DNA from: Rheinheimera sp. MM224
Lineage (GTDB): Bacteria; Pseudomonadota; Gammaproteobacteria; Enterobacterales; Alteromonadaceae
Length of the DNA stretch: 64,000 nt
Reading direction: 5' to 3'
NCBI RefSeq assembly: GCF_947090785.1
Contig: NZ_OX352320.1
Coordinates: 3,895,001 to 3,959,000 of the forward strand
Shown here: positions 1 through 64,000 of the stretch, piece by piece
How positions within the stretch are numbered: position 1 is the stretch's first letter
How the letters are laid out: each line of letters opens with the position of its first letter
Made by a program: the position numbers and the translations under genes
Notes under the pieces: model-generated
Seen by the model: the letters and a program-made list of their open reading frames with translations, nothing else
What the model was told of the DNA's origin: nothing
Databases searched by the model: none

Positions 1-858
1 GTACGCACTTAACTCGCCGATAGGTAACAGTGCTTCAACACCATTTTTACCTAATACGATAGGCTGAGCGAAGAAACGGGCATGTTCACCCTGACCTTCA
101 ACATAAGCGTATTCAGTGACTTTTTCGCCTTGTAAACCTTTCACTAAAGACACACAAAAACGTGCAGCAGCCTGACCCATAGACAGAGTTGCAGATCCGC
201 CACCGGCTTTAGCTTCAACTACTTCAGTTCCAGCATTCTGGATACGATAAGTTAATGAAGACACTTCTTCATCTGTGAAAGTGACATCTTTGACTTGAGA
301 CAGCAGAGGCAGAATAGTAGTACCGCTGTGACCACCGATCACTGGAACCAGGATTTCAGCAGGGTTTTTGCCTTTTAATTCAGCAACAAAAGTCTCAGCA
401 CGGATCACGTCCAGTGTAGTGACGCCGAATAAACGCTTAGGATCATAAGTGCCTGCTTTTTTGAACACTTCAGCGGCGATAGCTACAGTGGTATTCACAG
501 GGTTAGTGATCACACCCACTAAAGCTTTAGGGCAGTTCACAACAATGGCTTCAGCCAGGTTTTTCACTACGCCAGCGTTAATGTTGAATAAATCAGAGCG
601 ATCCATACCTGGCTTACGTGGCATACCAGCAGGGATCATCACGATATCAGCACCAATCAGCGCTTTATCCAGGTCTTCTTTACCAAAACCTGTAATTTTT
701 ACCGCTGTAGGGATATGACTTAAATCAACAGCTACACCCGGTGTGACTGGGGCTAAATCGTACAAAGCTAAATCAGTACCAGCTGGTAAGTTTAACTTTA
801 ATAATAAAGACAGCGCCTGACCTATACCACCAGCAGCACCTAATACGGCAACTTTCAT
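1..858 (-). CDS. mdh: Malate dehydrogenase, 3' end cut by window edge
   Basis: NAD-dependent malate dehydrogenase of the TCA cycle, interconverting malate and oxaloacetate in the cytoplasm. 286 codons are present and about 26 C-terminal residues are missing compared with the 312-residue E. coli enzyme. The N-terminus has the Rossmann glycine motif GAAGGIGQ, then the mobile active-site loop (GMPRKPGM) and the catalytic His in GGHSGTT. The ATG at 858 is preceded by a good GGGAGA ribosome site. It is divergent from argR, the same arrangement as in enterobacteria. Confidence 0.97.
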
Positions 859-1043
859 GCTATTCTCCCAATTTACGGTTCAAAAGAAACGCGCCAACAA
901 TACTGAAATGTGGCACAAAATACAAATCACTTACGCCTAAAGTCTAAGCATTTTATCCGATTTTGGTGTAATTTACTTGCTGAACCACAGTATTAGTCCA
1001 AGTTCGGTGAATACGACCGAAAAAACAAAAAGTTTAAACAAAA

Positions 1044-1514
1044 ATGATGACTAAACAATCGAAACAAGAAGCTTTGATCCAAGCCTTTAAATCCTTATTG
1101 AAAGAAGAGCGTTTTGGTTCCCAAAGCGATATTGTTGATGCGCTGAAAGCGGAAGGATTTGACAATATAAGTCAGTCTAAAGTGTCCCGCATGTTAAGCA
1201 AATACGGCGCAGTGCGTACCCGTAATGCCAAGCAGGAAATGGTGTATTGTTTGCCCCCGGAACTGGGTGTTCCCACCACCAAAAGTCCGTTGCGTCAATT
1301 AGTTCTGGATATTGAACACAACGATGTGATGATCATTATCCGTACCAGCCCTGGCGCAGCTCAGCTGATTGCGCGCTTACTGGATTCTGTAGGTAAAGCT
1401 GAAGGCGTACTAGGCACTATAGCGGGTGATGACACCATTTTTATCGCCCCGACCAGCGTAAAAAATATTAACTTCACCTTAAACAAGGTCACTGAGTTAT
1501 TTGAAAAGGTCTGA
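1044..1514 (+). CDS. argR: Arginine repressor ArgR
   Basis: Hexameric transcriptional regulator that binds ARG boxes when loaded with L-arginine and represses arginine biosynthesis. At 156 residues it is full length. Residues 1-75 form the winged helix-turn-helix with the recognition segment SQSKVSRML, and the C-terminal oligomerisation/arginine-binding domain carries GTIAGDDT. It starts with tandem ATG codons, so the second Met is also possible. Its 3' end overlaps the convergent peroxidase gene by 18 bp. I could not point to a convincing ARG box in the 185-bp mdh-argR gap, although it is the place to expect one. Confidence 0.96.
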
Positions 1515-2426
1515 TCCAGACTGCTCTTCCAGAAAATTAATAGAGGGGGCAAAAAAAGCAGCCCCCGCTTCAATTTGGCAATAATCCAGCAATAAATCTG
1601 CATCTTCGGTGTTATAACCCACACGGGTTGATAGCCATAAAGGTACATCTGTTGCGTTGGCTGAAAAACCAACAGAGATCATACCTTGTGAGCGAATATC
1701 TGCCACGGGCATGTTTTGCCAAAGAATTTGCTTACGGCCAGCTTCATTCTCCAATGCAGTTTTATCAGCATGAGAGTTTGACTGACGCTGTGCTGAGGGT
1801 AGCAACTGTCCATCTAGCTTATTACGTCCCATCACAGCTTCCTGCTCTGGCATCGTCAGTTGTTGCCAACGTTGTAAGTCATATTGATAGCGCAGCATAT
1901 AGACATAACTGCCGGCACTCATTGGACTTTTCGGCTCGTTGCTAATCAAAGCACAGGAGCGGCGCTGCTTACCCTTAGGGTTATCAGGGCTGTCATGGAA
2001 GCCTGTCAGATTACGGCCATCCAGATAACGAAATGCATGTAATTGTTCATACAGATCCACATGTTGCTGTAGCAAATGATAAATTTGTTGGGTAGCTATA
2101 TGAATGACATCAAAACGGTCTGCCCGGATCTGAATCAATAAATCGGGTGACACAACAGATAAATCTGCCGGATTATCCGTAAAATCAGGCCAGGGTTCTG
2201 GTTGGTACTCCGGATACAAATGCGGCCAGTAGTTTTGGCCTACTGCCACAACAACATTAAGCATCGCCTCAGAAAACTGATCCGATAAGCGTTCAGTCAG
2301 CATAGGTACTTTAGCTAACTGCAGGCGCACATAGTGCTCATGACCATCTAAGGCATTCAGCGCTACATAACAACAATGCAAGTTTGCTTCGGCACAGATG
2401 CCTGATTGTTCCCGGGCCATAACCAT
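1497..2426 (-). CDS. DyP-type (YfeX-like) heme peroxidase
   Basis: Dye-decolourising peroxidase family, 309 residues, close to the 299 of E. coli YfeX. Family signatures are the distal-side motif [18 protein letters not shown], where the Asp after GFH is the expected catalytic Asp, and the segment [10 protein letters not shown] followed by NSHADK, whose His is the expected proximal heme ligand. The usual GXXDG motif reads G-F-H-D-S here, so its last Gly is Ser. No signal peptide is seen, so it is cytoplasmic unless exported with a partner. The physiological substrate is unknown. The start is either ATG 2426 or ATG 2420. The stop lies inside the end of argR. Confidence 0.85.
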
Positions 2427-2525
2427 CTCATCAGAATTAGGGGTGGGCGATCATACCAATTTGGCTGGTCTTGGTCAGTAGTTTTCACACCAGTCAGCAA
2501 CAGCCAGACAATTGCCCTGTATCTT

Positions 2526-2543
2526 TGTGAGATATATCTCACA
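2526..2543. promoter_or_regulatory. UvrY/GacA/VarA-type operator upstream of the CsrB-like RNA
   Basis: A perfect 18-bp palindrome, TGTGAGATATATCTCACA, extendable by one base on each side. It closely resembles the E. coli csrB upstream site TGTGAGAGATCTCTTACA bound by the response regulator UvrY. Its centre lies about 180 bp before the predicted RNA start, the kind of distance known for csrB. A second, imperfect inverted repeat with CAGTAAGCT and AGCTTTTACTG arms follows at 2547-2571. Binding is inferred, not shown. Confidence 0.7.
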
Positions 2544-2702
2544 AATCAGTAAGCTAATGCAGCTTTTACTGCAAGCAACACTTCAATAACAAATACATAA
2601 ATCATTGATTTAAAATGATTTACAACTTAAAAACCACAAATTACAATAATATTTCACCACAAGTATTTAACAAACAAGGTCCTTTTCCACCGAAAAATAG
2701 AC

Positions 2703-2708
2703 GATAAT
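2703..2708 (+). promoter_or_regulatory. Probable -10 box of the CsrB-like RNA
   Basis: GATAAT ends seven bases before the first predicted nucleotide of the RNA, at about 2715. No good -35 hexamer is present about 17 bp upstream, which fits a promoter that depends on the upstream UvrY-type activator site. Confidence 0.5.
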
Positions 2709-2714
2709 TATTTC

Positions 2715-3048
2715 GTCGCTGGATGTGACGGCTAAACAAGATGTTTGGCAGGACAAGCTACAAGAGGTAGCAGCAGGAAGCAAGGATATCAAAGGATTGT
2801 GCAGGGCAGCGCAAGGATGAACAGGACAGGCTCCGGAGTGAGCATACATCTTTAGGATGAAGATAAAAGGACAAGGACTCTGCCGGAGGCAGAAGGTACT
2901 CTCAGGATGAGGGTTAGAGGGAGAGGGATGCTGCAAGAATGCAGTTGGAATGTTCAGGACGAGCACAGGGATGATCCATCAGGGATAGTGGTTGGAAGGA
3001 CGCCACCAAGTTTTAGGGGCCGCGAAGTTCGCGGCCCGTCTTGTTTTT
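2715..3048 (+). ncRNA. csrB: CsrB-family CsrA-sequestering small RNA
   Basis: A roughly 334-nt region with no credible protein gene but about twenty GGA motifs, many in the CsrA-preferred contexts AGGATG, CAGGAC or AAGGAT. Several sit between short complementary stems, for example CTCCGGAG and TGCCGGAGGCA. It begins with a small GTCG..TGAC hairpin, like E. coli csrB, and ends at a strong intrinsic terminator. Such RNAs bind many CsrA dimers and relieve CsrA control of carbon storage, motility and biofilm genes. A UvrY-type palindrome upstream supports the call. It lies between the peroxidase gene and amtB. It was identified from sequence features only; the 5' end is a prediction (uncertain by perhaps 10-20 nt). 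Confidence 0.88.
3017..3048 (+). terminator. Intrinsic terminator of the CsrB-like RNA
   Basis: The perfect GC stem GGGCCGCGAA/TTCGCGGCCC is followed by GTCTTGTTTTT, a canonical Rho-independent terminator on the plus strand. Confidence 0.9.
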
Positions 3049-3284
3049 AGACCACTCATTTTTACTTCCTCGTAGTTCCAGTCAGCAGTATCAAAAATGC
3101 ACCATATTAATGCACCCTTTGCGCCACGCTGATGCAGTTTAGAGTTTTCGCACTAACAATAATGTTGTTTTTTTCATCAGGGCTCTTTTCCTGTTTGAAA
3201 ACAGCTGTTAGATTACAGGCGTTCTTTGCAAAATGATTTGGCGACTGCACTAAAACAGCGCACAGGTCCGTGGCTAAGACCACA

Positions 3285-3318
3285 AGAAAAAACCCCGGAA
3301 GCTCGCGCCGCCGGGGTT
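3285..3318 (-). terminator. Terminator downstream of glnK-amtB
   Basis: On the minus strand the AACCCCGG...CCGGGGTT stem is followed by TTTTTTCTT. It lies 135 bp past the amtB stop and probably ends the glnK-amtB transcript. Confidence 0.8.
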
Positions 3319-3369
3319 GTCTGATAAAGACAAAGGACAAGGATAGACGAATTTGGTGGTACGGGTTTA

Positions 3370-3414
3370 GTTGCCAAGACCAACTGCTACTTGCGTAGCT
3401 GCTGGCTTGGCAAC
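3370..3414 (-). other. Long hairpin in the amtB 3' untranslated region
   Basis: Outer arms GTTGCCAAG (3370-3378) and CTTGGCAAC (3406-3414) pair perfectly. Inside them GCTAC/GTAGC and flanking CCA/TGG can also pair, giving a stem of about 20 bp with a short internal loop. It lies between the amtB stop and the terminator. I do not recognise it as any known riboswitch or RNA family. It may only stabilise the 3' end. Confidence 0.5.
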
Positions 3415-3452
3415 CAGCTCCTGAGAAGCCCCACCGGCTCTCCCCAGGCTGC

Positions 3453-4724
3453 CTACTTTACTGTCGATACAAATTCAGGATAGGCTTCTACGCCACACTC
3501 TGAACGATCAACACCTTCATATTCTTCCTGCTCTGTGACACGGATACCCACTGTCATTTTCAAAGCAAACCACACTATTAAACTCGCCACAAAAACCCAG
3601 ACGAAAATAGTAGCAGCACCAGCCAGCTGACCCACTAAAGTGGCCGACTCTTTGGTCAGAGGAACAATCAATAATCCAAATAAACCTACAGTACCGTGCA
3701 CAGAAATCGCACCTACAGGGTCATCAATTTTTAACTTGTCTAAGGCAAGGATAGAACCCACCACTAACACACCGGCGATAGCACCAAAGATAGAAGCTTC
3801 TAAAGGTGTTGGTGTTGAAGGTTCTGCGGTAATAGCAACCAGACCAGCTAAAGCACCGTTTAACGCCATGGTTAAATCAGCCTTTTTGAACAACAGCATA
3901 GACAGGCTAATAGCAGCAATAGTTCCTGCAGCAGCGGCAGCATTGGTATTTAAGAACACCACAGCGACAGCATTAGCGTTAGCAATATCACCTAATTTCA
4001 ATACTGAGCCACCGTTAAAGCCAAACCAGCCTAACCACAGAATTAAAGTACCTAAAGCCGCCAGTGGCATATTGGAACCAGGGAATGCGTGAGCTTTGCC
4101 GTCTTTACCGTATTTGCCTTTGCGGGCACCTAACAGGATAACACCAGCTAAAGCAGCAGCAGCACCAGCTAAATGCACTATGCCTGAACCTGCGAAGTCA
4201 GAGAAACCTAAGTCACCCAAGCTGTATAAACCAAATACAGACTGACCACCCCAGGTCCATGAACCTTCCATTGGGTAAATCACACCAGTCATTACTACAG
4301 CAAAGGTCAGGAAAGCCCATAACTTCATACGCTCAGCCACAGCACCAGAGACGATAGACATAGCGGTTGCAACAAACACCACCTGGAAGAAAAAGTCTGA
4401 AGACTTAGAGTAAATAGCTTTGCCTTCAAAACCATTTTCACGCTCAGCGAAGCTGGTTAAAGTCTGAGCCACATCAACTTCACCAATACCGGTTAAGAAG
4501 AAACCACCGCTGTACATCAGCTGGTAACCACAGACCAGATACATCACACAAGCCACTGAATAAAGGACGATATTTTTTGTCAGTATTTCTGTGGTATTTT
4601 TCGCACGTACCAAGCCAGCTTCGAGCATTGAAAAGCCAGCTGCCATCCACATCACTAAAGCGCCACACACCAAAAAGTAAAAGGTGTCCATCGCAAACTG
4701 TAAATGATAAATTTGTTCCTGCAT
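3453..4724 (-). CDS. amtB: Ammonium transporter AmtB
   Basis: Inner-membrane ammonium channel of the Amt/Rh family. At 423 residues it has about eleven hydrophobic spans. The two conserved pore histidines are in GSGIVHLAG and SVHGTVG. No separate cleavable signal peptide is evident before the first span. It lies 10 bp after glnK. The GlnK protein blocks the AmtB pore when nitrogen is sufficient, so the pair works as a unit. Transcription is probably driven from the nitrogen-regulated region upstream of glnK. Confidence 0.97.
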   Translation of the reverse strand: MQEQIYHLQFAMDTFYFLVCGALVMWMAAGFSMLEAGLVRAKNTTEILTKNIVLYSVACVMYLVCGYQLMYSGGFFLTGIGEVDVAQTLTSFAERENGFEGKAIYSKSSDFFFQVVFVATAMSIVSGAVAERMKLWAFLTFAVVMTGVIYPMEGSWTWGGQSVFGLYSLGDLGFSDFAGSGIVHLAGAAAALAGVILLGARKGKYGKDGKAHAFPGSNMPLAALGTLILWLGWFGFNGGSVLKLGDIANANAVAVVFLNTNAAAAAGTIAAISLSMLLFKKADLTMALNGALAGLVAITAEPSTPTPLEASIFGAIAGVLVVGSILALDKLKIDDPVGAISVHGTVGLFGLLIVPLTKESATLVGQLAGAATIFVWVFVASLIVWFALKMTVGIRVTEQEEYEGVDRSECGVEAYPEFVSTVK

Positions 4725-4734
4725 GATTTACCCC

Positions 4735-5169
<435 letters not shown>

Positions 5170-5186
5170 TTAATTTTTAAATGTTC

Positions 5187-5211
5187 AAAAAAAACGCACC
5201 AATAAGGTGCA
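5187..5211 (-). terminator. yacL terminator, also NtrC-site-like
   Basis: GCACC-AATAA-GGTGC forms a short hairpin followed on the minus strand by GTTTTTTTT, which fits an intrinsic terminator for yacL. The same palindrome also matches the NtrC-binding pattern (GCACC, five bases, GGTGC), so it may double as the enhancer for glnK. Confidence 0.65.
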
Positions 5212-5254
5212 TTTATTCACTGCCAGAGTGCAGCTGATGGGTAAAAAAACTAAA

Positions 5255-5629
5255 TCAGGCGGGTAAAAATTGTTGCCATTGCTGCACTAAATGCAGCAGA
5301 TCTTCCAGGCCACATTCGGCATAAAGCTGGCTTTGGTCCAACTCCAAATCCTGCTCTGGATCCAACTCCATGTGAGGACTTCCTTCCTGCAACAATGCGT
5401 AATGACAAATCACCACTTCAGAAGCCTGTACCGTCAGGCGATACTCTTTACCATCCCATTGATACTGACTCTGTGCATTCAGCTGCTGTAGCTGTTCCAG
5501 CAGCTGCTGATAAGCACTCGCCCGCCGCTCAAATTCATCCAATAAAAAACACTGCAAAGCCAGCTGCTCAGAACTTAACTTCAGGCTGTAGCGCTTCGCA
5601 TCAGTGTTGTAGGTAAAATCGAATTCCAT
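5255..5629 (-). CDS. yacL: YacL family protein (UPF0231)
   Basis: Small acidic protein of 124 residues, similar to E. coli YacL, which also lies next to acnB. Shared features are the N-terminal YxFxxD-like start, a central Trp-x-G-x-EY motif (WDGKEYRL) and the C-terminal CGLEDLLHLV. The biochemical role is unknown. The ATG at 5629 is chosen; an in-frame GTG immediately upstream is an alternative. It is separated from acnB by a terminator and ends at its own terminator. Confidence 0.8.
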   Translation of the reverse strand: MEFDFTYNTDAKRYSLKLSSEQLALQCFLLDEFERRASAYQQLLEQLQQLNAQSQYQWDGKEYRLTVQASEVVICHYALLQEGSPHMELDPEQDLELDQSQLYAECGLEDLLHLVQQWQQFLPA

Positions 5630-5656
5630 CACTCACCTGCCCCAAGAATAGTGGCT

Positions 5657-5683
5657 AATAAAAAGGCCCGCTAAGCGGGCCTT
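5657..5683 (-). terminator. acnB terminator
   Basis: The inverted repeat AAGGCCCGCT/AGCGGGCCTT is followed on the minus strand by TTTTATT. It lies directly after the acnB stop. Confidence 0.88.
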
Positions 5684-5703
5684 ATTGCATCACGTTAAGT
5701 CAA

Positions 5704-8301
5704 TTATACAGCTTGCTGAATAATCACATTGGCCGCTTTGCTGGTGTACTGGCTCATCTGATGGAAATTCAGGTAGCGGTAGGTGTCCGCAGCCGTCGTT
5801 TCGATCTGTTTGGCATACTCCAGATACTCCGGCACTGTTGGCAGACGGCCGATAATAGCAGACACAGCAGCTAATTCAGCAGAAGCCAGATAAACGTTAG
5901 CGCCCTGACCTAAACGGTTCGGGAAGTTACGGGTAGAAGTAGAGACTACAGTGGTATTGTCGCCTACACGAGCCTGGTTACCCATACACAATGAGCAACC
6001 TGGGATCTCAATACGGGCGCCAACACGGCCGAAAATACCGTAATAACCTTCTTCGGTCAGCTGATCTTTATCCATCTTAGTTGGTGGAGCAATCCACAGA
6101 CGGGTTGGGATCTGGCCTTTGAACTTGTCTAACAATTTACCGGCAGCACGGAAGTGGCCGATGTTAGTCATACAAGAACCGATAAAGACTTCATCAATGT
6201 TGTCTCCTGCAACTTGTGACAATAAACGGGCATCATCCGGGTCATTTGGTGCACACAGAATTGGCTCTTTAATATCAGCCAGATCGATTTCGATGATGGC
6301 AGCATATTCAGCGTCAGCATCAGCACGTTCAAGTTTTGGATCAGCTAACCAGGCTTGCATGGCCTGAACACGACGTTCAATAGTACGTACATCGCCGTAG
6401 CCTTCGCTCAGCATCCACTTTAACATCACGATGTTGGATTCTAAGTACTCTGCAACTGAAGCTTCAGACAAAGTGATAGTACAACCAGCAGCTGAACGCT
6501 CAGCTGATGCGTCAGACAATTCAAAGGCTTGTTCAGCCGTTAAATGTTCCAGACCTTCAATCTCTAACACACGACCAGAGAAAATATTGACCTTGCCTTT
6601 CTTCTCAACCGTCAGCAAACCCTGCTTGATACCGTAGTAAGGAATTGCATGCACTAAATCACGTAAAGTGATACCAGGCTGCATTTCGCCTTTAAAACGT
6701 ACCAGCACAGACTCAGGCATATCCAGTGGCATCACACCAGTAGCAGCAGCAAAAGCTACTAAACCAGAACCTGCCGGGAAAGAAATACCAATAGGGAAAC
6801 GGGTGTGAGAGTCACCACCAGTACCTACAGTGTCTGGTAACAACATACGGTTTAACCAGCTGTGGATAACACCATCGCCTGGACGTAAAGAGATACCACC
6901 ACGGTTCATAATAAAATCAGGCAATGTGTGGTGCGTGTTCACGTCAACCGGCTTAGGATAAGCAGCAGTGTGACAGAACGACTGCATCACTAAATCAGCA
7001 GAGAAACCTAAACAGGCTAAGTCTTTTAACTCATCACGAGTCATAGGGCCTGTAGTGTCTTGCGAACCTACTGTGGTCATTTTTGGTTCACAGTATTGGC
7101 CAGGACGAATACCTTTTACGCCACATGCTTTACCAACCAACTTCTGCGCTAAAGTGAAACCTTTGTTGGTTACCACAGTCACAGCAGGACGTTCAAACAC
7201 TGTAGAGTGCGGTAAACCTAAAGCTTCACGGGCTTTGTCTGTTAAACCACGACCGATGATCAGAGGAATACGGCCACCGGCACGCACTTCATCAAGCAAC
7301 ACGTTCGAGCGCAGTTCAAAAGTAGAAACCACTTCATCAGTGCCATGGCGTTTGACCACTCCCTGATGTGGGAAAATGTCGATCACATCACCCATGTTCA
7401 TGTTCGACACATCTAATTCGATAGGTAATGAACCTGAATCTTCCATTGTGTTGAAGAAAATAGGTGCAATTTTGCTACCTAAACAAACACCACCAGTGCG
7501 CTTGTTTGGTACGAATGGAATGTCGTCACCCATAAACCACAGCACTGAGTTAGTGGCTGATTTACGGCTTGAACCTGTACCGACCACATCACCGACATAA
7601 GCCAGTGGGAAACCTTTGGCGATTAAGGCTTCGATTTGCTTAACCGGGCCTTTTGAACCAGGTGCATCAGGCTCGATACCATCACGCACGTTTTTCAGCA
7701 TAGCTAAAGCGTGCAGAGGAATATCAGGGCGTGACCATGCGTCCGGAGCTGGTGATAAATCGTCAGTGTTCGTCTCACCTGTCACTTTAAATACAGTCAC
7801 AGTGATTTTTTCAGGGATAGCAGGCTTGCTGGTATACCATTCGGCGTCAGCCCAGCTTTGTAATACAGCTTTGGCGTGCACATTACCTGCGTCTGCTTTT
7901 TCTTTCACGTCATGGAAAGAATCAAACATCAGTAAAGTGTGAGATAAACCTTTAGCTGCTAAAGCCGCTAATTTTGGGTTATCCAGCAAATCGATCATTG
8001 GCTGGATATTGTAGCCACCAAACATGGTGCCTAATAATTCAGTTGCACGCTCTGGGGTGACTAACGAGCTTGTCACTTCGCCTTTGGCGACAGCAGTTAA
8101 AAAGCCGGCTTTAACATAAGCAGCTTCGTCCACGCCTGGTGGAATACGGTTCTCTAACAAATCAACTAAGAATGCACCTTCACCTGCTGGTGGGTTTTTC
8201 AGTAATTCAGTTAACGACGCCACTTGTTGCGCGTTAAGTGGCAATGGAGGAATGCCTTGAGCAGCACGTTCAGCCACATGTTCACGGTATTGTTGAAGCA
8301 C
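5704..8301 (-). CDS. acnB: Aconitate hydratase B
   Basis: Bifunctional aconitase B (citrate-isocitrate and 2-methyl-cis-aconitate), the main TCA-cycle aconitase, 865 residues, the same length as in E. coli. Residues 1-160 are the HEAT-like helical domain. The swivel domain follows, and the C-terminal part holds the [4Fe-4S] ligands in GSCMTN and CSLCMGNQ. Translation starts at a GTG (8301) seven bases after AGAGGA. A perfect Fur-box-like palindrome lies 165-185 bp upstream, in keeping with iron control of this Fe-S enzyme. Confidence 0.98.
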
Positions 8302-8466
8302 AGTAATGTCCTCTGGTTAGGTCGCCACAGAGTACTGTATCAGTACCGCAGCGATAGACAGGAATCTCGAACAGGCTGGATTATAAGAAAAAACGGCCTG
8401 AATTGACACCTGAGTATAAGCAAGCAAGCTTATAGTCGCTATAACTTTCGTGAATACCATCCCTAG

Positions 8467-8483
8467 TTGAGAATCATTCTCAA
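8467..8483. promoter_or_regulatory. Fur-box-like palindrome upstream of acnB
   Basis: TTGAGAATCATTCTCAA is a perfect inverted repeat matching the Fur 7-1-7 pattern TGATAATNATTATCA in 13 of 15 positions. It lies between the M13 peptidase terminator and acnB, 166 bp before the GTG. The only gene transcribed away from this gap is acnB, so it is the likely target. Confidence 0.55.
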
Positions 8484-8514
8484 GAATAATACTAAAACTG
8501 GTCGTGCAGATAAT

Positions 8515-8541
8515 CAAATGGCCGCGTTAAGCGGCCATTTG
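8515..8541 (-). terminator. Terminator-like hairpin after the M13 peptidase gene
   Basis: Perfect 11-bp arms CAAATGGCCGC/GCGGCCATTTG around a 5-base loop, 18 bp after the stop codon. The T-run on the minus strand is poor, so termination may be weak. Confidence 0.6.
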
Positions 8542-8558
8542 TCAGTAATAAAAACGAA

Positions 8559-10649
8559 TTACCAAATCTTCACGCGGTTTTCCGGCGCTATATACAGCTT
8601 GTCGCCTTCTTTCACATCAAAAGCTGTGTAGAACACTGGCAGGCTGGAAACAATACCGTTGACGCGGTAATGTGGTGGTGAATGTGGGTCAGTCGCTAAT
8701 TGCTCTTTCATCACTTCATCGCGGTATTTAGAACGCCATACCTGAGCCCAGCTTAATAACACACGCTGATCACCGGTAAAACCATCCATCACAGGCGCTT
8801 CTTTGCCTTCCAGTGAGATATGGTAGGCTTTCAGAGCTACAGTTAAACCACCTAAGTCACCGATATTTTCACCTAAGGTCAAATCGCCGTTGACGAAATG
8901 GCCTGGTACCGGCTCATATTTGCTGTACTGTGCGCTTAAGGCTTTACCCAAAGCCTGGAACTTGGTTTCGTCCTGCTCTGTCCACCAGTTGCGTAAGTTG
9001 CCTTCGCCATCATACTTGGCACCCTGGTCGTCAAAACCATGGCCAATTTCGTGGCCAATTACAGCACCAATACCGCCGTAGTTCACCGCATCTTCAGCCG
9101 CCATATTAAAGAATGGAGGTTGTAAAATAGCAGCAGGGAACACAATTTCATTATTTGACGGGTTGTAGTATGCATTGACCGTTTGTGGTGTCATAAACCA
9201 TTCGTCTTTATCGATTGGCTTACCTAATTTAGCCAACATCTGGTCGTAACCCCAATGGGTTGAACGCACAAAGTTACCTACTAAATCATCGGCTTTAATC
9301 TCCAGGCTGGAGTAATCTTTCCACTTGTTTGGGTAACCAATTTTTGGTGTAAAAGTACCCAATTTAACCAATGCAGCTTTTTTGGTGTCTTCTGACATCC
9401 ATTCCAGATCTTTAATCGACTGCTCGTAGGCTTTGATTAAGTTCGCCACCAGCTTTTCCATATGAGCTTTGGCTTCTGGTTTGAAGTGACGTTCCACATA
9501 CAGCTTACCTGTTAACTCACCTAACACAGAGTCACTGGCATCCACAGCTTTTTTCCAGCGTGGTTTTTGCTCTTTTACGCCACGTAAAGTGGTGGAGTAA
9601 AACTGGAACTGACGATCTTCAAAGGCTTTATTCAGCTTGTCTGCATAGGCATTTACCGTATGGAAAGTCAGGTAGTCCTGCCAGCTTTGTATATCTGTAG
9701 CTGCAACAATTTTACCTAGCGCTTCAAAGTAGCTTGGCTGGCCAATAATGATTTCATTCACATTGTTCAGTTTAGAACCTGCAGCAAAGTCGCTCCAGCT
9801 TAACTCACCCAAAGTTTTGGCTAAATCAGCAGTGGATACTTTGTTGTAGGTTTTATCCGCGTCGCGGTTTTGTACACGGGTCCACTGGTTTTTCGCCAGT
9901 TCAGTTTCCAGTGCATACACACGTTTAGCAGCAGCTGCAGGGTCTGCATGCTTAGCTAAAGTAAATAAATCCAGCAGGTAAGTCTGATATTCAGCCTGAA
10001 TTTTTTTCGAAGCTTCATCATCTTTGGTGTAGTAATCACGGTCTGGTAAACCTAAACCGCTTTGATCCGCATAAACAGCGTATTCAGTAGATTTTTTGGC
10101 ATCGTTGTTAACGTACCAACCTAATGGAATAGTCACGCCATCACGTTGCAGTGAGGCAAAAGTGCTGGCCAGTTGCTTTTTGTCTTTTAAGCCCTGGATC
10201 AGTTCCAACTGAGGCTGTAAGGCGGTTAAACCAAGCTCTTCCAGTTTGGCTTCATTCATATAGCTGTTGTAGAAGCTACCTAACTTATGGCCATCTGAAC
10301 CAGGCGCTAAATCAGTGCGGCTGGCGACTTCATCAATAATGGCTTTAACAGCCAGCTGAGAGTTGTCAGCCAGTACATGGAAAGAGCCGTACGAAGATTT
10401 TTCCGCAGGGATTTCAGTTTTATTTAGCCAGCCGCCGTTCACAGCTAAAAAGAAGTCATCCTGAAAACGTACTGCTGAATCAAAGTTTTCTTTATCAACA
10501 CCAGACACCAAAGCGACTACAGCAGCTGTAGCTTGTTGTTCTGCTGCTGGTTTTGCGGTTTCAGTGGTAGTGGTTTCTGGGGCTTTGCCACAGGCTGCCA
10601 GACCAAGCGCTATCGCAACGCTTAAGGCTGTTAAGGTAATTTTTTTCAT
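8559..10649 (-). CDS. pepO: M13 family zinc endopeptidase, lipoprotein
   Basis: Neprilysin/PepO-type metalloendopeptidase, 696 residues. Residues 1-19 form a lipoprotein signal with lipobox GLAAC, so the mature protein is probably anchored by a lipidated Cys and faces the periplasm. The zinc site HEIGH lies at residues 533-537, and the third ligand is the Glu in ENIGD (usually ENxAD). NAYYNPSNNE and the C-terminal RVKIW are also family hallmarks. The ATG at 10649 places MKKI directly before the signal; the frame extends six codons further upstream. It is monocistronic and degrades peptides. Confidence 0.95.
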   Translation of the reverse strand: MKKITLTALSVAIALGLAACGKAPETTTTETAKPAAEQQATAAVVALVSGVDKENFDSAVRFQDDFFLAVNGGWLNKTEIPAEKSSYGSFHVLADNSQLAVKAIIDEVASRTDLAPGSDGHKLGSFYNSYMNEAKLEELGLTALQPQLELIQGLKDKKQLASTFASLQRDGVTIPLGWYVNNDAKKSTEYAVYADQSGLGLPDRDYYTKDDEASKKIQAEYQTYLLDLFTLAKHADPAAAAKRVYALETELAKNQWTRVQNRDADKTYNKVSTADLAKTLGELSWSDFAAGSKLNNVNEIIIGQPSYFEALGKIVAATDIQSWQDYLTFHTVNAYADKLNKAFEDRQFQFYSTTLRGVKEQKPRWKKAVDASDSVLGELTGKLYVERHFKPEAKAHMEKLVANLIKAYEQSIKDLEWMSEDTKKAALVKLGTFTPKIGYPNKWKDYSSLEIKADDLVGNFVRSTHWGYDQMLAKLGKPIDKDEWFMTPQTVNAYYNPSNNEIVFPAAILQPPFFNMAAEDAVNYGGIGAVIGHEIGHGFDDQGAKYDGEGNLRNWWTEQDETKFQALGKALSAQYSKYEPVPGHFVNGDLTLGENIGDLGGLTVALKAYHISLEGKEAPVMDGFTGDQRVLLSWAQVWRSKYRDEVMKEQLATDPHSPPHYRVNGIVSSLPVFYTAFDVKEGDKLYIAPENRVKIW

Positions 10650-10743
10650 CCGAAGGGTTCCTGCCAAAATTCAGAGGGTTGACTAACTGCACCATACTAC
10701 TCTTGGCTGCGCTTTTTTGTTAATGGAAGTTGTAACAAAATAT

Positions 10744-10781
10744 AAAAAAACCGGCTATGCGAAGCAATTGCCGGTTTTTTT
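10744..10781. terminator. Bidirectional terminator after lpdA
   Basis: AAAAAAACCGGC...GCCGGTTTTTTT with a loop of about 17 bases. It has A and T runs on both sides, and it ends the pdhR-aceE-aceF-lpdA transcript on the minus strand. Confidence 0.85.
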
Positions 10782-10808
10782 CATGCCATCTCGTTAAGAG
10801 AATTAAGC

Positions 10809-12221
10809 TTATTTTTTCTTCGCTTTTGGATTTGGCAGGTCAGTAATAGAACCTTCGTAAACCTCAGCTGCTAAGCCAATAGATTCGTTTAAGGTTGGGT
10901 GAGCATGGATGGTCAGAGCTATGTCTTCAGCGTCTGCACCCATTTCTACAGCTAAGCAGATTTCACCTAACATTTCACCAGCGTTAATACCGACAATAGC
11001 GCCACCTAAAATGCGGTGTGTTTCTTTGTCGAAAATTAACTTAGTGAAACCTTCACTGCGACCTGAGGCGATAGCACGGGCAGAAGCGGCCCAAGGGAAA
11101 GTTGCAGTTTCAACAGCAACGCCTTTTTCTTTAGCTTCTTTTTCAGTGATACCAACCCATGCGATTTCCGGATCTGTGTAAGCAACAGATGGAATGCAAC
11201 GTGGGTCGAAGAAATGCTTCTGGCCAGCAATTACTTCAGCAGCCACATGGCCTTCATGTACAGCTTTATGCGCTAACATAGGCTGACCTACTAAATCACC
11301 GATAGCATAGATGTGCGGTACGTTGGTACGCAGTTGTTTATCTACGTTGATAAAACCACGCTCATCTACAGTTACACCAGCTTTTGCTGCATCAACCAGT
11401 GCGCCATTTGGGCGACGGCCAACAGCAACTAAAATTTTGTCGTAACGTACAGCTGTCGCTGGTGCGTTTTTGCCTTCGAAGGTTACATATAAACCATCAG
11501 CTTTGGCTTCAACAGCAGTCACTTTAGTCGACAGCATAATGTTGAAGTTGTCTTTGTTGAACTTGGTGTACACCTTCACCAGATCCGCATCAGCAGCAGG
11601 AATTAACTGGTCAGCAAATTCAACTACAGACACTTTAGAGCCTAAAGCACGGTACACAGTACCCATCTCTAAACCAATGATACCGCCACCTAATACCAGC
11701 ATTTCGCCAGGAATGTCTTTTAATTCCAGAGCACCGGTAGAGTCGATCACACGTGGGTCATCTTTTGGAATAAATGGCAGAGCAACAGGCTCAGAACCAG
11801 CTGCAATAATAGCGTTGTCGAAAGTAATAGTAGTATCACCAACAACCAGCGTATTTGGGCCAGTGAATTTACCGTAACCAGTCACTACTTTAACTTTACG
11901 CATTTTAGACATGCCAGATAAGCCGTTGGTCAACTGACCTACAACTTTGTCTTTCCAGGCGCGGATTTTGTCTAAATCAATTTGTGGAGCACCAAAAGTA
12001 ACACCGTGAGAGGCCATTTCTTTGGCATCGTCGATCACTTTTGCTACATGTAATAAAGCTTTAGATGGGATACAGCCAACATTTAAACAAACACCACCAA
12101 GTGTGCTGCGTGCTTCAACTAAAGTCACTTCCAGACCTAAGTCAGCTGCGCGGAATGCTGCAGAATATCCACCAGGGCCGGCGCCTAACACCACAACTTG
12201 AGTTTTGATTTCGTTGCTCAT
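10809..12221 (-). CDS. lpdA: Dihydrolipoamide dehydrogenase (E3)
   Basis: FAD flavoprotein that reoxidises dihydrolipoyl groups of the pyruvate and 2-oxoglutarate dehydrogenase complexes and makes NADH. It has 470 residues. The N-terminal FAD motif GAGPGGYSA is followed by the redox disulfide in GGVCLNVGCIPSK, a central NAD-binding GGGIIGLE and the C-terminal catalytic His-Glu pair in HAHPTLNES. It is the last gene of the pyruvate dehydrogenase operon. The 143-bp gap to aceF contains hairpins and may hold a separate lpdA promoter. Confidence 0.98.
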   Translation of the reverse strand: MSNEIKTQVVVLGAGPGGYSAAFRAADLGLEVTLVEARSTLGGVCLNVGCIPSKALLHVAKVIDDAKEMASHGVTFGAPQIDLDKIRAWKDKVVGQLTNGLSGMSKMRKVKVVTGYGKFTGPNTLVVGDTTITFDNAIIAAGSEPVALPFIPKDDPRVIDSTGALELKDIPGEMLVLGGGIIGLEMGTVYRALGSKVSVVEFADQLIPAADADLVKVYTKFNKDNFNIMLSTKVTAVEAKADGLYVTFEGKNAPATAVRYDKILVAVGRRPNGALVDAAKAGVTVDERGFINVDKQLRTNVPHIYAIGDLVGQPMLAHKAVHEGHVAAEVIAGQKHFFDPRCIPSVAYTDPEIAWVGITEKEAKEKGVAVETATFPWAASARAIASGRSEGFTKLIFDKETHRILGGAIVGINAGEMLGEICLAVEMGADAEDIALTIHAHPTLNESIGLAAEVYEGSITDLPNPKAKKK

Positions 12222-12308
12222 CGGTTTACCTTTTTTATCTTTTGCTAAGATAGCCGCCAGTCAAAGCGGGCGGCCAGGAAATAAAGTGACGGAATTTTAT
12301 CACCCTAC

Positions 12309-12334
12309 CTGAAAGATGTCCCGTATCTTTTCAG
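12309..12334 (-). other. Hairpin in the aceF-lpdA gap
   Basis: Imperfect stem CTGAAA(A)GAT/ATCTTTCAG around a GC-rich loop. A second GCC-rich inverted repeat lies closer to lpdA. Without a T-run it is unlikely to be a full terminator. It may be an RNA processing or attenuation point that sets lpdA apart from aceEF. Confidence 0.35.
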
Positions 12335-12364
12335 AACACAGGACAACTTTCGGGCTTGTATCTA

Positions 12365-13996
12365 TTACATAATGATTTGGCGGATATCCGCTAAATACGA
12401 TGCCAAAGTCGCAGTGAAACGCGCAGCTAAAGCACCATCAATCACCCTGTGGTCATAAGAGACAGACAAAGGCACCATCAGGCGTGGTTCAAACTCTTTA
12501 CCATTCCACTTAGGTTTGATATCAGATTTTGACACCCCCAAAATAGCCACTTCAGGCGCGTTGACGATAGGCGTAAAGGCCGTACCACCAATACCGCCTA
12601 AGCTGGAGATGGTAAAACATCCACCCTGCATATCGGCAGCAGTCAGTTTACCTTCACGGGCTTTTAATGAAATATCCTGCAGTTCGCGGGATAACTCGAT
12701 AATGCCTTTTTTATTCACATCACGTACCACAGGGACCACTAAACCGTTTGGTGTGTCGACCGCTATACCTAAATGCACATATTTCTTCAGGATCAGGCTG
12801 GAACCATCTTCAGATAACGAGCTGTTAAAGGTGGGGAACTCTTCCATCGCTTTCGCCACTGCTTTCATAATAAAGACTAACGGGGTGTATTTAACGCCCA
12901 TTTTCTTTTTATCAGCCAGTGCGTTTTGCTCTTTGCGGAATTCTTCCAGGCCAGTGATATCAGCTTCATCAAACTGAGTCACATGCGGAATACGTACCCA
13001 GTTACGGTGTAAATTCGCACCAGATAACTTCTGAATACGGGACAGTGGTTTTTCTTCCACAGCGCCAAACTTGCTGAAATCCACTTTTGGCCAAGGAATT
13101 AAATCGAAACCCACACTGTTGCTACTGCTGGTGACGTTGCCTTTGCCTGATGCCACTTGCGCAATAATGTTTTTCACATAGTTTTGCACATCTTCGCGCT
13201 GCACACGGCCTTTACGGGCTGTGCCTGTGACCTTGCTTAAATCAACACCAAACTCACGGGCTAAACGACGGACCACTGGCGATGCATGAGCATAAGCCTG
13301 ATTCTCGGTAAATTCGCTTGTTGAAGCAGATGCCGCTGCAGCCGGAGCTGATGCTGCAGGCGCTGGAGTTGCTGCCGGAGCTGGCGCAGCAACAGCAGCC
13401 GAAGCTGCTACCGCAGCAGCTGCAGCTGATGGAGCACTGCCAGCCACTTCAAATACAAAGACTGAAGAGCCTGTTTGTACTTTGTCGCCTACTTTGACTT
13501 TGATTTCTTTGACAGTACCAGCAAATGGCGCTGGTACTTCCATTGAAGCTTTATCACCTTCCACGGACAACAGAGACTGATCAGCGGCAACAGTGTCACC
13601 GACTTTCACCATCACTTCAGTCACTTCAACGGCGTCACCACCAATATCAGGCACCTGAACTTCTTTTAACTCTGCAGCTGCAGGAGTGGCCGGAGCAGCA
13701 GCAACCGGAGCTGGTGCAGCCACTGGAGCAGGAGCCGCAGCGGCTGGCGCTGCAACAGCAGCACCTTCAGCTTCGAATACCATAATCAACGAGCCGGTTT
13801 TCACTTTATCGCCAGCTTTGACTTTGATTTCTTTAACAGTACCGGCTTGTGCAGCTGGTACTTCCATTGAAGCCTTGTCGCCTTCTACCGATAACAATGA
13901 CTGGTCCAGTGCAACTTTGTCGCCCACCTTCACCAGTACTTCGGTGACTTCAACTTCATCCGCACCTATGTCCGGCACATGAATTTCAATCGTCAT
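12365..13996 (-). CDS. aceF: Dihydrolipoyllysine acetyltransferase (E2)
   Basis: Core acetyltransferase of pyruvate dehydrogenase, 543 residues. It has two lipoyl domains (about 2-75 and 112-186), each with the modified Lys in EGDKASMEV, joined by long Ala/Pro-rich linkers. A peripheral-subunit-binding domain follows (about 235-272, [16 protein letters not shown]). The catalytic domain ends with the active-site [11 protein letters not shown]. coli has three lipoyl domains; two are seen here. It lies 11 bp after aceE. Confidence 0.97.
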
Positions 13997-14007
13997 GACA
14001 AATCCTC

Positions 14008-16674
14008 TTATGCGTACAGTGGGTTAGTTTTGTTGGTGTCGATACCAAAACGGGCAATGGCGTCTGCCACTAACTGCTTGTCGATTTCACCGCGTTTAGC
14101 CAATTCACGTAACGACGCCAGAACTATGTAACCTGCGTTCACTTCGAAGTGACGACGCAGATTTTCACGGCTGTCAGAACGGCCAAAACCATCTGTACCC
14201 AGAACTTTATAAGACACCGCAGGTACAAAAGAACGCACCTGATCAGCATAGTTTTTAATGTAGTCGGTCGCTGCAATAGCAGGAGCTGAACCTAACACTG
14301 TGGCAATATATGGCACTTTTTCTTCTGCCATAGGATGCAACATGTTGTAACGCTCACAATCTTGGCCATCACGAGCCAGCTCGTTAAATGAAGTCACGGA
14401 GAACACGTCTGAGCCTACACCATAATCTTCACTTAAGATTTCAGCCGCTTTACGCACTTCATTCATGATAGTGCCGCTACCTAACAGTTGAACCTTGGCT
14501 TTTTCACCGACATGGCTTTCCAGTTTATAGATACCACGACGAATACCTTCCTCAGCACCTGCTGGCATAGCAGGGTGATGGTAGTTTTCGTTCATCACTG
14601 TGATGTAGTAGTAAATATTTTCCTGCTCAGCACCGTACATACGACGGATACCATCCTGGATGATCACCGCCAGCTCATAAGAGTAAGTCGGATCGTATGA
14701 AATACAGTTAGGCACTGTGCCCGCCAGAATATGGCTGTGACCATCTTCGTGCTGTAAGCCTTCACCATTTAATGTCGTACGGCCAGCAGTTGCACCTAAC
14801 AGGAAACCACGGGCTTGCTGATCACCAGCTAACCAGGCCATATCGCCGACACGTTGGAAACCAAACATGGAGTAGTAGATATAGAATGGGATCATCGGCA
14901 GATCGTTGGTGCTGTATGAAGTAGCAGCGGCGACCCATGACGCCATCGCACCCAGCTCGTTGATACCTTCCTGCAATACCTGACCTGAAGTTTCTTCTTT
15001 GTAATAAGACACCACAGCGCGGTCTTCCGGCGTGTAGGTCTGGCCACGTGGGTTATAAATACCAATCTGGCGGAATAAACCTTCCATACCAAAAGTACGG
15101 GCTTCGTCTGCAATAATAGGCACAATTTGCTGACCGATATTTGGATCTTTCAGCAATACGTTCAGTGACCGCACAAAAGCCATAGTGGTCGAAATTTCAC
15201 GTTTTTGCTCTTCCAAAAGAGGCTCAAATACGTTCAGCTCTGGCAGAGTTAACGCCTTAGTGAAATTCGGTAAACGCACTGGCGTGTAACCATTTAACGC
15301 ATTACGACGGGAATGCAGGTACTGATGTTCAGGTGAACCTTCAGGCAGTTGAATATAAGACAGAGCCTGTACATCTTCTTCGCTGATGTAGTCTTCCAGG
15401 TTCAGGCGCTTACGGATTTGTAGCACATGGGTCATATCCATTTTCTTGACCTGGTGCGCAATGTTTTTGCCTTCAGCCGCTTCACCCATGCCATAACCTT
15501 TGATGGTTTTGGCCAGGATCACAGTTGGGCGACCTTTGGTTTCCTGAGCAGATTTAAAGGCTGCGTATAACTTGGACGGCTCATGACCACCACGTTTTAA
15601 CGCGAAGATTTCTTCGTCTGTCATATCAGCCACTAGAGCTGCAGTTTCAGGGTAACGTCCGAAGAAATGCTGACGTACATAAGCACCGTCTTTGGCTTTA
15701 TAGGTCTGGTAGTCACCATCTACAGTTTCGTTCATCAGCTGCAGTAATTTGCCTGTGGTGTCTTTGGCCAGCAGCTTGTCCCAGCCACTGCCCCATACCA
15801 CTTTAATCACGTTCCAGCCGGCGCCGCGGAATAAACCTTCCAGTTCCTGGATGATTTTACCGTTGCCCATCACAGGACCGTCTAAACGTTGCAGGTTACA
15901 GTTCACCAGGAAACACAGGTTATCCAGCTTTTCACGGGCAGCAAAAGATAAAGAACCACGGCTTTCCGGCTCATCCATCTCGCCGTCACCTAAGAAGGCA
16001 TACACACGCTGTTGGCTGGTGTCTTTCATACCACGACCATCTAAATACTTCAGGAAACGGGCCTGATAGATAGAAGTGATAGGACCTAAGCCCATAGAAA
16101 CAGTAGGGAACTGCCAGAACTCAGGCATTAATTTAGGGTGTGGGTAAGAGGATAAACCTTCACCACCGACTTCCTGACGGAAGTTGTCCAGCTGATCAGC
16201 TGTTAAACGGCCTTCGACAAAAGCACGGGCGTAGATACCCGGAGAAATATGGCCTTGGTAATACACCAAATCGCCGCCGTCTTTTTCATTCGGCGCACGG
16301 AAGAAGTGGTTAAAACAGGTTTCGTAAAACGCAGCTGAAGACTGGTAAGACGCCATGTGGCCACCTAAATCCAGCTCTTTTTTCGAAGCGCGTAAAACGA
16401 TCATAATAGCGTTCCAGCGGATCACTGAACGGATACGTTTTTCCAGATTTACATCACCCGGATACGCAGGTTCCTGCTGTGGCGGAATGGTATTGATGTA
16501 ATTGGTGGTGATGCCTGTTGGCATATCCACGCCTTCCAGACGAGCCTGTTCCAGCACTTGTTCTAACAGGAACTGAGCGCGCTCTACACCCTCGGTGCGA
16601 ACTACAGATTCAAGAGCCTCTAACCATTCTTTGGTTTCGAGCGCGTCGATGTCAATCTTATTGACTTCAGACAT
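14008..16674 (-). CDS. aceE: Pyruvate dehydrogenase E1 component
   Basis: Homodimeric thiamine-diphosphate E1 that decarboxylates pyruvate and acetylates the E2 lipoyl groups. At 888 residues it has the length normal for this class. The ThDP/Mg motif runs from [12 protein letters not shown] to NCNLQRLDG. The N-terminal segment contains the E2-binding region. It lies second in the operon after pdhR (68-bp gap) and is followed closely by aceF. Expression is expected to follow pyruvate through PdhR. Confidence 0.98.
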
Positions 16675-16742
16675 ATCAAAGTTTCCTTAATCAGTTCCAC
16701 GCCAGAGAGCGGAACATTAACAGTTAAAAAGTATGCTTACGC

Positions 16743-17510
16743 TCATTCGCTCTGTTGTGAACGTCTGAGCGAGCGTTCAATGCGTGAGCGCTCCCGGTCA
16801 GCTTCCAGCAATGCCTCTTCGATAAAGGCTAAATGGCTGTTGCTGGCTTGCCGGGCTTGCTCCGGCTCGCCATTGATCACCGCTTGCATCAGGCGATGCC
16901 TGTGCGAATTCAGCTGGCTCACTATGCCTTCTTTTTCCCGCAAAACTTCAAGGTTTAACTTGATGTTTTGCTCTACCAGCGGCGTTAAACCGCGCACCAA
17001 ATGCAAAAGCACCACATTATGCGATGCCTCTGCAACCGCCGAATAAAACTGGCCTACCGACCGCGCTTCAGCGTCTAAATCCTGTTGCTGCTGGGCAGCA
17101 CATATTTCTTCGTAACGTTGTTTAATCAGCTCGTAATCCGCTTGCGTGCCACGCAGCGCAGCGTAATAAGCACAAATGCCTTCTAAAGCGTGACGAAACT
17201 CCAGTAAATCAAATTGCGATTCTGGGTGACGACCAATCAGAGCAAATAAAGGATCGGTTAAACCCACAGCCAGATTTTCACAGACATAAGTGCCACCACC
17301 CTGACGGCGATTCACCAAACCTTTGGCTTCGAGCTTCTGAATAGCTTCACGTAAGGATGGACGGGAGACATCAAATTGCAGCGCAAGTTCACGTTCAGGC
17401 GGTAACTTTTGTCCGGGCGTAAAAGTACCTTCCAGCAGCATATGTTCCAGTTGCTGGACTATTTGGTCGGACAATTTGGCAGGTTTGATTCTCAGACTGG
17501 ACATTGCCAC
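16743..17510 (-). CDS. pdhR: Pyruvate-responsive repressor PdhR
   Basis: GntR/FadR-family regulator, 255 residues. It has an N-terminal winged HTH (FDVSRPSLREAIQKLEAKGLV region, about 30-75) and a helical FCD ligand domain. In E. coli PdhR represses its own operon and releases DNA when pyruvate binds. Here it heads pdhR-aceE-aceF-lpdA, and a perfect PdhR-type operator lies 56-70 bp upstream of its ATG. The Gln-rich C-terminus is unremarkable. Confidence 0.95.
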   Translation of the reverse strand: MAMSSLRIKPAKLSDQIVQQLEHMLLEGTFTPGQKLPPERELALQFDVSRPSLREAIQKLEAKGLVNRRQGGGTYVCENLAVGLTDPLFALIGRHPESQFDLLEFRHALEGICAYYAALRGTQADYELIKQRYEEICAAQQQQDLDAEARSVGQFYSAVAEASHNVVLLHLVRGLTPLVEQNIKLNLEVLREKEGIVSQLNSHRHRLMQAVINGEPEQARQASNSHLAFIEEALLEADRERSRIERSLRRSQQSE

Positions 17511-17565
17511 CTTGATGTTAAGTCTTTGGTTATTGTTTTGGTTATTTCAAGTTGACCACTTGTAA

Positions 17566-17580
17566 ATTGGTCTTACCAAT
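17566..17580. promoter_or_regulatory. PdhR operator
   Basis: ATTGGTCTTACCAAT is an exact match to the known PdhR consensus ATTGGTNNNACCAAT and extends symmetrically by one base. It lies 56 bp before the pdhR ATG. Confidence 0.88.
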
Positions 17581-17710
17581 TCAATTTAATGCGGCATAAC
17601 TTAGCAGAAAGGATTCAAACTGTAAATTAAACTGCGGAATTATGCGACCAAAGCGGGTAAATAATTAGAGCAAAAGCTCAAAAATGAAGAGAGGAAAATA
17701 CGGCAAGAAA

Positions 17711-17725
17711 ATTGGTCTGACCATT
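17711..17725. promoter_or_regulatory. Second PdhR-like site
   Basis: ATTGGTCTGACCATT differs from the PdhR consensus at one position and lies 145 bp upstream of the first operator, next to the long palindrome. It may be a distal operator for cooperative binding, or chance. Confidence 0.4.
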
Positions 17726-17730
17726 CATAA

Positions 17731-17786
17731 AATTCGGGTCAGAGTAAAATTAAACGGCTTGGCTTAATTTTACTCTGACCCGAATT
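17731..17786. repeat. Long perfect palindrome, GGGTCAG type
   Basis: Perfect 23-bp arms (17731-17753 and 17764-17786) around a 10-base loop. The core GGGTCAGAGTAAAATT resembles palindromes I remember beside REP-associated tyrosine transposases (RAYTs) in many gammaproteobacteria. It ends four bases before the ampE stop and can also act as the ampDE terminator. The transcript on the minus strand continues with ATTTTATG. Confidence 0.8.
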
Positions 17787-17790
17787 AAGT

Positions 17791-18678
17791 TTAACCCAGC
17801 CAGCCTGAGAGTGTCAGAACTGCTACTAAAGCGAGGAAAAATAGCACATTACGTTTAGCTAACTGCACCATACAAGCGGTTTCTTCAGCGCAGTTATAAG
17901 CATCATCAGGCAAAGGCTCAGCCGCTTTTGCTACTGTGGTCACTACTTTATCTGCCGGCGTTGAGAAGTCGCCTAAAAAGCCTAACAACGCAGCAGAAGC
18001 TCGGGAGAAATGCCCAACCAAAGCTAAACCTACGCCAAATAAACGTGCCGGCACCCAGTCAGCCCAGAACATCAGTTGTTGGAAGACTGCTGGAATATCA
18101 GGTGCGACTTCAACAAATTCAGCGCTTTCATCACCTTCTTCCGCCAGTTTTACTGCTTTATCCCAGCTGGCAGGTTCATTCATCTGACGCAGCAAAGCGT
18201 AAGTGATAGCACCAGCCCCACCTAAAATAGCAAACCAGAACAAGACTGCGGCGTAATACCGGAAATTCAACCAAACCAGACGTTGGCCATAACTTAAGTC
18301 AGCATCTGTTAAACCCACATCCGCACTTAATTGCTGCATAGTTAAAAAAGCCGCTTCGTTATCCGCTCTTTCGCTGGCGTTTAAATATTGTTTGTACAAC
18401 TGACGATAATGCCAGCAGCCAATACATACCAGTAATACCAGCGTGTTCAGCACTAAAGTCACCAGACTACTGCCGATTAACCACAAAACCAGAGCATATA
18501 CAATGCCCGGCAACAGCACCCACAGATACTGGCCTTTACTTTCGCTGACTAATTTGGACAAACCTGAGCTTTGGCTTACAGACAGGTACTTTTTGGCATA
18601 AAACAAAAACTGCCATGCCTCACTGCGTACCGCCAGCCGTTCAATAATTAAGGCGATAAGCATACTGATCAAGGTCAT
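17791..18678 (-). CDS. ampE: AmpE family membrane protein
   Basis: Inner-membrane protein of 295 residues similar to E. coli AmpE, with about four hydrophobic spans and the N-terminal pattern MTLISMLIALIIERL. It accompanies ampD and has been linked to beta-lactamase induction signalling, although its biochemical function is unclear. Its ATG follows the ampD stop with no spacing, so the two are translationally coupled. The last bases abut the long palindrome downstream. Confidence 0.9.
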   Translation of the reverse strand: MTLISMLIALIIERLAVRSEAWQFLFYAKKYLSVSQSSGLSKLVSESKGQYLWVLLPGIVYALVLWLIGSSLVTLVLNTLVLLVCIGCWHYRQLYKQYLNASERADNEAAFLTMQQLSADVGLTDADLSYGQRLVWLNFRYYAAVLFWFAILGGAGAITYALLRQMNEPASWDKAVKLAEEGDESAEFVEVAPDIPAVFQQLMFWADWVPARLFGVGLALVGHFSRASAALLGFLGDFSTPADKVVTTVAKAAEPLPDDAYNCAEETACMVQLAKRNVLFFLALVAVLTLSGWLG

Positions 18679-19227
18679 TTATCCATTCTCCTTTAACGCA
18701 GATTGATAACGGTCCCAGTCAAACGACGGACCAGGATCGGTTTTCCGACCCGGCGCAATCTGCTGATGTCCCACAATACGTTCCAACGTGATAGCCGGAA
18801 AGTCTTGCATCAGTTGTCTGGTTAACAGCACCAGACTTTGATACTGCATATCTGTATAAGGCAGATGTTCAGTACCCTCTAATTCTATTCCTATCGAAAA
18901 ATCGTTACAGTTTGGCTGCCCGTTAAATTCCGATAAACCAGCATGCCAGGCTCTGTAGTGAAAAGGCACATACTGCCGAACCACACCGTTTCTGAAAATA
19001 ACACAATGCGCCGATACCCGAACACCAGCTAAATCCGCAAAACTGTTATCGGCAGCAGTATCCAAAACACCCATAAATAAATCATCGATGTAGCTGTTGC
19101 CAAACTGGCCCGCTGGCAAACTGATGCAATGGATCACCAACAAGCTGATATCAATGTTATGCGGTCTTAAGTTCCAATGTGGACTTGGTCGCTGTTCAAG
19201 TTCAAAGGAAACCGGGTCTTGGTTCAC
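18679..19227 (-). CDS. ampD: 1,6-anhydro-N-acetylmuramyl-L-alanine amidase AmpD
   Basis: Cytoplasmic zinc amidase that cleaves anhydro-MurNAc-peptides during cell-wall recycling. Loss of such enzymes induces AmpC in other species. The zinc-binding His residues are in VIHCISL, RAWHAG and the C-terminal GHQQIAPGRKTDPG. I chose the GTG at 19227, which follows AGGA at eight bases and gives 182 residues (E. coli 183). The frame stays open to an ATG at 19326, but that would overlap the divergent protease gene and adds nonconserved residues. Confidence 0.92.
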   Translation of the reverse strand: MNQDPVSFELEQRPSPHWNLRPHNIDISLLVIHCISLPAGQFGNSYIDDLFMGVLDTAADNSFADLAGVRVSAHCVIFRNGVVRQYVPFHYRAWHAGLSEFNGQPNCNDFSIGIELEGTEHLPYTDMQYQSLVLLTRQLMQDFPAITLERIVGHQQIAPGRKTDPGPSFDWDRYQSALKENG

Positions 19228-19304
19228 CGTATAGATCCTGTTTTGCAAATGCGCTTCATGCTCGGTTAAGCTGGAGCCTTTATTGTCAACCCTGAGACTT
19301 TGGA

Positions 19305-19823
19305 ATGCAAGCATCTGACAATACAACTAAATTAGGTCGGTTATTTAGCTGGATCAGTTGGCTGCTGTTGCTTGGGCTACTGTACTGTTTTTTTGAAGAT
19401 CAGATTTCGTTACAAATAAACCCCAATCAGCAGCTGCAAAGTCAGGTTGGTAGCAGCGGTGAAAAAGTCACAGTGCTCAAACGTAACAAAGCAGGACACT
19501 ATGTTGGCACCGCCTTGTTTAACGGTGTGCCTATGGAATTTATGCTCGATACAGGAGCAACAGTAGTCGCTGTATCAGAGCAGGCCGCACAAAAGCTGGG
19601 GATGAGCAAAGGCCAGCGTTATCAGGTCAGCACAGCCAATGGGCCCGCAGCTGCGTACGACAGCCAACTGAATAGCCTGCAACTGGGTGATATTATGCTG
19701 ACTGACATACGCGCCAGTATCACACCTGGCTTACATGGCAGCGATATTTTGTTAGGCATGAGCGCACTAAAACAATTAGAATTCAGCCAACAACAGGATG
19801 AGCTGAAGCTAATCCAACGCTAA
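19305..19823 (+). CDS. Retropepsin-like aspartic protease, membrane-anchored
   Basis: A 172-residue protein with one N-terminal membrane span (about 12-28) and a clan AA aspartic protease domain. The catalytic motif is FMLDTGAT, followed by the family's ADG-like flap region and a hydrophobic-Gly segment (DILLGMSAL). It belongs to the single-domain bacterial retropepsin family (TIGR02281-like), which works as dimers. The substrate is unknown. It is divergent from ampD and is followed after 48 bp by nadC, with which it may be co-transcribed. Confidence 0.85.
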   Translation: MQASDNTTKLGRLFSWISWLLLLGLLYCFFEDQISLQINPNQQLQSQVGSSGEKVTVLKRNKAGHYVGTALFNGVPMEFMLDTGATVVAVSEQAAQKLGMSKGQRYQVSTANGPAAAYDSQLNSLQLGDIMLTDIRASITPGLHGSDILLGMSALKQLEFSQQQDELKLIQR

Positions 19824-19865
19824 TTTTAATTGGCCTTATGACCGATTATGACACCGGAACTATAA

Positions 19866-20741
<876 letters not shown>

Positions 20742-20750
20742 ATCGAAACA

Positions 20751-20779
20751 AGCAGATGAGGACTATGGCCTCATCTGCT
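20751..20779 (+). terminator. Hairpin after nadC
   Basis: Perfect arms AGCAGATGAGG/CCTCATCTGCT start nine bases after the nadC stop. The following sequence lacks a T-run, so this may be a weak terminator or a 3'-end stabiliser. Confidence 0.55.
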
Positions 20780-20857
20780 GTCATTCGTCGCAGCGACCAG
20801 CAAACTGATAAAAGACTGATACACTTTATCTAGTGTTCCCGCACCGCTGTGATCGTT

Positions 20858-21508
20858 ATGAATCCTGTCCCTCTATTGCAAGGCACTGTCAGCTACTGGC
20901 GTGACGACAAAGGTTTTGGCTTTATTACAACCGATACTTCAGAGCGGGTGTTTTTTCATATCCGCGACTTCACACAGCCACCGGCAAGACGTCCACAGCA
21001 AGGTGACAGACTGAGCTTCCAGCTAGGTTTGGACAAACAACAACGCTCTTATGCTCTATCGCTGCAACTTGAAGAAAGTACCCTAGCGCCGATAAAACCA
21101 GCCAAAGCAACTGGACCTGACTTTTATCAGATCCAGCAGCATGCCTGGTGTTTCCGCTATTTGTTTTTTGCCTTACTGTTACTGTCTTTATTGGCTGGCT
21201 CTTTTGCTTTTACGGTGCCTTTGTTTTATCTCGAAGCCAGTCTTTTTACTTACTGGTTGTATCAAATCGATAAAAAGCTTGCTGCCAGTGGACAAAGCAG
21301 TCGCTTACCTGAAGAGAGTCTACAAATGTTTAGTCTGATTGGTGGCTGGCCCGGCGCTTTAGTGGCACAAAAACGTTTGCACCATAAAGTACATAAGATG
21401 CCCTTTCAACGTGAATTCCGTTTTGTGATTTATGGTAACAGCTGCTTTTTGTTATGGCTTTTATCCGACTCAGGCGCTGCGTTTTTACATAAAGTAGCGC
21501 TGTTCTGA
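20858..21508 (+). CDS. Cold-shock domain / DUF1294 membrane protein
   Basis: 216 residues. An N-terminal cold-shock fold (about 6-70) has RNP1 KGFGFI and RNP2 VFFHI, which bind single-stranded nucleic acid. It is fused to a C-terminal DUF1294 membrane domain with two or three spans and the conserved SLIGGWPGALVAQ motif. The fusion is widespread in gammaproteobacteria, but its function is unknown. The ATG at 20858 was chosen over an in-frame GTG nine bases upstream; neither has a clear ribosome site. It stands alone between nadC and the pil genes. Confidence 0.85.
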   Translation: MNPVPLLQGTVSYWRDDKGFGFITTDTSERVFFHIRDFTQPPARRPQQGDRLSFQLGLDKQQRSYALSLQLEESTLAPIKPAKATGPDFYQIQQHAWCFRYLFFALLLLSLLAGSFAFTVPLFYLEASLFTYWLYQIDKKLAASGQSSRLPEESLQMFSLIGGWPGALVAQKRLHHKVHKMPFQREFRFVIYGNSCFLLWLLSDSGAAFLHKVALF

Positions 21509-21622
21509 ACAGAGCATACTGAACACTGTAGAATGCCAGTGGAAAATGGGTTTTAAAAATCAGCAATTTAACTCGTTGTTCACTTTTTCTATCTGCTTTG
21601 TTTGCAACTGAAATTAAACATC

Positions 21623-21637
21623 TGGCCAAAGCTTGCT
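21623..21637 (+). promoter_or_regulatory. Weak sigma-54-like element before pilA
   Basis: TGGCCAAAGCTTGCT has recognisable -24 (TGGC) and -12 (TTGC) elements but the GG-to-GC distance is one base short. pilA genes in related bacteria are often sigma-54 dependent. It lies 66 bp before the ATG. Low confidence because sigma-54 spacing is strict. Confidence 0.25.
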
Positions 21638-21702
21638 TAATAACAAATATTAACCAGAATTAAGTAGCCCCGTATGTGGGCAAACCAATCAGGAGATGTT
21701 CC

Positions 21703-22080
21703 ATGAAACGTAATCAAGGTTTTACCCTCATTGAATTAATGATAGTTGTTGCAATCATCGGTATTTTAGCTGCAATTGCTTTACCTGCTTATCAGGACTA
21801 CACCGCCAAAGCCAATGGTTCAAATGCAGTGGCTTCGTTAGGTGGTCAGAAAATTAAAGTAGCTGAAGCCTTTGCCACAGGCGGTTCTTTAGGTTGTACT
21901 GACTCAGCAAACGTAGCTATCCCCGACTGTACAGGTGCTGGCGTGCTTGCCAGAACCTATGGAGGCATTACGGCCACTATGACCCCAACTGCGCCATTGG
22001 CAGGCTCAGGTCTCAATATTACCTGGACTTGTGCACTAACAGGTTCTGGTGCCGTACCAATTAAAGGCTGTGGTATTTAA
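21703..22080 (+). CDS. pilA: Type IV major pilin PilA
   Basis: Type IVa pilin, 125 residues. A short basic leader, MKRNQG, is followed by [16 protein letters not shown]. PilD would cut after the Gly and methylate the Phe, and Glu-5 is present. The C-terminal region has four cysteines, and the last pair probably closes the D-loop. The ATG at 21703 lies six bases after AGGAGA; a longer frame from 21676 was rejected because it would spoil the leader. It is followed by its own terminator, so pilin is probably expressed above pilBCD. Confidence 0.95.
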
Positions 22081-22098
22081 GCTTTATTGTCTGCACAG

Positions 22099-22123
22099 AA
22101 AACGGCCCCGCATGGGCCGTTTC
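22099..22123 (+). terminator. pilA terminator
   Basis: AAACGGCCC/GGGCCGTTT hairpin followed by CTCTCC, 20 bp after the pilA stop. It probably limits read-through into pilB. Confidence 0.7.
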
Positions 22124-22170
22124 TCTCCCACTGAAACCACACAGGGCCAGCTTCACCATAAAGGATCTGT

Positions 22171-23868
22171 ATGGCATTAAACCCAAGCTCAATTTTACTA
22201 AAACGTTTGCAACAGGCGAATCTGGTCGACCCGCAGATCACCGCCAAACTGCTGCAAGAAAAAAGTCACCAGTATCAAACTATTGCCGATTTGTTAATTG
22301 GCGAAAAACTGATTCAATCAAAAGTACTGGCAGAAGCCGCAGCCTCTTTTACCTTACACAGCTCTATGGATTTAGACTTTTTTGATATCAATGCTATCCC
22401 GGAGCAACTACGTAACGAAAAACTGATTCGTAAACACCATATTCTGCCGCTGAGTAAAAGACATAAAACGCTGTTTCTTGCAGTGGTCGACCCGACGGAT
22501 ATGACCTCTGTAGAAGATTTTGAATTTAATACCGGCCTGAACGCCGAAATGATAGTGGTCGAGTTTGATAAGCTGCACAAAGCGATCGACAAGCTCTTTG
22601 ATACCACAGCTACTGACAGCTTTACCGATACGCATTGGGATTTGGCAAAAATGGGCCTGGCCGGTGGTGAAGAAGAAGACACCAAAGCAGTGGGTTCGGA
22701 CAGTGAAGATCAGCCTATTATTTCTTTTATCAACAAAATGCTGCACGACGCTATTCGTAAAGGTGCTTCAGATCTGCATTTTGAGCCTTACGAAAAAAGC
22801 TACCGTATCCGTTTTCGGATTGATGGTATTTTGCATGAAGTTGCATCACCACCTGTAGCTTTATCTACCCGCTTATCCGCCCGTTTAAAGGTGATGTCCA
22901 GATTAGATATAGCCGAAAAACGTGTGCCTCAGGATGGCCGCATTAAATTAAAATTGTCTCAGAAAAAGTCGATAGACTTTCGGGTCAGTACTTTGCCGAC
23001 CTTGTGGGGCGAAAAAATAGTGATGCGGATCCTCGACTCCGACAGCGCTATGTTAGGTATTGATATTCTGGGTTACGAAGTAGAGCAAAAACAGTTGTAT
23101 CTGGACGCCTTAGCCCAACCACAAGGCATGATTCTGGTGACAGGCCCGACGGGCTCAGGCAAAACCGTCTCTTTGTATACAGGGCTGAATATTCTCAATA
23201 CCGAAGAAACCAATATATCCACAGCTGAAGACCCGGTTGAAATTAACCTGCCAGGTATCAATCAAGTGCAGGTCAATCCAAGAGCGGGATTGACCTTCCC
23301 TTCTGCGTTAAAAGCTTTTTTACGGCAAGACCCTGATGTCATTATGGTCGGTGAGATCCGTGATATTGAAACCGCTGAAATCGCGATTAAAGCGGCTCAA
23401 ACCGGGCATTTAGTCTTAAGCACCTTGCACACAAACTCAGCGCCTGAAACCTTAACCCGCCTGCTGAATATGGGTGTACCAGCTTATAACGTCGCAAGCT
23501 CTGTCACCTTGATTATCGCTCAGCGCCTGGCTCGGCGTTTATGCAACCATTGCAAAGCCGCAGAGCAACTGCCCGAACAGGAAGCGTTAAAACAAGGCTT
23601 TTCTGCCACGCAGCTCAGCCAACTCAAACTGTTTAAGCCTGTGGGTTGTGATCATTGCACTGGCGGTTACAAAGGTCGTTTGGGCATTTATGAAGTCATG
23701 CCTATCACAGCGCAAATTGCGGCGAAAATTATGGCAGGAGCTAATTCGCTGGATATTGCCGCTCAGGCACAAGTGGAAGGATTCCCAAACTTACGCCAGT
23801 CGGCGTTAAAAAAAGCAGCAGCAGGCTTCACCAGTCTGGCGGAAGTGAATAGGGTGACCAACGCTTAA
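22171..23868 (+). CDS. pilB: Type IV pilus assembly ATPase PilB
   Basis: Cytoplasmic hexameric ATPase that powers pilus extension, 565 residues. It has an N-terminal MshEN-type domain (about 1-150). Walker A is GPTGSGKT with Lys about 331, and Walker B lies in [12 protein letters not shown]. His boxes include STLHTN, and a tetracysteine zinc motif is built from CNHC and CDHC. It belongs to the pilA-B-C-D cluster. Confidence 0.97.
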
Positions 23869-23899
23869 GCCAACACAAAGCGCAGTAAGGATCAGAATC

Positions 23900-25120
23900 A
23901 TGGCCGAAGTAAAACTCAAGCAGCTGGATATCTTCCTGTGGAAAGGCATTAACAGAAGAGGTAAAACCAGCAACGGTGAAATCAGAGCTGGTTCTGTGGC
24001 CGAGGCCAAAGCTTTGCTGCGGCAACAGGGTTTTACTCCGTCTTCAGTCAAGAAAAAAAGCAAACCTCTGGGGTTCACTAAGCCATCGATTAAATCCTCT
24101 GATATCTCTGTCGTCACCCGGCAAATTGCCACTATGCTGGGTGCTGGGGTGCCTTTAGTGCAAAGTATTGATCTGATTGCCAGTGGCGCCAGTAACGAAA
24201 CCTTACGCCAGCTGATGGCAAAAATTTCAGTCAAAGTGCAAGGCGGTACACCTTTATCCGAAGTCCTGCGTGAACACAAAGACTATTTTGACGAACTTTA
24301 CTGCGATTTGGTCAAATCCGGTGAACAATCCGGTGCTCTGGACAGAATTTTTGACCGCATAGCCATTTACAAAGAAAAAGCTGAAGCACTGAAATCTAAA
24401 ATTAAAAAAGCCATGTTTTACCCTATAGCGGTAGTAGTGGTTGCAGGCATAGTCACCTCAATTCTATTGATTTTTGTGGTGCCACAGTTCGCTGAAATTT
24501 TTGGCAATATGGGCGCAGAACTACCTGCTTTTACCTTGTTTGTGTTGAGCATTTCCGAATTTATGCAAAATTATTGGTACATAGTATTAGGAATTGTGGT
24601 GGCAACCATAGTGGCTATGTCAAAATCCTATAAAACCAGCCAGAGCTTTAAAGTAGGCGCCGATCACGCCATTTTGAAACTGCCTATTATCGGTATGATT
24701 TTAAATAAAGCGGCGGTCGCGCGTTACGCCCGAACTTTATCCACTACTTTTGCGGCCGGTGTGCCTTTGATTGAGGCTTTGGAATCTGCGGCAGGAGCTG
24801 CGGGTAATGAAAAATACCGGGCTGCTATTTTGTCAGTGCGCGAAGAAGTCGCTGCGGGTAATCAAATGCATTTGGCGATGAAAAATACCGCGGCTTTCCC
24901 TGAGATGGTGAACCAGATGGTGGCGATAGGTGAAGAGTCTGGCGCACTGGACAGTATGCTGTCCAAGGTGGCGACTATCTATGAACAGGAAGTGGATGAT
25001 GCAGTGGATGGCTTAACTGCCTTGCTTGAACCCTTGATTATGGCGGTATTAGGTGTCTTAATAGGCGGACTTATTATTGCGATGTATCTTCCGATCTTCC
25101 AACTGGGCAGTATTGTGTAA
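23900..25120 (+). CDS. pilC: Type IV pilus inner-membrane platform protein PilC
   Basis: GspF/PilC family platform protein, 406 residues. It has two repeated cytoplasmic GspF domains (around 70-190 and 270-395) and about three membrane spans. Repeated motifs are RQIATMLGAGVPLVQSI and ARTLSTTFAAGVPLIEAL. It couples the PilB motor to pilin assembly. Its stop overlaps the pilD ATG by one base (TAATG). Confidence 0.97.
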   Translation: MAEVKLKQLDIFLWKGINRRGKTSNGEIRAGSVAEAKALLRQQGFTPSSVKKKSKPLGFTKPSIKSSDISVVTRQIATMLGAGVPLVQSIDLIASGASNETLRQLMAKISVKVQGGTPLSEVLREHKDYFDELYCDLVKSGEQSGALDRIFDRIAIYKEKAEALKSKIKKAMFYPIAVVVVAGIVTSILLIFVVPQFAEIFGNMGAELPAFTLFVLSISEFMQNYWYIVLGIVVATIVAMSKSYKTSQSFKVGADHAILKLPIIGMILNKAAVARYARTLSTTFAAGVPLIEALESAAGAAGNEKYRAAILSVREEVAAGNQMHLAMKNTAAFPEMVNQMVAIGEESGALDSMLSKVATIYEQEVDDAVDGLTALLEPLIMAVLGVLIGGLIIAMYLPIFQLGSIV

Positions 25121-26001
25121 TGGATTTTTTCTCTCCTCTGGTACAAGTGTTCGAACAGTCTGTACTTACTTTTTATATCATAGTGACGCTTTTTAGTCTT
25201 GCAGTTGGCAGTTTCCTCAACGTGGTGATCTACAGATTACCTAAAATGATGGAATTGGCCTGGCAACAGGATTATCAACAGTACTTTAGTCAAAACGCCG
25301 AGCAGACCAAAACCAGATTTAATCTGGCTTTACCGCATTCACATTGCCCTAAATGTCAGCATCAGCTCTCTGCTCTGGATAATATTCCACTGGTCAGCTG
25401 GCTGCTGTTAAAGGCCAAATGCCGTTATTGTAAAGCCCCTATCAGTGTGCGTTATCCGGCTATTGAAGCATTTACGGGCTTGTTGTCTCTGCTGGTCGCT
25501 ATGCATTTTGGTGTGACAGAACAGACCCTGATTTATTTGCTGGTCACCTGGTGCCTGATTGCCTTGTCCTTTATTGATATCGATAAAATGTTGTTGCCGG
25601 ATCAGATCACTCAGCCGCTGCTCTGGTTTGCCTTATTACTCAGCGTCACAGGCTTTACTGTGTCCCCCACCGACTCATTGATAGGCGCTGCTGCAGGTTA
25701 CTTAAGTTTATGGTCGGTATTCTGGTTATTTAAACTGGTCACAGGTAAAGAAGGCATGGGTTATGGTGACTTTAAACTGCTGGCTATTTTTGGCGCCCTG
25801 CTCGGCTGGCAATTATTGCCATTAATTATTTTATTATCTTCCGTGGTAGGTGCTGTGTTGGGTTCGCTGATGCTACTGATACAGGGCAAAGGCAAAGCAA
25901 CGCCTATTCCTTTTGGACCCTATATCGCGGCGGCTGGCTGGATTGCGATTTTATGGGGCAAGGATATTACTGCCTGGTATCTGGGTACTATGGGTCTTTA
26001 G
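25120..26001 (+). CDS. pilD: Prepilin peptidase / N-methyltransferase PilD
   Basis: Inner-membrane aspartic protease that cleaves and methylates type IV prepilins and type II secretion pseudopilins, 293 residues. The cytoplasmic loop has two CxxC pairs (CPKC and CRYC). The catalytic aspartates lie in FIDIDKMLLPD and GYGDFK. About seven or eight spans. It is translationally coupled to pilC. Confidence 0.97.
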   Translation: MDFFSPLVQVFEQSVLTFYIIVTLFSLAVGSFLNVVIYRLPKMMELAWQQDYQQYFSQNAEQTKTRFNLALPHSHCPKCQHQLSALDNIPLVSWLLLKAKCRYCKAPISVRYPAIEAFTGLLSLLVAMHFGVTEQTLIYLLVTWCLIALSFIDIDKMLLPDQITQPLLWFALLLSVTGFTVSPTDSLIGAAAGYLSLWSVFWLFKLVTGKEGMGYGDFKLLAIFGALLGWQLLPLIILLSSVVGAVLGSLMLLIQGKGKATPIPFGPYIAAAGWIAILWGKDITAWYLGTMGL

Positions 26002-26023
26002 TCAGCACAAGGCAGTTAGATTT

Positions 26024-26647
26024 ATGTCCGGATATATAGTAGGTCTGACCGGCGGTATAGGCAGCGGCAAAACCACTGTCGCCAATTTGTTTCATGATTT
26101 AGGTGTACAAAGTGTCGATGCTGATCTGGTCGCCCGTGAAGTGGTGATGCCGGGAGAAGCAGCTTTGGCAGCCATAGTGGAGCACTTTGGCACTGGTATT
26201 TTGCAGCACAACGGCCAACTGGACCGCGCGATTTTGCGAGCTAAAATTTTTGCTGATGAAGCCGAAAAACACTGGCTAAATCAATTATTACATCCGCTGA
26301 TACGCCAACGTTTACTGCAGCAGTTACAACAATGTACATCAGACTACGCTTTATTAATTGCCCCTTTGTTGCTGGAAAATAAGCTGCAAACCTATACAGA
26401 CCGTGTGCTGGTGGTCGATGTGCCAGCAGAGCTGCAACTCAGTCGCACTATGCAGCGAGATCAGGTGCCGGCAGAACAAGTCCAAAACATCCTGAACAGC
26501 CAGATAGCGCGGACAGAGCGTTTGCGCTTGGCTGATGACGTATTGCTGAATACAGTGCCACTTTTTGAGCTCCAACCCCAGATACAGCAGCTACATAGCA
26601 GTTATCAGCAGTTTGCCAAGGAAAAACTAGCAAAAAGCTCTACTTAG
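26024..26647 (+). CDS. coaE: Dephospho-CoA kinase
   Basis: Last step of coenzyme A synthesis: ATP-dependent phosphorylation of dephospho-CoA. 207 residues with P-loop GGIGSGKTT (10-18) and the conserved DADLVARE. The ATG at 26024 matches the family start; the frame is open upstream through the pilD end but that part is not conserved. The pilD-coaE-zapD-yacG order is conserved in many gammaproteobacteria. Confidence 0.96.
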   Translation: MSGYIVGLTGGIGSGKTTVANLFHDLGVQSVDADLVAREVVMPGEAALAAIVEHFGTGILQHNGQLDRAILRAKIFADEAEKHWLNQLLHPLIRQRLLQQLQQCTSDYALLIAPLLLENKLQTYTDRVLVVDVPAELQLSRTMQRDQVPAEQVQNILNSQIARTERLRLADDVLLNTVPLFELQPQIQQLHSSYQQFAKEKLAKSST

Positions 26648-26685
26648 GTTTATGGTAATGAACATTGTTAACAAATGTTTCAGTT

Positions 26686-27432
26686 ATGACTTCAATCATC
26701 TACGAACATCCGCTGAACGAAAAAGTACGCACCTATTTACGGGTTGAGTATTTGTTTCAGCAAGTCACTAAGTTGCTGCCACTGGAAACAGAATGGCAAC
26801 AACAGGGCTTTTTTACCTCGTTGTTTTCGTTGATTGAAGTATTGGAACGTAATGATGTGCGGCCGGATTTGATCAAAGACGTCGAACGCTGTGAGTCGGC
26901 GTTAGTAAACTGGTCACGTCATCCATCAATTTCGGATGAAATGCTGCAAAGCATGTTGCAAAAAGCAGTGCGCTTGCAAAGTGATTTATTAAGGTGCGGC
27001 AAGTTTGCGGCCAGCCTGAAAGAAGATAAATTCCTTGCTCCGTTACGTCAGCGCTTTTTTATCCCTGGCGGCACCTGCTATTTTGATTTACCTCAGCTGC
27101 AATACTGGTTTTCCCAACCTTTAGTACAACGGAAAAAAGCAGCGCAGGACTGGCTGGATCAGTTGTCTTTGGTTGAAACTGCGATCTCCTATGTACTGAC
27201 TTTTATCCGTGAACGGGGTCAATTTCAGCCGTTAATCGCAGAAAACGGTTTTTTCCAAAGTAATACCGAGCAGTTTGAGTTGCTGCGTATCGACTACTCG
27301 ATGGAATACCAAAGTTATCCCACCATCAGCGGTAACAGATACCGTTACGCCATACGTTTTATGCAGCTTTGCGACAGCTTAGGTCGTACTACCATAGATA
27401 AAGCGATTCCTTTTAAGTTAGCCTGCTGTTAG
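26686..27432 (+). CDS. zapD: Cell division protein ZapD
   Basis: FtsZ-associated protein that bundles FtsZ filaments at the Z-ring, 248 residues (E. coli 247). Recognised by the YEHPLNEKVRTYLRVE start, the central PGGTCYFDLPQ and the terminal IPFKLACC. The ATG at 26686 gives the usual N-terminus; an upstream in-frame TTG is rejected. It lies 38 bp after coaE. Confidence 0.94.
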   Translation: MTSIIYEHPLNEKVRTYLRVEYLFQQVTKLLPLETEWQQQGFFTSLFSLIEVLERNDVRPDLIKDVERCESALVNWSRHPSISDEMLQSMLQKAVRLQSDLLRCGKFAASLKEDKFLAPLRQRFFIPGGTCYFDLPQLQYWFSQPLVQRKKAAQDWLDQLSLVETAISYVLTFIRERGQFQPLIAENGFFQSNTEQFELLRIDYSMEYQSYPTISGNRYRYAIRFMQLCDSLGRTTIDKAIPFKLACC

Positions 27433-27459
27433 TCAATCAGCTGAAGGCTTGTCATTCGA

Positions 27460-27488
27460 GACGGGCGGGGATAAACCCGGCCCCTACC
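27460..27488. repeat. REP-like palindrome, GTAGGGGC family, copy 1
   Basis: GACGGGCGGGG-ATAAA-CCCGGCCCCTAC, a GC-rich imperfect palindrome between zapD and yacG. It shares the end motifs ACGGGC and CCCCTAC with the copies at 27790-27817 and 56443-56469. Confidence 0.7.
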
Positions 27489-27548
27489 TGAAATCCACAG
27501 TCTGCGGTACACTAGCGCACTTTTGAATACGCTGTTGGAGTACGCCTT

Positions 27549-27779
27549 ATGGCCACTATCGTCAAATGCCCGACCTGCCAGAAAGAAGTCATCTGGGGTC
27601 CAGAGTCCGCCTTCCGGCCTTTTTGTTCTGACCGTTGTCGTTTAATAGATTTAGGCGCATGGGCCAATGAAGAACACAAAATACCGGATAAAGGCCGTGC
27701 CGACTTGCCGCTCTCTGAGCAGCAATTAGAACAGTTAGAGAATGAGTTGCTAGAGCAGGATAACGAGTTTTTTAAATAA
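27549..27779 (+). CDS. yacG: DNA gyrase inhibitor YacG
   Basis: Small zinc protein of 76 residues with the four-Cys motif CPTC...FCSDRC and the family segment [10 protein letters not shown]. coli YacG binds and inhibits GyrB. The C-terminal tail is acidic. ATG at 27549 with GGAG upstream. It converges on mutT, with a REP-like palindrome between them. Confidence 0.93.
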
Positions 27780-27789
27780 ATTGTGTACT

Positions 27790-27817
27790 GTAGGGGCGAC
27801 CTTTATGGTCGCCCGTC
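27790..27817. repeat. REP-like palindrome, GTAGGGGC family, copy 2
   Basis: GTAGGGGCGACC-TTTA-TGGTCGCCCGTC, in the opposite orientation to copy 1. It occupies the gap between convergent yacG and mutT and can form a hairpin on either transcript. Confidence 0.75.
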
Positions 27818-27846
27818 TACCCTTTGAAACCGATCCCAAACGATAA

Positions 27847-28251
27847 TTACGGCCGTCCGAATTCGGCCAACAACTTATCTAATATCGGCTGATTGGCATC
27901 AGGAAACTGATACTGACCAAGCTCCGACAAAGGCACCCAGCGCACTGGCTGCCCTTCCAGACCTTTAGCCTCACCGGCAAAGTCTTGTACCAGATGAATA
28001 TCCAGCAACACCGTCTTTTCAGGGTAGGTATACTGCAGTTCAAACCAAGGGCTTGAACCGGCAATATCCAGATCCACCTCTTCTTTCAGCTCACGTGCCA
28101 GGGCTTCAGAAGTTGTTTCACCTGCTTCCACTTTGCCACCAGGAAACTCCCAGCGACCGCCCTGATGCAATTTGTCCGGACGCAGCGCCAATAACACCTG
28201 CTGCTCCTTTAAAATGACACCTACGGCTACGTGAACTACTTTGAGCGTCAT
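27847..28251 (-). CDS. mutT: 8-oxo-dGTP diphosphatase MutT
   Basis: Nudix hydrolase that removes oxidised dGTP and prevents A:T to C:G transversions, 134 residues. The Nudix box GGKVEAGE...RELKEEVDL is complete. It lies three bases after the secA stop and is probably co-transcribed with it, a neighbourhood shared with E. coli. Confidence 0.93.
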   Translation of the reverse strand: MTLKVVHVAVGVILKEQQVLLALRPDKLHQGGRWEFPGGKVEAGETTSEALARELKEEVDLDIAGSSPWFELQYTYPEKTVLLDIHLVQDFAGEAKGLEGQPVRWVPLSELGQYQFPDANQPILDKLLAEFGRP

Positions 28252-28254
28252 GAT

Positions 28255-30966
28255 TTAAACCAACTTACCGTGACACTGTTTGTATTTCTTACCTGAGCCA
28301 CAAGGACAAGCATCGTTACGGCCTACTTTTTCCGCATCACGAAACACCGGTGACGGATTAGTTTGTGGTACTTCAGTCGCAACCTGTTCTACTTCTTCGT
28401 GCTGGAACTGCATATCGGTACTTTCAGCTTTACGACGTTGTTCTTCCACAGCATCAACATCTTCAGCGGCACGGATTTGCACACGTGATAACACACCGAC
28501 CACGTCCAGTTTCAGGTTGTCCAGCATAGTAGAAAACAATTCGAAAGCTTCACGCTTGTATTCTTGCTTCGGGTTCTTCTGCGCATAACCACGTAAGTTA
28601 ATGCCCTGACGCAAGTGGTCCATCGCTGCTAAATGCTCTTTCCAGTGTGTATCTAAACTTTGCAGCATCACTGATTTTTCAAACTGACGCAGCACTGAAG
28701 GACCCACCATATGCTCTTTCAGCTCATAGGATTTATCGACCACTTCGTGGATTTGCTCACGCAGTTTTTCTTCAAACAGTTTCTTATCATCTGCTAACCA
28801 TTTAGCGATTGGCATATCGATGGCAAAATCAGCGCGGAAACGGGCTTCTAAGCCTGGAATGTCCCACATCTCGTCTAACGACTGAGGTGGAATGTATTGA
28901 TCCAGCACAGAGGCAACCACGTCGTGACGAATAGCATTGATGGTTTCAGAAATATCAGCTGCATCCATCAGTTCGTTACGTTGTTCGTACACTACTTTAC
29001 GCTGGTCGTTGGCCACATCATCGAATTCCAGCAATTGCTTACGGATATCAAAGTTACGAGCTTCAACTTTACGTTGAGCGTTTTCAATAGCGCGGCTGAC
29101 CCATGGGTGTTCAATGGCTTCGCCTGGCTCCATACCCAGTTTACGCATCATGCCAGCCATACGGTCTGAAGCAAAAATACGCATCAAGGCATCGTCTAAC
29201 GACAGGTAAAAACGTGAAGAACCCGGATCGCCCTGACGGCCAGAACGACCACGTAACTGGTTGTCGATACGGCGCGATTCATGACGTTCAGTACCAATGA
29301 TATGTAAACCACCAGACTCAATCACAGCGTCATGGCGTTTTTGCCATTCCTGTCTGACTTGTTCAATCTGTTCTGCACTGGCGTCACCTAACGCAGCCAG
29401 TTCAGCCTGCAGGTTACCACCCAATACAATGTCCGTACCACGACCAGCCATGTTGGTAGCGATGGTCACAGTGCCAGGCTGACCAGCCTGAGCAATAATT
29501 TGTGCTTCGTTAGCGTGGAACTTAGCGTTTAATACCTGATGCGGGATTTTGGCGTCATGCAACAATTTCGACAGGTACTCAGAACTTTCGATTGAAGCTG
29601 TACCGACCAGAATAGGGCGCTTCAGAGCACGGTTCTCTTCCACGTCTTTGATAATGGCCTGATACTTTTCTTCCACCGTCAGATAGACCAAATCAGGCAT
29701 ATCTTTACGAACCATAGGTCTGTTGGTTGGAACTACAATAGTTTCTAGGCCATAAATAGACTGAAATTCAAAAGCTTCAGTGTCTGCTGTACCTGTCATA
29801 CCAGCCAGTTTGTCGTACAAACGGAACAGGTTCTGGAACGTGATAGAAGCTAAAGTCTGGTTTTCGTGGTTAATATGCACGCCTTCTTTAGCTTCAATGG
29901 CCTGGTGTAAACCTTCAGACCAACGGCGACCTTCCATAGTGCGGCCCGTATGTTCATCAACGATAACGATTTCGTTGTCTTTGATCACATAGTCCACATC
30001 TTTCTTAAAGAGATTGTGCGCGCGTAAAGCGGCATAGGTATGGTGCAACAGGGTAATGTTGGCAGCAGAGAATAACGAATCGCCTGGCTGGATTAAACCC
30101 AGTTCCTGCAGAATTTCTTCCACACGGATTTGACCTAATTCAGTCAGATAAATTTGCTTGGCTTTTTCGTCGATGGTGAAGTGACCATCGCCCATAGCGC
30201 CTTCTTCATCTTCTTTTTCCTGTTTCACAAGCTGAGGCACTACAGTGTTGATCACACGGTACAACTCAGAGCTATCTTCAGCCTGACCAGAAATAATCAG
30301 CGGAGTACGGGCTTCATCTATTAAAATCGAATCCACTTCATCGATAATGGCATAAGCTAAATGACGCTGAACCCGCTCAACAGCAGAGAAAGCCATGTTA
30401 TCGCGCAGATAGTCAAAACCAAATTCGTTGTTAGTACCGTAGGTAATATCCGCACTGTAAGACGCTTGTTTATCTAAATGCCCCATACCAGGCACGTTGA
30501 CACCTACAGTCATACCTAAGAAATCGAATAAAGGCGCGTTGGTTTCAGCATCACGACGGGCCAGATAATCGTTGACGGTAATAACATGCACAGACTGACC
30601 ACTTAACGCATTTAAGTAAGCCGGCAAAGTAGCGGTTAAGGTTTTACCTTCACCTGTACGCATCTCAGAAATTTTGCCCTGATGCAGCACTATACCGCCA
30701 ATCAGCTGCACATCGAAATGACGCATCTTAAACACACGTTTACTGGCTTCACGCACAGTAGCAAAAGCTTCTGGTAATAAATCATCCAGCGTAGCGCCAT
30801 CCGCAAAGCGTTGTTTAAATTCAGCCGTTTTTAATTTGAGTTCTTCATCAGACAAGGCAACAAAAGCAGGTTCCAGGCTATTAATCAGCTCAACCGTTTT
30901 TTTCAATTTTTTTAAATAACGATCATTACGGCTACCAATTAATTTGGCGAAAAATTTTCCAAACAT
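28255..30966 (-). CDS. secA: Preprotein translocase ATPase SecA
   Basis: Motor ATPase that pushes unfolded preproteins through SecYEG, 903 residues. Walker A is MRTGEGKT, the DEAD-like box is [11 protein letters not shown], and the C-terminal zinc finger is [13 protein letters not shown], which binds SecB. The ATG at 30966 fits the family start [12 protein letters not shown]; an open extension of 21 codons upstream is not conserved. No SecM-like arrest peptide is evident upstream; an M23 peptidase gene occupies that position. Confidence 0.98.
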
Positions 30967-31066
30967 TTTATAAATACCACTTCTTGGTTGAGACTCGCTC
31001 CGAGTCCGGCCTGAGCCTTTGTTACCCACTTCCCTGAAACTCCTGCCTCAGGAAAAGGGGTATCTA

Positions 31067-31981
31067 TTATTGAATACGGCGATTAACAAACATCATAGGG
31101 TCAATCTGCTGACCATTTTTCAGTACTTCGTAATGCACGTGAGGTCCTGTTGAACGGCCTGTGTTGCCCATAATGGCAACTTCCTGGCCTTTGGTCACCA
31201 TCTGCCCAACCTGAACAGTGGTCTCCTGAGCATGGGCGTAACGGGTGCGATACCCATCGCTATGCTCAATCTCAACCATTTTACCGTAACCAAAACGTTC
31301 ACCAGCCCAGGTCACAATACCACCTGCTGTTGCAAAAATAGCATCGCCTTCTTTACCGGCAAAATCTACTCCACGGTGCACTGCGGGTTCACCGCTAAAG
31401 GGGTCACTGCGAACACCAAAACTCGACGACAAGTAACCACTTAATACAGGGCGACCGGACAGCTGGACGCTTTTTCCTATATGGTGATTCAGGTCCAGAG
31501 ATTCAAGCATCGCAAAACGGGTTTGCTCGGATTGCAGATTTTGCTCCAACTCATTGAGTTGCAACAACACGGCATTCAGTTCAGCCAGACTGATTTCAGT
31601 CGGAGTTTGTGAAGGACCTCCCATCGCAGGAGTCTCGTGCAGATTAAACTCTTCAGTCGACAAATCAGCAGCATCAATTAAACGTTCACCGACCATATTC
31701 AGTCGGTTCACCTGAGCCTGCAGCGTCGCAACTTTGGCAGTTAAAGCAGCCAACTGATTTTCAGCACGACGGCGAATATCAGCAATTTCTTCTGTTTCTG
31801 CGGCACGGCTCAATTGAGCTTTCTCAAGTTCGGCATTGCCTTGCTGAAACAAATTAGCAAAGGCTGCACCAGCGCCAGAGGCGATACAAAACAATAAGAC
31901 GGCCGTGACTGTCAGTTGCGATGGCGTGCTGCCAAAGCTGAAGTGGCGATGTCGGCCACGATAGAAAACTGTTACACTCAT
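31067..31981 (-). CDS. M23 family metallopeptidase (LytM domain)
   Basis: 304 residues: a basic cytoplasmic start, one membrane span (about 25-43), a periplasmic coiled coil (about 50-165) and a C-terminal LytM domain (about 200-300). The expected zinc ligands are present (HRGVDF and HVHYE), so it looks catalytically competent, probably a peptidoglycan endopeptidase or a regulator of one. The 100-bp gap to secA suggests a shared transcript. Its start codon lies only 29 bp from that of the divergent dciA. Confidence 0.88.
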   Translation of the reverse strand: MSVTVFYRGRHRHFSFGSTPSQLTVTAVLLFCIASGAGAAFANLFQQGNAELEKAQLSRAAETEEIADIRRRAENQLAALTAKVATLQAQVNRLNMVGERLIDAADLSTEEFNLHETPAMGGPSQTPTEISLAELNAVLLQLNELEQNLQSEQTRFAMLESLDLNHHIGKSVQLSGRPVLSGYLSSSFGVRSDPFSGEPAVHRGVDFAGKEGDAIFATAGGIVTWAGERFGYGKMVEIEHSDGYRTRYAHAQETTVQVGQMVTKGQEVAIMGNTGRSTGPHVHYEVLKNGQQIDPMMFVNRRIQ

Positions 31982-32010
31982 GCAACCTCAGTATAAATTC
32001 ATAAGTTAAG

Positions 32011-32487
32011 ATGGCGCGCTATTCTCAGAAACCAGTGGATCTAAGTCAGTTGCTGCAACAAAGCTCTTTGTTGTCGACCATGCAGCACGCCGATCTGTTG
32101 CGCCAACTTAATACCGAATTAGCGCAGTTTCTGCAACTGGATCCATCCGGTTTTTGCAAAATTAGTACCATAAAAGCGGGTCGCTTAGTTATTTTGTGCC
32201 AATCGCCCGCCTGGGCGACCCGGCTGAAAATGCAAAGAGAGGCCATTCTAGACAATTTCCGCCAGAAAATCTTGCCGGATTTGGCAGGTATCGACATTGA
32301 AGTCTCACCCAATACCCAGCTGCAATATGTCAAAGCGGAAGAAATCAAAACTGAAGGACCTAAAATCTCTGAACAAGCTGCGGTGTATTTACTGGCTTTA
32401 GCACAAAACAGTGAAGGTGAGTTAAAGCAGAAACTACAAAGGCTGGCAGAGCTGGCTCAAAAGCCTCGCCCTGCCCCCAAGACTTAG
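32011..32487 (+). CDS. dciA: DciA-like DUF721 protein, probable helicase loader
   Basis: 158 residues with an N-terminal DUF721 fold: a helical start, then the hydrophobic strands [19 protein letters not shown] typical of this KH-like domain. The C-terminal tail is polar. DciA proteins associate with the replicative helicase DnaB in bacteria lacking the phage-derived DnaC or DnaI. The loader role here is inferred from the family. Its 3' end overlaps the convergent lpxC by four bases. Confidence 0.75.
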
Positions 32488-33395
32488 GCCAATTGAGGTG
32501 CTAAGTATGATATCGGCATTTGCGCTTCTTTGTCGAAGCTAACAAATTCCCAGTTCGCCTGTTCAGCAAGTACTGCAGACAATAACTGGTTATTTAAAGC
32601 GTGGCCCGTTTTATAAGAACGGAACTCGCCCAGAATGCTGTAACCGGCCATGTATAAATCACCGATTGCATCCAGAATTTTGTGTTTGATAAATTCGTCT
32701 TCGTAACGCAGACCGTCCTGGTTTAACACCCGGAACTCATCCAGCACTACGGCGTTATCAAAGCTGCCGCCTAATGCCAGATTATTGGCGCGTAAATATT
32801 CAATGTCCTGCAGGAAACCAAAAGTACGGGCACGGCTGATATCTTTAATAAAAGACGCAGCTGAGAAGTCGAGCTTCATGCGCTGTTTGGTTTCAGAAAT
32901 CACAGGGTGATCGAAATCGATGGAAAAATCCATACGGAAACCGTGATGTGGCACAAACTCAGCCCACTTGTCACCGTCTTCAACCCGTACTTTTTGCTTA
33001 ATGCGGATAAACTTTTTGGCTTTTTTCTGTTCGCTGATACCGGCTTCCAGTAACAGGTAAACAAAAGGGTTGGCACTGCCATCCATAATTGGAATCTCAG
33101 CAGAGTCCACTTCGATAAACAGGTTATCGATACCTAAACCAGCCACCGCAGCCATTAAATGCTCAGTGGTGGACAGGCGCACGCCGTCATCGTTGATCAA
33201 ACACGTACACATCACAGTGTCGCCCACTAATTCAGGGGTGACTTTAAAATCAACGATCGGGTTCAGATCGACACGCCGGAAGACGATACCGGTATTATCA
33301 GGAGCAGGCCGGAGAGTAAGCGTAACCTTTTCTCCCTTGTGTAAACCCACCCCGATCGAGCTGATTGATTTTGCAATGGTACGTTGTTTAATCAT
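32484..33395 (-). CDS. lpxC: UDP-3-O-acyl-N-acetylglucosamine deacetylase LpxC
   Basis: Zinc deacetylase that commits UDP-3-O-acyl-GlcNAc to lipid A synthesis, 303 residues. The zinc-binding His residues lie in TEHLMAAV and the C-terminal HKILDAIGD. It is the last gene of the dcw array, 103 bp after ftsZ, as in E. coli. It probably has its own promoter in that gap. A C-terminal tail that could be an FtsH degron is present (ISYLAPQLA). Confidence 0.97.
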
Positions 33396-33498
33396 ATTTT
33401 TTCCTGTTCAAATATTGAACAAATCCAAAATGGCGGCGAAGCATAACATAGCTAATCAGCTATGCCAACCTTTGAGCCTTTTGTAAGCTGACTAAAAA

Positions 33499-34686
33499 TT
33501 AGTCAGCTTGTTTACGTAAAAACGCAGGAATATCGAAAATATCGATGTTCGCTTGTTTCTCCGCTACTGGCTTACTTTGCACAGCAGGGGCTTCTAATTG
33601 CACCTGTGACATGTCACGGGCGGCGTTACCCTGATGATGCGAATAGCTTGTACCAGCATTGCCATAAACGTGCGCTGAACGAACTGGTTCATGACGGTGA
33701 TTTGGCACCAGGCTAATGTCAGGCTTACGCTCTGCACCTATACCTGTGGCAACCACAGTGACACGAAGTTCATCAGACATGTCAGGATCAATAACGGCAC
33801 CTACTACAACAGTAGCATTTTCTGAAGCAAATGCTTTAACAGCATTACCAACAGTTTCAAACTCTTCAATGCTGATATCCAGGCCAGCAGTGATATTCAC
33901 CAGAATACCCTTAGCACCTGATAAATCGATATCTTCCAGTAACGGGCTGGAAATCGCTTGTTCAGCGGCTTCTTCTGCACGGTCCGGACCTGATGCACGG
34001 CCAGTACCCATCATGGCAGTACCCATTTCAGACATCACTGTACGCACGTCGGCGAAGTCGACGTTAATCAGACCAGGACGAGTGATCAGCTCAGCGATAC
34101 CTTGCACTGCACCTAACAACACGTTGTTAGCCGCTTTGAACGCATCCAGCAAACTAGTGCCTTTGCCTAAGACTTTTAATAACTTGTCGTTAGGAATAGT
34201 GATCAGTGAGTCAACATGTTTTGCCAGCTCAGCAATACCTTCGTCTGCATAAGCAGAACGCTTTTTGCCTTCGAACGGGAATGGCTTAGTCACAACAGCC
34301 ACAGTCAGGATACCCATTTCACGAGCCACTTCAGCCACTATCGGAGCAGCACCAGTACCAGTACCACCACCCATACCGGCAGCGATAAAGATCATGTCCG
34401 CGCCTTGCAGCGTTTTCTTGATCGTTTCACGGTCTTCTTCTGCAGAACGACGGCCTACATCAGGGTTAGCACCAGCACCTAAACCTTTAGTGACGCCAGC
34501 ACCCAGTTGCAGGGTCATATGGGCAGAAGAGTTACGCAGCGCCTGCGCATCAGTATTGGCAGCAATAAACTCAACACCTTCGATGTTGCTTGCAACCATA
34601 TACTCAACAGCGTTACCGCCACCACCACCAACACCTATTACTTTAATGACAGCTTCTTCGCTGTGGTTTTCCATTAACTCAAACAT
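33499..34686 (-). CDS. ftsZ: Cell division GTPase FtsZ
   Basis: Tubulin homologue that forms the Z-ring, 395 residues. The tubulin signature [10 protein letters not shown] (about 105-115) and the T7 loop are intact. A disordered linker (about 320-375) leads to the conserved C-terminal peptide [16 protein letters not shown], which binds FtsA, ZipA and ZapD. It is downstream of ftsA with a 37-bp gap. Confidence 0.98.
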
Positions 34687-34723
34687 AGCTCTCTCTCCGT
34701 TTTAGTACGCTTACTCAAAAAAG

Positions 34724-35959
34724 TTAAAATTCGCCTTTAAACCAGCTGGTGAGACGTTTCACCATGCCGCCGACCGACTCGCGGGCAGCAACAGCTTTTT
34801 TCTGCTGGGTCCGCATGTCTTTTCCGTAAATCAATAAACCCACGACGCTGGCGTAGGCCGGGTCCTGTACATATTCTCTTAAACCTGTAATGCCAATCGG
34901 GTAACCCAACCGCACCGGCATCTGGAACACATCTTCAGCAAACTCAATGGCACCTTCCATTTTGGCGGTACCACCGGTCAGCACTATGCCTGCGGCAATT
35001 TGTTCTTCCAGACCAGAGCTGCGGATTTCTTCCAGCACCAGTTCAAACAATTCCTGATAGCGTGGCTCTACCACTTCTGCCAGGGTATGGCGTGACATGC
35101 TGCGGGCCGGACGACCGCCCACGCTTGGCACTTCAATGTTTTCTTCTTTACCTACCATGCTGCGCAGTGCACAGGCGTATTGCACTTTGATATCTTCGGC
35201 GTGGCCTAAAGGCGTGCGGAAGATTTTGGCAATATCGCTGGTGACCTGATTACCAGCCACAGGGATCACTGCGGTATGGCGTAAAGCACCATTGGTAAAG
35301 ACCGAGATATCTATAGTGCCGCCGCCCATATCAACGACGCAGACACCCAGCTCTTTTTCATCATCCGTCAGCACCGCATAGCTTGATGCCAATGAAGAGA
35401 AAATCAGCTGGTCGACATGCAACTCGCAGCGCTCAGCACATTTTTCGATATTTTTTGCCATATCATTGGCGCAGGTGATGATGTGAGCCTTGGCTTCCAT
35501 CCGCACCCCTGACATGCCGATTGGGCTTTTAATGCCTTCCTGCATGTCGACTGAAAATTCCTGTGGCAGCACATGCAACATGCGACGCTCAGCCGAAATA
35601 GGCACTGACTTGGCGGCATGAATGACGTTAATCACATCTTCAGCTGTCACTTCGGCATCATTGATTGGCACCATGCCACTTTCGTTCTGGCAACGAATAT
35701 GTTTGCCGGTAATACCTAAATACACAGAAGACACGCGGCAATCGGCCATCAGTTCGGCTTCTTCCACGGCGCGGCGCACAGACTGCACCACCAGGTTCAG
35801 ATCGTTGACACCACCTTTGTCCATACCACGGGCTACATGAGTGCCCACACCAACAATACTTAACTGATTGTCAGCGGTAATTTCGCCCACTAAGGCTTTT
35901 ACCTGTGCTGTGCCTATATCTAAGCCAACGATAAGATCACGTTCTGTCGACTTTGTCAT
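34724..35959 (-). CDS. ftsA: Cell division protein FtsA
   Basis: Actin-like ATPase that tethers FtsZ to the membrane, 411 residues. It has the phosphate-binding segment GLDIGTAQVK at the N-terminus, a second one, VVDMGGGTIDISV, and a C-terminal amphipathic membrane-targeting helix (MVKRLTSWFKGEF). The ATG at 35959 lies inside the end of ftsQ (23-bp overlap). An in-frame extension upstream runs entirely through ftsQ and is rejected. Confidence 0.97.
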   Translation of the reverse strand: MTKSTERDLIVGLDIGTAQVKALVGEITADNQLSIVGVGTHVARGMDKGGVNDLNLVVQSVRRAVEEAELMADCRVSSVYLGITGKHIRCQNESGMVPINDAEVTAEDVINVIHAAKSVPISAERRMLHVLPQEFSVDMQEGIKSPIGMSGVRMEAKAHIITCANDMAKNIEKCAERCELHVDQLIFSSLASSYAVLTDDEKELGVCVVDMGGGTIDISVFTNGALRHTAVIPVAGNQVTSDIAKIFRTPLGHAEDIKVQYACALRSMVGKEENIEVPSVGGRPARSMSRHTLAEVVEPRYQELFELVLEEIRSSGLEEQIAAGIVLTGGTAKMEGAIEFAEDVFQMPVRLGYPIGITGLREYVQDPAYASVVGLLIYGKDMRTQQKKAVAARESVGGMVKRLTSWFKGEF

Positions 35960-36713
35960 CTTGTTCTCTTTGTTCTGGCGCTTCGACCCAACGTACAGCG
36001 ACGCCTGTGTCATAACGCAAATCAACTTCGGCGACTGCCTGAGTTTTATGTTTACTAATCACAGGGTACAAATCGATAAACCGCTGCACCCGCTTTGCCG
36101 TATCTTCACGGCCCAGAGTCAGTTGAATGCCCTCTGCTAAATTCAGTTGCCAGGCCTGACGGGCTGACACTGTGAGTCCTGTTGCTGCATGCTGATGGAC
36201 GGTCAGCATTTGATTCAATTGATTGAACATGGTCAGTGCATCCTGCTCGGCCCCGTCCGGACCTTGTAACTTTGGCAATGGCTGCTTTAGTTCAGCAACA
36301 GGAGCGACAAAGATCTGACCTTGTTGATTGAGTAAATAGTGGTCATTCCATACCGCGACTGGCTTATGTTCAGTCACCACCACCACGAGCGTATCAGGCC
36401 ATTGTTTGCGCACGGCTGCCTGAGCTACCCAGGGTTGTTGCTGCAGAAACAGCTGCACCTGATCCACGTTCAAATTAAAAAAGTTACCCAGATACTGTTG
36501 TTGCAGCTTTTGGTTTAAACCTGCAGCTTCAATCTGAGAAAAATCGCCATAGACCTTCACTTGCTGGATAGGTGCACTTTGTTGATCCTGACTCCAAAGC
36601 CAGATCTGATAACCTAACCAGCTGACAAACCAGACGGCAAAGCAGAAAAAGGCGACACCAGCCCAGAAGGCTTTGTTAATAGGTGCGCTCACTGTCTTGC
36701 CGTTTTTGGTCAT
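35937..36713 (-). CDS. ftsQ: Cell division protein FtsQ
   Basis: Bitopic divisome scaffold, 258 residues. A cytoplasmic N-terminus and one span (about 14-36) lead to a periplasmic POTRA domain (VKVYGDFSQ onwards, about 48-120) and a beta domain. It recruits FtsB/FtsL. Its start overlaps the ddlB end by four bases. Confidence 0.95.
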   Translation of the reverse strand: MTKNGKTVSAPINKAFWAGVAFFCFAVWFVSWLGYQIWLWSQDQQSAPIQQVKVYGDFSQIEAAGLNQKLQQQYLGNFFNLNVDQVQLFLQQQPWVAQAAVRKQWPDTLVVVVTEHKPVAVWNDHYLLNQQGQIFVAPVAELKQPLPKLQGPDGAEQDALTMFNQLNQMLTVHQHAATGLTVSARQAWQLNLAEGIQLTLGREDTAKRVQRFIDLYPVISKHKTQAVAEVDLRYDTGVAVRWVEAPEQREQDDKVDRT

Positions 36714-37624
36714 AAGGTCTGTTCTAAAATCTGCAGCACTAACTGCTCAAAACTTAAACCCGCTGCTTTAGCCGCCATAGGCACCAATGACTTCTCCGTC
36801 ATGCCTGGCACAGTATTCACTTCCAGCAGATAGAAATTACCCTGCTCGTCCAGCATCGCATCGACACGACCCCAGCCTGACGCACCAACAGCAGTAAAGG
36901 CAGCGGCTGCAACTTGTTGCAAAAAGGCAGTCTGATCGGCTGTTAAAGGCGCAGGACAAAGGTATTCAGTGCTATTGGACTGATACTTGGCTTCATAGTC
37001 ATAAAAAGAACGGGGAGTACGCATTTCAACTATTGGCAGTGCCTTACCGTTTAATACAGTCACTGTAAATTCGCGGCCCTGGATCCACTGTTCAACCAGT
37101 ACATCAGAATCGTATTTACATGCCACAGCTAAGGCCTGTTCCAGCTCTTGTGCAGTGCTTGCTGCACTCATGCCGATACTGGAACCTTCATTCGCTGGTT
37201 TAACCATCACTTTACCAGCTAATTGCTGCAAAATATCCTGATAATTCAGTTGTTTTCCAGCTTCAGCCACTAAAAATTTTGCTGTAGGTAACCCTTGTGC
37301 CTGAAACAGCCATTTGCAGCGGATTTTATCCATCGCCAGGGCTGAACCTAAGACGCGGCTACCTGTGTAAGGTAAGCCCATCAGCTGCAAAGCACCTTGC
37401 ATAGTACCGTCTTCACCACCACGGCCATGCAGTACTATAAATACACGATCAAAACCAGCTGCAGTTAAAGCACTTAACGGCTGATCTTTTGGATCAAAAG
37501 CATGGGCGTCGACACCTTGCTTTTGCAAAGCGGCCAGCACAGCGGCACCTGAACGTAATGACACTTCACGTTCTGCCGAGGTTCCACCAAACATTACAGC
37601 CACTTTGCCAAATTTGCTGCTCAT
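36710..37624 (-). CDS. ddlB: D-alanine-D-alanine ligase
   Basis: ATP-grasp ligase making D-Ala-D-Ala for peptidoglycan, 304 residues. It has the N-terminal GGTSAEREVSLRSG, a central VKPANEGSS nucleotide-binding motif and the C-terminal EVNTVPGMT. It lies in the usual dcw position between murC and ftsQ. Confidence 0.97.
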   Translation of the reverse strand: MSSKFGKVAVMFGGTSAEREVSLRSGAAVLAALQKQGVDAHAFDPKDQPLSALTAAGFDRVFIVLHGRGGEDGTMQGALQLMGLPYTGSRVLGSALAMDKIRCKWLFQAQGLPTAKFLVAEAGKQLNYQDILQQLAGKVMVKPANEGSSIGMSAASTAQELEQALAVACKYDSDVLVEQWIQGREFTVTVLNGKALPIVEMRTPRSFYDYEAKYQSNSTEYLCPAPLTADQTAFLQQVAAAAFTAVGASGWGRVDAMLDEQGNFYLLEVNTVPGMTEKSLVPMAAKAAGLSFEQLVLQILEQTL

Positions 37625-37627
37625 ACT

Positions 37628-39076
37628 TCAAGCTCCCTCGTTTGGTTTTAATGCAGAAATTGCTAATTTAGACGCTGCCAGTTGTTTGGCCAGCGCACCT
37701 ATATTGCCCGCGCCCTGAGTCAGTAACACATCACCGTCCTGCAACACGTCAGCTAAAGCAGCGGGTAAATCGGCAGGCGTCGCTACATAAATAGGGTCCA
37801 ATTGACCGCGGGCACGGATAGAGCGGCATAAACTGCGGCTGTCTGCGCCAGGAATAGCGGCTTCGCCTGCGGCATAAACTTCAAGCAATAACAATAAATC
37901 GACAGAAGACAGCACTTTGGCGAAGTCTTCATATAAATCACGGGTTCTGGTGTAACGGTGTGGCTGATAAGCCATGACGATACGGCGCTCCGGCCAGGCG
38001 TTACGCGCCGCAGCTAAAGTGGCAGCCACTTCGCTTGGATGGTGACCATAGTCATCGACCAGCAGCACTTTGCCACGGCCTGTCTCAAACTCACCGTACT
38101 GTTCAAAACGACGGCCTATGCCTTCGAATTTTTTCAGTGCAGCTAAAATGGAATCCGTTGCTATACCTTCATCTTTGGCCACGGCAAAAGCAGCTGTAGC
38201 ATTCAGCGCATTATGACGACCGGCTAAATTCAGTTCAATCTGGCTGGCAACACCGTTTTTATCGGTAATAACAAAATGGCTTTGAGTACCGGTTTGACCG
38301 AAGTCGCTGATGACATAATCTGCATCTTCGCTAAAACCATAGGTAATGACAAAACGGCCAATTTGTAGGATCAGCTCACGAACGACGGCATCGTCGATAC
38401 ACATCACAGCGACACCATAAAATGGCAGGTTATGGCAAAACTCCAGATAGGTGGCTTTCATTTTTTCAAAGTCACCCTGATAAGTTTCCATATGGTCAGG
38501 TTCGATATTGGTGATCACTGACGCCATAGGCTGTAAATGCAGGAAAGAGGCGTCGCTCTCGTCCGCTTCGGCAATTAAATAGCGGCCAGCACCAAGACGT
38601 GCGTTGGTACCTGCAGAATTCAGTAAGCCACCAATGACAAAGGTAGGATCAGTGCCAGCTTCCGCAAAAATAGAGGCGATTAAGCTGGTAGTGGTGGTTT
38701 TACCGTGGGTACCAGCGATAGCAATACCATGGCGGAAACGCATTAATTCAGCCAGCATTTCAGCACGGCGCACCACAGGAATACGGTGTTCAATAGCAGC
38801 AGCCACTTCCGGGTTATCGGTTTTAATAGCACTGGAGACAACAACAACACTGGCGCCTTCGATGTTTTCAGCTTTATGGCCAATCACAATACAGGCACCT
38901 AACGACGCTAAACGATCGACCACAGGGTTTGGTGCTATATCTGAACCCGAAACTTTATAACCTTCATTGACTAATACTTCGGCAATACCACCCATACCAG
39001 CGCCGCCGATCCCAACGAAGTGGATCCGCTCTACTCTGCGCATAGCATTTTTATTTTGTTGTTTTGTATTGCTCAT
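37628..39076 (-). CDS. murC: UDP-N-acetylmuramate-L-alanine ligase MurC
   Basis: Adds L-Ala to UDP-MurNAc, 482 residues. It has a Rossmann N-terminus ([11 protein letters not shown]), the P-loop [10 protein letters not shown] and a C-terminal ligase domain with DDYGHHPSE. Its start overlaps murG by four bases, and ddlB follows after three. Confidence 0.98.
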
Positions 39077-40188
39077 TTAGTCTTACCTATCACTTCACCA
39101 CAGACTCTAACAACGTGTTCTGCGGCATCATCTATTGCTGTTCTGCGGGCATTATTTGCCAAATGACGCAGTGCACTTTTGTCCTGCAACCAGGACTGGA
39201 GTAAAGGCAACAAAGCACCTTTACTGAATTCGCTTTGTGGCAGTAATACCGCCCCTTGTTTTTGCACTAACCAGCTGGCGTTGGCCGTCTGATGATCGTC
39301 AATAGCAGATGGCAAAGGCACAAAAACCGCAGCTACGCCGGCACAAGCCACTTCGGATACAGTTAAAGCACCAGCGCGGCAAATCACTAAATCAGCCCAG
39401 GTATAAGCAGCAGCCATGTCTTCAATAAATGCACTGGCACTGGCCTTTAATTCAGGCAAAGCGGCATAAGCCTGTTGCACTTGCTGCTCCATCGCCTTAC
39501 CCGTCTGATGCCTTATTTCCAGCACACCAGTCTGAGATGCTTGTGCAAACAGAGCAGGTAATTGCTGGTTAAACACCTGAGCACCTAAACTGCCACCTAT
39601 CACTAATACTTTTAAGCTTGGTGTTGACGCCTGCAGTTGCTTTTGACCCGACACAGCCAGCACTTCAGCACGCACAGGATTACCCACTACTAATCTGTCT
39701 TTGCGATCGGCAAAGGCCTGTGGAAAAGCCACTAATACTTTTTTGGCAATACGAGCCAATAATCTGTTGGTGGTGCCTGCCACTGCATTTTGCTCATGCA
39801 CTATTAAAGGCTTACCCGCTAACCAGGCGGCTAAGCCACCAGGTCCACTGGCATAACCACCAAAACCTAACACCAGTTCAGGGTTCAGTTGCTTGACTAA
39901 AGCACGGGCCTGACTGATGGAGCGCCATAACATCAGCGGCGCTTTGACTAAGCTTTTTAAGCCTTTGCCGCGTAAACCAGCCACTGCAATGCTATGAAAC
40001 GGGAAACCAAACTGCGGCACTAAAGTCGCTTCCATTCGATCCGCTGTACCCAGCCAATGAATGTTCCAGCCTTGTTGCTTTAACAGTTCAGCCACAGCTT
40101 TAGCCGGGAAAATATGGCCACCAGTGCCGCCTGCCATAATCAGCGCTGTTTTTTGCGGTTTGTCAGTAGTCTGCATCAGCTCAGGCAT
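39073..40188 (-). CDS. murG: UDP-GlcNAc transferase MurG
   Basis: Peripheral inner-membrane glycosyltransferase that converts lipid I to lipid II, 371 residues. The N-terminal glycine motif [21 protein letters not shown] and the UDP-GlcNAc-binding [10 protein letters not shown] are present. The start overlaps ftsW by eight bases; a Met four codons later is an alternative. Confidence 0.97.
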
Positions 40189-41386
40189 GAGGACCCCCGC
40201 TGATGGCGTGACGACCTTTCAGTCGTACTTCAAAATCAATACGGATTAACAAAGCTGCGGCTACTAACATAATGATTAAGCTACTACCGCCAGAACTGAC
40301 AAAAGGCAAAGTTAAACCTTTAGTTGGCAAGACGCCGCTTGCCACACCTACATTAACGCAGGTTTGAAAACCAATCCAAATCGCCAGCGCATAAGCTAAA
40401 AAGCCGTGAAAGCTCATGCCTTTAAACAAAGCTTTGTTGCCAATCCACAAAGCACGGCTGACCAGTAAAAACAGCAAGCTTAAAATCACAAACACACCTA
40501 TCAGGCCGGTTTCTTCTGCAATCACCGCGAAGATAAAGTCGGTATGAGCTTCTGGTAAATACTCAAGTTTTTGTACGCTGTTGCCCAGGCCTTGCCCAAA
40601 CCAGCTACCACGGCCAAACGCCATCAAAGATTGCGTTAACTGATAACCGCTGCCAAAAGGATCGGCCCATGGGTCTAAAAACGAAGTTACACGGCGCCAG
40701 CGGTATTCGCTGTATAAAATCAGCACACCAATAGCTGCAAGACCTGTGAAAATTAGGCAGAAAAACTGCCATAACTTAGCGCCAGCCAGAAACAGCAACA
40801 CCACTGAAGTGGCAAACATCACAATGACTGTACCCAGGTCTGGTTGCATCAGCAGTAAAACAGCCAGAATAAACATAATGATCAAAGGTTTGATAAAGCC
40901 TTTGATGTTTTCCCGCACTTCTTCATGCTTACGAACCAAGTAGCTGGACAAGTAGACAAAAAAGAATAATTTGGCTGGTTCAGCCGCCTGAATATTGATT
41001 GGGCCTAACGCCAGCCAACGGGTTGATCCATTGACATTGCGACCCACCAGCAAGACTGCAATCAATAACACCAAGGCCAGCATCAGCAATAAGATATTGG
41101 TTGTATGCCACCAGGACACAGGTACATTCAGTACCACATAAGACACACCTAAACCTATCACCAGATACACCATGTGACGGATAGTAAAATGCATAGGATT
41201 GCCATGTAAGCGCTCTGCCACAGGCACTGAAGCACTAGTGACCATAATAATGCCAACACCAATCACCAACGCCAGCAACACCAAAAACAGCTTATCGTAG
41301 CTGTTGGCTTCATCGCGTTGCCACCACTGAGCTATGGCTTCAGTGGGTGAAGGGATCAGGTTCAGCAGCATTTGCTTCATAACCAC
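40181..41386 (-). CDS. ftsW: Septal peptidoglycan polymerase FtsW
   Basis: SEDS-family polytopic glycosyltransferase that polymerises lipid II at the septum with FtsI, 401 residues and about ten spans. The SEDS signature PTKGLTLPFVSSGGSS is near the C-terminus. It overlaps murD upstream (10 bp) and murG downstream (8 bp). Confidence 0.97.
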   Translation of the reverse strand: MVMKQMLLNLIPSPTEAIAQWWQRDEANSYDKLFLVLLALVIGVGIIMVTSASVPVAERLHGNPMHFTIRHMVYLVIGLGVSYVVLNVPVSWWHTTNILLLMLALVLLIAVLLVGRNVNGSTRWLALGPINIQAAEPAKLFFFVYLSSYLVRKHEEVRENIKGFIKPLIIMFILAVLLLMQPDLGTVIVMFATSVVLLFLAGAKLWQFFCLIFTGLAAIGVLILYSEYRWRRVTSFLDPWADPFGSGYQLTQSLMAFGRGSWFGQGLGNSVQKLEYLPEAHTDFIFAVIAEETGLIGVFVILSLLFLLVSRALWIGNKALFKGMSFHGFLAYALAIWIGFQTCVNVGVASGVLPTKGLTLPFVSSGGSSLIIMLVAAALLIRIDFEVRLKGRHAISGGPHA

Positions 41387-42702
41387 ACCTTCTGCACAGC
41401 TGCAGCAAACTGCTGGCCACGGTCTTCGTAATTTTTAAACATATCTAAGCTGGCACAGGCAGGTGATAACAACACCAAATCATCAGCAGTGGCCAGTTGA
41501 GCCGCAGTTTTCACTGCTGCCATTAAATCTTTCACTTCAAAGCTGCCCGCTTTTAACGCAGCTATCGCAGGACCGTCCTGGCCTAAAGTAATTAAGTGAT
41601 CGACATCACGATTCAGCACTGTGGCCAATTCACTGAAATCTGCACCTTTGCCATCACCGCCTGCAATTAAAATCAATTTGCCTCTTACTTCAGAGCGTAA
41701 ACCGTCAATAGCAGCTAGCGTTGCGCCGACATTGGTGGCTTTGGAGTCGTTGACCCAACGTACGCCTTTTTGATCCAACACTAACTGGCAACGGTGCGGT
41801 AATGAGGTAAAGGTCTGCAGCGCTTTGACTAAGCCTTCGCGGCTTGCTCCGGCAGCTAAAGCTAAAGCACAGCTGGCCAACGCATTAAACTGGTTATGCA
41901 AACCCACTATGGTCATTTCACGCACTGGCATTAGAGGCTCTGCTACAACTAACAACCAGCTTTCGCCCTGATGCTGAACCACACCGTAGTCTGCACCTGC
42001 TAAATCTAAAGCCAGAGCAGGCACCGAAGTTTTTGGTGTAGTTAAGCCATCGGCTTTATTGTAAATCGCCAGATCCGTGCCCTGATACACCCGTTGTTTT
42101 GAAGCAGCATAAGCGGCCATAGTGCCGTATCTGTCCATATGATCTTCAGTCACATTGAGAATACAGGCGGCTTTGCTTTGTAAAGAATGAGTGGTATCCA
42201 GCTGGAAGCTCGACAGCTCAAGTACAAACACATCAGCATCGCTTTGCAGCGCATCCAGAATAGGCAAACCAATATTGCCGGCTGCTACAGCCCGTAAGCC
42301 AGAACATTGCAGCATATGAGCAGTTAAACTGGTGACAGTCGACTTGCCATTGGCGCCGGTAATAGCCAGTACAGGTTTCTGATTTTGCAGTGCAAATAGT
42401 TCCACATCACCAATCAGATGAGCACCTTGTGCCAAGGCAAAACGTATAGCCGGATGTTTAGGGTCTAAGCCAGGGCTGACTACCAACACGTCCATATGAG
42501 CTAAACGGTTGGCGTCCAGTTCACCTAAATAAATACCGTCCACTTTGTCAGTTGGGATCTGTTCCAGCCCTGACACTTTTAAGCGGGTATCCATCAAAAC
42601 TGGTTTCACGCCTTGTTTCAGCAAAAAGCGTACTGTGGCCAGACCTGAAAGGCCTAGTCCTATCACAGCAACACGTTTTCCCTGGAACAACTTAGCGTTC
42701 AT
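41377..42702 (-). CDS. murD: UDP-MurNAc-L-Ala-D-glutamate ligase MurD
   Basis: Adds D-Glu to UDP-MurNAc-L-Ala, 441 residues. It has an N-terminal Rossmann motif (GLGLSGLA), the P-loop GANGKSTVTS and a C-terminal LLSPACASLDMF. It lies three bases after the mraY stop. Confidence 0.97.
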   Translation of the reverse strand: MNAKLFQGKRVAVIGLGLSGLATVRFLLKQGVKPVLMDTRLKVSGLEQIPTDKVDGIYLGELDANRLAHMDVLVVSPGLDPKHPAIRFALAQGAHLIGDVELFALQNQKPVLAITGANGKSTVTSLTAHMLQCSGLRAVAAGNIGLPILDALQSDADVFVLELSSFQLDTTHSLQSKAACILNVTEDHMDRYGTMAAYAASKQRVYQGTDLAIYNKADGLTTPKTSVPALALDLAGADYGVVQHQGESWLLVVAEPLMPVREMTIVGLHNQFNALASCALALAAGASREGLVKALQTFTSLPHRCQLVLDQKGVRWVNDSKATNVGATLAAIDGLRSEVRGKLILIAGGDGKGADFSELATVLNRDVDHLITLGQDGPAIAALKAGSFEVKDLMAAVKTAAQLATADDLVLLSPACASLDMFKNYEDRGQQFAAAVQKVWL

Positions 42703-42705
42703 TTT

Positions 42706-43788
42706 TTATCTCAGTTTTAAAGTAGCTAAACCAATCAGCACAAAAATGACGGACAAAATCCAGAACCGCACAATAACGCGAGGTTCAGGCCAGCCTTTTA
42801 ATTCGTAGTGGTGATGAATAGGCGCCATACGGAAAATCCGCTGGCCGCGTAATTTGTAAGAACCAACCTGCAAAATCACAGACACAGTTTCCATCACAAA
42901 AACGCCGCCCATAATAAAGAGCACAATTTCCTGACGGACTAAAATGGCAATCACGCCCAGCACTGCACCTAAAGCTAAAGAACCTACATCGCCCATAAAG
43001 ACCTGAGCCGGATAGGTATTAAACCAAAGGAAACCCAGGCCAGCGCCGACTAGCGCAGCACAAACCACCACCAGTTCACTGGCGTGAGGCAGATAAGGAA
43101 TATTCAGATAATTGGCAAAATTCACGTTACCGCTGGCGTAAGCGATGATGGCAAAAGCAAAGGCCACCATAATGGTTGGCACTATGGCTAAACCGTCTAA
43201 ACCATCGGTTAAATTCACCGCGTTGCTGGTACCCACAATGACGAAGTAACACAAAGCAATAAAGATAAAACCCAGCTGTGGCAGCACATCTTTAATAAAT
43301 GGCACCACTAAACTAGTCTCAGCCGGACGTTCTGCCGAGGCATAGAGGAAAAATGCGATAGCCACAGCAAACAAGGACTGCCAGAAGTATTTCCACTTAG
43401 CGATCAGGCCCTTCGGATCCTTACGCACTACTTTGCGATAGTCATCAATAAAACCAATCCAGCCAAAGCTGATCAGCGTAAAAATCACCACCCAAACGTA
43501 TTTATTCGCCAAGTCGGCCCATAACAGAATACTGGTCAGCACTGAACCTAAAATCAGCAAACCGCCCATAGTAGGGGTGCCTTTTTTCGAGAAATGGCTT
43601 TGTGGGCCATCATCCCGTACGGTTTGACCAATTTGCAGTTGTTGTAACTTAGCGATCAGCTTGGGGCCAAAATACAGGCTCAGCATTAAGGCCGTTAGAA
43701 TACCCAGAATAGACCTGAAGGTCAGGTAACTGAATACGTTAAAGGCATTGATATATTGAGTTAAATACTCGGCTAACCACACTAACAT
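42706..43788 (-). CDS. mraY: Phospho-MurNAc-pentapeptide transferase MraY
   Basis: Integral membrane enzyme that makes lipid I from UDP-MurNAc-pentapeptide and undecaprenyl phosphate, 360 residues and about ten spans. Catalytic motifs are [20 protein letters not shown] and the His-rich [11 protein letters not shown]. The ATG at 43788 (MLVWLAEYL) matches the E. coli start and overlaps murF by seven bases; the frame upstream is just the murF end. Confidence 0.98.
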
Positions 43789-45158
43789 GAGCTGATCTCC
43801 TGCTGACATCTTTCTAGCAAGTCCTGCACGACCAATTCCATTTTGGCGCTGCGCGAACCTTTGACCAGTACGGTGCTACTCGACTGTTCATCAAGGATCG
43901 GGCTTAACTTTTGGATCAGTTGCTGACGGGAACTAAAATGGGCCCCTTGGCCGTTAAATAAATCACTGGCGCTCTGTGATAACACACCCAGGGTGAATAA
44001 CAGATTAATCCCCTTTTGTTTGGCGTATAAACCTACTTCTTCATGGTACAAACGGGCATCAGCGCCCAGTTCGCCCATATCGCCAAACACCAATACTCTG
44101 AAGCCCGGATAAGTAGCCAATAAGTCGATAGCGGCCTTAGTGGATTCAGAATTCGCGTTGTAGGTATCGTCAATCAAACGTAATTTGTCGCTGGCTACTG
44201 TGACATTAATGCGGCCTTTGACAGGCTTCATTGCCGCTAAACCTAACTGCACATCGGTCAGGCTGGCACCTAAAGTCAAAGTAGCAGCAGCTGCTGCTAA
44301 AGCGTTGGCCACGTTATGTTTACCAGGTAACACCAGCTGAATAAAAATCCGGCCTTGTGGACAAACTAAATCAAAGCTGGCACAACCTTGCTCATTCAGC
44401 ACTATATGTTCAGCGGTAAAATCGGCCGCCTGAGTGCTGCTGAAGGTCAAGACAGTTTTATCCTGCAGACGCTTTAACCAATAATCAGAAAACTCGCTGT
44501 CCAATGGCACTATAGCAACGCCATCAGCACCTAAAGAGCCATAAATTTCGCCTTTGGCACGAGCTACACCAAACAAGTCACCAAAACCTTCCAGATGGGC
44601 TGCCGCCACATTGGTGATAATAGAGACTTCAGGTTTCACCAACGAAGAAGTGTAAGCAATTTCACCTAAATGATTGGCACCCAGCTCCATCACAGCGTAC
44701 TGATGCTGCTCTGTTAAACGTAATAAGGTTAAAGGCGCACCAATATCGTTATTAAAGTTGCCTGCGGTCGCCAGCACATTGCCAATGCGGTCCAAAATAG
44801 CGGCCATCATTTCTTTGACTGTGGTTTTACCGACACTGCCAGTCACAGCCACAGATTTAGGATTGACCTTTTGTTTCACTGCCGCGCCTAAAGCCCCTAA
44901 AGCTAAGCGGGTGTCAGCAACGATAATTTGCGGCACTGCCACAGGCAGTTGCTGATCAACAATCAAAGCCACAGCGCCTTTGCTGATCACATCAGCAGCA
45001 AACTGATGACCATCAAAGTTCGGGCCTTTTAAGGCAATAAACAAATCGCCTTGAGTAATATTGCGGCTGTCTGTGCTGACGCTCTGAATTTGAATATCAG
45101 CGCCAACCAGTTGTCCCTGCACTAACTGTGCTATTTCTTTTGTTTGTAAAGGGATCAT
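43782..45158 (-). CDS. murF: UDP-MurNAc-tripeptide-D-Ala-D-Ala ligase MurF
   Basis: Adds D-Ala-D-Ala to complete the UDP-MurNAc-pentapeptide, 458 residues. The P-loop is [11 protein letters not shown], and the conserved [10 protein letters not shown] lies in the C-terminal half. The start overlaps murE by four bases. Confidence 0.97.
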
Positions 45159-46624
45159 AAAGCAGTCTCCGTCACCAGTTGTCGGACAAAGGCACGTTCG
45201 TCGTAGGGTAAAACTTCATGGCCAATGATTTGATAATCTTCGTGGCCTTTACCGGCGATCAATACCAGATCACCAGCCTTGGCTTGTTCTAAAGCAGTGC
45301 GTATCGCCGTCTTACGGTCGGTGATCAGCTGATACTGCTGCTCTGTGCAACCTGCAGCTATATCCAGACAAATCGCCATCACATCTTCAGTGCGTGGATT
45401 GTCGGCAGTAATAATTAACTGATCCGCCAACCGCTCCGCGATAGCACCCATTAAAGGTCGTTTGCCTTTATCGCGGTCGCCACCACAACCAAAGACCACC
45501 CAAAGCTGGCCCTGACAATGGTTACGAACGGCTATTAAAGTTTGCTCCAGCGCATCAGGCGTATGGGCATAATCCACCACAGCCATCACTTTGCGATGGG
45601 CTTGATAAAACTGTTCGATACGGCCCGGCACACTGCATAATTGCTCTGCAGCACCCACTAAAGCCTCAAAGCTATGGCCTAATTGCAGCATGGCACCAAA
45701 AGCAGCCAATACGTTTTGAATATTAAATTCACCCAGCACTTTAAGCTGCAACAGCTGTTGACCTAAATGGCTGCTTAAACGGAACTGATAACCCAGTGGG
45801 GTAATTTCCAGTTGGTCGTAAGCCAAATACTCGCTATAGCCCTGGCAATCTTTGAACTGACCATAAGCCAGTACAGGAAGAGTGCAGTCAGCTGCTAATT
45901 GGCGACCAAACTCATCGGAGACATTAATCACAGCTTTTTTGGCTAAATCAGCTTTAAACAGCAAAGCCTTGGCTTCGCCGTAGGCTTGCATAGTGCCGTG
46001 ATAATCCAGGTGATCGCGGGTTAAATTGGTAAACACAGCCACTTCAAACTGCAAACCAGCTACACGTTGTTGCACTAAGGCATGAGAAGATACTTCCATA
46101 GCCACCAAAGCACAGCCTTTAGCGGCTTCAGTCGCAAGAATACGGTGAATATCCACCAGATGAGGGGTGGTGTTATTCAAAGCGGTCAGGCTACGGTAAT
46201 CGCCATAGCCCAAAGTGCCAATCACAGCGGCTTGTTGTTGTAACAACACAGCAAGCTGATTGACAAAAATAGCAGTACTGGATTTACCGTTGGTGCCGGT
46301 AATACCCACAAGTTGCTGCACCTGATGTGGATAAAAAGCAGCAGCTAAAACAGGCAGCAATTCAACTAGCTTATTTACAACCACAATACGCTCATCATTC
46401 AGCGCGCTCTGAGTATCAGTCAGTACCAATACAGCACCTGCGGCTAAGGCTTTTTCAACAAACTGATTGCCATGAGTTTTAGTGCCTGGCAAAGCCAGAA
46501 ACACATCACCGCTTTGTACTTCAGCGCTGTTGATACGCAGACCCTGTAATGGCAAAGCTGCCACGGAGCCTGGCAGCTGGATTGCAAAAGGAGTCAGCCA
46601 TAGCTGGAGTGAGTTAGCCTGCAT
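45155..46624 (-). CDS. murE: UDP-MurNAc-tripeptide synthetase MurE (meso-DAP adding)
   Basis: Adds meso-diaminopimelate to UDP-MurNAc-L-Ala-D-Glu, 489 residues. The P-loop is GTNGKSSTA. The DNPRTED motif is the one that selects meso-DAP rather than lysine. I chose the ATG at 46624, which overlaps the ftsI end by 11 bases; an in-frame start 14 codons upstream is less likely. Confidence 0.96.
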   Translation of the reverse strand: MQANSLQLWLTPFAIQLPGSVAALPLQGLRINSAEVQSGDVFLALPGTKTHGNQFVEKALAAGAVLVLTDTQSALNDERIVVVNKLVELLPVLAAAFYPHQVQQLVGITGTNGKSSTAIFVNQLAVLLQQQAAVIGTLGYGDYRSLTALNNTTPHLVDIHRILATEAAKGCALVAMEVSSHALVQQRVAGLQFEVAVFTNLTRDHLDYHGTMQAYGEAKALLFKADLAKKAVINVSDEFGRQLAADCTLPVLAYGQFKDCQGYSEYLAYDQLEITPLGYQFRLSSHLGQQLLQLKVLGEFNIQNVLAAFGAMLQLGHSFEALVGAAEQLCSVPGRIEQFYQAHRKVMAVVDYAHTPDALEQTLIAVRNHCQGQLWVVFGCGGDRDKGKRPLMGAIAERLADQLIITADNPRTEDVMAICLDIAAGCTEQQYQLITDRKTAIRTALEQAKAGDLVLIAGKGHEDYQIIGHEVLPYDERAFVRQLVTETAL

Positions 46625-48368
46625 TGGGCACCTCACTGACTTTGGTAATACGGCTATCGTTTGCATCAGGTGCGATATTTAATAACTGCATCGCAGCGCC
46701 CGATACAGCGGAGAACACAGGAGCAGCGACTTCACCACCGTAGTAATAATCGCCGCTTGGTTCGTTGATAATAACCACCACAGCAATTCGAGGATTTGAA
46801 ATAGGTGCTATACCGGCAAAAGAGCCAATGTAATCATCGCTGTAACCACGGATACCGGCCTTTTTCGCCGTCCCTGTTTTACCACCTACGCGATAACCTG
46901 GAACAGCGGCTTTTTTCGCACTGCCGCCAGGGCCAACCACAGCTTCTAACATGGCAACCATATTGTCGGCATGTTGTTCGCTGACGACACGTTCACCTAA
47001 AGGCTTTTTATCACTTTTGAAAATAGACAATGGGTAAGACACACCGCCATTGGCGATAGTGGCGTAAATGCGGGCCAGCTGTACTGCGTTTACGGTAAAG
47101 CTATAACCAAAAGAAATGGTGGCTAACGCATGCTCACCCCAACGGCGTTGTTCACGTAACACACCAGGGGTTTCACCTGTCAGGCCTAAACCCGTTTCAG
47201 AGCCCACGCCCATCTTGTAATACATATCGAGGAACTTGTCGGTCGGCAGACCTAAAGCTAAGCGGGTCACACCTATGTTACTGGATTTGCGCATAATGCC
47301 GGTTAAGTCCAAATCGCCATAACCATTGATATCCCGCACTAAACGACCACCGATACGAACCGGGCCATAACCAGTTGAAATGACTGTATCCATAGTGGCA
47401 GTGCCATTCTCCAGAGCCGCTAAAACAGGCAAAGGTTTAATGGTTGAACCTGGCTCGAAGGTATCGGTAATAGCGCGGTTACGGTATCTGTTGCTGTCGG
47501 TATTTTTTCTGTTGTTCGGGTTGTACGAAGGTGCATTGGCCAAGGCCAGCACTTCACCGTTATGCACATCCACTACGACAACAGAGCCAGAGGTAGCACC
47601 AAACTGCATCACAGCTTTTTTCAGCTCACGGTAAGCCACAGCCTGAATACGCTGGTCGATACTCAGTTGAATATTATTGGATGCCTGACCATCGGTTTGT
47701 GACAGCACTTCAATTTCACGGCCTTTGGCATCTTTACGTATAGTTTTGAGTGCAGGTTTGCCGGTTAAAACGTCGTTAAACTGACGTTCAATGCCTTCCA
47801 TGCCCTGATCATCCACATTGGTAAAACCTAACAAATGCGCAGTGACTTCACCGGCCGGATAATAACGGCGTGATTCCTGCTGAAAGGCAATGCCCGGAAT
47901 TTTTAGCTGTTTAATGTAATCCACTGTGGCAGGACTAGCCTGACGTTGCAGATAGACAAAACGTTTGGAGTCATCGGCACCAATCTTATCCGACAGTTGC
48001 TGCGGGCTGATTTGCAGCATATCAGCCAGCGCATGCCAACGGCGTTCATCAATTTTGTGTCTGCTGCGCAGCACCAGTTGTGGGTCAGCCCAAATGGACT
48101 GCACAGGAACGCTGACCGCCAGTTCTTCACCGTTACGGTCTAAAATCATACCACGCATGGCAGCGTCAGATTTCACCCGCAAGGTGCGCATATCGCCCTG
48201 TTCCAACAGCATTTCAGGTTCTAACACCTGCAAATAAGCTGCACGGATAATCAGGCCGCTGAATACCGCAAATAAGGACACAATTACAAAAGCAAAACGC
48301 CAACTGATGACAGTCGGCTGTTGATTCTTTTTCGCCTGCTTTTTAGGTGCTGCTGGTTTCTTTATCAT
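46614..48368 (-). CDS. ftsI: Septal transpeptidase FtsI (PBP3)
   Basis: Class B penicillin-binding protein for septal cross-linking, 584 residues. One N-terminal span (about 24-46), a pedestal domain, then the transpeptidase domain with active-site Ser-308 in GSTIKP, the KSSN motif and KTGTAKK. A very basic cytoplasmic start precedes the span. It is coupled to ftsL by a 4-base overlap. Confidence 0.98.
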   Translation of the reverse strand: MIKKPAAPKKQAKKNQQPTVISWRFAFVIVSLFAVFSGLIIRAAYLQVLEPEMLLEQGDMRTLRVKSDAAMRGMILDRNGEELAVSVPVQSIWADPQLVLRSRHKIDERRWHALADMLQISPQQLSDKIGADDSKRFVYLQRQASPATVDYIKQLKIPGIAFQQESRRYYPAGEVTAHLLGFTNVDDQGMEGIERQFNDVLTGKPALKTIRKDAKGREIEVLSQTDGQASNNIQLSIDQRIQAVAYRELKKAVMQFGATSGSVVVVDVHNGEVLALANAPSYNPNNRKNTDSNRYRNRAITDTFEPGSTIKPLPVLAALENGTATMDTVISTGYGPVRIGGRLVRDINGYGDLDLTGIMRKSSNIGVTRLALGLPTDKFLDMYYKMGVGSETGLGLTGETPGVLREQRRWGEHALATISFGYSFTVNAVQLARIYATIANGGVSYPLSIFKSDKKPLGERVVSEQHADNMVAMLEAVVGPGGSAKKAAVPGYRVGGKTGTAKKAGIRGYSDDYIGSFAGIAPISNPRIAVVVIINEPSGDYYYGGEVAAPVFSAVSGAAMQLLNIAPDANDSRITKVSEVPNAG

Positions 48369-48673
48369 GGTTCCTGCACCACCACATCTTGCGGGCCGCT
48401 GGGCCTGACCATATTCAGTTTGGTCGCTGCCAGCTCTTCCACCCTGCTGTGTTCAGACAAGGCCCTCTGCTCCAGCAATAAGTTGCGCCACTCCATTTCC
48501 AGGGTGTCGCGATGTTGCAGTATTTTATCTTCGTGCATCGTCAGTTGGCGGTTCATATGAGTGAACTCCACCACGGCCAAAGCTGAACCTAAACAACACA
48601 ACATCAGCACCAGCAAAAACTTGTGTTGCCAGATATCGCCGATGATCAGACGGTTCAGTTTGATGGCGCTCAT
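48365..48673 (-). CDS. ftsL: Cell division protein FtsL
   Basis: Small bitopic divisome protein, 102 residues. One span (about 19-37) is followed by a periplasmic leucine-zipper-like coiled coil that pairs with FtsB. Sequence conservation is low, but size, topology and position between rsmH and ftsI identify it. It overlaps both neighbours by four bases. Confidence 0.92.
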
Positions 48674-49608
48674 GCGGTTTTCTCCGCAATACGTAATACA
48701 GCGCTACGGGCTCTGACGTTGTGTTCCAGTTCAGCATCAGACGGCATAATGGCTTTGCCAATCAGCTTTAATGGTGTGTACAGGTTCAGTTGGTCTTGCG
48801 TTAATGGCAAACCTTTAGGAATGGCGGCGCCTTTGCTTTTTAAACGCATAAACTGCTTTACCATCCGATCTTCCAGCGAATGGAAGCTGATCACCGTTAA
48901 ACGGCCACCAGGTTTTAATACATGCACAGCAGCATCCAGCGCAGTTTTGATCTGGTCCAGCTCACTGTTGATATAAATCCGAATGCCCTGAAAGCTGCGG
49001 GTCGCAGGATGTTTTTTCTCTTTATGGCTTTTTGGTACCACGGTGCTGATTAAGCTGGCCAACTGAGCTGTGCGGGTCAGTGGCTGCTCACTGCGGCTGT
49101 CGACTATGGCATTGGCTATACGCCAGGCTGATTTTTCTTCGCCGTATTCACGCAACACAAAAGTAATGTCTTCCACATCAGCTTTTGCCAGCCAGTCGGC
49201 AGCAGAAATACCTGATGTTGGATCCATACGCATATCCAGTGGGCCATCACGCATAAAGCTGAAGCCACGTTCAGCATCATCCAGTTGAGGAGAGGACACA
49301 CCTAAATCCAACAATATACCGTCTACTTTGCCGGTAATGCCTTTGTCTTCAGCAATTTGGGCTAATGCAGCAAAAGGACTGTGGGTAATAGAAAAACGAG
49401 GGTCGGCCAATAAAGGCTGGGCGGCAGCAATAGCAGCCGGGTCGCGGTCAATACCGTATAAACGGCCTTGTTCGCCTAATTTAGACAAGATCACTCTGCT
49501 GTGACCACCGCGGCCAAAAGTACCGTCGAGATAAATCCCGTCGGGTTTAATGGCTAATCCGTCTATGGTCTCGGCCAATAGTACGGAGATATGGGCGCTT
49601 TGATCCAT
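48670..49608 (-). CDS. rsmH: 16S rRNA m4C1402 methyltransferase RsmH
   Basis: SAM-dependent N4-methyltransferase acting on C1402 of 16S rRNA, 312 residues. The SAM motif GTFGRGGHS and [18 protein letters not shown] are typical. RsmI, encoded later in this window, adds the 2'-O-methyl at the same nucleotide. It overlaps the mraZ end by one base. Confidence 0.97.
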
Positions 49609-50072
49609 CAGAGTACAAAATCCTGCAGCCGTTCGGAGATCTCAGCGTCGACGGACATATCACGTTCAATTGCCATATCTTCGGCAACACGTTTATTCCA
49701 GGTGTCTTCGTCCCAGATCTCGAATTTGTTAAGTTGTCCGACTAAACGGATGTTTTTTGTCAGGCTGGCATGGCTTCTTAGTGGCGCAGGTAATAGAATG
49801 CGGCCGCTTTTATCCATGTCACAATCCGACGCGTGGCCTATCAATAAACGTTTAAAGCGCAACTCTTGTGGGTTTTGGTTGGATAAACGCTGCAGCTGTT
49901 CCGCAACATCTTCCCATTCAGGTAATGGATACAGCAGTAAACAAGGATCTTTGGTGTGAATAGTACAAACCATGGCACCTTCTGCATCAGCAAATAAGGC
50001 ATCACGGTAACGCGTTGGAAGCGCTAACCGACCCTTATCATCCAATGTTAAAGAAAACGACCCACGGAACAT
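49608..50072 (-). CDS. mraZ: Transcriptional regulator MraZ
   Basis: AbrB-like DNA-binding regulator at the head of the dcw cluster, 154 residues. It has two repeated swapped-hairpin motifs, [14 protein letters not shown] and [14 protein letters not shown]. MraZ oligomers bind upstream repeats and repress the cluster. A fitting operator with 10-bp spacing lies 40-65 bp upstream of its ATG. Confidence 0.97.
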
Positions 50073-50111
50073 ATTAATCCCACTTTATTGTTGTTTGATC
50101 CTGATATTTGA

Positions 50112-50136
50112 TCCACAAATACCCACAATTTCCCAC
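50112..50136 (-). promoter_or_regulatory. MraZ operator repeats
   Basis: On the minus strand the direct repeats GTGGG, GTGGG and GTGGA occur at 50136-50132, 50126-50122 and 50116-50112, exactly 10 bp apart. This matches the known MraZ-binding pattern of TGGG repeats with 5-bp spacers, directly upstream of mraZ. Confidence 0.78.
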
Positions 50137-50596
50137 TGATGTACAGTTTAGGGCCGCAGAAGAAAGCTTGTCAAGGTGAAAACCCCTTTGTTTGATCATG
50201 ATAGATCCAGTAAAAACAAGGCTTAGCGCGAAGATCCTGATTTCTGTGGGGAAAAGTGGAAGAAAAAAACCTTAAAATACTTTGAAATATTTCATTTAGT
50301 TACGCATAACCCAACCCTTCAGACTAATGGCTTGCAGTATGCGACTAAGGCGCTGTTACTAAAGTGATTACAGCGATTTTTTAAGGCAAAGGATAGTTAT
50401 AACCTTATGATTTTTATTGAAAAAAACTAATACCTTGATGAAAGGAAGCAGTTAGAACTGCGATAAACGATAATAACTGCAAAAGCTTATCAAGCTCAAA
50501 ACAAAGCCAAAAAAACGTAGAAGAATGAGAAAAACCACACAAAGAAACCAACAGTAGCAAGACTTTAAAAGTAAGCAAGCGCTCACAATCAGATAT
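50137..50596. other. Non-coding region upstream of the dcw cluster
   Basis: About 460 bp, AT-rich, with no credible reading frame on either strand. It presumably holds the main dcw promoter on the minus strand, near the MraZ repeats. I see no confident -35/-10 pair and no repeat or RNA gene that I can name. Confidence 0.5.
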
Positions 50597-50630
50597 AAAA
50601 AAGCCCTGTCTGCCATAAGACAGTCAGGGC
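50597..50630 (-). terminator. Terminator of the chrA-flavin reductase pair
   Basis: GCCCTGTCTG/CAGTCAGGGC stem with one mismatch. On the minus strand it is followed by TTTTTTAT, 15 bp after the flavin reductase stop. Confidence 0.8.
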
Positions 50631-50644
50631 GAAAAACAGGAAGT

Positions 50645-51271
50645 TCAGCGACGCACTGCAGAAGCAGGTCGGGCTAACTGAAATATATCAGCAGCAACCC
50701 TGCTGTAACCTGAACCACCAATACGACTGATTAAATCCATTTTGTATGGATCAGGCATGCCATTGGCATCCAATAATGTGGGGTTGATATAAATCGCCAG
50801 CACTTCTGCAAAAATCACTTCACAGCTTGGGTTTTCCGGCGGATAAGGTTGTAACCTGGATAACCTGCATTCAAGAGCTACAGGAGCTAATGCCACACGA
50901 GGCACTTTGATTTGGCTGGACGCCGCCTGTTCCAAACGGGCTAAATCAAATTCACTTTCATCTGCAGGCACTGCGGCTGCGCTGATATTCATTTCATTAG
51001 CCAGCGCATGCGGCACCAGATTCACTACAAAATCCCGGGTCGCTTCAATATTTAGGCTGGTGTCTTTACGACTGCCATCGGCTTTATGCTGAGTGGAGAT
51101 CATCAGGGTCGGTGGCTGATCTGTGATCATTTGAAAAAAACTAAAAGGGGCTAAATTCAATACGCCATCTGAAGACAGACTCGATACCCAGGCGATAGGT
51201 CGAGGGGTGATAGTACTGGTTAATAGCTTATAAGCCGCTGAAGGGTCCAACTGCCGCAGATCAATCCACAT
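50645..51271 (-). CDS. Flavin reductase-like FMN-binding protein
   Basis: 208 residues of the flavin reductase-like / flavoredoxin split-barrel family. The diagnostic region is TSTITPRPIAWVSS, followed by NLAPFSFFQ and DFVVNLV. It probably binds FMN; the partner or substrate is unknown. The ATG at 51271 overlaps the chrA stop (TAATG) and has GGAG nine bases before it. The frame is open for 52 more codons inside chrA, but that part is not family-like. Coupling to chrA hints at a shared redox or metal-stress role, which is inference. Confidence 0.85.
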   Translation of the reverse strand: MWIDLRQLDPSAAYKLLTSTITPRPIAWVSSLSSDGVLNLAPFSFFQMITDQPPTLMISTQHKADGSRKDTSLNIEATRDFVVNLVPHALANEMNISAAAVPADESEFDLARLEQAASSQIKVPRVALAPVALECRLSRLQPYPPENPSCEVIFAEVLAIYINPTLLDANGMPDPYKMDLISRIGGSGYSRVAADIFQLARPASAVRR

Positions 51272-52614
51272 TAATAAAAACTCCAAAAAGATAAAACTAA
51301 ACCCAACATAGCGGCTCCTGCTATCACCCGCATTAAGCTCTGCTTCGCCACAAACAAAGCCAGCGCTGCAAGTATAGTAATAAGAACAGCTTGCCAGTCG
51401 ATAGCACCGGTAAAGCCTGTTGGCCATACAACATGGTATGCAAAAAACAGCGCTAAATTAACAATAACCCCCACCACCGCAGCACTTATTGCCGTTAATG
51501 GTGCAGTGAGCTGTAACTTGCCTTGAGTGGATTCCACCAGAGGACCTCCTGCAAGAATAAAAATAAAAGAAGGTAAAAAGGTAAACCAGCTCACCAGAAG
51601 CGCGGCTGTAATTCCGGCCAGCAACATCAAATCAGGGCCAAAGCTGGCATGCACATAAGCGCCAACAAAAGCGACAAAAACCACCACCATAATCAGCGGG
51701 CCTGGTGTGGTTTCCCCTAAAGCCAAGCCATCCATCATCTGCCCAGGCGTTAACCAACCAAACTTATCTACAGCGCCCTGATAGACATAAGGCAGCACAG
51801 CATAAGCACCACCAAAAGTTAATAATGCAGCCTTGGTAAAAAACCAGCTCATTTGGGTCAGTTGATGTTGCCAGCCCAAACTGAAGGTAAGTAGCAACAT
51901 AGGTAAAGCCCACAGTACTAAACCACAAGCTACTACCACGACAAAACGGCTCCAGCGAAATAACGCATGTGAAGGAGTTGGGGTTGTATCGTCAATCAAA
52001 GCCGGACCATAACTTTTTTGGGAAGCCGCATGACCGCCAGATGAAAACACTGCAGGTGTCACTTTACTGCCGATAAAACCAATCAAGGCGGCAGACAAAA
52101 CAATAAGCGGGAATGGCAGTTGAAAGGCAAAAATAGCGACAAAAGCAGCAACAGCTATAGCCCATAATAACGGGTGTTTCATCACCCGCCCGCCTATACG
52201 CCAGGCGGCATGTAGCACTATGGCGGCTATCGCAGGTTTAATCCCATAAAACAATGCAGCTACCCAAGGGTGCTCGCCATACACCAGATAACCCCAGGAC
52301 AGCAGCACCAAAAGCAGTAATGACGGCAGAATAAACAACAAACCTGCCACCACGCCACCCAAAGTGCGGTGCATCAGCCAGCCTAAATAGGTCGCCAGCT
52401 GTTGTGCTTCAGGCCCGGGCAGCAGCATGCAATAATTCAGCGCGTGCAAAAACCGGCCTTCGCTGATCCAACGGCGTTTTTCCACCAGCTCAGTATGCAT
52501 CAGAGCAATCTGTCCGGCAGGCCCACCAAAGCTGATACAACCCAACTTCAGCCAAAACCAGAAAGCTTGCCAAAATGGGATGGAAGGAGGAGAAGATAAG
52601 GCTACGTTTTGCAT
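51271..52614 (-). CDS. chrA: Chromate efflux transporter ChrA
   Basis: CHR-family inner-membrane antiporter, 447 residues, of the long bidomain type. The first CHR domain has ISFGGPAGQIALMH and LLPGPEAQQLATYLGW, and the second has LTFGGAYAVLPYV and GETTPGPLIMV. About ten to twelve spans. Family members export chromate and give chromate resistance, although many chromosomal copies are uncharacterised. It is translationally coupled to the flavin reductase gene downstream. Confidence 0.93.
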   Translation of the reverse strand: MQNVALSSPPSIPFWQAFWFWLKLGCISFGGPAGQIALMHTELVEKRRWISEGRFLHALNYCMLLPGPEAQQLATYLGWLMHRTLGGVVAGLLFILPSLLLLVLLSWGYLVYGEHPWVAALFYGIKPAIAAIVLHAAWRIGGRVMKHPLLWAIAVAAFVAIFAFQLPFPLIVLSAALIGFIGSKVTPAVFSSGGHAASQKSYGPALIDDTTPTPSHALFRWSRFVVVVACGLVLWALPMLLLTFSLGWQHQLTQMSWFFTKAALLTFGGAYAVLPYVYQGAVDKFGWLTPGQMMDGLALGETTPGPLIMVVVFVAFVGAYVHASFGPDLMLLAGITAALLVSWFTFLPSFIFILAGGPLVESTQGKLQLTAPLTAISAAVVGVIVNLALFFAYHVVWPTGFTGAIDWQAVLITILAALALFVAKQSLMRVIAGAAMLGLVLSFWSFY

Positions 52615-52923
52615 TGGAATATCAGCAAGTTATTAAGGGGTTCAGACTACCAAACTTATAAGGTGCATCGCCACTTGATAGTGATTCAGTCACCGTGGAA
52701 TTATTTGATAGCATCTTAAATCCCGAAAACAACTACTGGACAAATAGATGAAAATAACTAACTCTACATGACGATTAAAAAAATGACATGCCGCTATTAG
52801 AAGCAATAAATACATGCTGTGCATACAAAAAAATAGCAGGAAATTAACACGCCAAGCACAAGTATCAATTTTGCCGAGCTTTGGTGTGCGCTCAGAGAAA
52901 CAGGATTAAGCAAGGAGCACGGA
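52615..52923. other. AT-rich gap between divergent chrA and the NACHT gene
   Basis: 309 bp with no credible gene. It must carry the promoters for chrA (minus) and the NACHT gene (plus). A small GTGA-N5-TCAC palindrome is at about 52680-52692. I see no tRNA, direct repeat or attachment-site duplication. The last bases give a strong ribosome site, AAGGAG, six bases before the ATG at 52924. Confidence 0.5.
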
Positions 52924-55716
52924 ATGGAAAATCAGAATACGAAAGTAACTTTGACGAAGCCAAAATCTATATGGAATCGTAAAGTGACTCTAGATTTAAA
53001 GCCGCTATTTAAAGCACTTGGAAAGATGGCTACCCATGCTACCACTCTCAAGTTCGAAGAGTTAGGCAACGATACCGTCGAAGCTGCGGTGAGTCTTGGG
53101 TTAGAGACTCCAATTGAGGAGTTAGGATATGCATTAGTTTCAAATGCGCTCTTAGACGCCCTAAAGTCATTATCACGAGAAAGTACCTCGCACTTCGACG
53201 CAAGCTCTTCTCAAGATTGCTCAATTAGCGAACAACTTGAGAAACAGTTAATTGGAACAGCCATTTCTTTCAATGATAAATTCTTTGACGCTCCAGCCGA
53301 TCAACCTTTTCTCAAAGATGTAATTGAAGCCTATTCTAACTGGCTCTGTGATAATGGTGTTTCACCTTGGAACTCACAGTCTATAGCGGCTCGACTTCCT
53401 GCATACTTCGTTAATTCGCTATCGTCTGAATGGCGAAAAAATTCTTCTATTTATAAACGGTTATTAGACCTACAAGATACTCCTTTCAAAAAGGCTGAAT
53501 ACGCTCTACAAGGCTGGAATGCTTATTTTTCATACCTACAAAAGCGGATATCGGAAAATATATTCGACGAGCCATTTAGCCTCGCTCAGCTTTATATCCC
53601 GCTCAATGCTTACTACGTAGAACGTGTTGAAAAATCCGAGCAAAGTGCCTCTGAGTTCCGAACAAAAGACAGAAGGGTCTGTGTTTGCCTTGAAGATGAG
53701 CTTGTACATTGGCTCGGGTCTCAAGATAAATCAGATGCTTTGCGAGTAATCAGTGGTGGTCCAGGAAGTGGGAAGTCTTCTTTTACACGAGTTTTTTGCG
53801 CTGAAATAGCAAAACGCGGCATCGCAAAACCCATTTATATCCCGCTGCATCTTATAGATCCTACACGTGACGTTTCAAGCGAAGTTGAAAAGTTTATTCG
53901 AGATGAAGCACTACTTGGATTCAATCCGTTAGATCCTGATAGGAAGGAGATAGGTGTACTTCTGGTCTTCGATGGCCTAGACGAACTCGCTAGTATGGGT
54001 AAAGCTGCTGCACAAGTTGCTCGTGATTTTATACAAGCTGTCGAAAAGATGATTGAACGAAGAAATCTTGGCCCGAATCCTATTAACGTAATAATAAGTG
54101 GCCGTGAGTTAATCGTCCAAGAGAACGAAACTGAGTTTCGACGCCCACGACAAGTGCTTAACATACTTCCCTACTTTGTTACGGAAGACAAATCGACATA
54201 TGCAGACCGTAAAAAAATACTTGAAGTAGACCTGCGACAACTTTGGTGGCAAAAGTACGGTACGCTGGTTGGGCAACAGTTCACAGGAGTTCCCAAACAA
54301 CTGCAATTGCCGGAAATTGATGAAATCACGGCTCAACCTTTGTTGAATTATCTAGTCGCCCTAAGCTACCGACGTGGGAAAATCGACTTCAATCGAAAAA
54401 TAAACTTGAATACAGTTTACGCAGACCTCGTGGTTGCGGTGCATGAACGGGGTTATGAGAAAACAAGAACTTATCGACCAATTAGCCATATTATTCTCCG
54501 AGACTTTGTGCGAGTTTTAGAAGAGATTGGTTTAGCTGCTTGGCACGGAAGCGACGGCCGTTCAACCTCTGTCAGGGATATACTTTTTCACTGTAAACAG
54601 AGTGGGCTCACCGCATTATTGGACTCTTTTACTGAGGGAGCTCAAGCAGGAACAACCAAATTGTTAGCTGCATTTTTCTTCAGGCGAGGAAGCGAGGCCG
54701 CTGGTGACGATTCGACATTTGTATTCACACATAAAAGTTTTGGTGAGTATCTCACAGCGATGCGCATCGTAAGGGGTCTTGATCGCATAATAACTGAGAG
54801 AAATCGGAGAATAGCAAACACCGACGACGGTTTCGATACAACTGATGCTTTGATTCATTGGGCGAAACTTACTGGGCCTGCAGCAATGACTGAGTATGTT
54901 CAGAGATTTCTTCGTCGTGAAATCGCTAAGCGGCAGATTGAAGAATTAGAAGTTTGGCAACCTGTTCTCACTGAACTAACTACACATGTCATTGAACACT
55001 TAATTCCCATGGAGAAAATTGGTAACCTCAGCCATTCATCTGCGTGTCGCCAAGAAATTAACTCGTCGACATCACTTTTAATAGCTTTAAACGCTGTGTC
55101 CGTAGCTCTACAAAAAGTTGCCAAACTAAATTTTAGTACCGAAGTGAGTTTTGGTTCCTTTTTACGTCGAATGTGTCCTCAACGCTCAGGGGCTAAGTCG
55201 CCACTGCTATTTTCGTGTCTATCATTTTTGGATCTCTCAGAGCAATGTCTGGATATGGTAGATCTATTTGGTGCAAACCTACAATCGACTATCTGGAGGG
55301 GAACGAGCGCGCACTTTGGGATCTTTGATAGCACCGATCTCAGTAATGCTGACTTTACAGGAGCAAAGTTAAGTTGGAGCCGATTTGGTCATGCAACACT
55401 CAATTCCGTAAGATTCGTTGACGCAAGACTTACAGGAGTAAAATTCGGGATTTCATCACAACTCCGAGGAATAGACTTTTCCAGAGCTCGGCTCCAGCGT
55501 GCAGATTTTGAACACGCAGAACTAGTGCAATGCACTTTCGATAGAGCGAATATTTCCGGTACTAATATTAATCTAGCTAGCGTAGTTGTCGACTGCACCA
55601 TACATGGAGCTAGAGCCGATAAACATGAGAAGCAGTTAATTCAATGGGTAGAGCGATTAAGGAAGGATGGAAGCCTAAAAGGAGAGTTAAACTTAACAGA
55701 AGCAAATGACTCTTAG
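52924..55716 (+). CDS. NACHT STAND ATPase with pentapeptide repeats (candidate defence protein)
   Basis: 930 residues. The N-terminal 270 residues are mostly helical and unrecognised, probably the effector or signalling part. A NACHT NTPase module follows: Walker A GGPGSGKSS (278-286) and Walker B VLLVFDGLDELA with Asp-350 and the DxxDE acid pair. Then come a helical arm region (about 390-760) and pentapeptide repeats (about 780-897, e.g. LSNADFTGAKLSWSRF). Bacterial NACHT proteins related to NLR immune receptors protect against phages; that role is inferred here. The gene is AT-richer than its neighbours, uses many ATA, AGA and CGA codons, and stands alone with its own ribosome site. No frameshift was seen. 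Confidence 0.85.
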   Translation: MENQNTKVTLTKPKSIWNRKVTLDLKPLFKALGKMATHATTLKFEELGNDTVEAAVSLGLETPIEELGYALVSNALLDALKSLSRESTSHFDASSSQDCSISEQLEKQLIGTAISFNDKFFDAPADQPFLKDVIEAYSNWLCDNGVSPWNSQSIAARLPAYFVNSLSSEWRKNSSIYKRLLDLQDTPFKKAEYALQGWNAYFSYLQKRISENIFDEPFSLAQLYIPLNAYYVERVEKSEQSASEFRTKDRRVCVCLEDELVHWLGSQDKSDALRVISGGPGSGKSSFTRVFCAEIAKRGIAKPIYIPLHLIDPTRDVSSEVEKFIRDEALLGFNPLDPDRKEIGVLLVFDGLDELASMGKAAAQVARDFIQAVEKMIERRNLGPNPINVIISGRELIVQENETEFRRPRQVLNILPYFVTEDKSTYADRKKILEVDLRQLWWQKYGTLVGQQFTGVPKQLQLPEIDEITAQPLLNYLVALSYRRGKIDFNRKINLNTVYADLVVAVHERGYEKTRTYRPISHIILRDFVRVLEEIGLAAWHGSDGRSTSVRDILFHCKQSGLTALLDSFTEGAQAGTTKLLAAFFFRRGSEAAGDDSTFVFTHKSFGEYLTAMRIVRGLDRIITERNRRIANTDDGFDTTDALIHWAKLTGPAAMTEYVQRFLRREIAKRQIEELEVWQPVLTELTTHVIEHLIPMEKIGNLSHSSACRQEINSSTSLLIALNAVSVALQKVAKLNFSTEVSFGSFLRRMCPQRSGAKSPLLFSCLSFLDLSEQCLDMVDLFGANLQSTIWRGTSAHFGIFDSTDLSNADFTGAKLSWSRFGHATLNSVRFVDARLTGVKFGISSQLRGIDFSRARLQRADFEHAELVQCTFDRANISGTNINLASVVVDCTIHGARADKHEKQLIQWVERLRKDGSLKGELNLTEANDS

Positions 55717-55799
55717 CCGTTAAAATAACACTGAATTATTCATAAGCAGAGGAAATTTGCCTCATTTGGCAAAACTGCAGTAGCAGACTAGCTAAAGCG

Positions 55800-55900
55800 A
55801 GGATGGCTATAGTTCTAAGAAGACCGTCTTTGGCAGGGATGCCAAAGACGAGCCTATAGGGACATATTCACGGCGTGTCTGCTTGGGCTATAGCCATACC
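55800..55900 (+). ncRNA. Nested hairpin element with GGA loops (unrecognised)
   Basis: An outer 9-bp stem (TGGCTATAG 55804-55812 with CTATAGCCA 55888-55896) encloses a perfect 11-bp hairpin CGTCTTTGGCA-GGGA-TGCCAAAGACG (55825-55850). The remaining part reads GGGACATATTCACGGCGTG. GGGA in a hairpin loop resembles a CsrA-binding site. I remember similar GGCGTGTC-containing intergenic elements as multicopy in marine gammaproteobacteria, but only this copy is in the window. Confidence 0.45.
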
Positions 55901-55912
55901 GCAGCTACCGAA

Positions 55913-55941
55913 CTTTGCTGAGTAATTAATTGTCAGCAAAG
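55913..55941 (-). other. Hairpin just past the rnpB 3' end
   Basis: CTTTGCTGA/TCAGCAAAG perfect 9-bp arms around an AT-rich loop, 10 bases beyond the predicted RNase P RNA end. Without a T-run it may be a processing or weak termination signal. Confidence 0.4.
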
Positions 55942-55950
55942 GAAATAAGA

Positions 55951-56315
<365 letters not shown>

Positions 56316-56321
56316 GCGCGC

Positions 56322-56350
56322 ATTATACCCTTCTTCCTCGAAGCTGCAAG
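56322..56350 (-). promoter_or_regulatory. rnpB promoter
   Basis: On the minus strand CTTGCA is followed after 17 bases by a perfect TATAAT (56327-56322), with a GC-rich discriminator GCGCGCC before the RNA. Such discriminators are typical of stringently controlled stable-RNA promoters. Confidence 0.8.
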
Positions 56351-56442
56351 GTTGTTGGCCAGACTCTATCTATTACAGTATCAACATCTGATAAAAGTCG
56401 CGGGCGGGGACAAGCCTAATTAACATCAGATTGGAATTTGAA

Positions 56443-56469
56443 ACGGGCGGGTATAAGACCCGCCCCTAC
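56443..56469. repeat. REP-like palindrome, GTAGGGGC family, copy 3
   Basis: ACGGGCGGG-TATAAGA-CCCGCCCCTAC, in the same orientation as copy 1 near yacG. Its last bases supply the stop codon of rsmI. A degenerate half copy (GCGGGCGGGG) lies at about 56400-56410. Confidence 0.75.
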
Positions 56470-57314
56470 GATTCGGTATCCCAGCTTAAACCCAATTTAT
56501 ACAAAGCATTTTTCTTTTCGCCGTGAATTTCTGCCGTTAAAGCGGCGGCTTTTTTCAGTGGTAATTCACTCATCAGCAGCTTCAGAGTTTGCTGAGCTGC
56601 CGGGTTAATTTCTTCTTCGGCAGCTAAAGTTGGCGCTATCATTAACACCATTTCGCCCTGACAACGGGCTGGGTCTTCATCTAACCAGGCTGTGATCTCT
56701 GCAGCTGTGCCATAGACAAAGTTTTCAAAGGTTTTAGTCAGCTCTTTGGCCAGTACCAGCTCACGTTCTGCACCAAACACCTTCACTACATCTTCTAAAC
56801 AATCTTTGATACGACGTGCCGTTTCGTAGCAAATTAAGGTGCCTACACCTTGTGGAATGGCACTTAATACATTTTGACGTTGCTGACTTTTGGCAGGTAA
56901 AAAGCCAATAAAATGGAATTTATCTGTAGGTAAACCAGCGCAGCACAAAGCGCTGATCAAAGCACAAGGACCAGGTATTGGTACTACACGTACACCAGCG
57001 TCACGGCATAAACGCACCAGACTGTAACCCGGGTCACTAATCAGCGGCGTGCCCGCATCTGAGATCAGGGCAACGTCTTCGCCTGCCTGTAATTTCTGCA
57101 ATAAAGTGGCAGCTCGTTGCTTTTCATTGTGGTCATGCAGCGCCAGCATTTTAGCTGAAATACCTAAGTGACTGAGTAACTTACCGCTGTGTCTTGTATC
57201 TTCTGCCGCCACCCAGGCCACAGTGCTTAAGGTTTTGATGGCGCGCTGACTGATGTCATCTAAATTGCCAATAGGCGTGGCTACTATGTATAAATTTCCG
57301 CTTTGTGCAGTCAT
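56466..57314 (-). CDS. rsmI: 16S rRNA 2'-O-ribose C1402 methyltransferase RsmI
   Basis: SAM-dependent methyltransferase of the tetrapyrrole-methylase-like fold, 282 residues. Motifs are YIVATPIGNLDDIS, ISDAGTPLISDPG and PGPCALISAL. It modifies the same nucleotide as RsmH. It is divergent from lpoA. The stop codon TAG is formed by the edge of a REP-like palindrome. Confidence 0.96.
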   Translation of the reverse strand: MTAQSGNLYIVATPIGNLDDISQRAIKTLSTVAWVAAEDTRHSGKLLSHLGISAKMLALHDHNEKQRAATLLQKLQAGEDVALISDAGTPLISDPGYSLVRLCRDAGVRVVPIPGPCALISALCCAGLPTDKFHFIGFLPAKSQQRQNVLSAIPQGVGTLICYETARRIKDCLEDVVKVFGAERELVLAKELTKTFENFVYGTAAEITAWLDEDPARCQGEMVLMIAPTLAAEEEINPAAQQTLKLLMSELPLKKAAALTAEIHGEKKNALYKLGLSWDTES

Positions 57315-57394
57315 ATGGCGCTTATTCCGTTGTACTTGAATTACTTTGGCTGGAATTCATTGAGCTTAGGCACGGCACTGAGTAAGATACCTGC

Positions 57395-59269
57395 ATGTTT
57401 CCTTCATTGTACCTGTGCATTGTGAAATCCAGCAAACTGAAGCCATTTATTCTTTTAGGCAGCGCCATAGCGTTAGCCAGTTGTTCTTCCGCACCACAGC
57501 AGGTTGCTCCGGTAAAACGAGCTCCTGTAGTCCAGCCTATTGTTGAGGCAGAAGATGAAGTGGAAGTCGTTAAAATCGAACGGCCTTTATCAGGCGCCGA
57601 CTTTATTGAACAGGCAGGTCAACAGCAAGGTTCAGAACAGCAATGGCAATTGCTTGAAGCGGCCAAAGCGCATTTGCAACAAGGTGAAACAGAACAGGCA
57701 TTAGCTATTAGCCGGGTTCTGGCACAACAAGCAGCACCTGATGTACAACAAGCTAACTTATTGCCCTTTTTTCAGGGCCTGATCGCAGCTGGCGATCATG
57801 AAGATATTGAAAAATTCAGCAGCCAGTATTCGTTAAGCTCGTTCAGAGATGAAGATAAAGCCGCTTATTTACAAAGCCTGGCTCAGTATCAAAGCAGCAG
57901 AAGAGAACCGGATAAAGCCGTTAAAACCTACCTGCAATTGCTGGCATTACAACCAGAGCAAAGCGCTTATCAAAGTGCTCTATGGCAACAACTGGGTATG
58001 CTGACACCGGACCAGTTAGAAAACCTGCGCCAAAGCTCAGATCCCACCACTCAGGGCTGGGCCCAGTTACTGCAACTGCATCAGCAGCATTTAGGTAACA
58101 CTCCGGCTTTAACTCAGGCAATCAGCGATTGGCAACAGCAATACCCAAATCTGCCATCTTTGCAGCAACTACCAGCTGAAATTCAGCAATTAAGTGCTGT
58201 AGATGCATTTTCGCCTAAAACTATCGCCGTCTTGTTGCCTTTTAGCAGTAACTTCCGCCAGCACGCCGAAGCCATCCAACAAGGTATTCTGGCCGCCTCA
58301 GCCAACCAGCAAGCCCGTTTGATTTTTATCGACAGCCAAACCGAGGCTGCAGCTTTGAAGCAGCAACTGGCAGCAGAGCAAGTGGATTTTGTTATTGGGC
58401 CTTTGCTCAGAGAACAAGTGGATGCCATTTCACAACAAGCGGACTGGACTATTCCAACGCTGTTTTTAAATGGCAAAACCGATTTGGTGCAACAATCTGC
58501 CGATAAGTTTTATTTTTCCTTAAGTGTGGAAGATGAAGCGCACCAAATGGCCATGCTGTTTAAACAGAAAAACTATAAGCAACCTGTGCTGATGGCATCA
58601 CGCAACCCGTTGAGCCAGCGTATGGCTGAACAATTTGGCCGTGACTGGAAACAAATAGCGGGGAAAGAACCTGAAGTCTATTGGTTTGCTGATCAGGCGG
58701 GTATGGAAAGCACCATCAAACAATTACTGGAAACCGCAGCCAGCGAGCAGCGTATCCGCGAAATCAGCCAGTTAGCTGGTGAAGGTGTCAAAGCTGAACC
58801 TCATAGCCGTCAGGATATAGACGCTATTTATTTATTGGCTGACCCTTCGCAAACCCGTTTACTGAAACCCTACATTGATGTGTCAGTCGCTCCGACTAAA
58901 ACCACTGTGCCTGTGTACGCCAGTTCACGCAGCCATCAAAAGTCGGCAGAATTCACCGACCGCCGCGACCTGCAGGGTTTAACTTTTACCGAAATGCCAT
59001 GGATGCTTAGTACGGGGCAGCAACAAGAATTCCGCCAGCAATTTGAACAACTGTTTCCACAGCAAGACGAAACCCTGCAGCGTTTATTTGCCATGGGGTA
59101 CGATTCTTACCACTTAATTTTCCGTTTAAAGCAGCAGCAACAATTTCCAGCTCTGCGTTATCAGGGTTTAACAGGCAATCTGGCCTTGTCCACAGGTGGA
59201 CAGGTTCAGCGACAGTTAACCTGGGGGAAATACAGTAAGGATGGTTTGCTGACACCACGGACCCCTTAA
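57395..59269 (+). CDS. lpoA: Penicillin-binding protein activator LpoA
   Basis: Outer-membrane lipoprotein that activates PBP1a, 624 residues. The signal ends at the lipobox LASC. The mature N-terminal half is a Gln-rich TPR-like helical domain, and the C-terminal half has a periplasmic-binding-protein fold (from about residue 270, KTIAVLLPFSSNF). The ATG at 57395 gives a long leader; a GTG at 57422 would start directly before KSSKLK and is equally plausible. The first gene of lpoA-yraN-diaA-dolP, an order shared with E. coli. Confidence 0.92.
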   Translation: MFPSLYLCIVKSSKLKPFILLGSAIALASCSSAPQQVAPVKRAPVVQPIVEAEDEVEVVKIERPLSGADFIEQAGQQQGSEQQWQLLEAAKAHLQQGETEQALAISRVLAQQAAPDVQQANLLPFFQGLIAAGDHEDIEKFSSQYSLSSFRDEDKAAYLQSLAQYQSSRREPDKAVKTYLQLLALQPEQSAYQSALWQQLGMLTPDQLENLRQSSDPTTQGWAQLLQLHQQHLGNTPALTQAISDWQQQYPNLPSLQQLPAEIQQLSAVDAFSPKTIAVLLPFSSNFRQHAEAIQQGILAASANQQARLIFIDSQTEAAALKQQLAAEQVDFVIGPLLREQVDAISQQADWTIPTLFLNGKTDLVQQSADKFYFSLSVEDEAHQMAMLFKQKNYKQPVLMASRNPLSQRMAEQFGRDWKQIAGKEPEVYWFADQAGMESTIKQLLETAASEQRIREISQLAGEGVKAEPHSRQDIDAIYLLADPSQTRLLKPYIDVSVAPTKTTVPVYASSRSHQKSAEFTDRRDLQGLTFTEMPWMLSTGQQQEFRQQFEQLFPQQDETLQRLFAMGYDSYHLIFRLKQQQQFPALRYQGLTGNLALSTGGQVQRQLTWGKYSKDGLLTPRTP

Positions 59270-59620
59270 ATGAGCACAAGCACTGGTCAGTTTTATGAAC
59301 AACAGGCCTTAGTGTTTTTACAGCAACAAGGCTTACAACTGGTGCAGCAAAACTACAGTTGTCGCTTTGGTGAGATTGATTTAGTGATGCGCGAGCAACA
59401 GACGCTGGTTTTTGTTGAAGTGAAGTTCAGGCGCAGCAACCATTTTGGTGGTGCCGCTGCGGCCGTAACTATCAGCAAACAACAAAAGCTAACCCGTACT
59501 GCTCAGTGTTATTTACAAAGTGTTGGCCAACAGCATTGCCGTTTTGATGTAGTGGCCATTACCGAACAGCCAGCAGATATTCGCTGGATTAAGAACGCTT
59601 TTGCAGGAACAGCTAACTAA
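59270..59620 (+). CDS. yraN: YraN family endonuclease-like protein (UPF0102)
   Basis: 116 residues with a PD-(D/E)XK-like core: FGEIDLVM and VFVEVKFR supply the Asp, Glu and Lys expected of the nuclease fold. The in vivo function is not established. It begins directly after the lpoA stop and ends one base into diaA, so it is translationally coupled. Confidence 0.92.
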   Translation: MSTSTGQFYEQQALVFLQQQGLQLVQQNYSCRFGEIDLVMREQQTLVFVEVKFRRSNHFGGAAAAVTISKQQKLTRTAQCYLQSVGQQHCRFDVVAITEQPADIRWIKNAFAGTAN

Positions 59621-60207
59621 TGCAAGACCATATCAGGCAACTTTTTACTGAAAATATTCAAACCATGATAGCGACAGGCGAAGCATTGTCTGCCCCTATC
59701 GAAAACGCCGCCGTCAGTCTGGTGAACTGCCTGATCAATGGCGGCAAAGTGATTTGTTGTGGCGAAGGCGCATCTGCTGCTTTAGCCACTCATTTTGCTC
59801 AGCTGTTATTGGATCAGTTTGAAGCCGAACGGCCTTGTTTACCGGCTTTTGCTTTGCTGAGTAACAACTCCAGCTTACAACCTGGTAATCAGGAAAACCC
59901 CGACCATCTGGCGCGTCAGGTACGGGCTTTAGGTCAGGCTGGTGATGTGCTGGTCGCAATTTCAATGACAGGCGAAGAACATAATCTGATTAAAGCGGTC
60001 GAAGCTGCTTTAACCAAAGATATGACTGTCGTGGCTTTAACTGTAGATAACAGTGGCGAATTATCGGGTTTATTAGGTAATCAGGACACAGAATTAAAGG
60101 TACCAGCGCACAGACCAGCGCGGGTGTTTGAATGTTATACCTTTTTACTGCACGCGTTATGCGAACTGATCGACATAACTCTGTTTCCGCAACAAGGAGA
60201 TCTTTGA
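59620..60207 (+). CDS. diaA: DnaA initiator-associating protein DiaA
   Basis: SIS-domain protein, 195 residues (E. coli 196). It forms tetramers that bind DnaA and promote its ordered assembly on oriC. The SIS segment CCGEGASAALATHFAQ and the later ALGQAGDVLVAISMTG align with DiaA. It overlaps yraN and dolP by one base each. Confidence 0.92.
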   Translation: MQDHIRQLFTENIQTMIATGEALSAPIENAAVSLVNCLINGGKVICCGEGASAALATHFAQLLLDQFEAERPCLPAFALLSNNSSLQPGNQENPDHLARQVRALGQAGDVLVAISMTGEEHNLIKAVEAALTKDMTVVALTVDNSGELSGLLGNQDTELKVPAHRPARVFECYTFLLHALCELIDITLFPQQGDL

Positions 60208-60773
60208 TGTTGAATAAATTAATACTGGTGTTACTGACCAGCTGGTTATTACAAGGTTGTGCCGCAGCTGTATTAGCAGGTGGAGCAACAGCTGTTAAAT
60301 CAGCAGGCGATCCACGTACGCTGGGCAGTCAGATTGACGATAAAAGTATTCAGGTGAAGGTGATCCGGGCTTTAGACGAAAATCCTGAAACCAAGAAAAA
60401 GGGCAATATCAATATGACCAGTTACAACGGTGTAGTGCTGTTAACAGGTCAGGTACCCAACGAGCGTGTGCGTGAAGTGGCTGGTGAAGTATCCAGAGTG
60501 GAAGGCGTCAAAGACGTACATAACCAACTGCGTGTTGCCAGCGAAATCAGCTTTGGTACAGGCAGTAAAGACAGCTGGATCACTACCCGCATCAAAGGCA
60601 AATTTCTGGCCGATGAACACGTCAGTGGTTTAAATATCAAAGTAGTCACAGAAAACGGTGAAGTGTTTTTAATGGGTCTGGTCAGTCAGCAAGAAGCTGA
60701 AAGAGCAGTTAACTTAGCCCGCAACGTGGATGGCGTAGCCCGCGTTATTAAAGCTTTTGAATACAAAGAGTAA
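60207..60773 (+). CDS. dolP: Outer-membrane BON lipoprotein DolP (YraP)
   Basis: Lipoprotein of 188 residues with lipobox LLQGC and two BON domains (about 50-115 and 125-185, with VLLTGQVPNE and VFLMGLVSQQEAE). E. coli DolP supports outer-membrane integrity and BAM function. The ATG at 60207 overlaps the diaA stop (TGATG). A longer in-frame version lies inside diaA and would bury the signal peptide. Confidence 0.93.
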   Translation: MLNKLILVLLTSWLLQGCAAAVLAGGATAVKSAGDPRTLGSQIDDKSIQVKVIRALDENPETKKKGNINMTSYNGVVLLTGQVPNERVREVAGEVSRVEGVKDVHNQLRVASEISFGTGSKDSWITTRIKGKFLADEHVSGLNIKVVTENGEVFLMGLVSQQEAERAVNLARNVDGVARVIKAFEYKE

Positions 60774-60779
60774 ATCATT

Positions 60780-60808
60780 GGGGTCAGGCACGGTTGATGC
60801 CTGACCCC
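60780..60808. repeat. Palindrome GGGGTCAGGC type, between convergent genes
   Basis: Perfect 11-bp arms GGGGTCAGGCA/TGCCTGACCCC with a 7-base loop, in the 41-bp gap between dolP and the DUF599 gene. It shares GGGTCAG with the long palindrome at 17731-17786. It may also act as a bidirectional terminator, although T-runs are absent. Confidence 0.75.
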
Positions 60809-60814
60809 AGCAAT

Positions 60815-61492
60815 TCAGCATTCCTGCAACGCCTTCAGTGCCTTTGAATGAAACTCGCGGTGTTTCATCACCAGCAATACCAGCACAGACATAGCCATAA
60901 ATAAGTTCGGGTCAATAAACCAGGACAAAGTAGCTAACGAAAAATAAATCGACCGCAAGCCATAGTTAAACGAATGCCCAGCCTGATCAATGACCTTGGC
61001 TGTTCTGTTGGCATACAAGGCCTGTTCTTCTGCTGTCATCTCACGACCATCTGGTGCAGCACCAATCAGTACTCCACCAAAACCATATTGACGTAATGAC
61101 CAGGTGAACTGGAAAAATGCAAAGACATAAATCACCGCCAGGAACAGAATTTTCACCTGCACAGTTTCTTTATTTTGAGTAGCCCATGGCGTCAAATAAC
61201 TTAATACCTCACTGATACTGCCACTTGAAGCCAAAGCCGTTAATAAACCCGCCAGTATCAACAAGGTACTGGAGGCAAAAAACGATACATTGCGTTCCAG
61301 CGTAGAAATCAGCGCTACATCGGCCATTTTATTGTCACGGTTCAGCATTTGTTTCATCCAGTCGTTGCGCTTACGGCGAAGCTCAAAAGACAAACAACTG
61401 GCTGTTCTGGCCTTACGTCTGGCCACTAAGGTGTACCCAATCCAGAGCGATAAAAACCAAAGAACCGCAATTAAATCAATCCACGTCAACAT
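60815..61492 (-). CDS. DUF599 family membrane protein
   Basis: 225 residues with about four membrane spans (around 5-20, 70-90, 110-130, 195-215). The family motif YTLVARRKARTASCL and RNDWMKQMLNRDNKMAD follow the first span. Function unknown. It begins eight bases after the sensor kinase stop and is probably co-transcribed with it. Confidence 0.82.
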   Translation of the reverse strand: MLTWIDLIAVLWFLSLWIGYTLVARRKARTASCLSFELRRKRNDWMKQMLNRDNKMADVALISTLERNVSFFASSTLLILAGLLTALASSGSISEVLSYLTPWATQNKETVQVKILFLAVIYVFAFFQFTWSLRQYGFGGVLIGAAPDGREMTAEEQALYANRTAKVIDQAGHSFNYGLRSIYFSLATLSWFIDPNLFMAMSVLVLLVMKHREFHSKALKALQEC

Positions 61493-61500
61493 AACAAACC

Positions 61501-63459
61501 TTATTCCAGAGATAATTCAGTTGCCAAAGGCAAGGTAAAATAAAAACAGGCTCCACCTTGCTCAGAGCGCTGGTAACCAATTTCGCCACGCATGGCTTTA
61601 ATCAAGTCTTTACAGATAGCCAGGCCGAGTCCTGTCCCTGTCACTTGCCGTCGATCCGATGAATCGGCCTGTGAAAATTTCTCAAACAAACGAGGCTCGA
61701 AACCCGATGCCACGCCACTTCCCTGATCAGTTACTGTGACTTTAACCATTTTAGGTGATAGCGCCATACTGACTTGTACTACGGCCCCTGTCGGCGAGTG
61801 CCGTATCGCATTAGCCAATAAATTAGCCATCACCTGCTGCAAACGCACTTCATCGACCTCTACCCACAAATCATTCTGTTCAGCACAGTGGAGCTCCAGC
61901 CTCACCTGACGCTGCAAAGCCACTGGCTGATTCAGTTCTATGGCTTGTCTGAGCAGCTCGTTTAAAGGCCAGAGCCTGAATTTAAACTGCATTTTATTCA
62001 CTGCCAGCTTTTCTATATCCAGCAAGTCGTTGATTAACTTACCCAAACGCTGACTATTTTGTTGCGCAAGCATCAGCATATGCTGCTGTTTTTCATTCAG
62101 CTCACCCAGAGCTCCACCTATAGCCAAACCCAAAGCACCGGTGATAGCGGTCAAGGGCGTACGTAGTTCATGACTGACGGTAGAGACAAATTCGTTTTTT
62201 AACTGTTCTACCTTTTTCCGCTCGGAAATATCGCGGATCAACCAGACATAACGGGCTTTACCCTGGTGTTCAGTACTGTTACGCGATAAATCTATCGCAA
62301 AAATTTCGCCGCTGTGACGAACTCCCAGCAATTCAATCGCAGCCCCTTCCCCCGGATCTTGCGTAGCCAATACCTCGGCTTGCCCTGACGCTAACAACAG
62401 ACTAAAAGGTTGACCCGCCAGTTGAATAGGTAAATAACCAAACACAGTGCTGACAGCGCTGTTGACCCTGTCGATGGTACCATCCACATCTGTGGTCACT
62501 ATCACGTCCAGTACACTGTTCATAATACGACGTGAATACATTTCGTTGTCTTGCAGTGCATCTGCGAACAAGGCACTGCGCCTGTAGGAGTAAAGCAACC
62601 AGGCCAGCATCAGGCAAAATACAACCGACAAGGACGCTCCTAATAAACGCCATTGCCACAATCCCCAGCCCGTAGCATCATCCATAAAACGCACAGCAAT
62701 CTGCCACTCCGCCCCTTTGATATTTAAATCCAGCACCAGCGCATCTTCACTGAATAAATGCGAATAACCAAACAAAGCGCCGGAAGATTGGTCTTTTTCA
62801 CGGATCCCCACCTGCACCTGAAGACTATTCGCTTGTTGCAATAGCATCTGATTAAAGGAAGTTAAATCCAGTACAGTGCTGATAATGCCCCAGTAGCTGC
62901 CATCATTCAGAAATAACGGCACGCGATAGACATACCCCTCCCCACCTTGGATCAAGGCAACTGGCCCCACTAATTTGGGCTCTTTCTCTTCAATCAGCTG
63001 TTTAATTTCAGGCCATTGTTGAGGCAAGTTTTTGTAGTCCAGTCCTAAGGCTCTTTCATTGCCCTGCACCGGATAAATCAGTGTCAGCACATTGTCAGGC
63101 GCCAAGCCTATATTGCGGATATGTTTGCCTTGCTCCAGCAAGTTTTGTAGTAAAAACAACATTTCTTTTTCGGAAAGTTTGCCATCGCTGGCGCGTAAAT
63201 GGGACGCCAGCCCAAGGCTCATATACAAAGAGGTGTTTAATTCAGATTCGACAAAAGAACGTAGCTGGCCAGATAAGCCTACCAACTGCTGCAGCGCCTG
63301 ATTTTGCCGCTGTTCGACCAATTGTCTCGATTGATATTCAGTCACTATTCCTGCGCACAATAAACAAAATAGCGGCACCAACCAGTGCCAGGGCAATAGC
63401 CATTGGGATTGTTGTTTTAACGCGCGGCTCTGTTCCATGGTCTGTAACCTGTTGAACAT
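61501..63459 (-). CDS. CHASE-PAS hybrid-free sensor histidine kinase
   Basis: 652 residues. A membrane span (about 24-40), a periplasmic CHASE-type domain (about 45-265), a second span (about 270-290), a PAS domain (about 308-400, DVIVTTDVDGTIDRVN) and a HisKA dimerisation domain with phospho-acceptor His-430 in VSHELRTPL follow in order. The HATPase domain has the N-box NLLANAIRHSP, DQGSGV and GTGLGLAI. No receiver domain is attached, and no response regulator gene lies beside it in the window, so the partner is unknown. An alternative start is the Met at residue 8. Confidence 0.92.
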   Translation of the reverse strand: MFNRLQTMEQSRALKQQSQWLLPWHWLVPLFCLLCAGIVTEYQSRQLVEQRQNQALQQLVGLSGQLRSFVESELNTSLYMSLGLASHLRASDGKLSEKEMLFLLQNLLEQGKHIRNIGLAPDNVLTLIYPVQGNERALGLDYKNLPQQWPEIKQLIEEKEPKLVGPVALIQGGEGYVYRVPLFLNDGSYWGIISTVLDLTSFNQMLLQQANSLQVQVGIREKDQSSGALFGYSHLFSEDALVLDLNIKGAEWQIAVRFMDDATGWGLWQWRLLGASLSVVFCLMLAWLLYSYRRSALFADALQDNEMYSRRIMNSVLDVIVTTDVDGTIDRVNSAVSTVFGYLPIQLAGQPFSLLLASGQAEVLATQDPGEGAAIELLGVRHSGEIFAIDLSRNSTEHQGKARYVWLIRDISERKKVEQLKNEFVSTVSHELRTPLTAITGALGLAIGGALGELNEKQQHMLMLAQQNSQRLGKLINDLLDIEKLAVNKMQFKFRLWPLNELLRQAIELNQPVALQRQVRLELHCAEQNDLWVEVDEVRLQQVMANLLANAIRHSPTGAVVQVSMALSPKMVKVTVTDQGSGVASGFEPRLFEKFSQADSSDRRQVTGTGLGLAICKDLIKAMRGEIGYQRSEQGGACFYFTLPLATELSLE

Positions 63460-63628
63460 CTTGTAGTATCGGTACTGACTATAACCTATCCGAATGGCAT
63501 TACTCCATGCCCGAATTACACAGAGCAGCAGAATAAAAGTTTAACCTGCTGTGCTGAGTATCCATTCAAGCCGTGTTAAACTGCCCCGCCCTGACGGCAT
63601 GACACTGCATCAGTAGAGGAGAAGCGCT

Positions 63629-64000
63629 GTGACTGAATTAATTCTGCAAACCCCGGACGACTGGCACTTACATTTTCGCGATGGCGATATGCTCAAAGAA
63701 ACTGTGGCAGCCACTGCCCGTTGTTTTAAGCGTGCTATCGTTATGCCCAATCTTGTTCCTCCTGTAACCAATGCAGCAGAAGCTTTAGCGTACAAAGAAC
63801 GTATTCTGGCCGCCCGACCTGCAGGCAGCAGTTTTGAACCTCTGATGGTGTTGTACTTAACAGACAAAACTACGGCTGAAGAGATTAAAGCCGCCAAAGC
63901 CGCTGGTGTAGTGGCCGCTAAATTGTATCCGGCAGGCGCAACCACCAATTCTCACTCTGGTGTCAGCAGTTTAAGTAAACTTTATCCTGTGCTGGAAGTA
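63629..64000 (+). CDS. pyrC: Dihydroorotase, 3' end cut by window edge
   Basis: Zinc amidohydrolase that cyclises carbamoyl-aspartate to dihydroorotate in pyrimidine synthesis. 124 codons are present of the roughly 345 expected. The metal-binding HLHFRDG is near the start, and the carboxylated Lys lies in [12 protein letters not shown]. Translation begins at a GTG (63629) preceded by AGAGGAGA. The type matches the short gammaproteobacterial PyrC. Confidence 0.95.

Follow-up and report, generated by a model that had tools for sequence, protein, structure and literature searches.

Bacterial NACHT (bNACHT) antiphage proteins related to NLRs were reportedly described by Kibby et al. in Cell in 2023. 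The protein considered here, encoded in a stretch of 64,000 nucleotides of Rheinheimera sp. MM224 (hereafter the window), can be likened to them by architecture and fold: it is likewise the product of a single gene with an N-terminal domain, a central NACHT and a C-terminal sensor, the roles of its two ends being presumed, and it likewise combines NACHT-type Walker motifs with an NLR-like module fold, as in NLRC4 and NLRP3. In the accessible part of PMC12169576, a follow-up on bNACHT25, the tested members carry a PD-(D/E)XK nuclease and NCH1 in clade 6 and a SNaCT domain, in which no effector is readily discerned, in clade 14, whereas the ends of the window protein are NNH3 and pentapeptide repeats. 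The CARD-NLR systems (LypABC and that of Lysobacter), as far as the available text of PMC13236601 describes them, similarly rely on a STAND ATPase whose N-terminal domain possibly signals by protein contact, but they are multi-gene systems with a CARD-trypsin partner, while the neighbours of the window gene are chrA and rnpB; no adjoining CARD or trypsin-peptidase partner was seen, with genes for ChrA and a flavin reductase on one side and rnpB on the other. The animal NLRs NLRP3, NLRC4 and NOD2 have leucine-rich repeats where this protein has a pentapeptide beta-helix, and a CARD or PYD at the N-terminus where it has NNH3. The closest proteins are those catalogued in Pfam with NNH3 (PF22735), NACHT and pentapeptide repeats, which share the same domains in the same order and align over the full length, differing in the number and surface of the repeats, with no essential difference seen. 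The family is large and already catalogued, so the gene is of interest as an example and does not represent a new type of system. STAND conflict systems are treated in PMC7159879 and PMC8195603, and PMC10907252 was also consulted; the accessible parts of PMC7159879, PMC8195603 and PMC10853773 do not describe the NNH3-NACHT-pentapeptide architecture, which is not to claim its absence from print, and no functional test of the family was found in the literature, within a partial coverage of it.

The gene is a single unbroken open frame of 930 codons (52924..55716, + strand), supported by Pfam domains and by the 1145 homologues returned by a protein search, and a putative Shine-Dalgarno-like AAGGAG (52912..52917, +) can be read in the sequence with the ATG 6 bases downstream. 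A preliminary description of this DNA had left the N-terminal region without a recognised domain and had proposed a profile check of it. Residues 21-220 (52984..53583, +), presumed to act in effector function or signalling, match the Pfam NNH3 domain with 104.1 bits against a cut-off of 27 (E 1.3e-29, profile positions 7-213 of 213); the N-terminus is thus a catalogued domain. The Pfam and structure searches turned up no housekeeping assignment for it, which would have told against a role in immunity. An NLR-like NACHT module follows at residues 196-672, as matched to NLRP3 (53509..54939, +). The Pfam NACHT model (PF05729) reaches 23.3 bits at residues 275-366 in a scan of the protein, under its cut-off of 26.7, and 26.9 bits, barely over it, in a six-frame search that included the neighbours. 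The Walker A motif GGPGSGKS (residues 278-285, with K284; 53755..53778, +) and the Walker B motif LLVFDGLDE (residues 346-354; 53959..53985, +) are intact and of NACHT type, as first proposed: G278, G279, P280, G281, G283 and K284 of the former and all of D350, G351, L352, D353 and E354 in the DGLDE core of the latter (350-354) are invariant among 115 aligned proteins. The same alignment shows F601, H603, K604, F606, G607 and E608 to be invariant in FTHKSFGEYL (residues 601-610; 54724..54753, +), which we take to be the winged helix of NACHT. The C-terminal pentapeptide repeats were also correctly recognised at the outset. They form a beta-helix, presumed to be the sensor, at residues 766-885 (55219..55578, +); the Pfam model PF00805 matches about residues 802-882 with 56 bits, its cut-off being 20.2, and this score together with the beta-helix fold places the protein in the pentapeptide repeat family. 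No model of PADLOC-DB, which presumably contains those for Avs, fits the 930-residue protein, which counts against a defence role; the best score in a check for Avs membership was only 15.9 bits, for mad8.

The structure predicted for the 930-residue protein has a pLDDT of 86.7. In fold searches its NACHT module resembles NLRP3, NLRC4 and NOD2, the TM-scores over the whole chain being only 0.23-0.27, and its C-terminus resembles pentapeptide proteins. The NNH3 domain is mostly helical in AF2 models and has no significant fold match in the PDB.

The architecture had been thought uncommon, a view that the size of the family does not bear out: NNH3 and pentapeptide repeats occur together in 116 of the 120 homologues listed among the 1145, with named sources that include bacteria and Methanothrix, and a scan of named genomes gave 164 relatives, with 48 of the 80 that were kept being cyanobacterial by title. 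Given these large counts, the architecture is common overall, and it is rare in the lineage of Rheinheimera sp. MM224: counting its own genome each time, NNH3 was found in two of 295 relatives and six of 398 genomes of the phylum, and none of 14 control genomes has it. The other NNH3-bearing relative of the two (G117) is a 9.2-Mb bin in 1390 contigs.

The window protein was aligned with 114 homologues, six of the 120 listed having been left out as fragments or over-long. Two of them stand closest to it, P0001 with 86% identity and P0002 with 71%, and the other 112 lie between 43 and 61%. Averaged over the 115 rows, the commonest residue has a frequency of 0.81 around the winged helix and 0.75 in the core of NACHT; for NNH3 the value is 0.59-0.63, for the repeats 0.51 and for the tail 0.35, and conservation peaks over residues 491-615. 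Identity to P0001 is 91-95% over residues 1-245, 74% over the repeats and 62% over the tail; over 19 repeats, four of 38 inward-facing positions differ and 22 of 57 outward-facing ones. For 19 divergent members the values are 0.50 in the repeats and 0.42 and 0.50 in NNH3, so that the repeats do not vary more than NNH3 there. The pattern in the close pair is what a diversifying sensor would look like, and equally what a beta-helix drifting on its surface would look like. The same outward face bears on the idea of a Qnr/MfpA-like protein that acts at DNA gyrase, with the NACHT part as its regulator. This function is very improbable here, considering that the exposed surface has changed so much from the nearest homologue, that the NCBIfam Qnr equivalog model gives 34.4 bits where 240 are required, and that the fold match is general to pentapeptide proteins, with 2j8k and the synthetic 4ycq ranking higher.

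The composition of the gene sets it apart from its surroundings. Among the 33 long ORFs of the window taken as genes, it has the lowest GC content (0.429, against a mean of 0.471 and a standard deviation of 0.017) and the most deviant codon use, with a divergence of 0.37 bits per codon where 0.03 is expected at its length and the next gene reaches 0.21; the AT-richness and odd codon use first remarked upon are thus confirmed. The 59 other genomes searched, of which 21 belong to the genus, gave no full-length match, and in the six with any match the aligned part stays inside residues 715-890, scoring 18-26 bits. The gene is present in one of the 22 genus genomes searched, its own and the other 21, and vertical inheritance across relatives is contradicted by the lack of the full-length gene in these 59. 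Since it combines the lowest GC content and the most deviant codons with the lack of any full-length match in the 59 relatives, it is a recent, horizontally acquired accessory gene. In a tree built quickly from 95 NACHT cores (of 96 rows, one was dropped because a motif could not be located), it groups with P0001-P0003, then with P0009 from Rubrivivax and a set holding P0004 from Paracidovorax. A member on a viral contig (L133), itself a long branch, is basal to this clade with an SH-aLRT of 98, and a Pseudoalteromonas member (L132) is distant from the window gene. Acquisition, presence in one of 22 genomes and the absence of an adjoining partner gene would also suit a selfish passenger, the cargo of a former mobile element, which brings this host little benefit and is being lost. 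This seems quite doubtful for an intact frame of 930 codons with a Shine-Dalgarno-like site, in which the residues invariant in the 115 proteins are all present, as they must be by the definition of the alignment; besides, the N-terminus is closer to P0001 than the repeats are, which suggests selection until recently.

The insertion site is itself variable. On the left lies a gene for a ChrA-family chromate transporter (51271..52614, - strand; PF02417, E 1e-76), with a flavin reductase gene (PF01613) on the same side, and on the right lies rnpB, encoding the RNase P RNA (55953..56312, -; RF00010, 318.4 bits). The gene had been described as sitting between core genes. This is true of rnpB, found in 21 of 21 congeners searched, and not of chrA, since among the 20 stretches beside rnpB that were fetched (G021 was left out) the chrA side is common to only 11; eight do not match it, and L027 does not extend far enough to tell. 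In the 11 syntenic loci, the slot between chrA and rnpB (52585..55943 in the window) is empty in five (L036, L037, L038, L042 and L043), where about 100 bp separate the two genes, and filled in six. Three of the latter (L034, L039 and L044) hold a gene pair with a lipoprotein-like start, as read by eye, without a Pfam match in the one tested; two (L040 and L041) hold a glycosyltransferase-like gene; and L035 holds a nucleoside-deoxyribosyltransferase-like gene (PF05014, 29.2 bits against a cut-off of 28.8) that scores 14.7 bits with a PADLOC TIR effector. In L034 the pair is followed by an AbiGi-family gene (PF10899, E 7.6e-22; PADLOC AbiGi, E 2.9e-12). At least five kinds of cargo, that of the window included, are thus held by the slot in the genus. 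Part of this variable cargo is of defence type, but the slot is not reserved for defence.

The flanks of the slot were compared as well. The right flank (55790..55944, +) recurs at the same site in G004 (L034) and G008 (L035), at 88-91% (88-89% over query residues 5-155), and among the 11 syntenic loci the sharing is limited to these two. Copies elsewhere are shorter or weaker, with matches in 19 of the 22 genus genomes, its own included. Window positions 55791-55909 belong to an intergenic repeat that is dispersed and has a TCTTTGGCAGGGATGCCAAAGA hairpin. A site-specific element at rnpB was considered and is not supported, the right flank being mostly this dispersed repeat of 19 out of 22 genomes; no integrase gene was seen among the window ORFs or in the six filled congener inserts, and no literature on rnpB as an integration hotspot was found. 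About 36 bases before the right flank resemble the G008-type gene (about 81%, by eye), and a remnant of such a gene is not relied on, as a shared hairpin fits equally. In G004 (L034), a copy of 51-54 bases of the chrA end lies between the two cargo modules, which hints at possible recombination at the flanks of the slot.

A check of the homologues for defence-island neighbours had been proposed, and a comparison around 80 relatives does not bring such neighbours out: 148 near neighbours (within 1.5 kb, after removal of four of 152 proteins that overlapped the matched gene) match 70 PADLOC models and 129 far ones (more than 4.5 kb away) match 69. This lack of enrichment is weak evidence either way, because far genes may share the same islands and the figures count models matched rather than members with a hit. 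Clustering of 1223 neighbouring ORFs from the 80 loci by blastp gave 949 clusters, the widest of which reaches 16 loci and resembles a generic ABC ATPase. Outside cyanobacteria, no cluster near the gene occurs in more than two of 32 loci, and one of those reaching up to two is itself a fragment of a split family gene. The absence of a recurring neighbour in these loci favours NNH3 acting by itself or through a host protein. Twelve of the 80 loci, all cyanobacterial (L080, L086, L094, L097, L099, L100, L101, L104, L107, L114, L117 and L121), have a small gene family, of which 11 members share the strand of the family gene at a distance of up to 1.5 kb, 10 of these 11 upstream; at nine of the 12 a second cluster lies directly upstream and encodes a peptide with PLSLEVEPLSL-like repeats. 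Both clusters may be partners special to cyanobacteria.

Close relatives of the gene were also found in three IMG/VR viral contigs (L133, L134 and L135), from which 10 ORFs were picked for a scan of the neighbours. In all three, a repressor-family gene lies at most two genes away: it is the adjoining ORF in L133 (phrog_4), the second ORF on one side in L134, where an endonuclease family adjoins the other side, and two ORFs upstream in L135, which has an integrase downstream. A position beside the repressor is usual for lysogen-expressed cargo of temperate phages. STAND proteins can serve purposes other than phage defence, MalT, which regulates maltose genes, being the model, and a STAND signalling protein that responds to a metabolite or a stress in the cell and controls some other process, the pentapeptide helix serving as a scaffold, has to be weighed. 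Such a role would agree with the 48 cyanobacterial loci among the 80 kept, with the small gene family recurring in 12 of these and with the lack of PADLOC enrichment. It is nevertheless unlikely, given that the Pfam scan of the protein found no DNA-binding or other regulator domain at a credible score, and that defence accounts better for the patchy presence, the slot shared with AbiGi and the three viral copies of three near a repressor.

The preferred reading, which we regard as likely, is that of a one-component immune receptor of STAND/NACHT type that probably works through abortive infection; an NLR-like single-gene system, proposed from the beginning, gains from the NLR-like fold, the patchy occurrence of the gene, the variable slot and the viral relatives near repressors. 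Most likely, then, the gene guards the cell against viruses. In the resting state the NACHT module would be monomeric and ADP-bound, held by the winged helix. The C-terminal pentapeptide beta-helix could then bind a phage-made or phage-altered molecule, the repeat surface being proposed as the sensor because of its position and its divergence from the nearest homologue. Binding would permit nucleotide exchange and an oligomerisation like that of NLRC4 or NLRP3, proposed on account of the fold and the invariant motifs, and this would bring together the helical NNH3 domains at the N-termini, which might be toxic effectors or recruit a host partner, so that the cell would stop before phage release. 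The phage as trigger, the oligomerisation and all action of NNH3 are what we infer. More tentatively, at somewhat short of an even chance, NNH3-NACHT-pentapeptide proteins at large would be widespread one-gene antiphage receptors, spread in part by temperate phages, which would sense phage by a beta-helical surface where others use leucine-rich or TPR repeats, and would stop the cell by a helical effector. The sensor is of moderate interest and the acquired gene probably has a role in defence. If so, the NLR-like repertoire of bacteria would gain a beta-helical type of sensor, more than a thousand family members could be tested by way of one gene, and NNH3 might be a helical effector or adaptor with a fold still to solve. 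P0001, 86% identical overall and 74% in the repeats, makes a natural pair with the window protein for probing recognition by the repeat surface.

Other records of related sequences are more distant or partial. The phage collection holds one, matching residues 775-897 only, and the plasmid collection eight, one of which covers at least 80% of the query, in two pieces and at 25% identity. Five further viral contigs (L136-L140) carry a distant NACHT relative, with 24% identity over residues 216-887 and without the matched NNH3 region. In the same genome as the window gene, another stretch (L001; G000:C1:1617237-1617653), in a frame of 469 residues, is over the Pfam NACHT cut-off with 31 bits.
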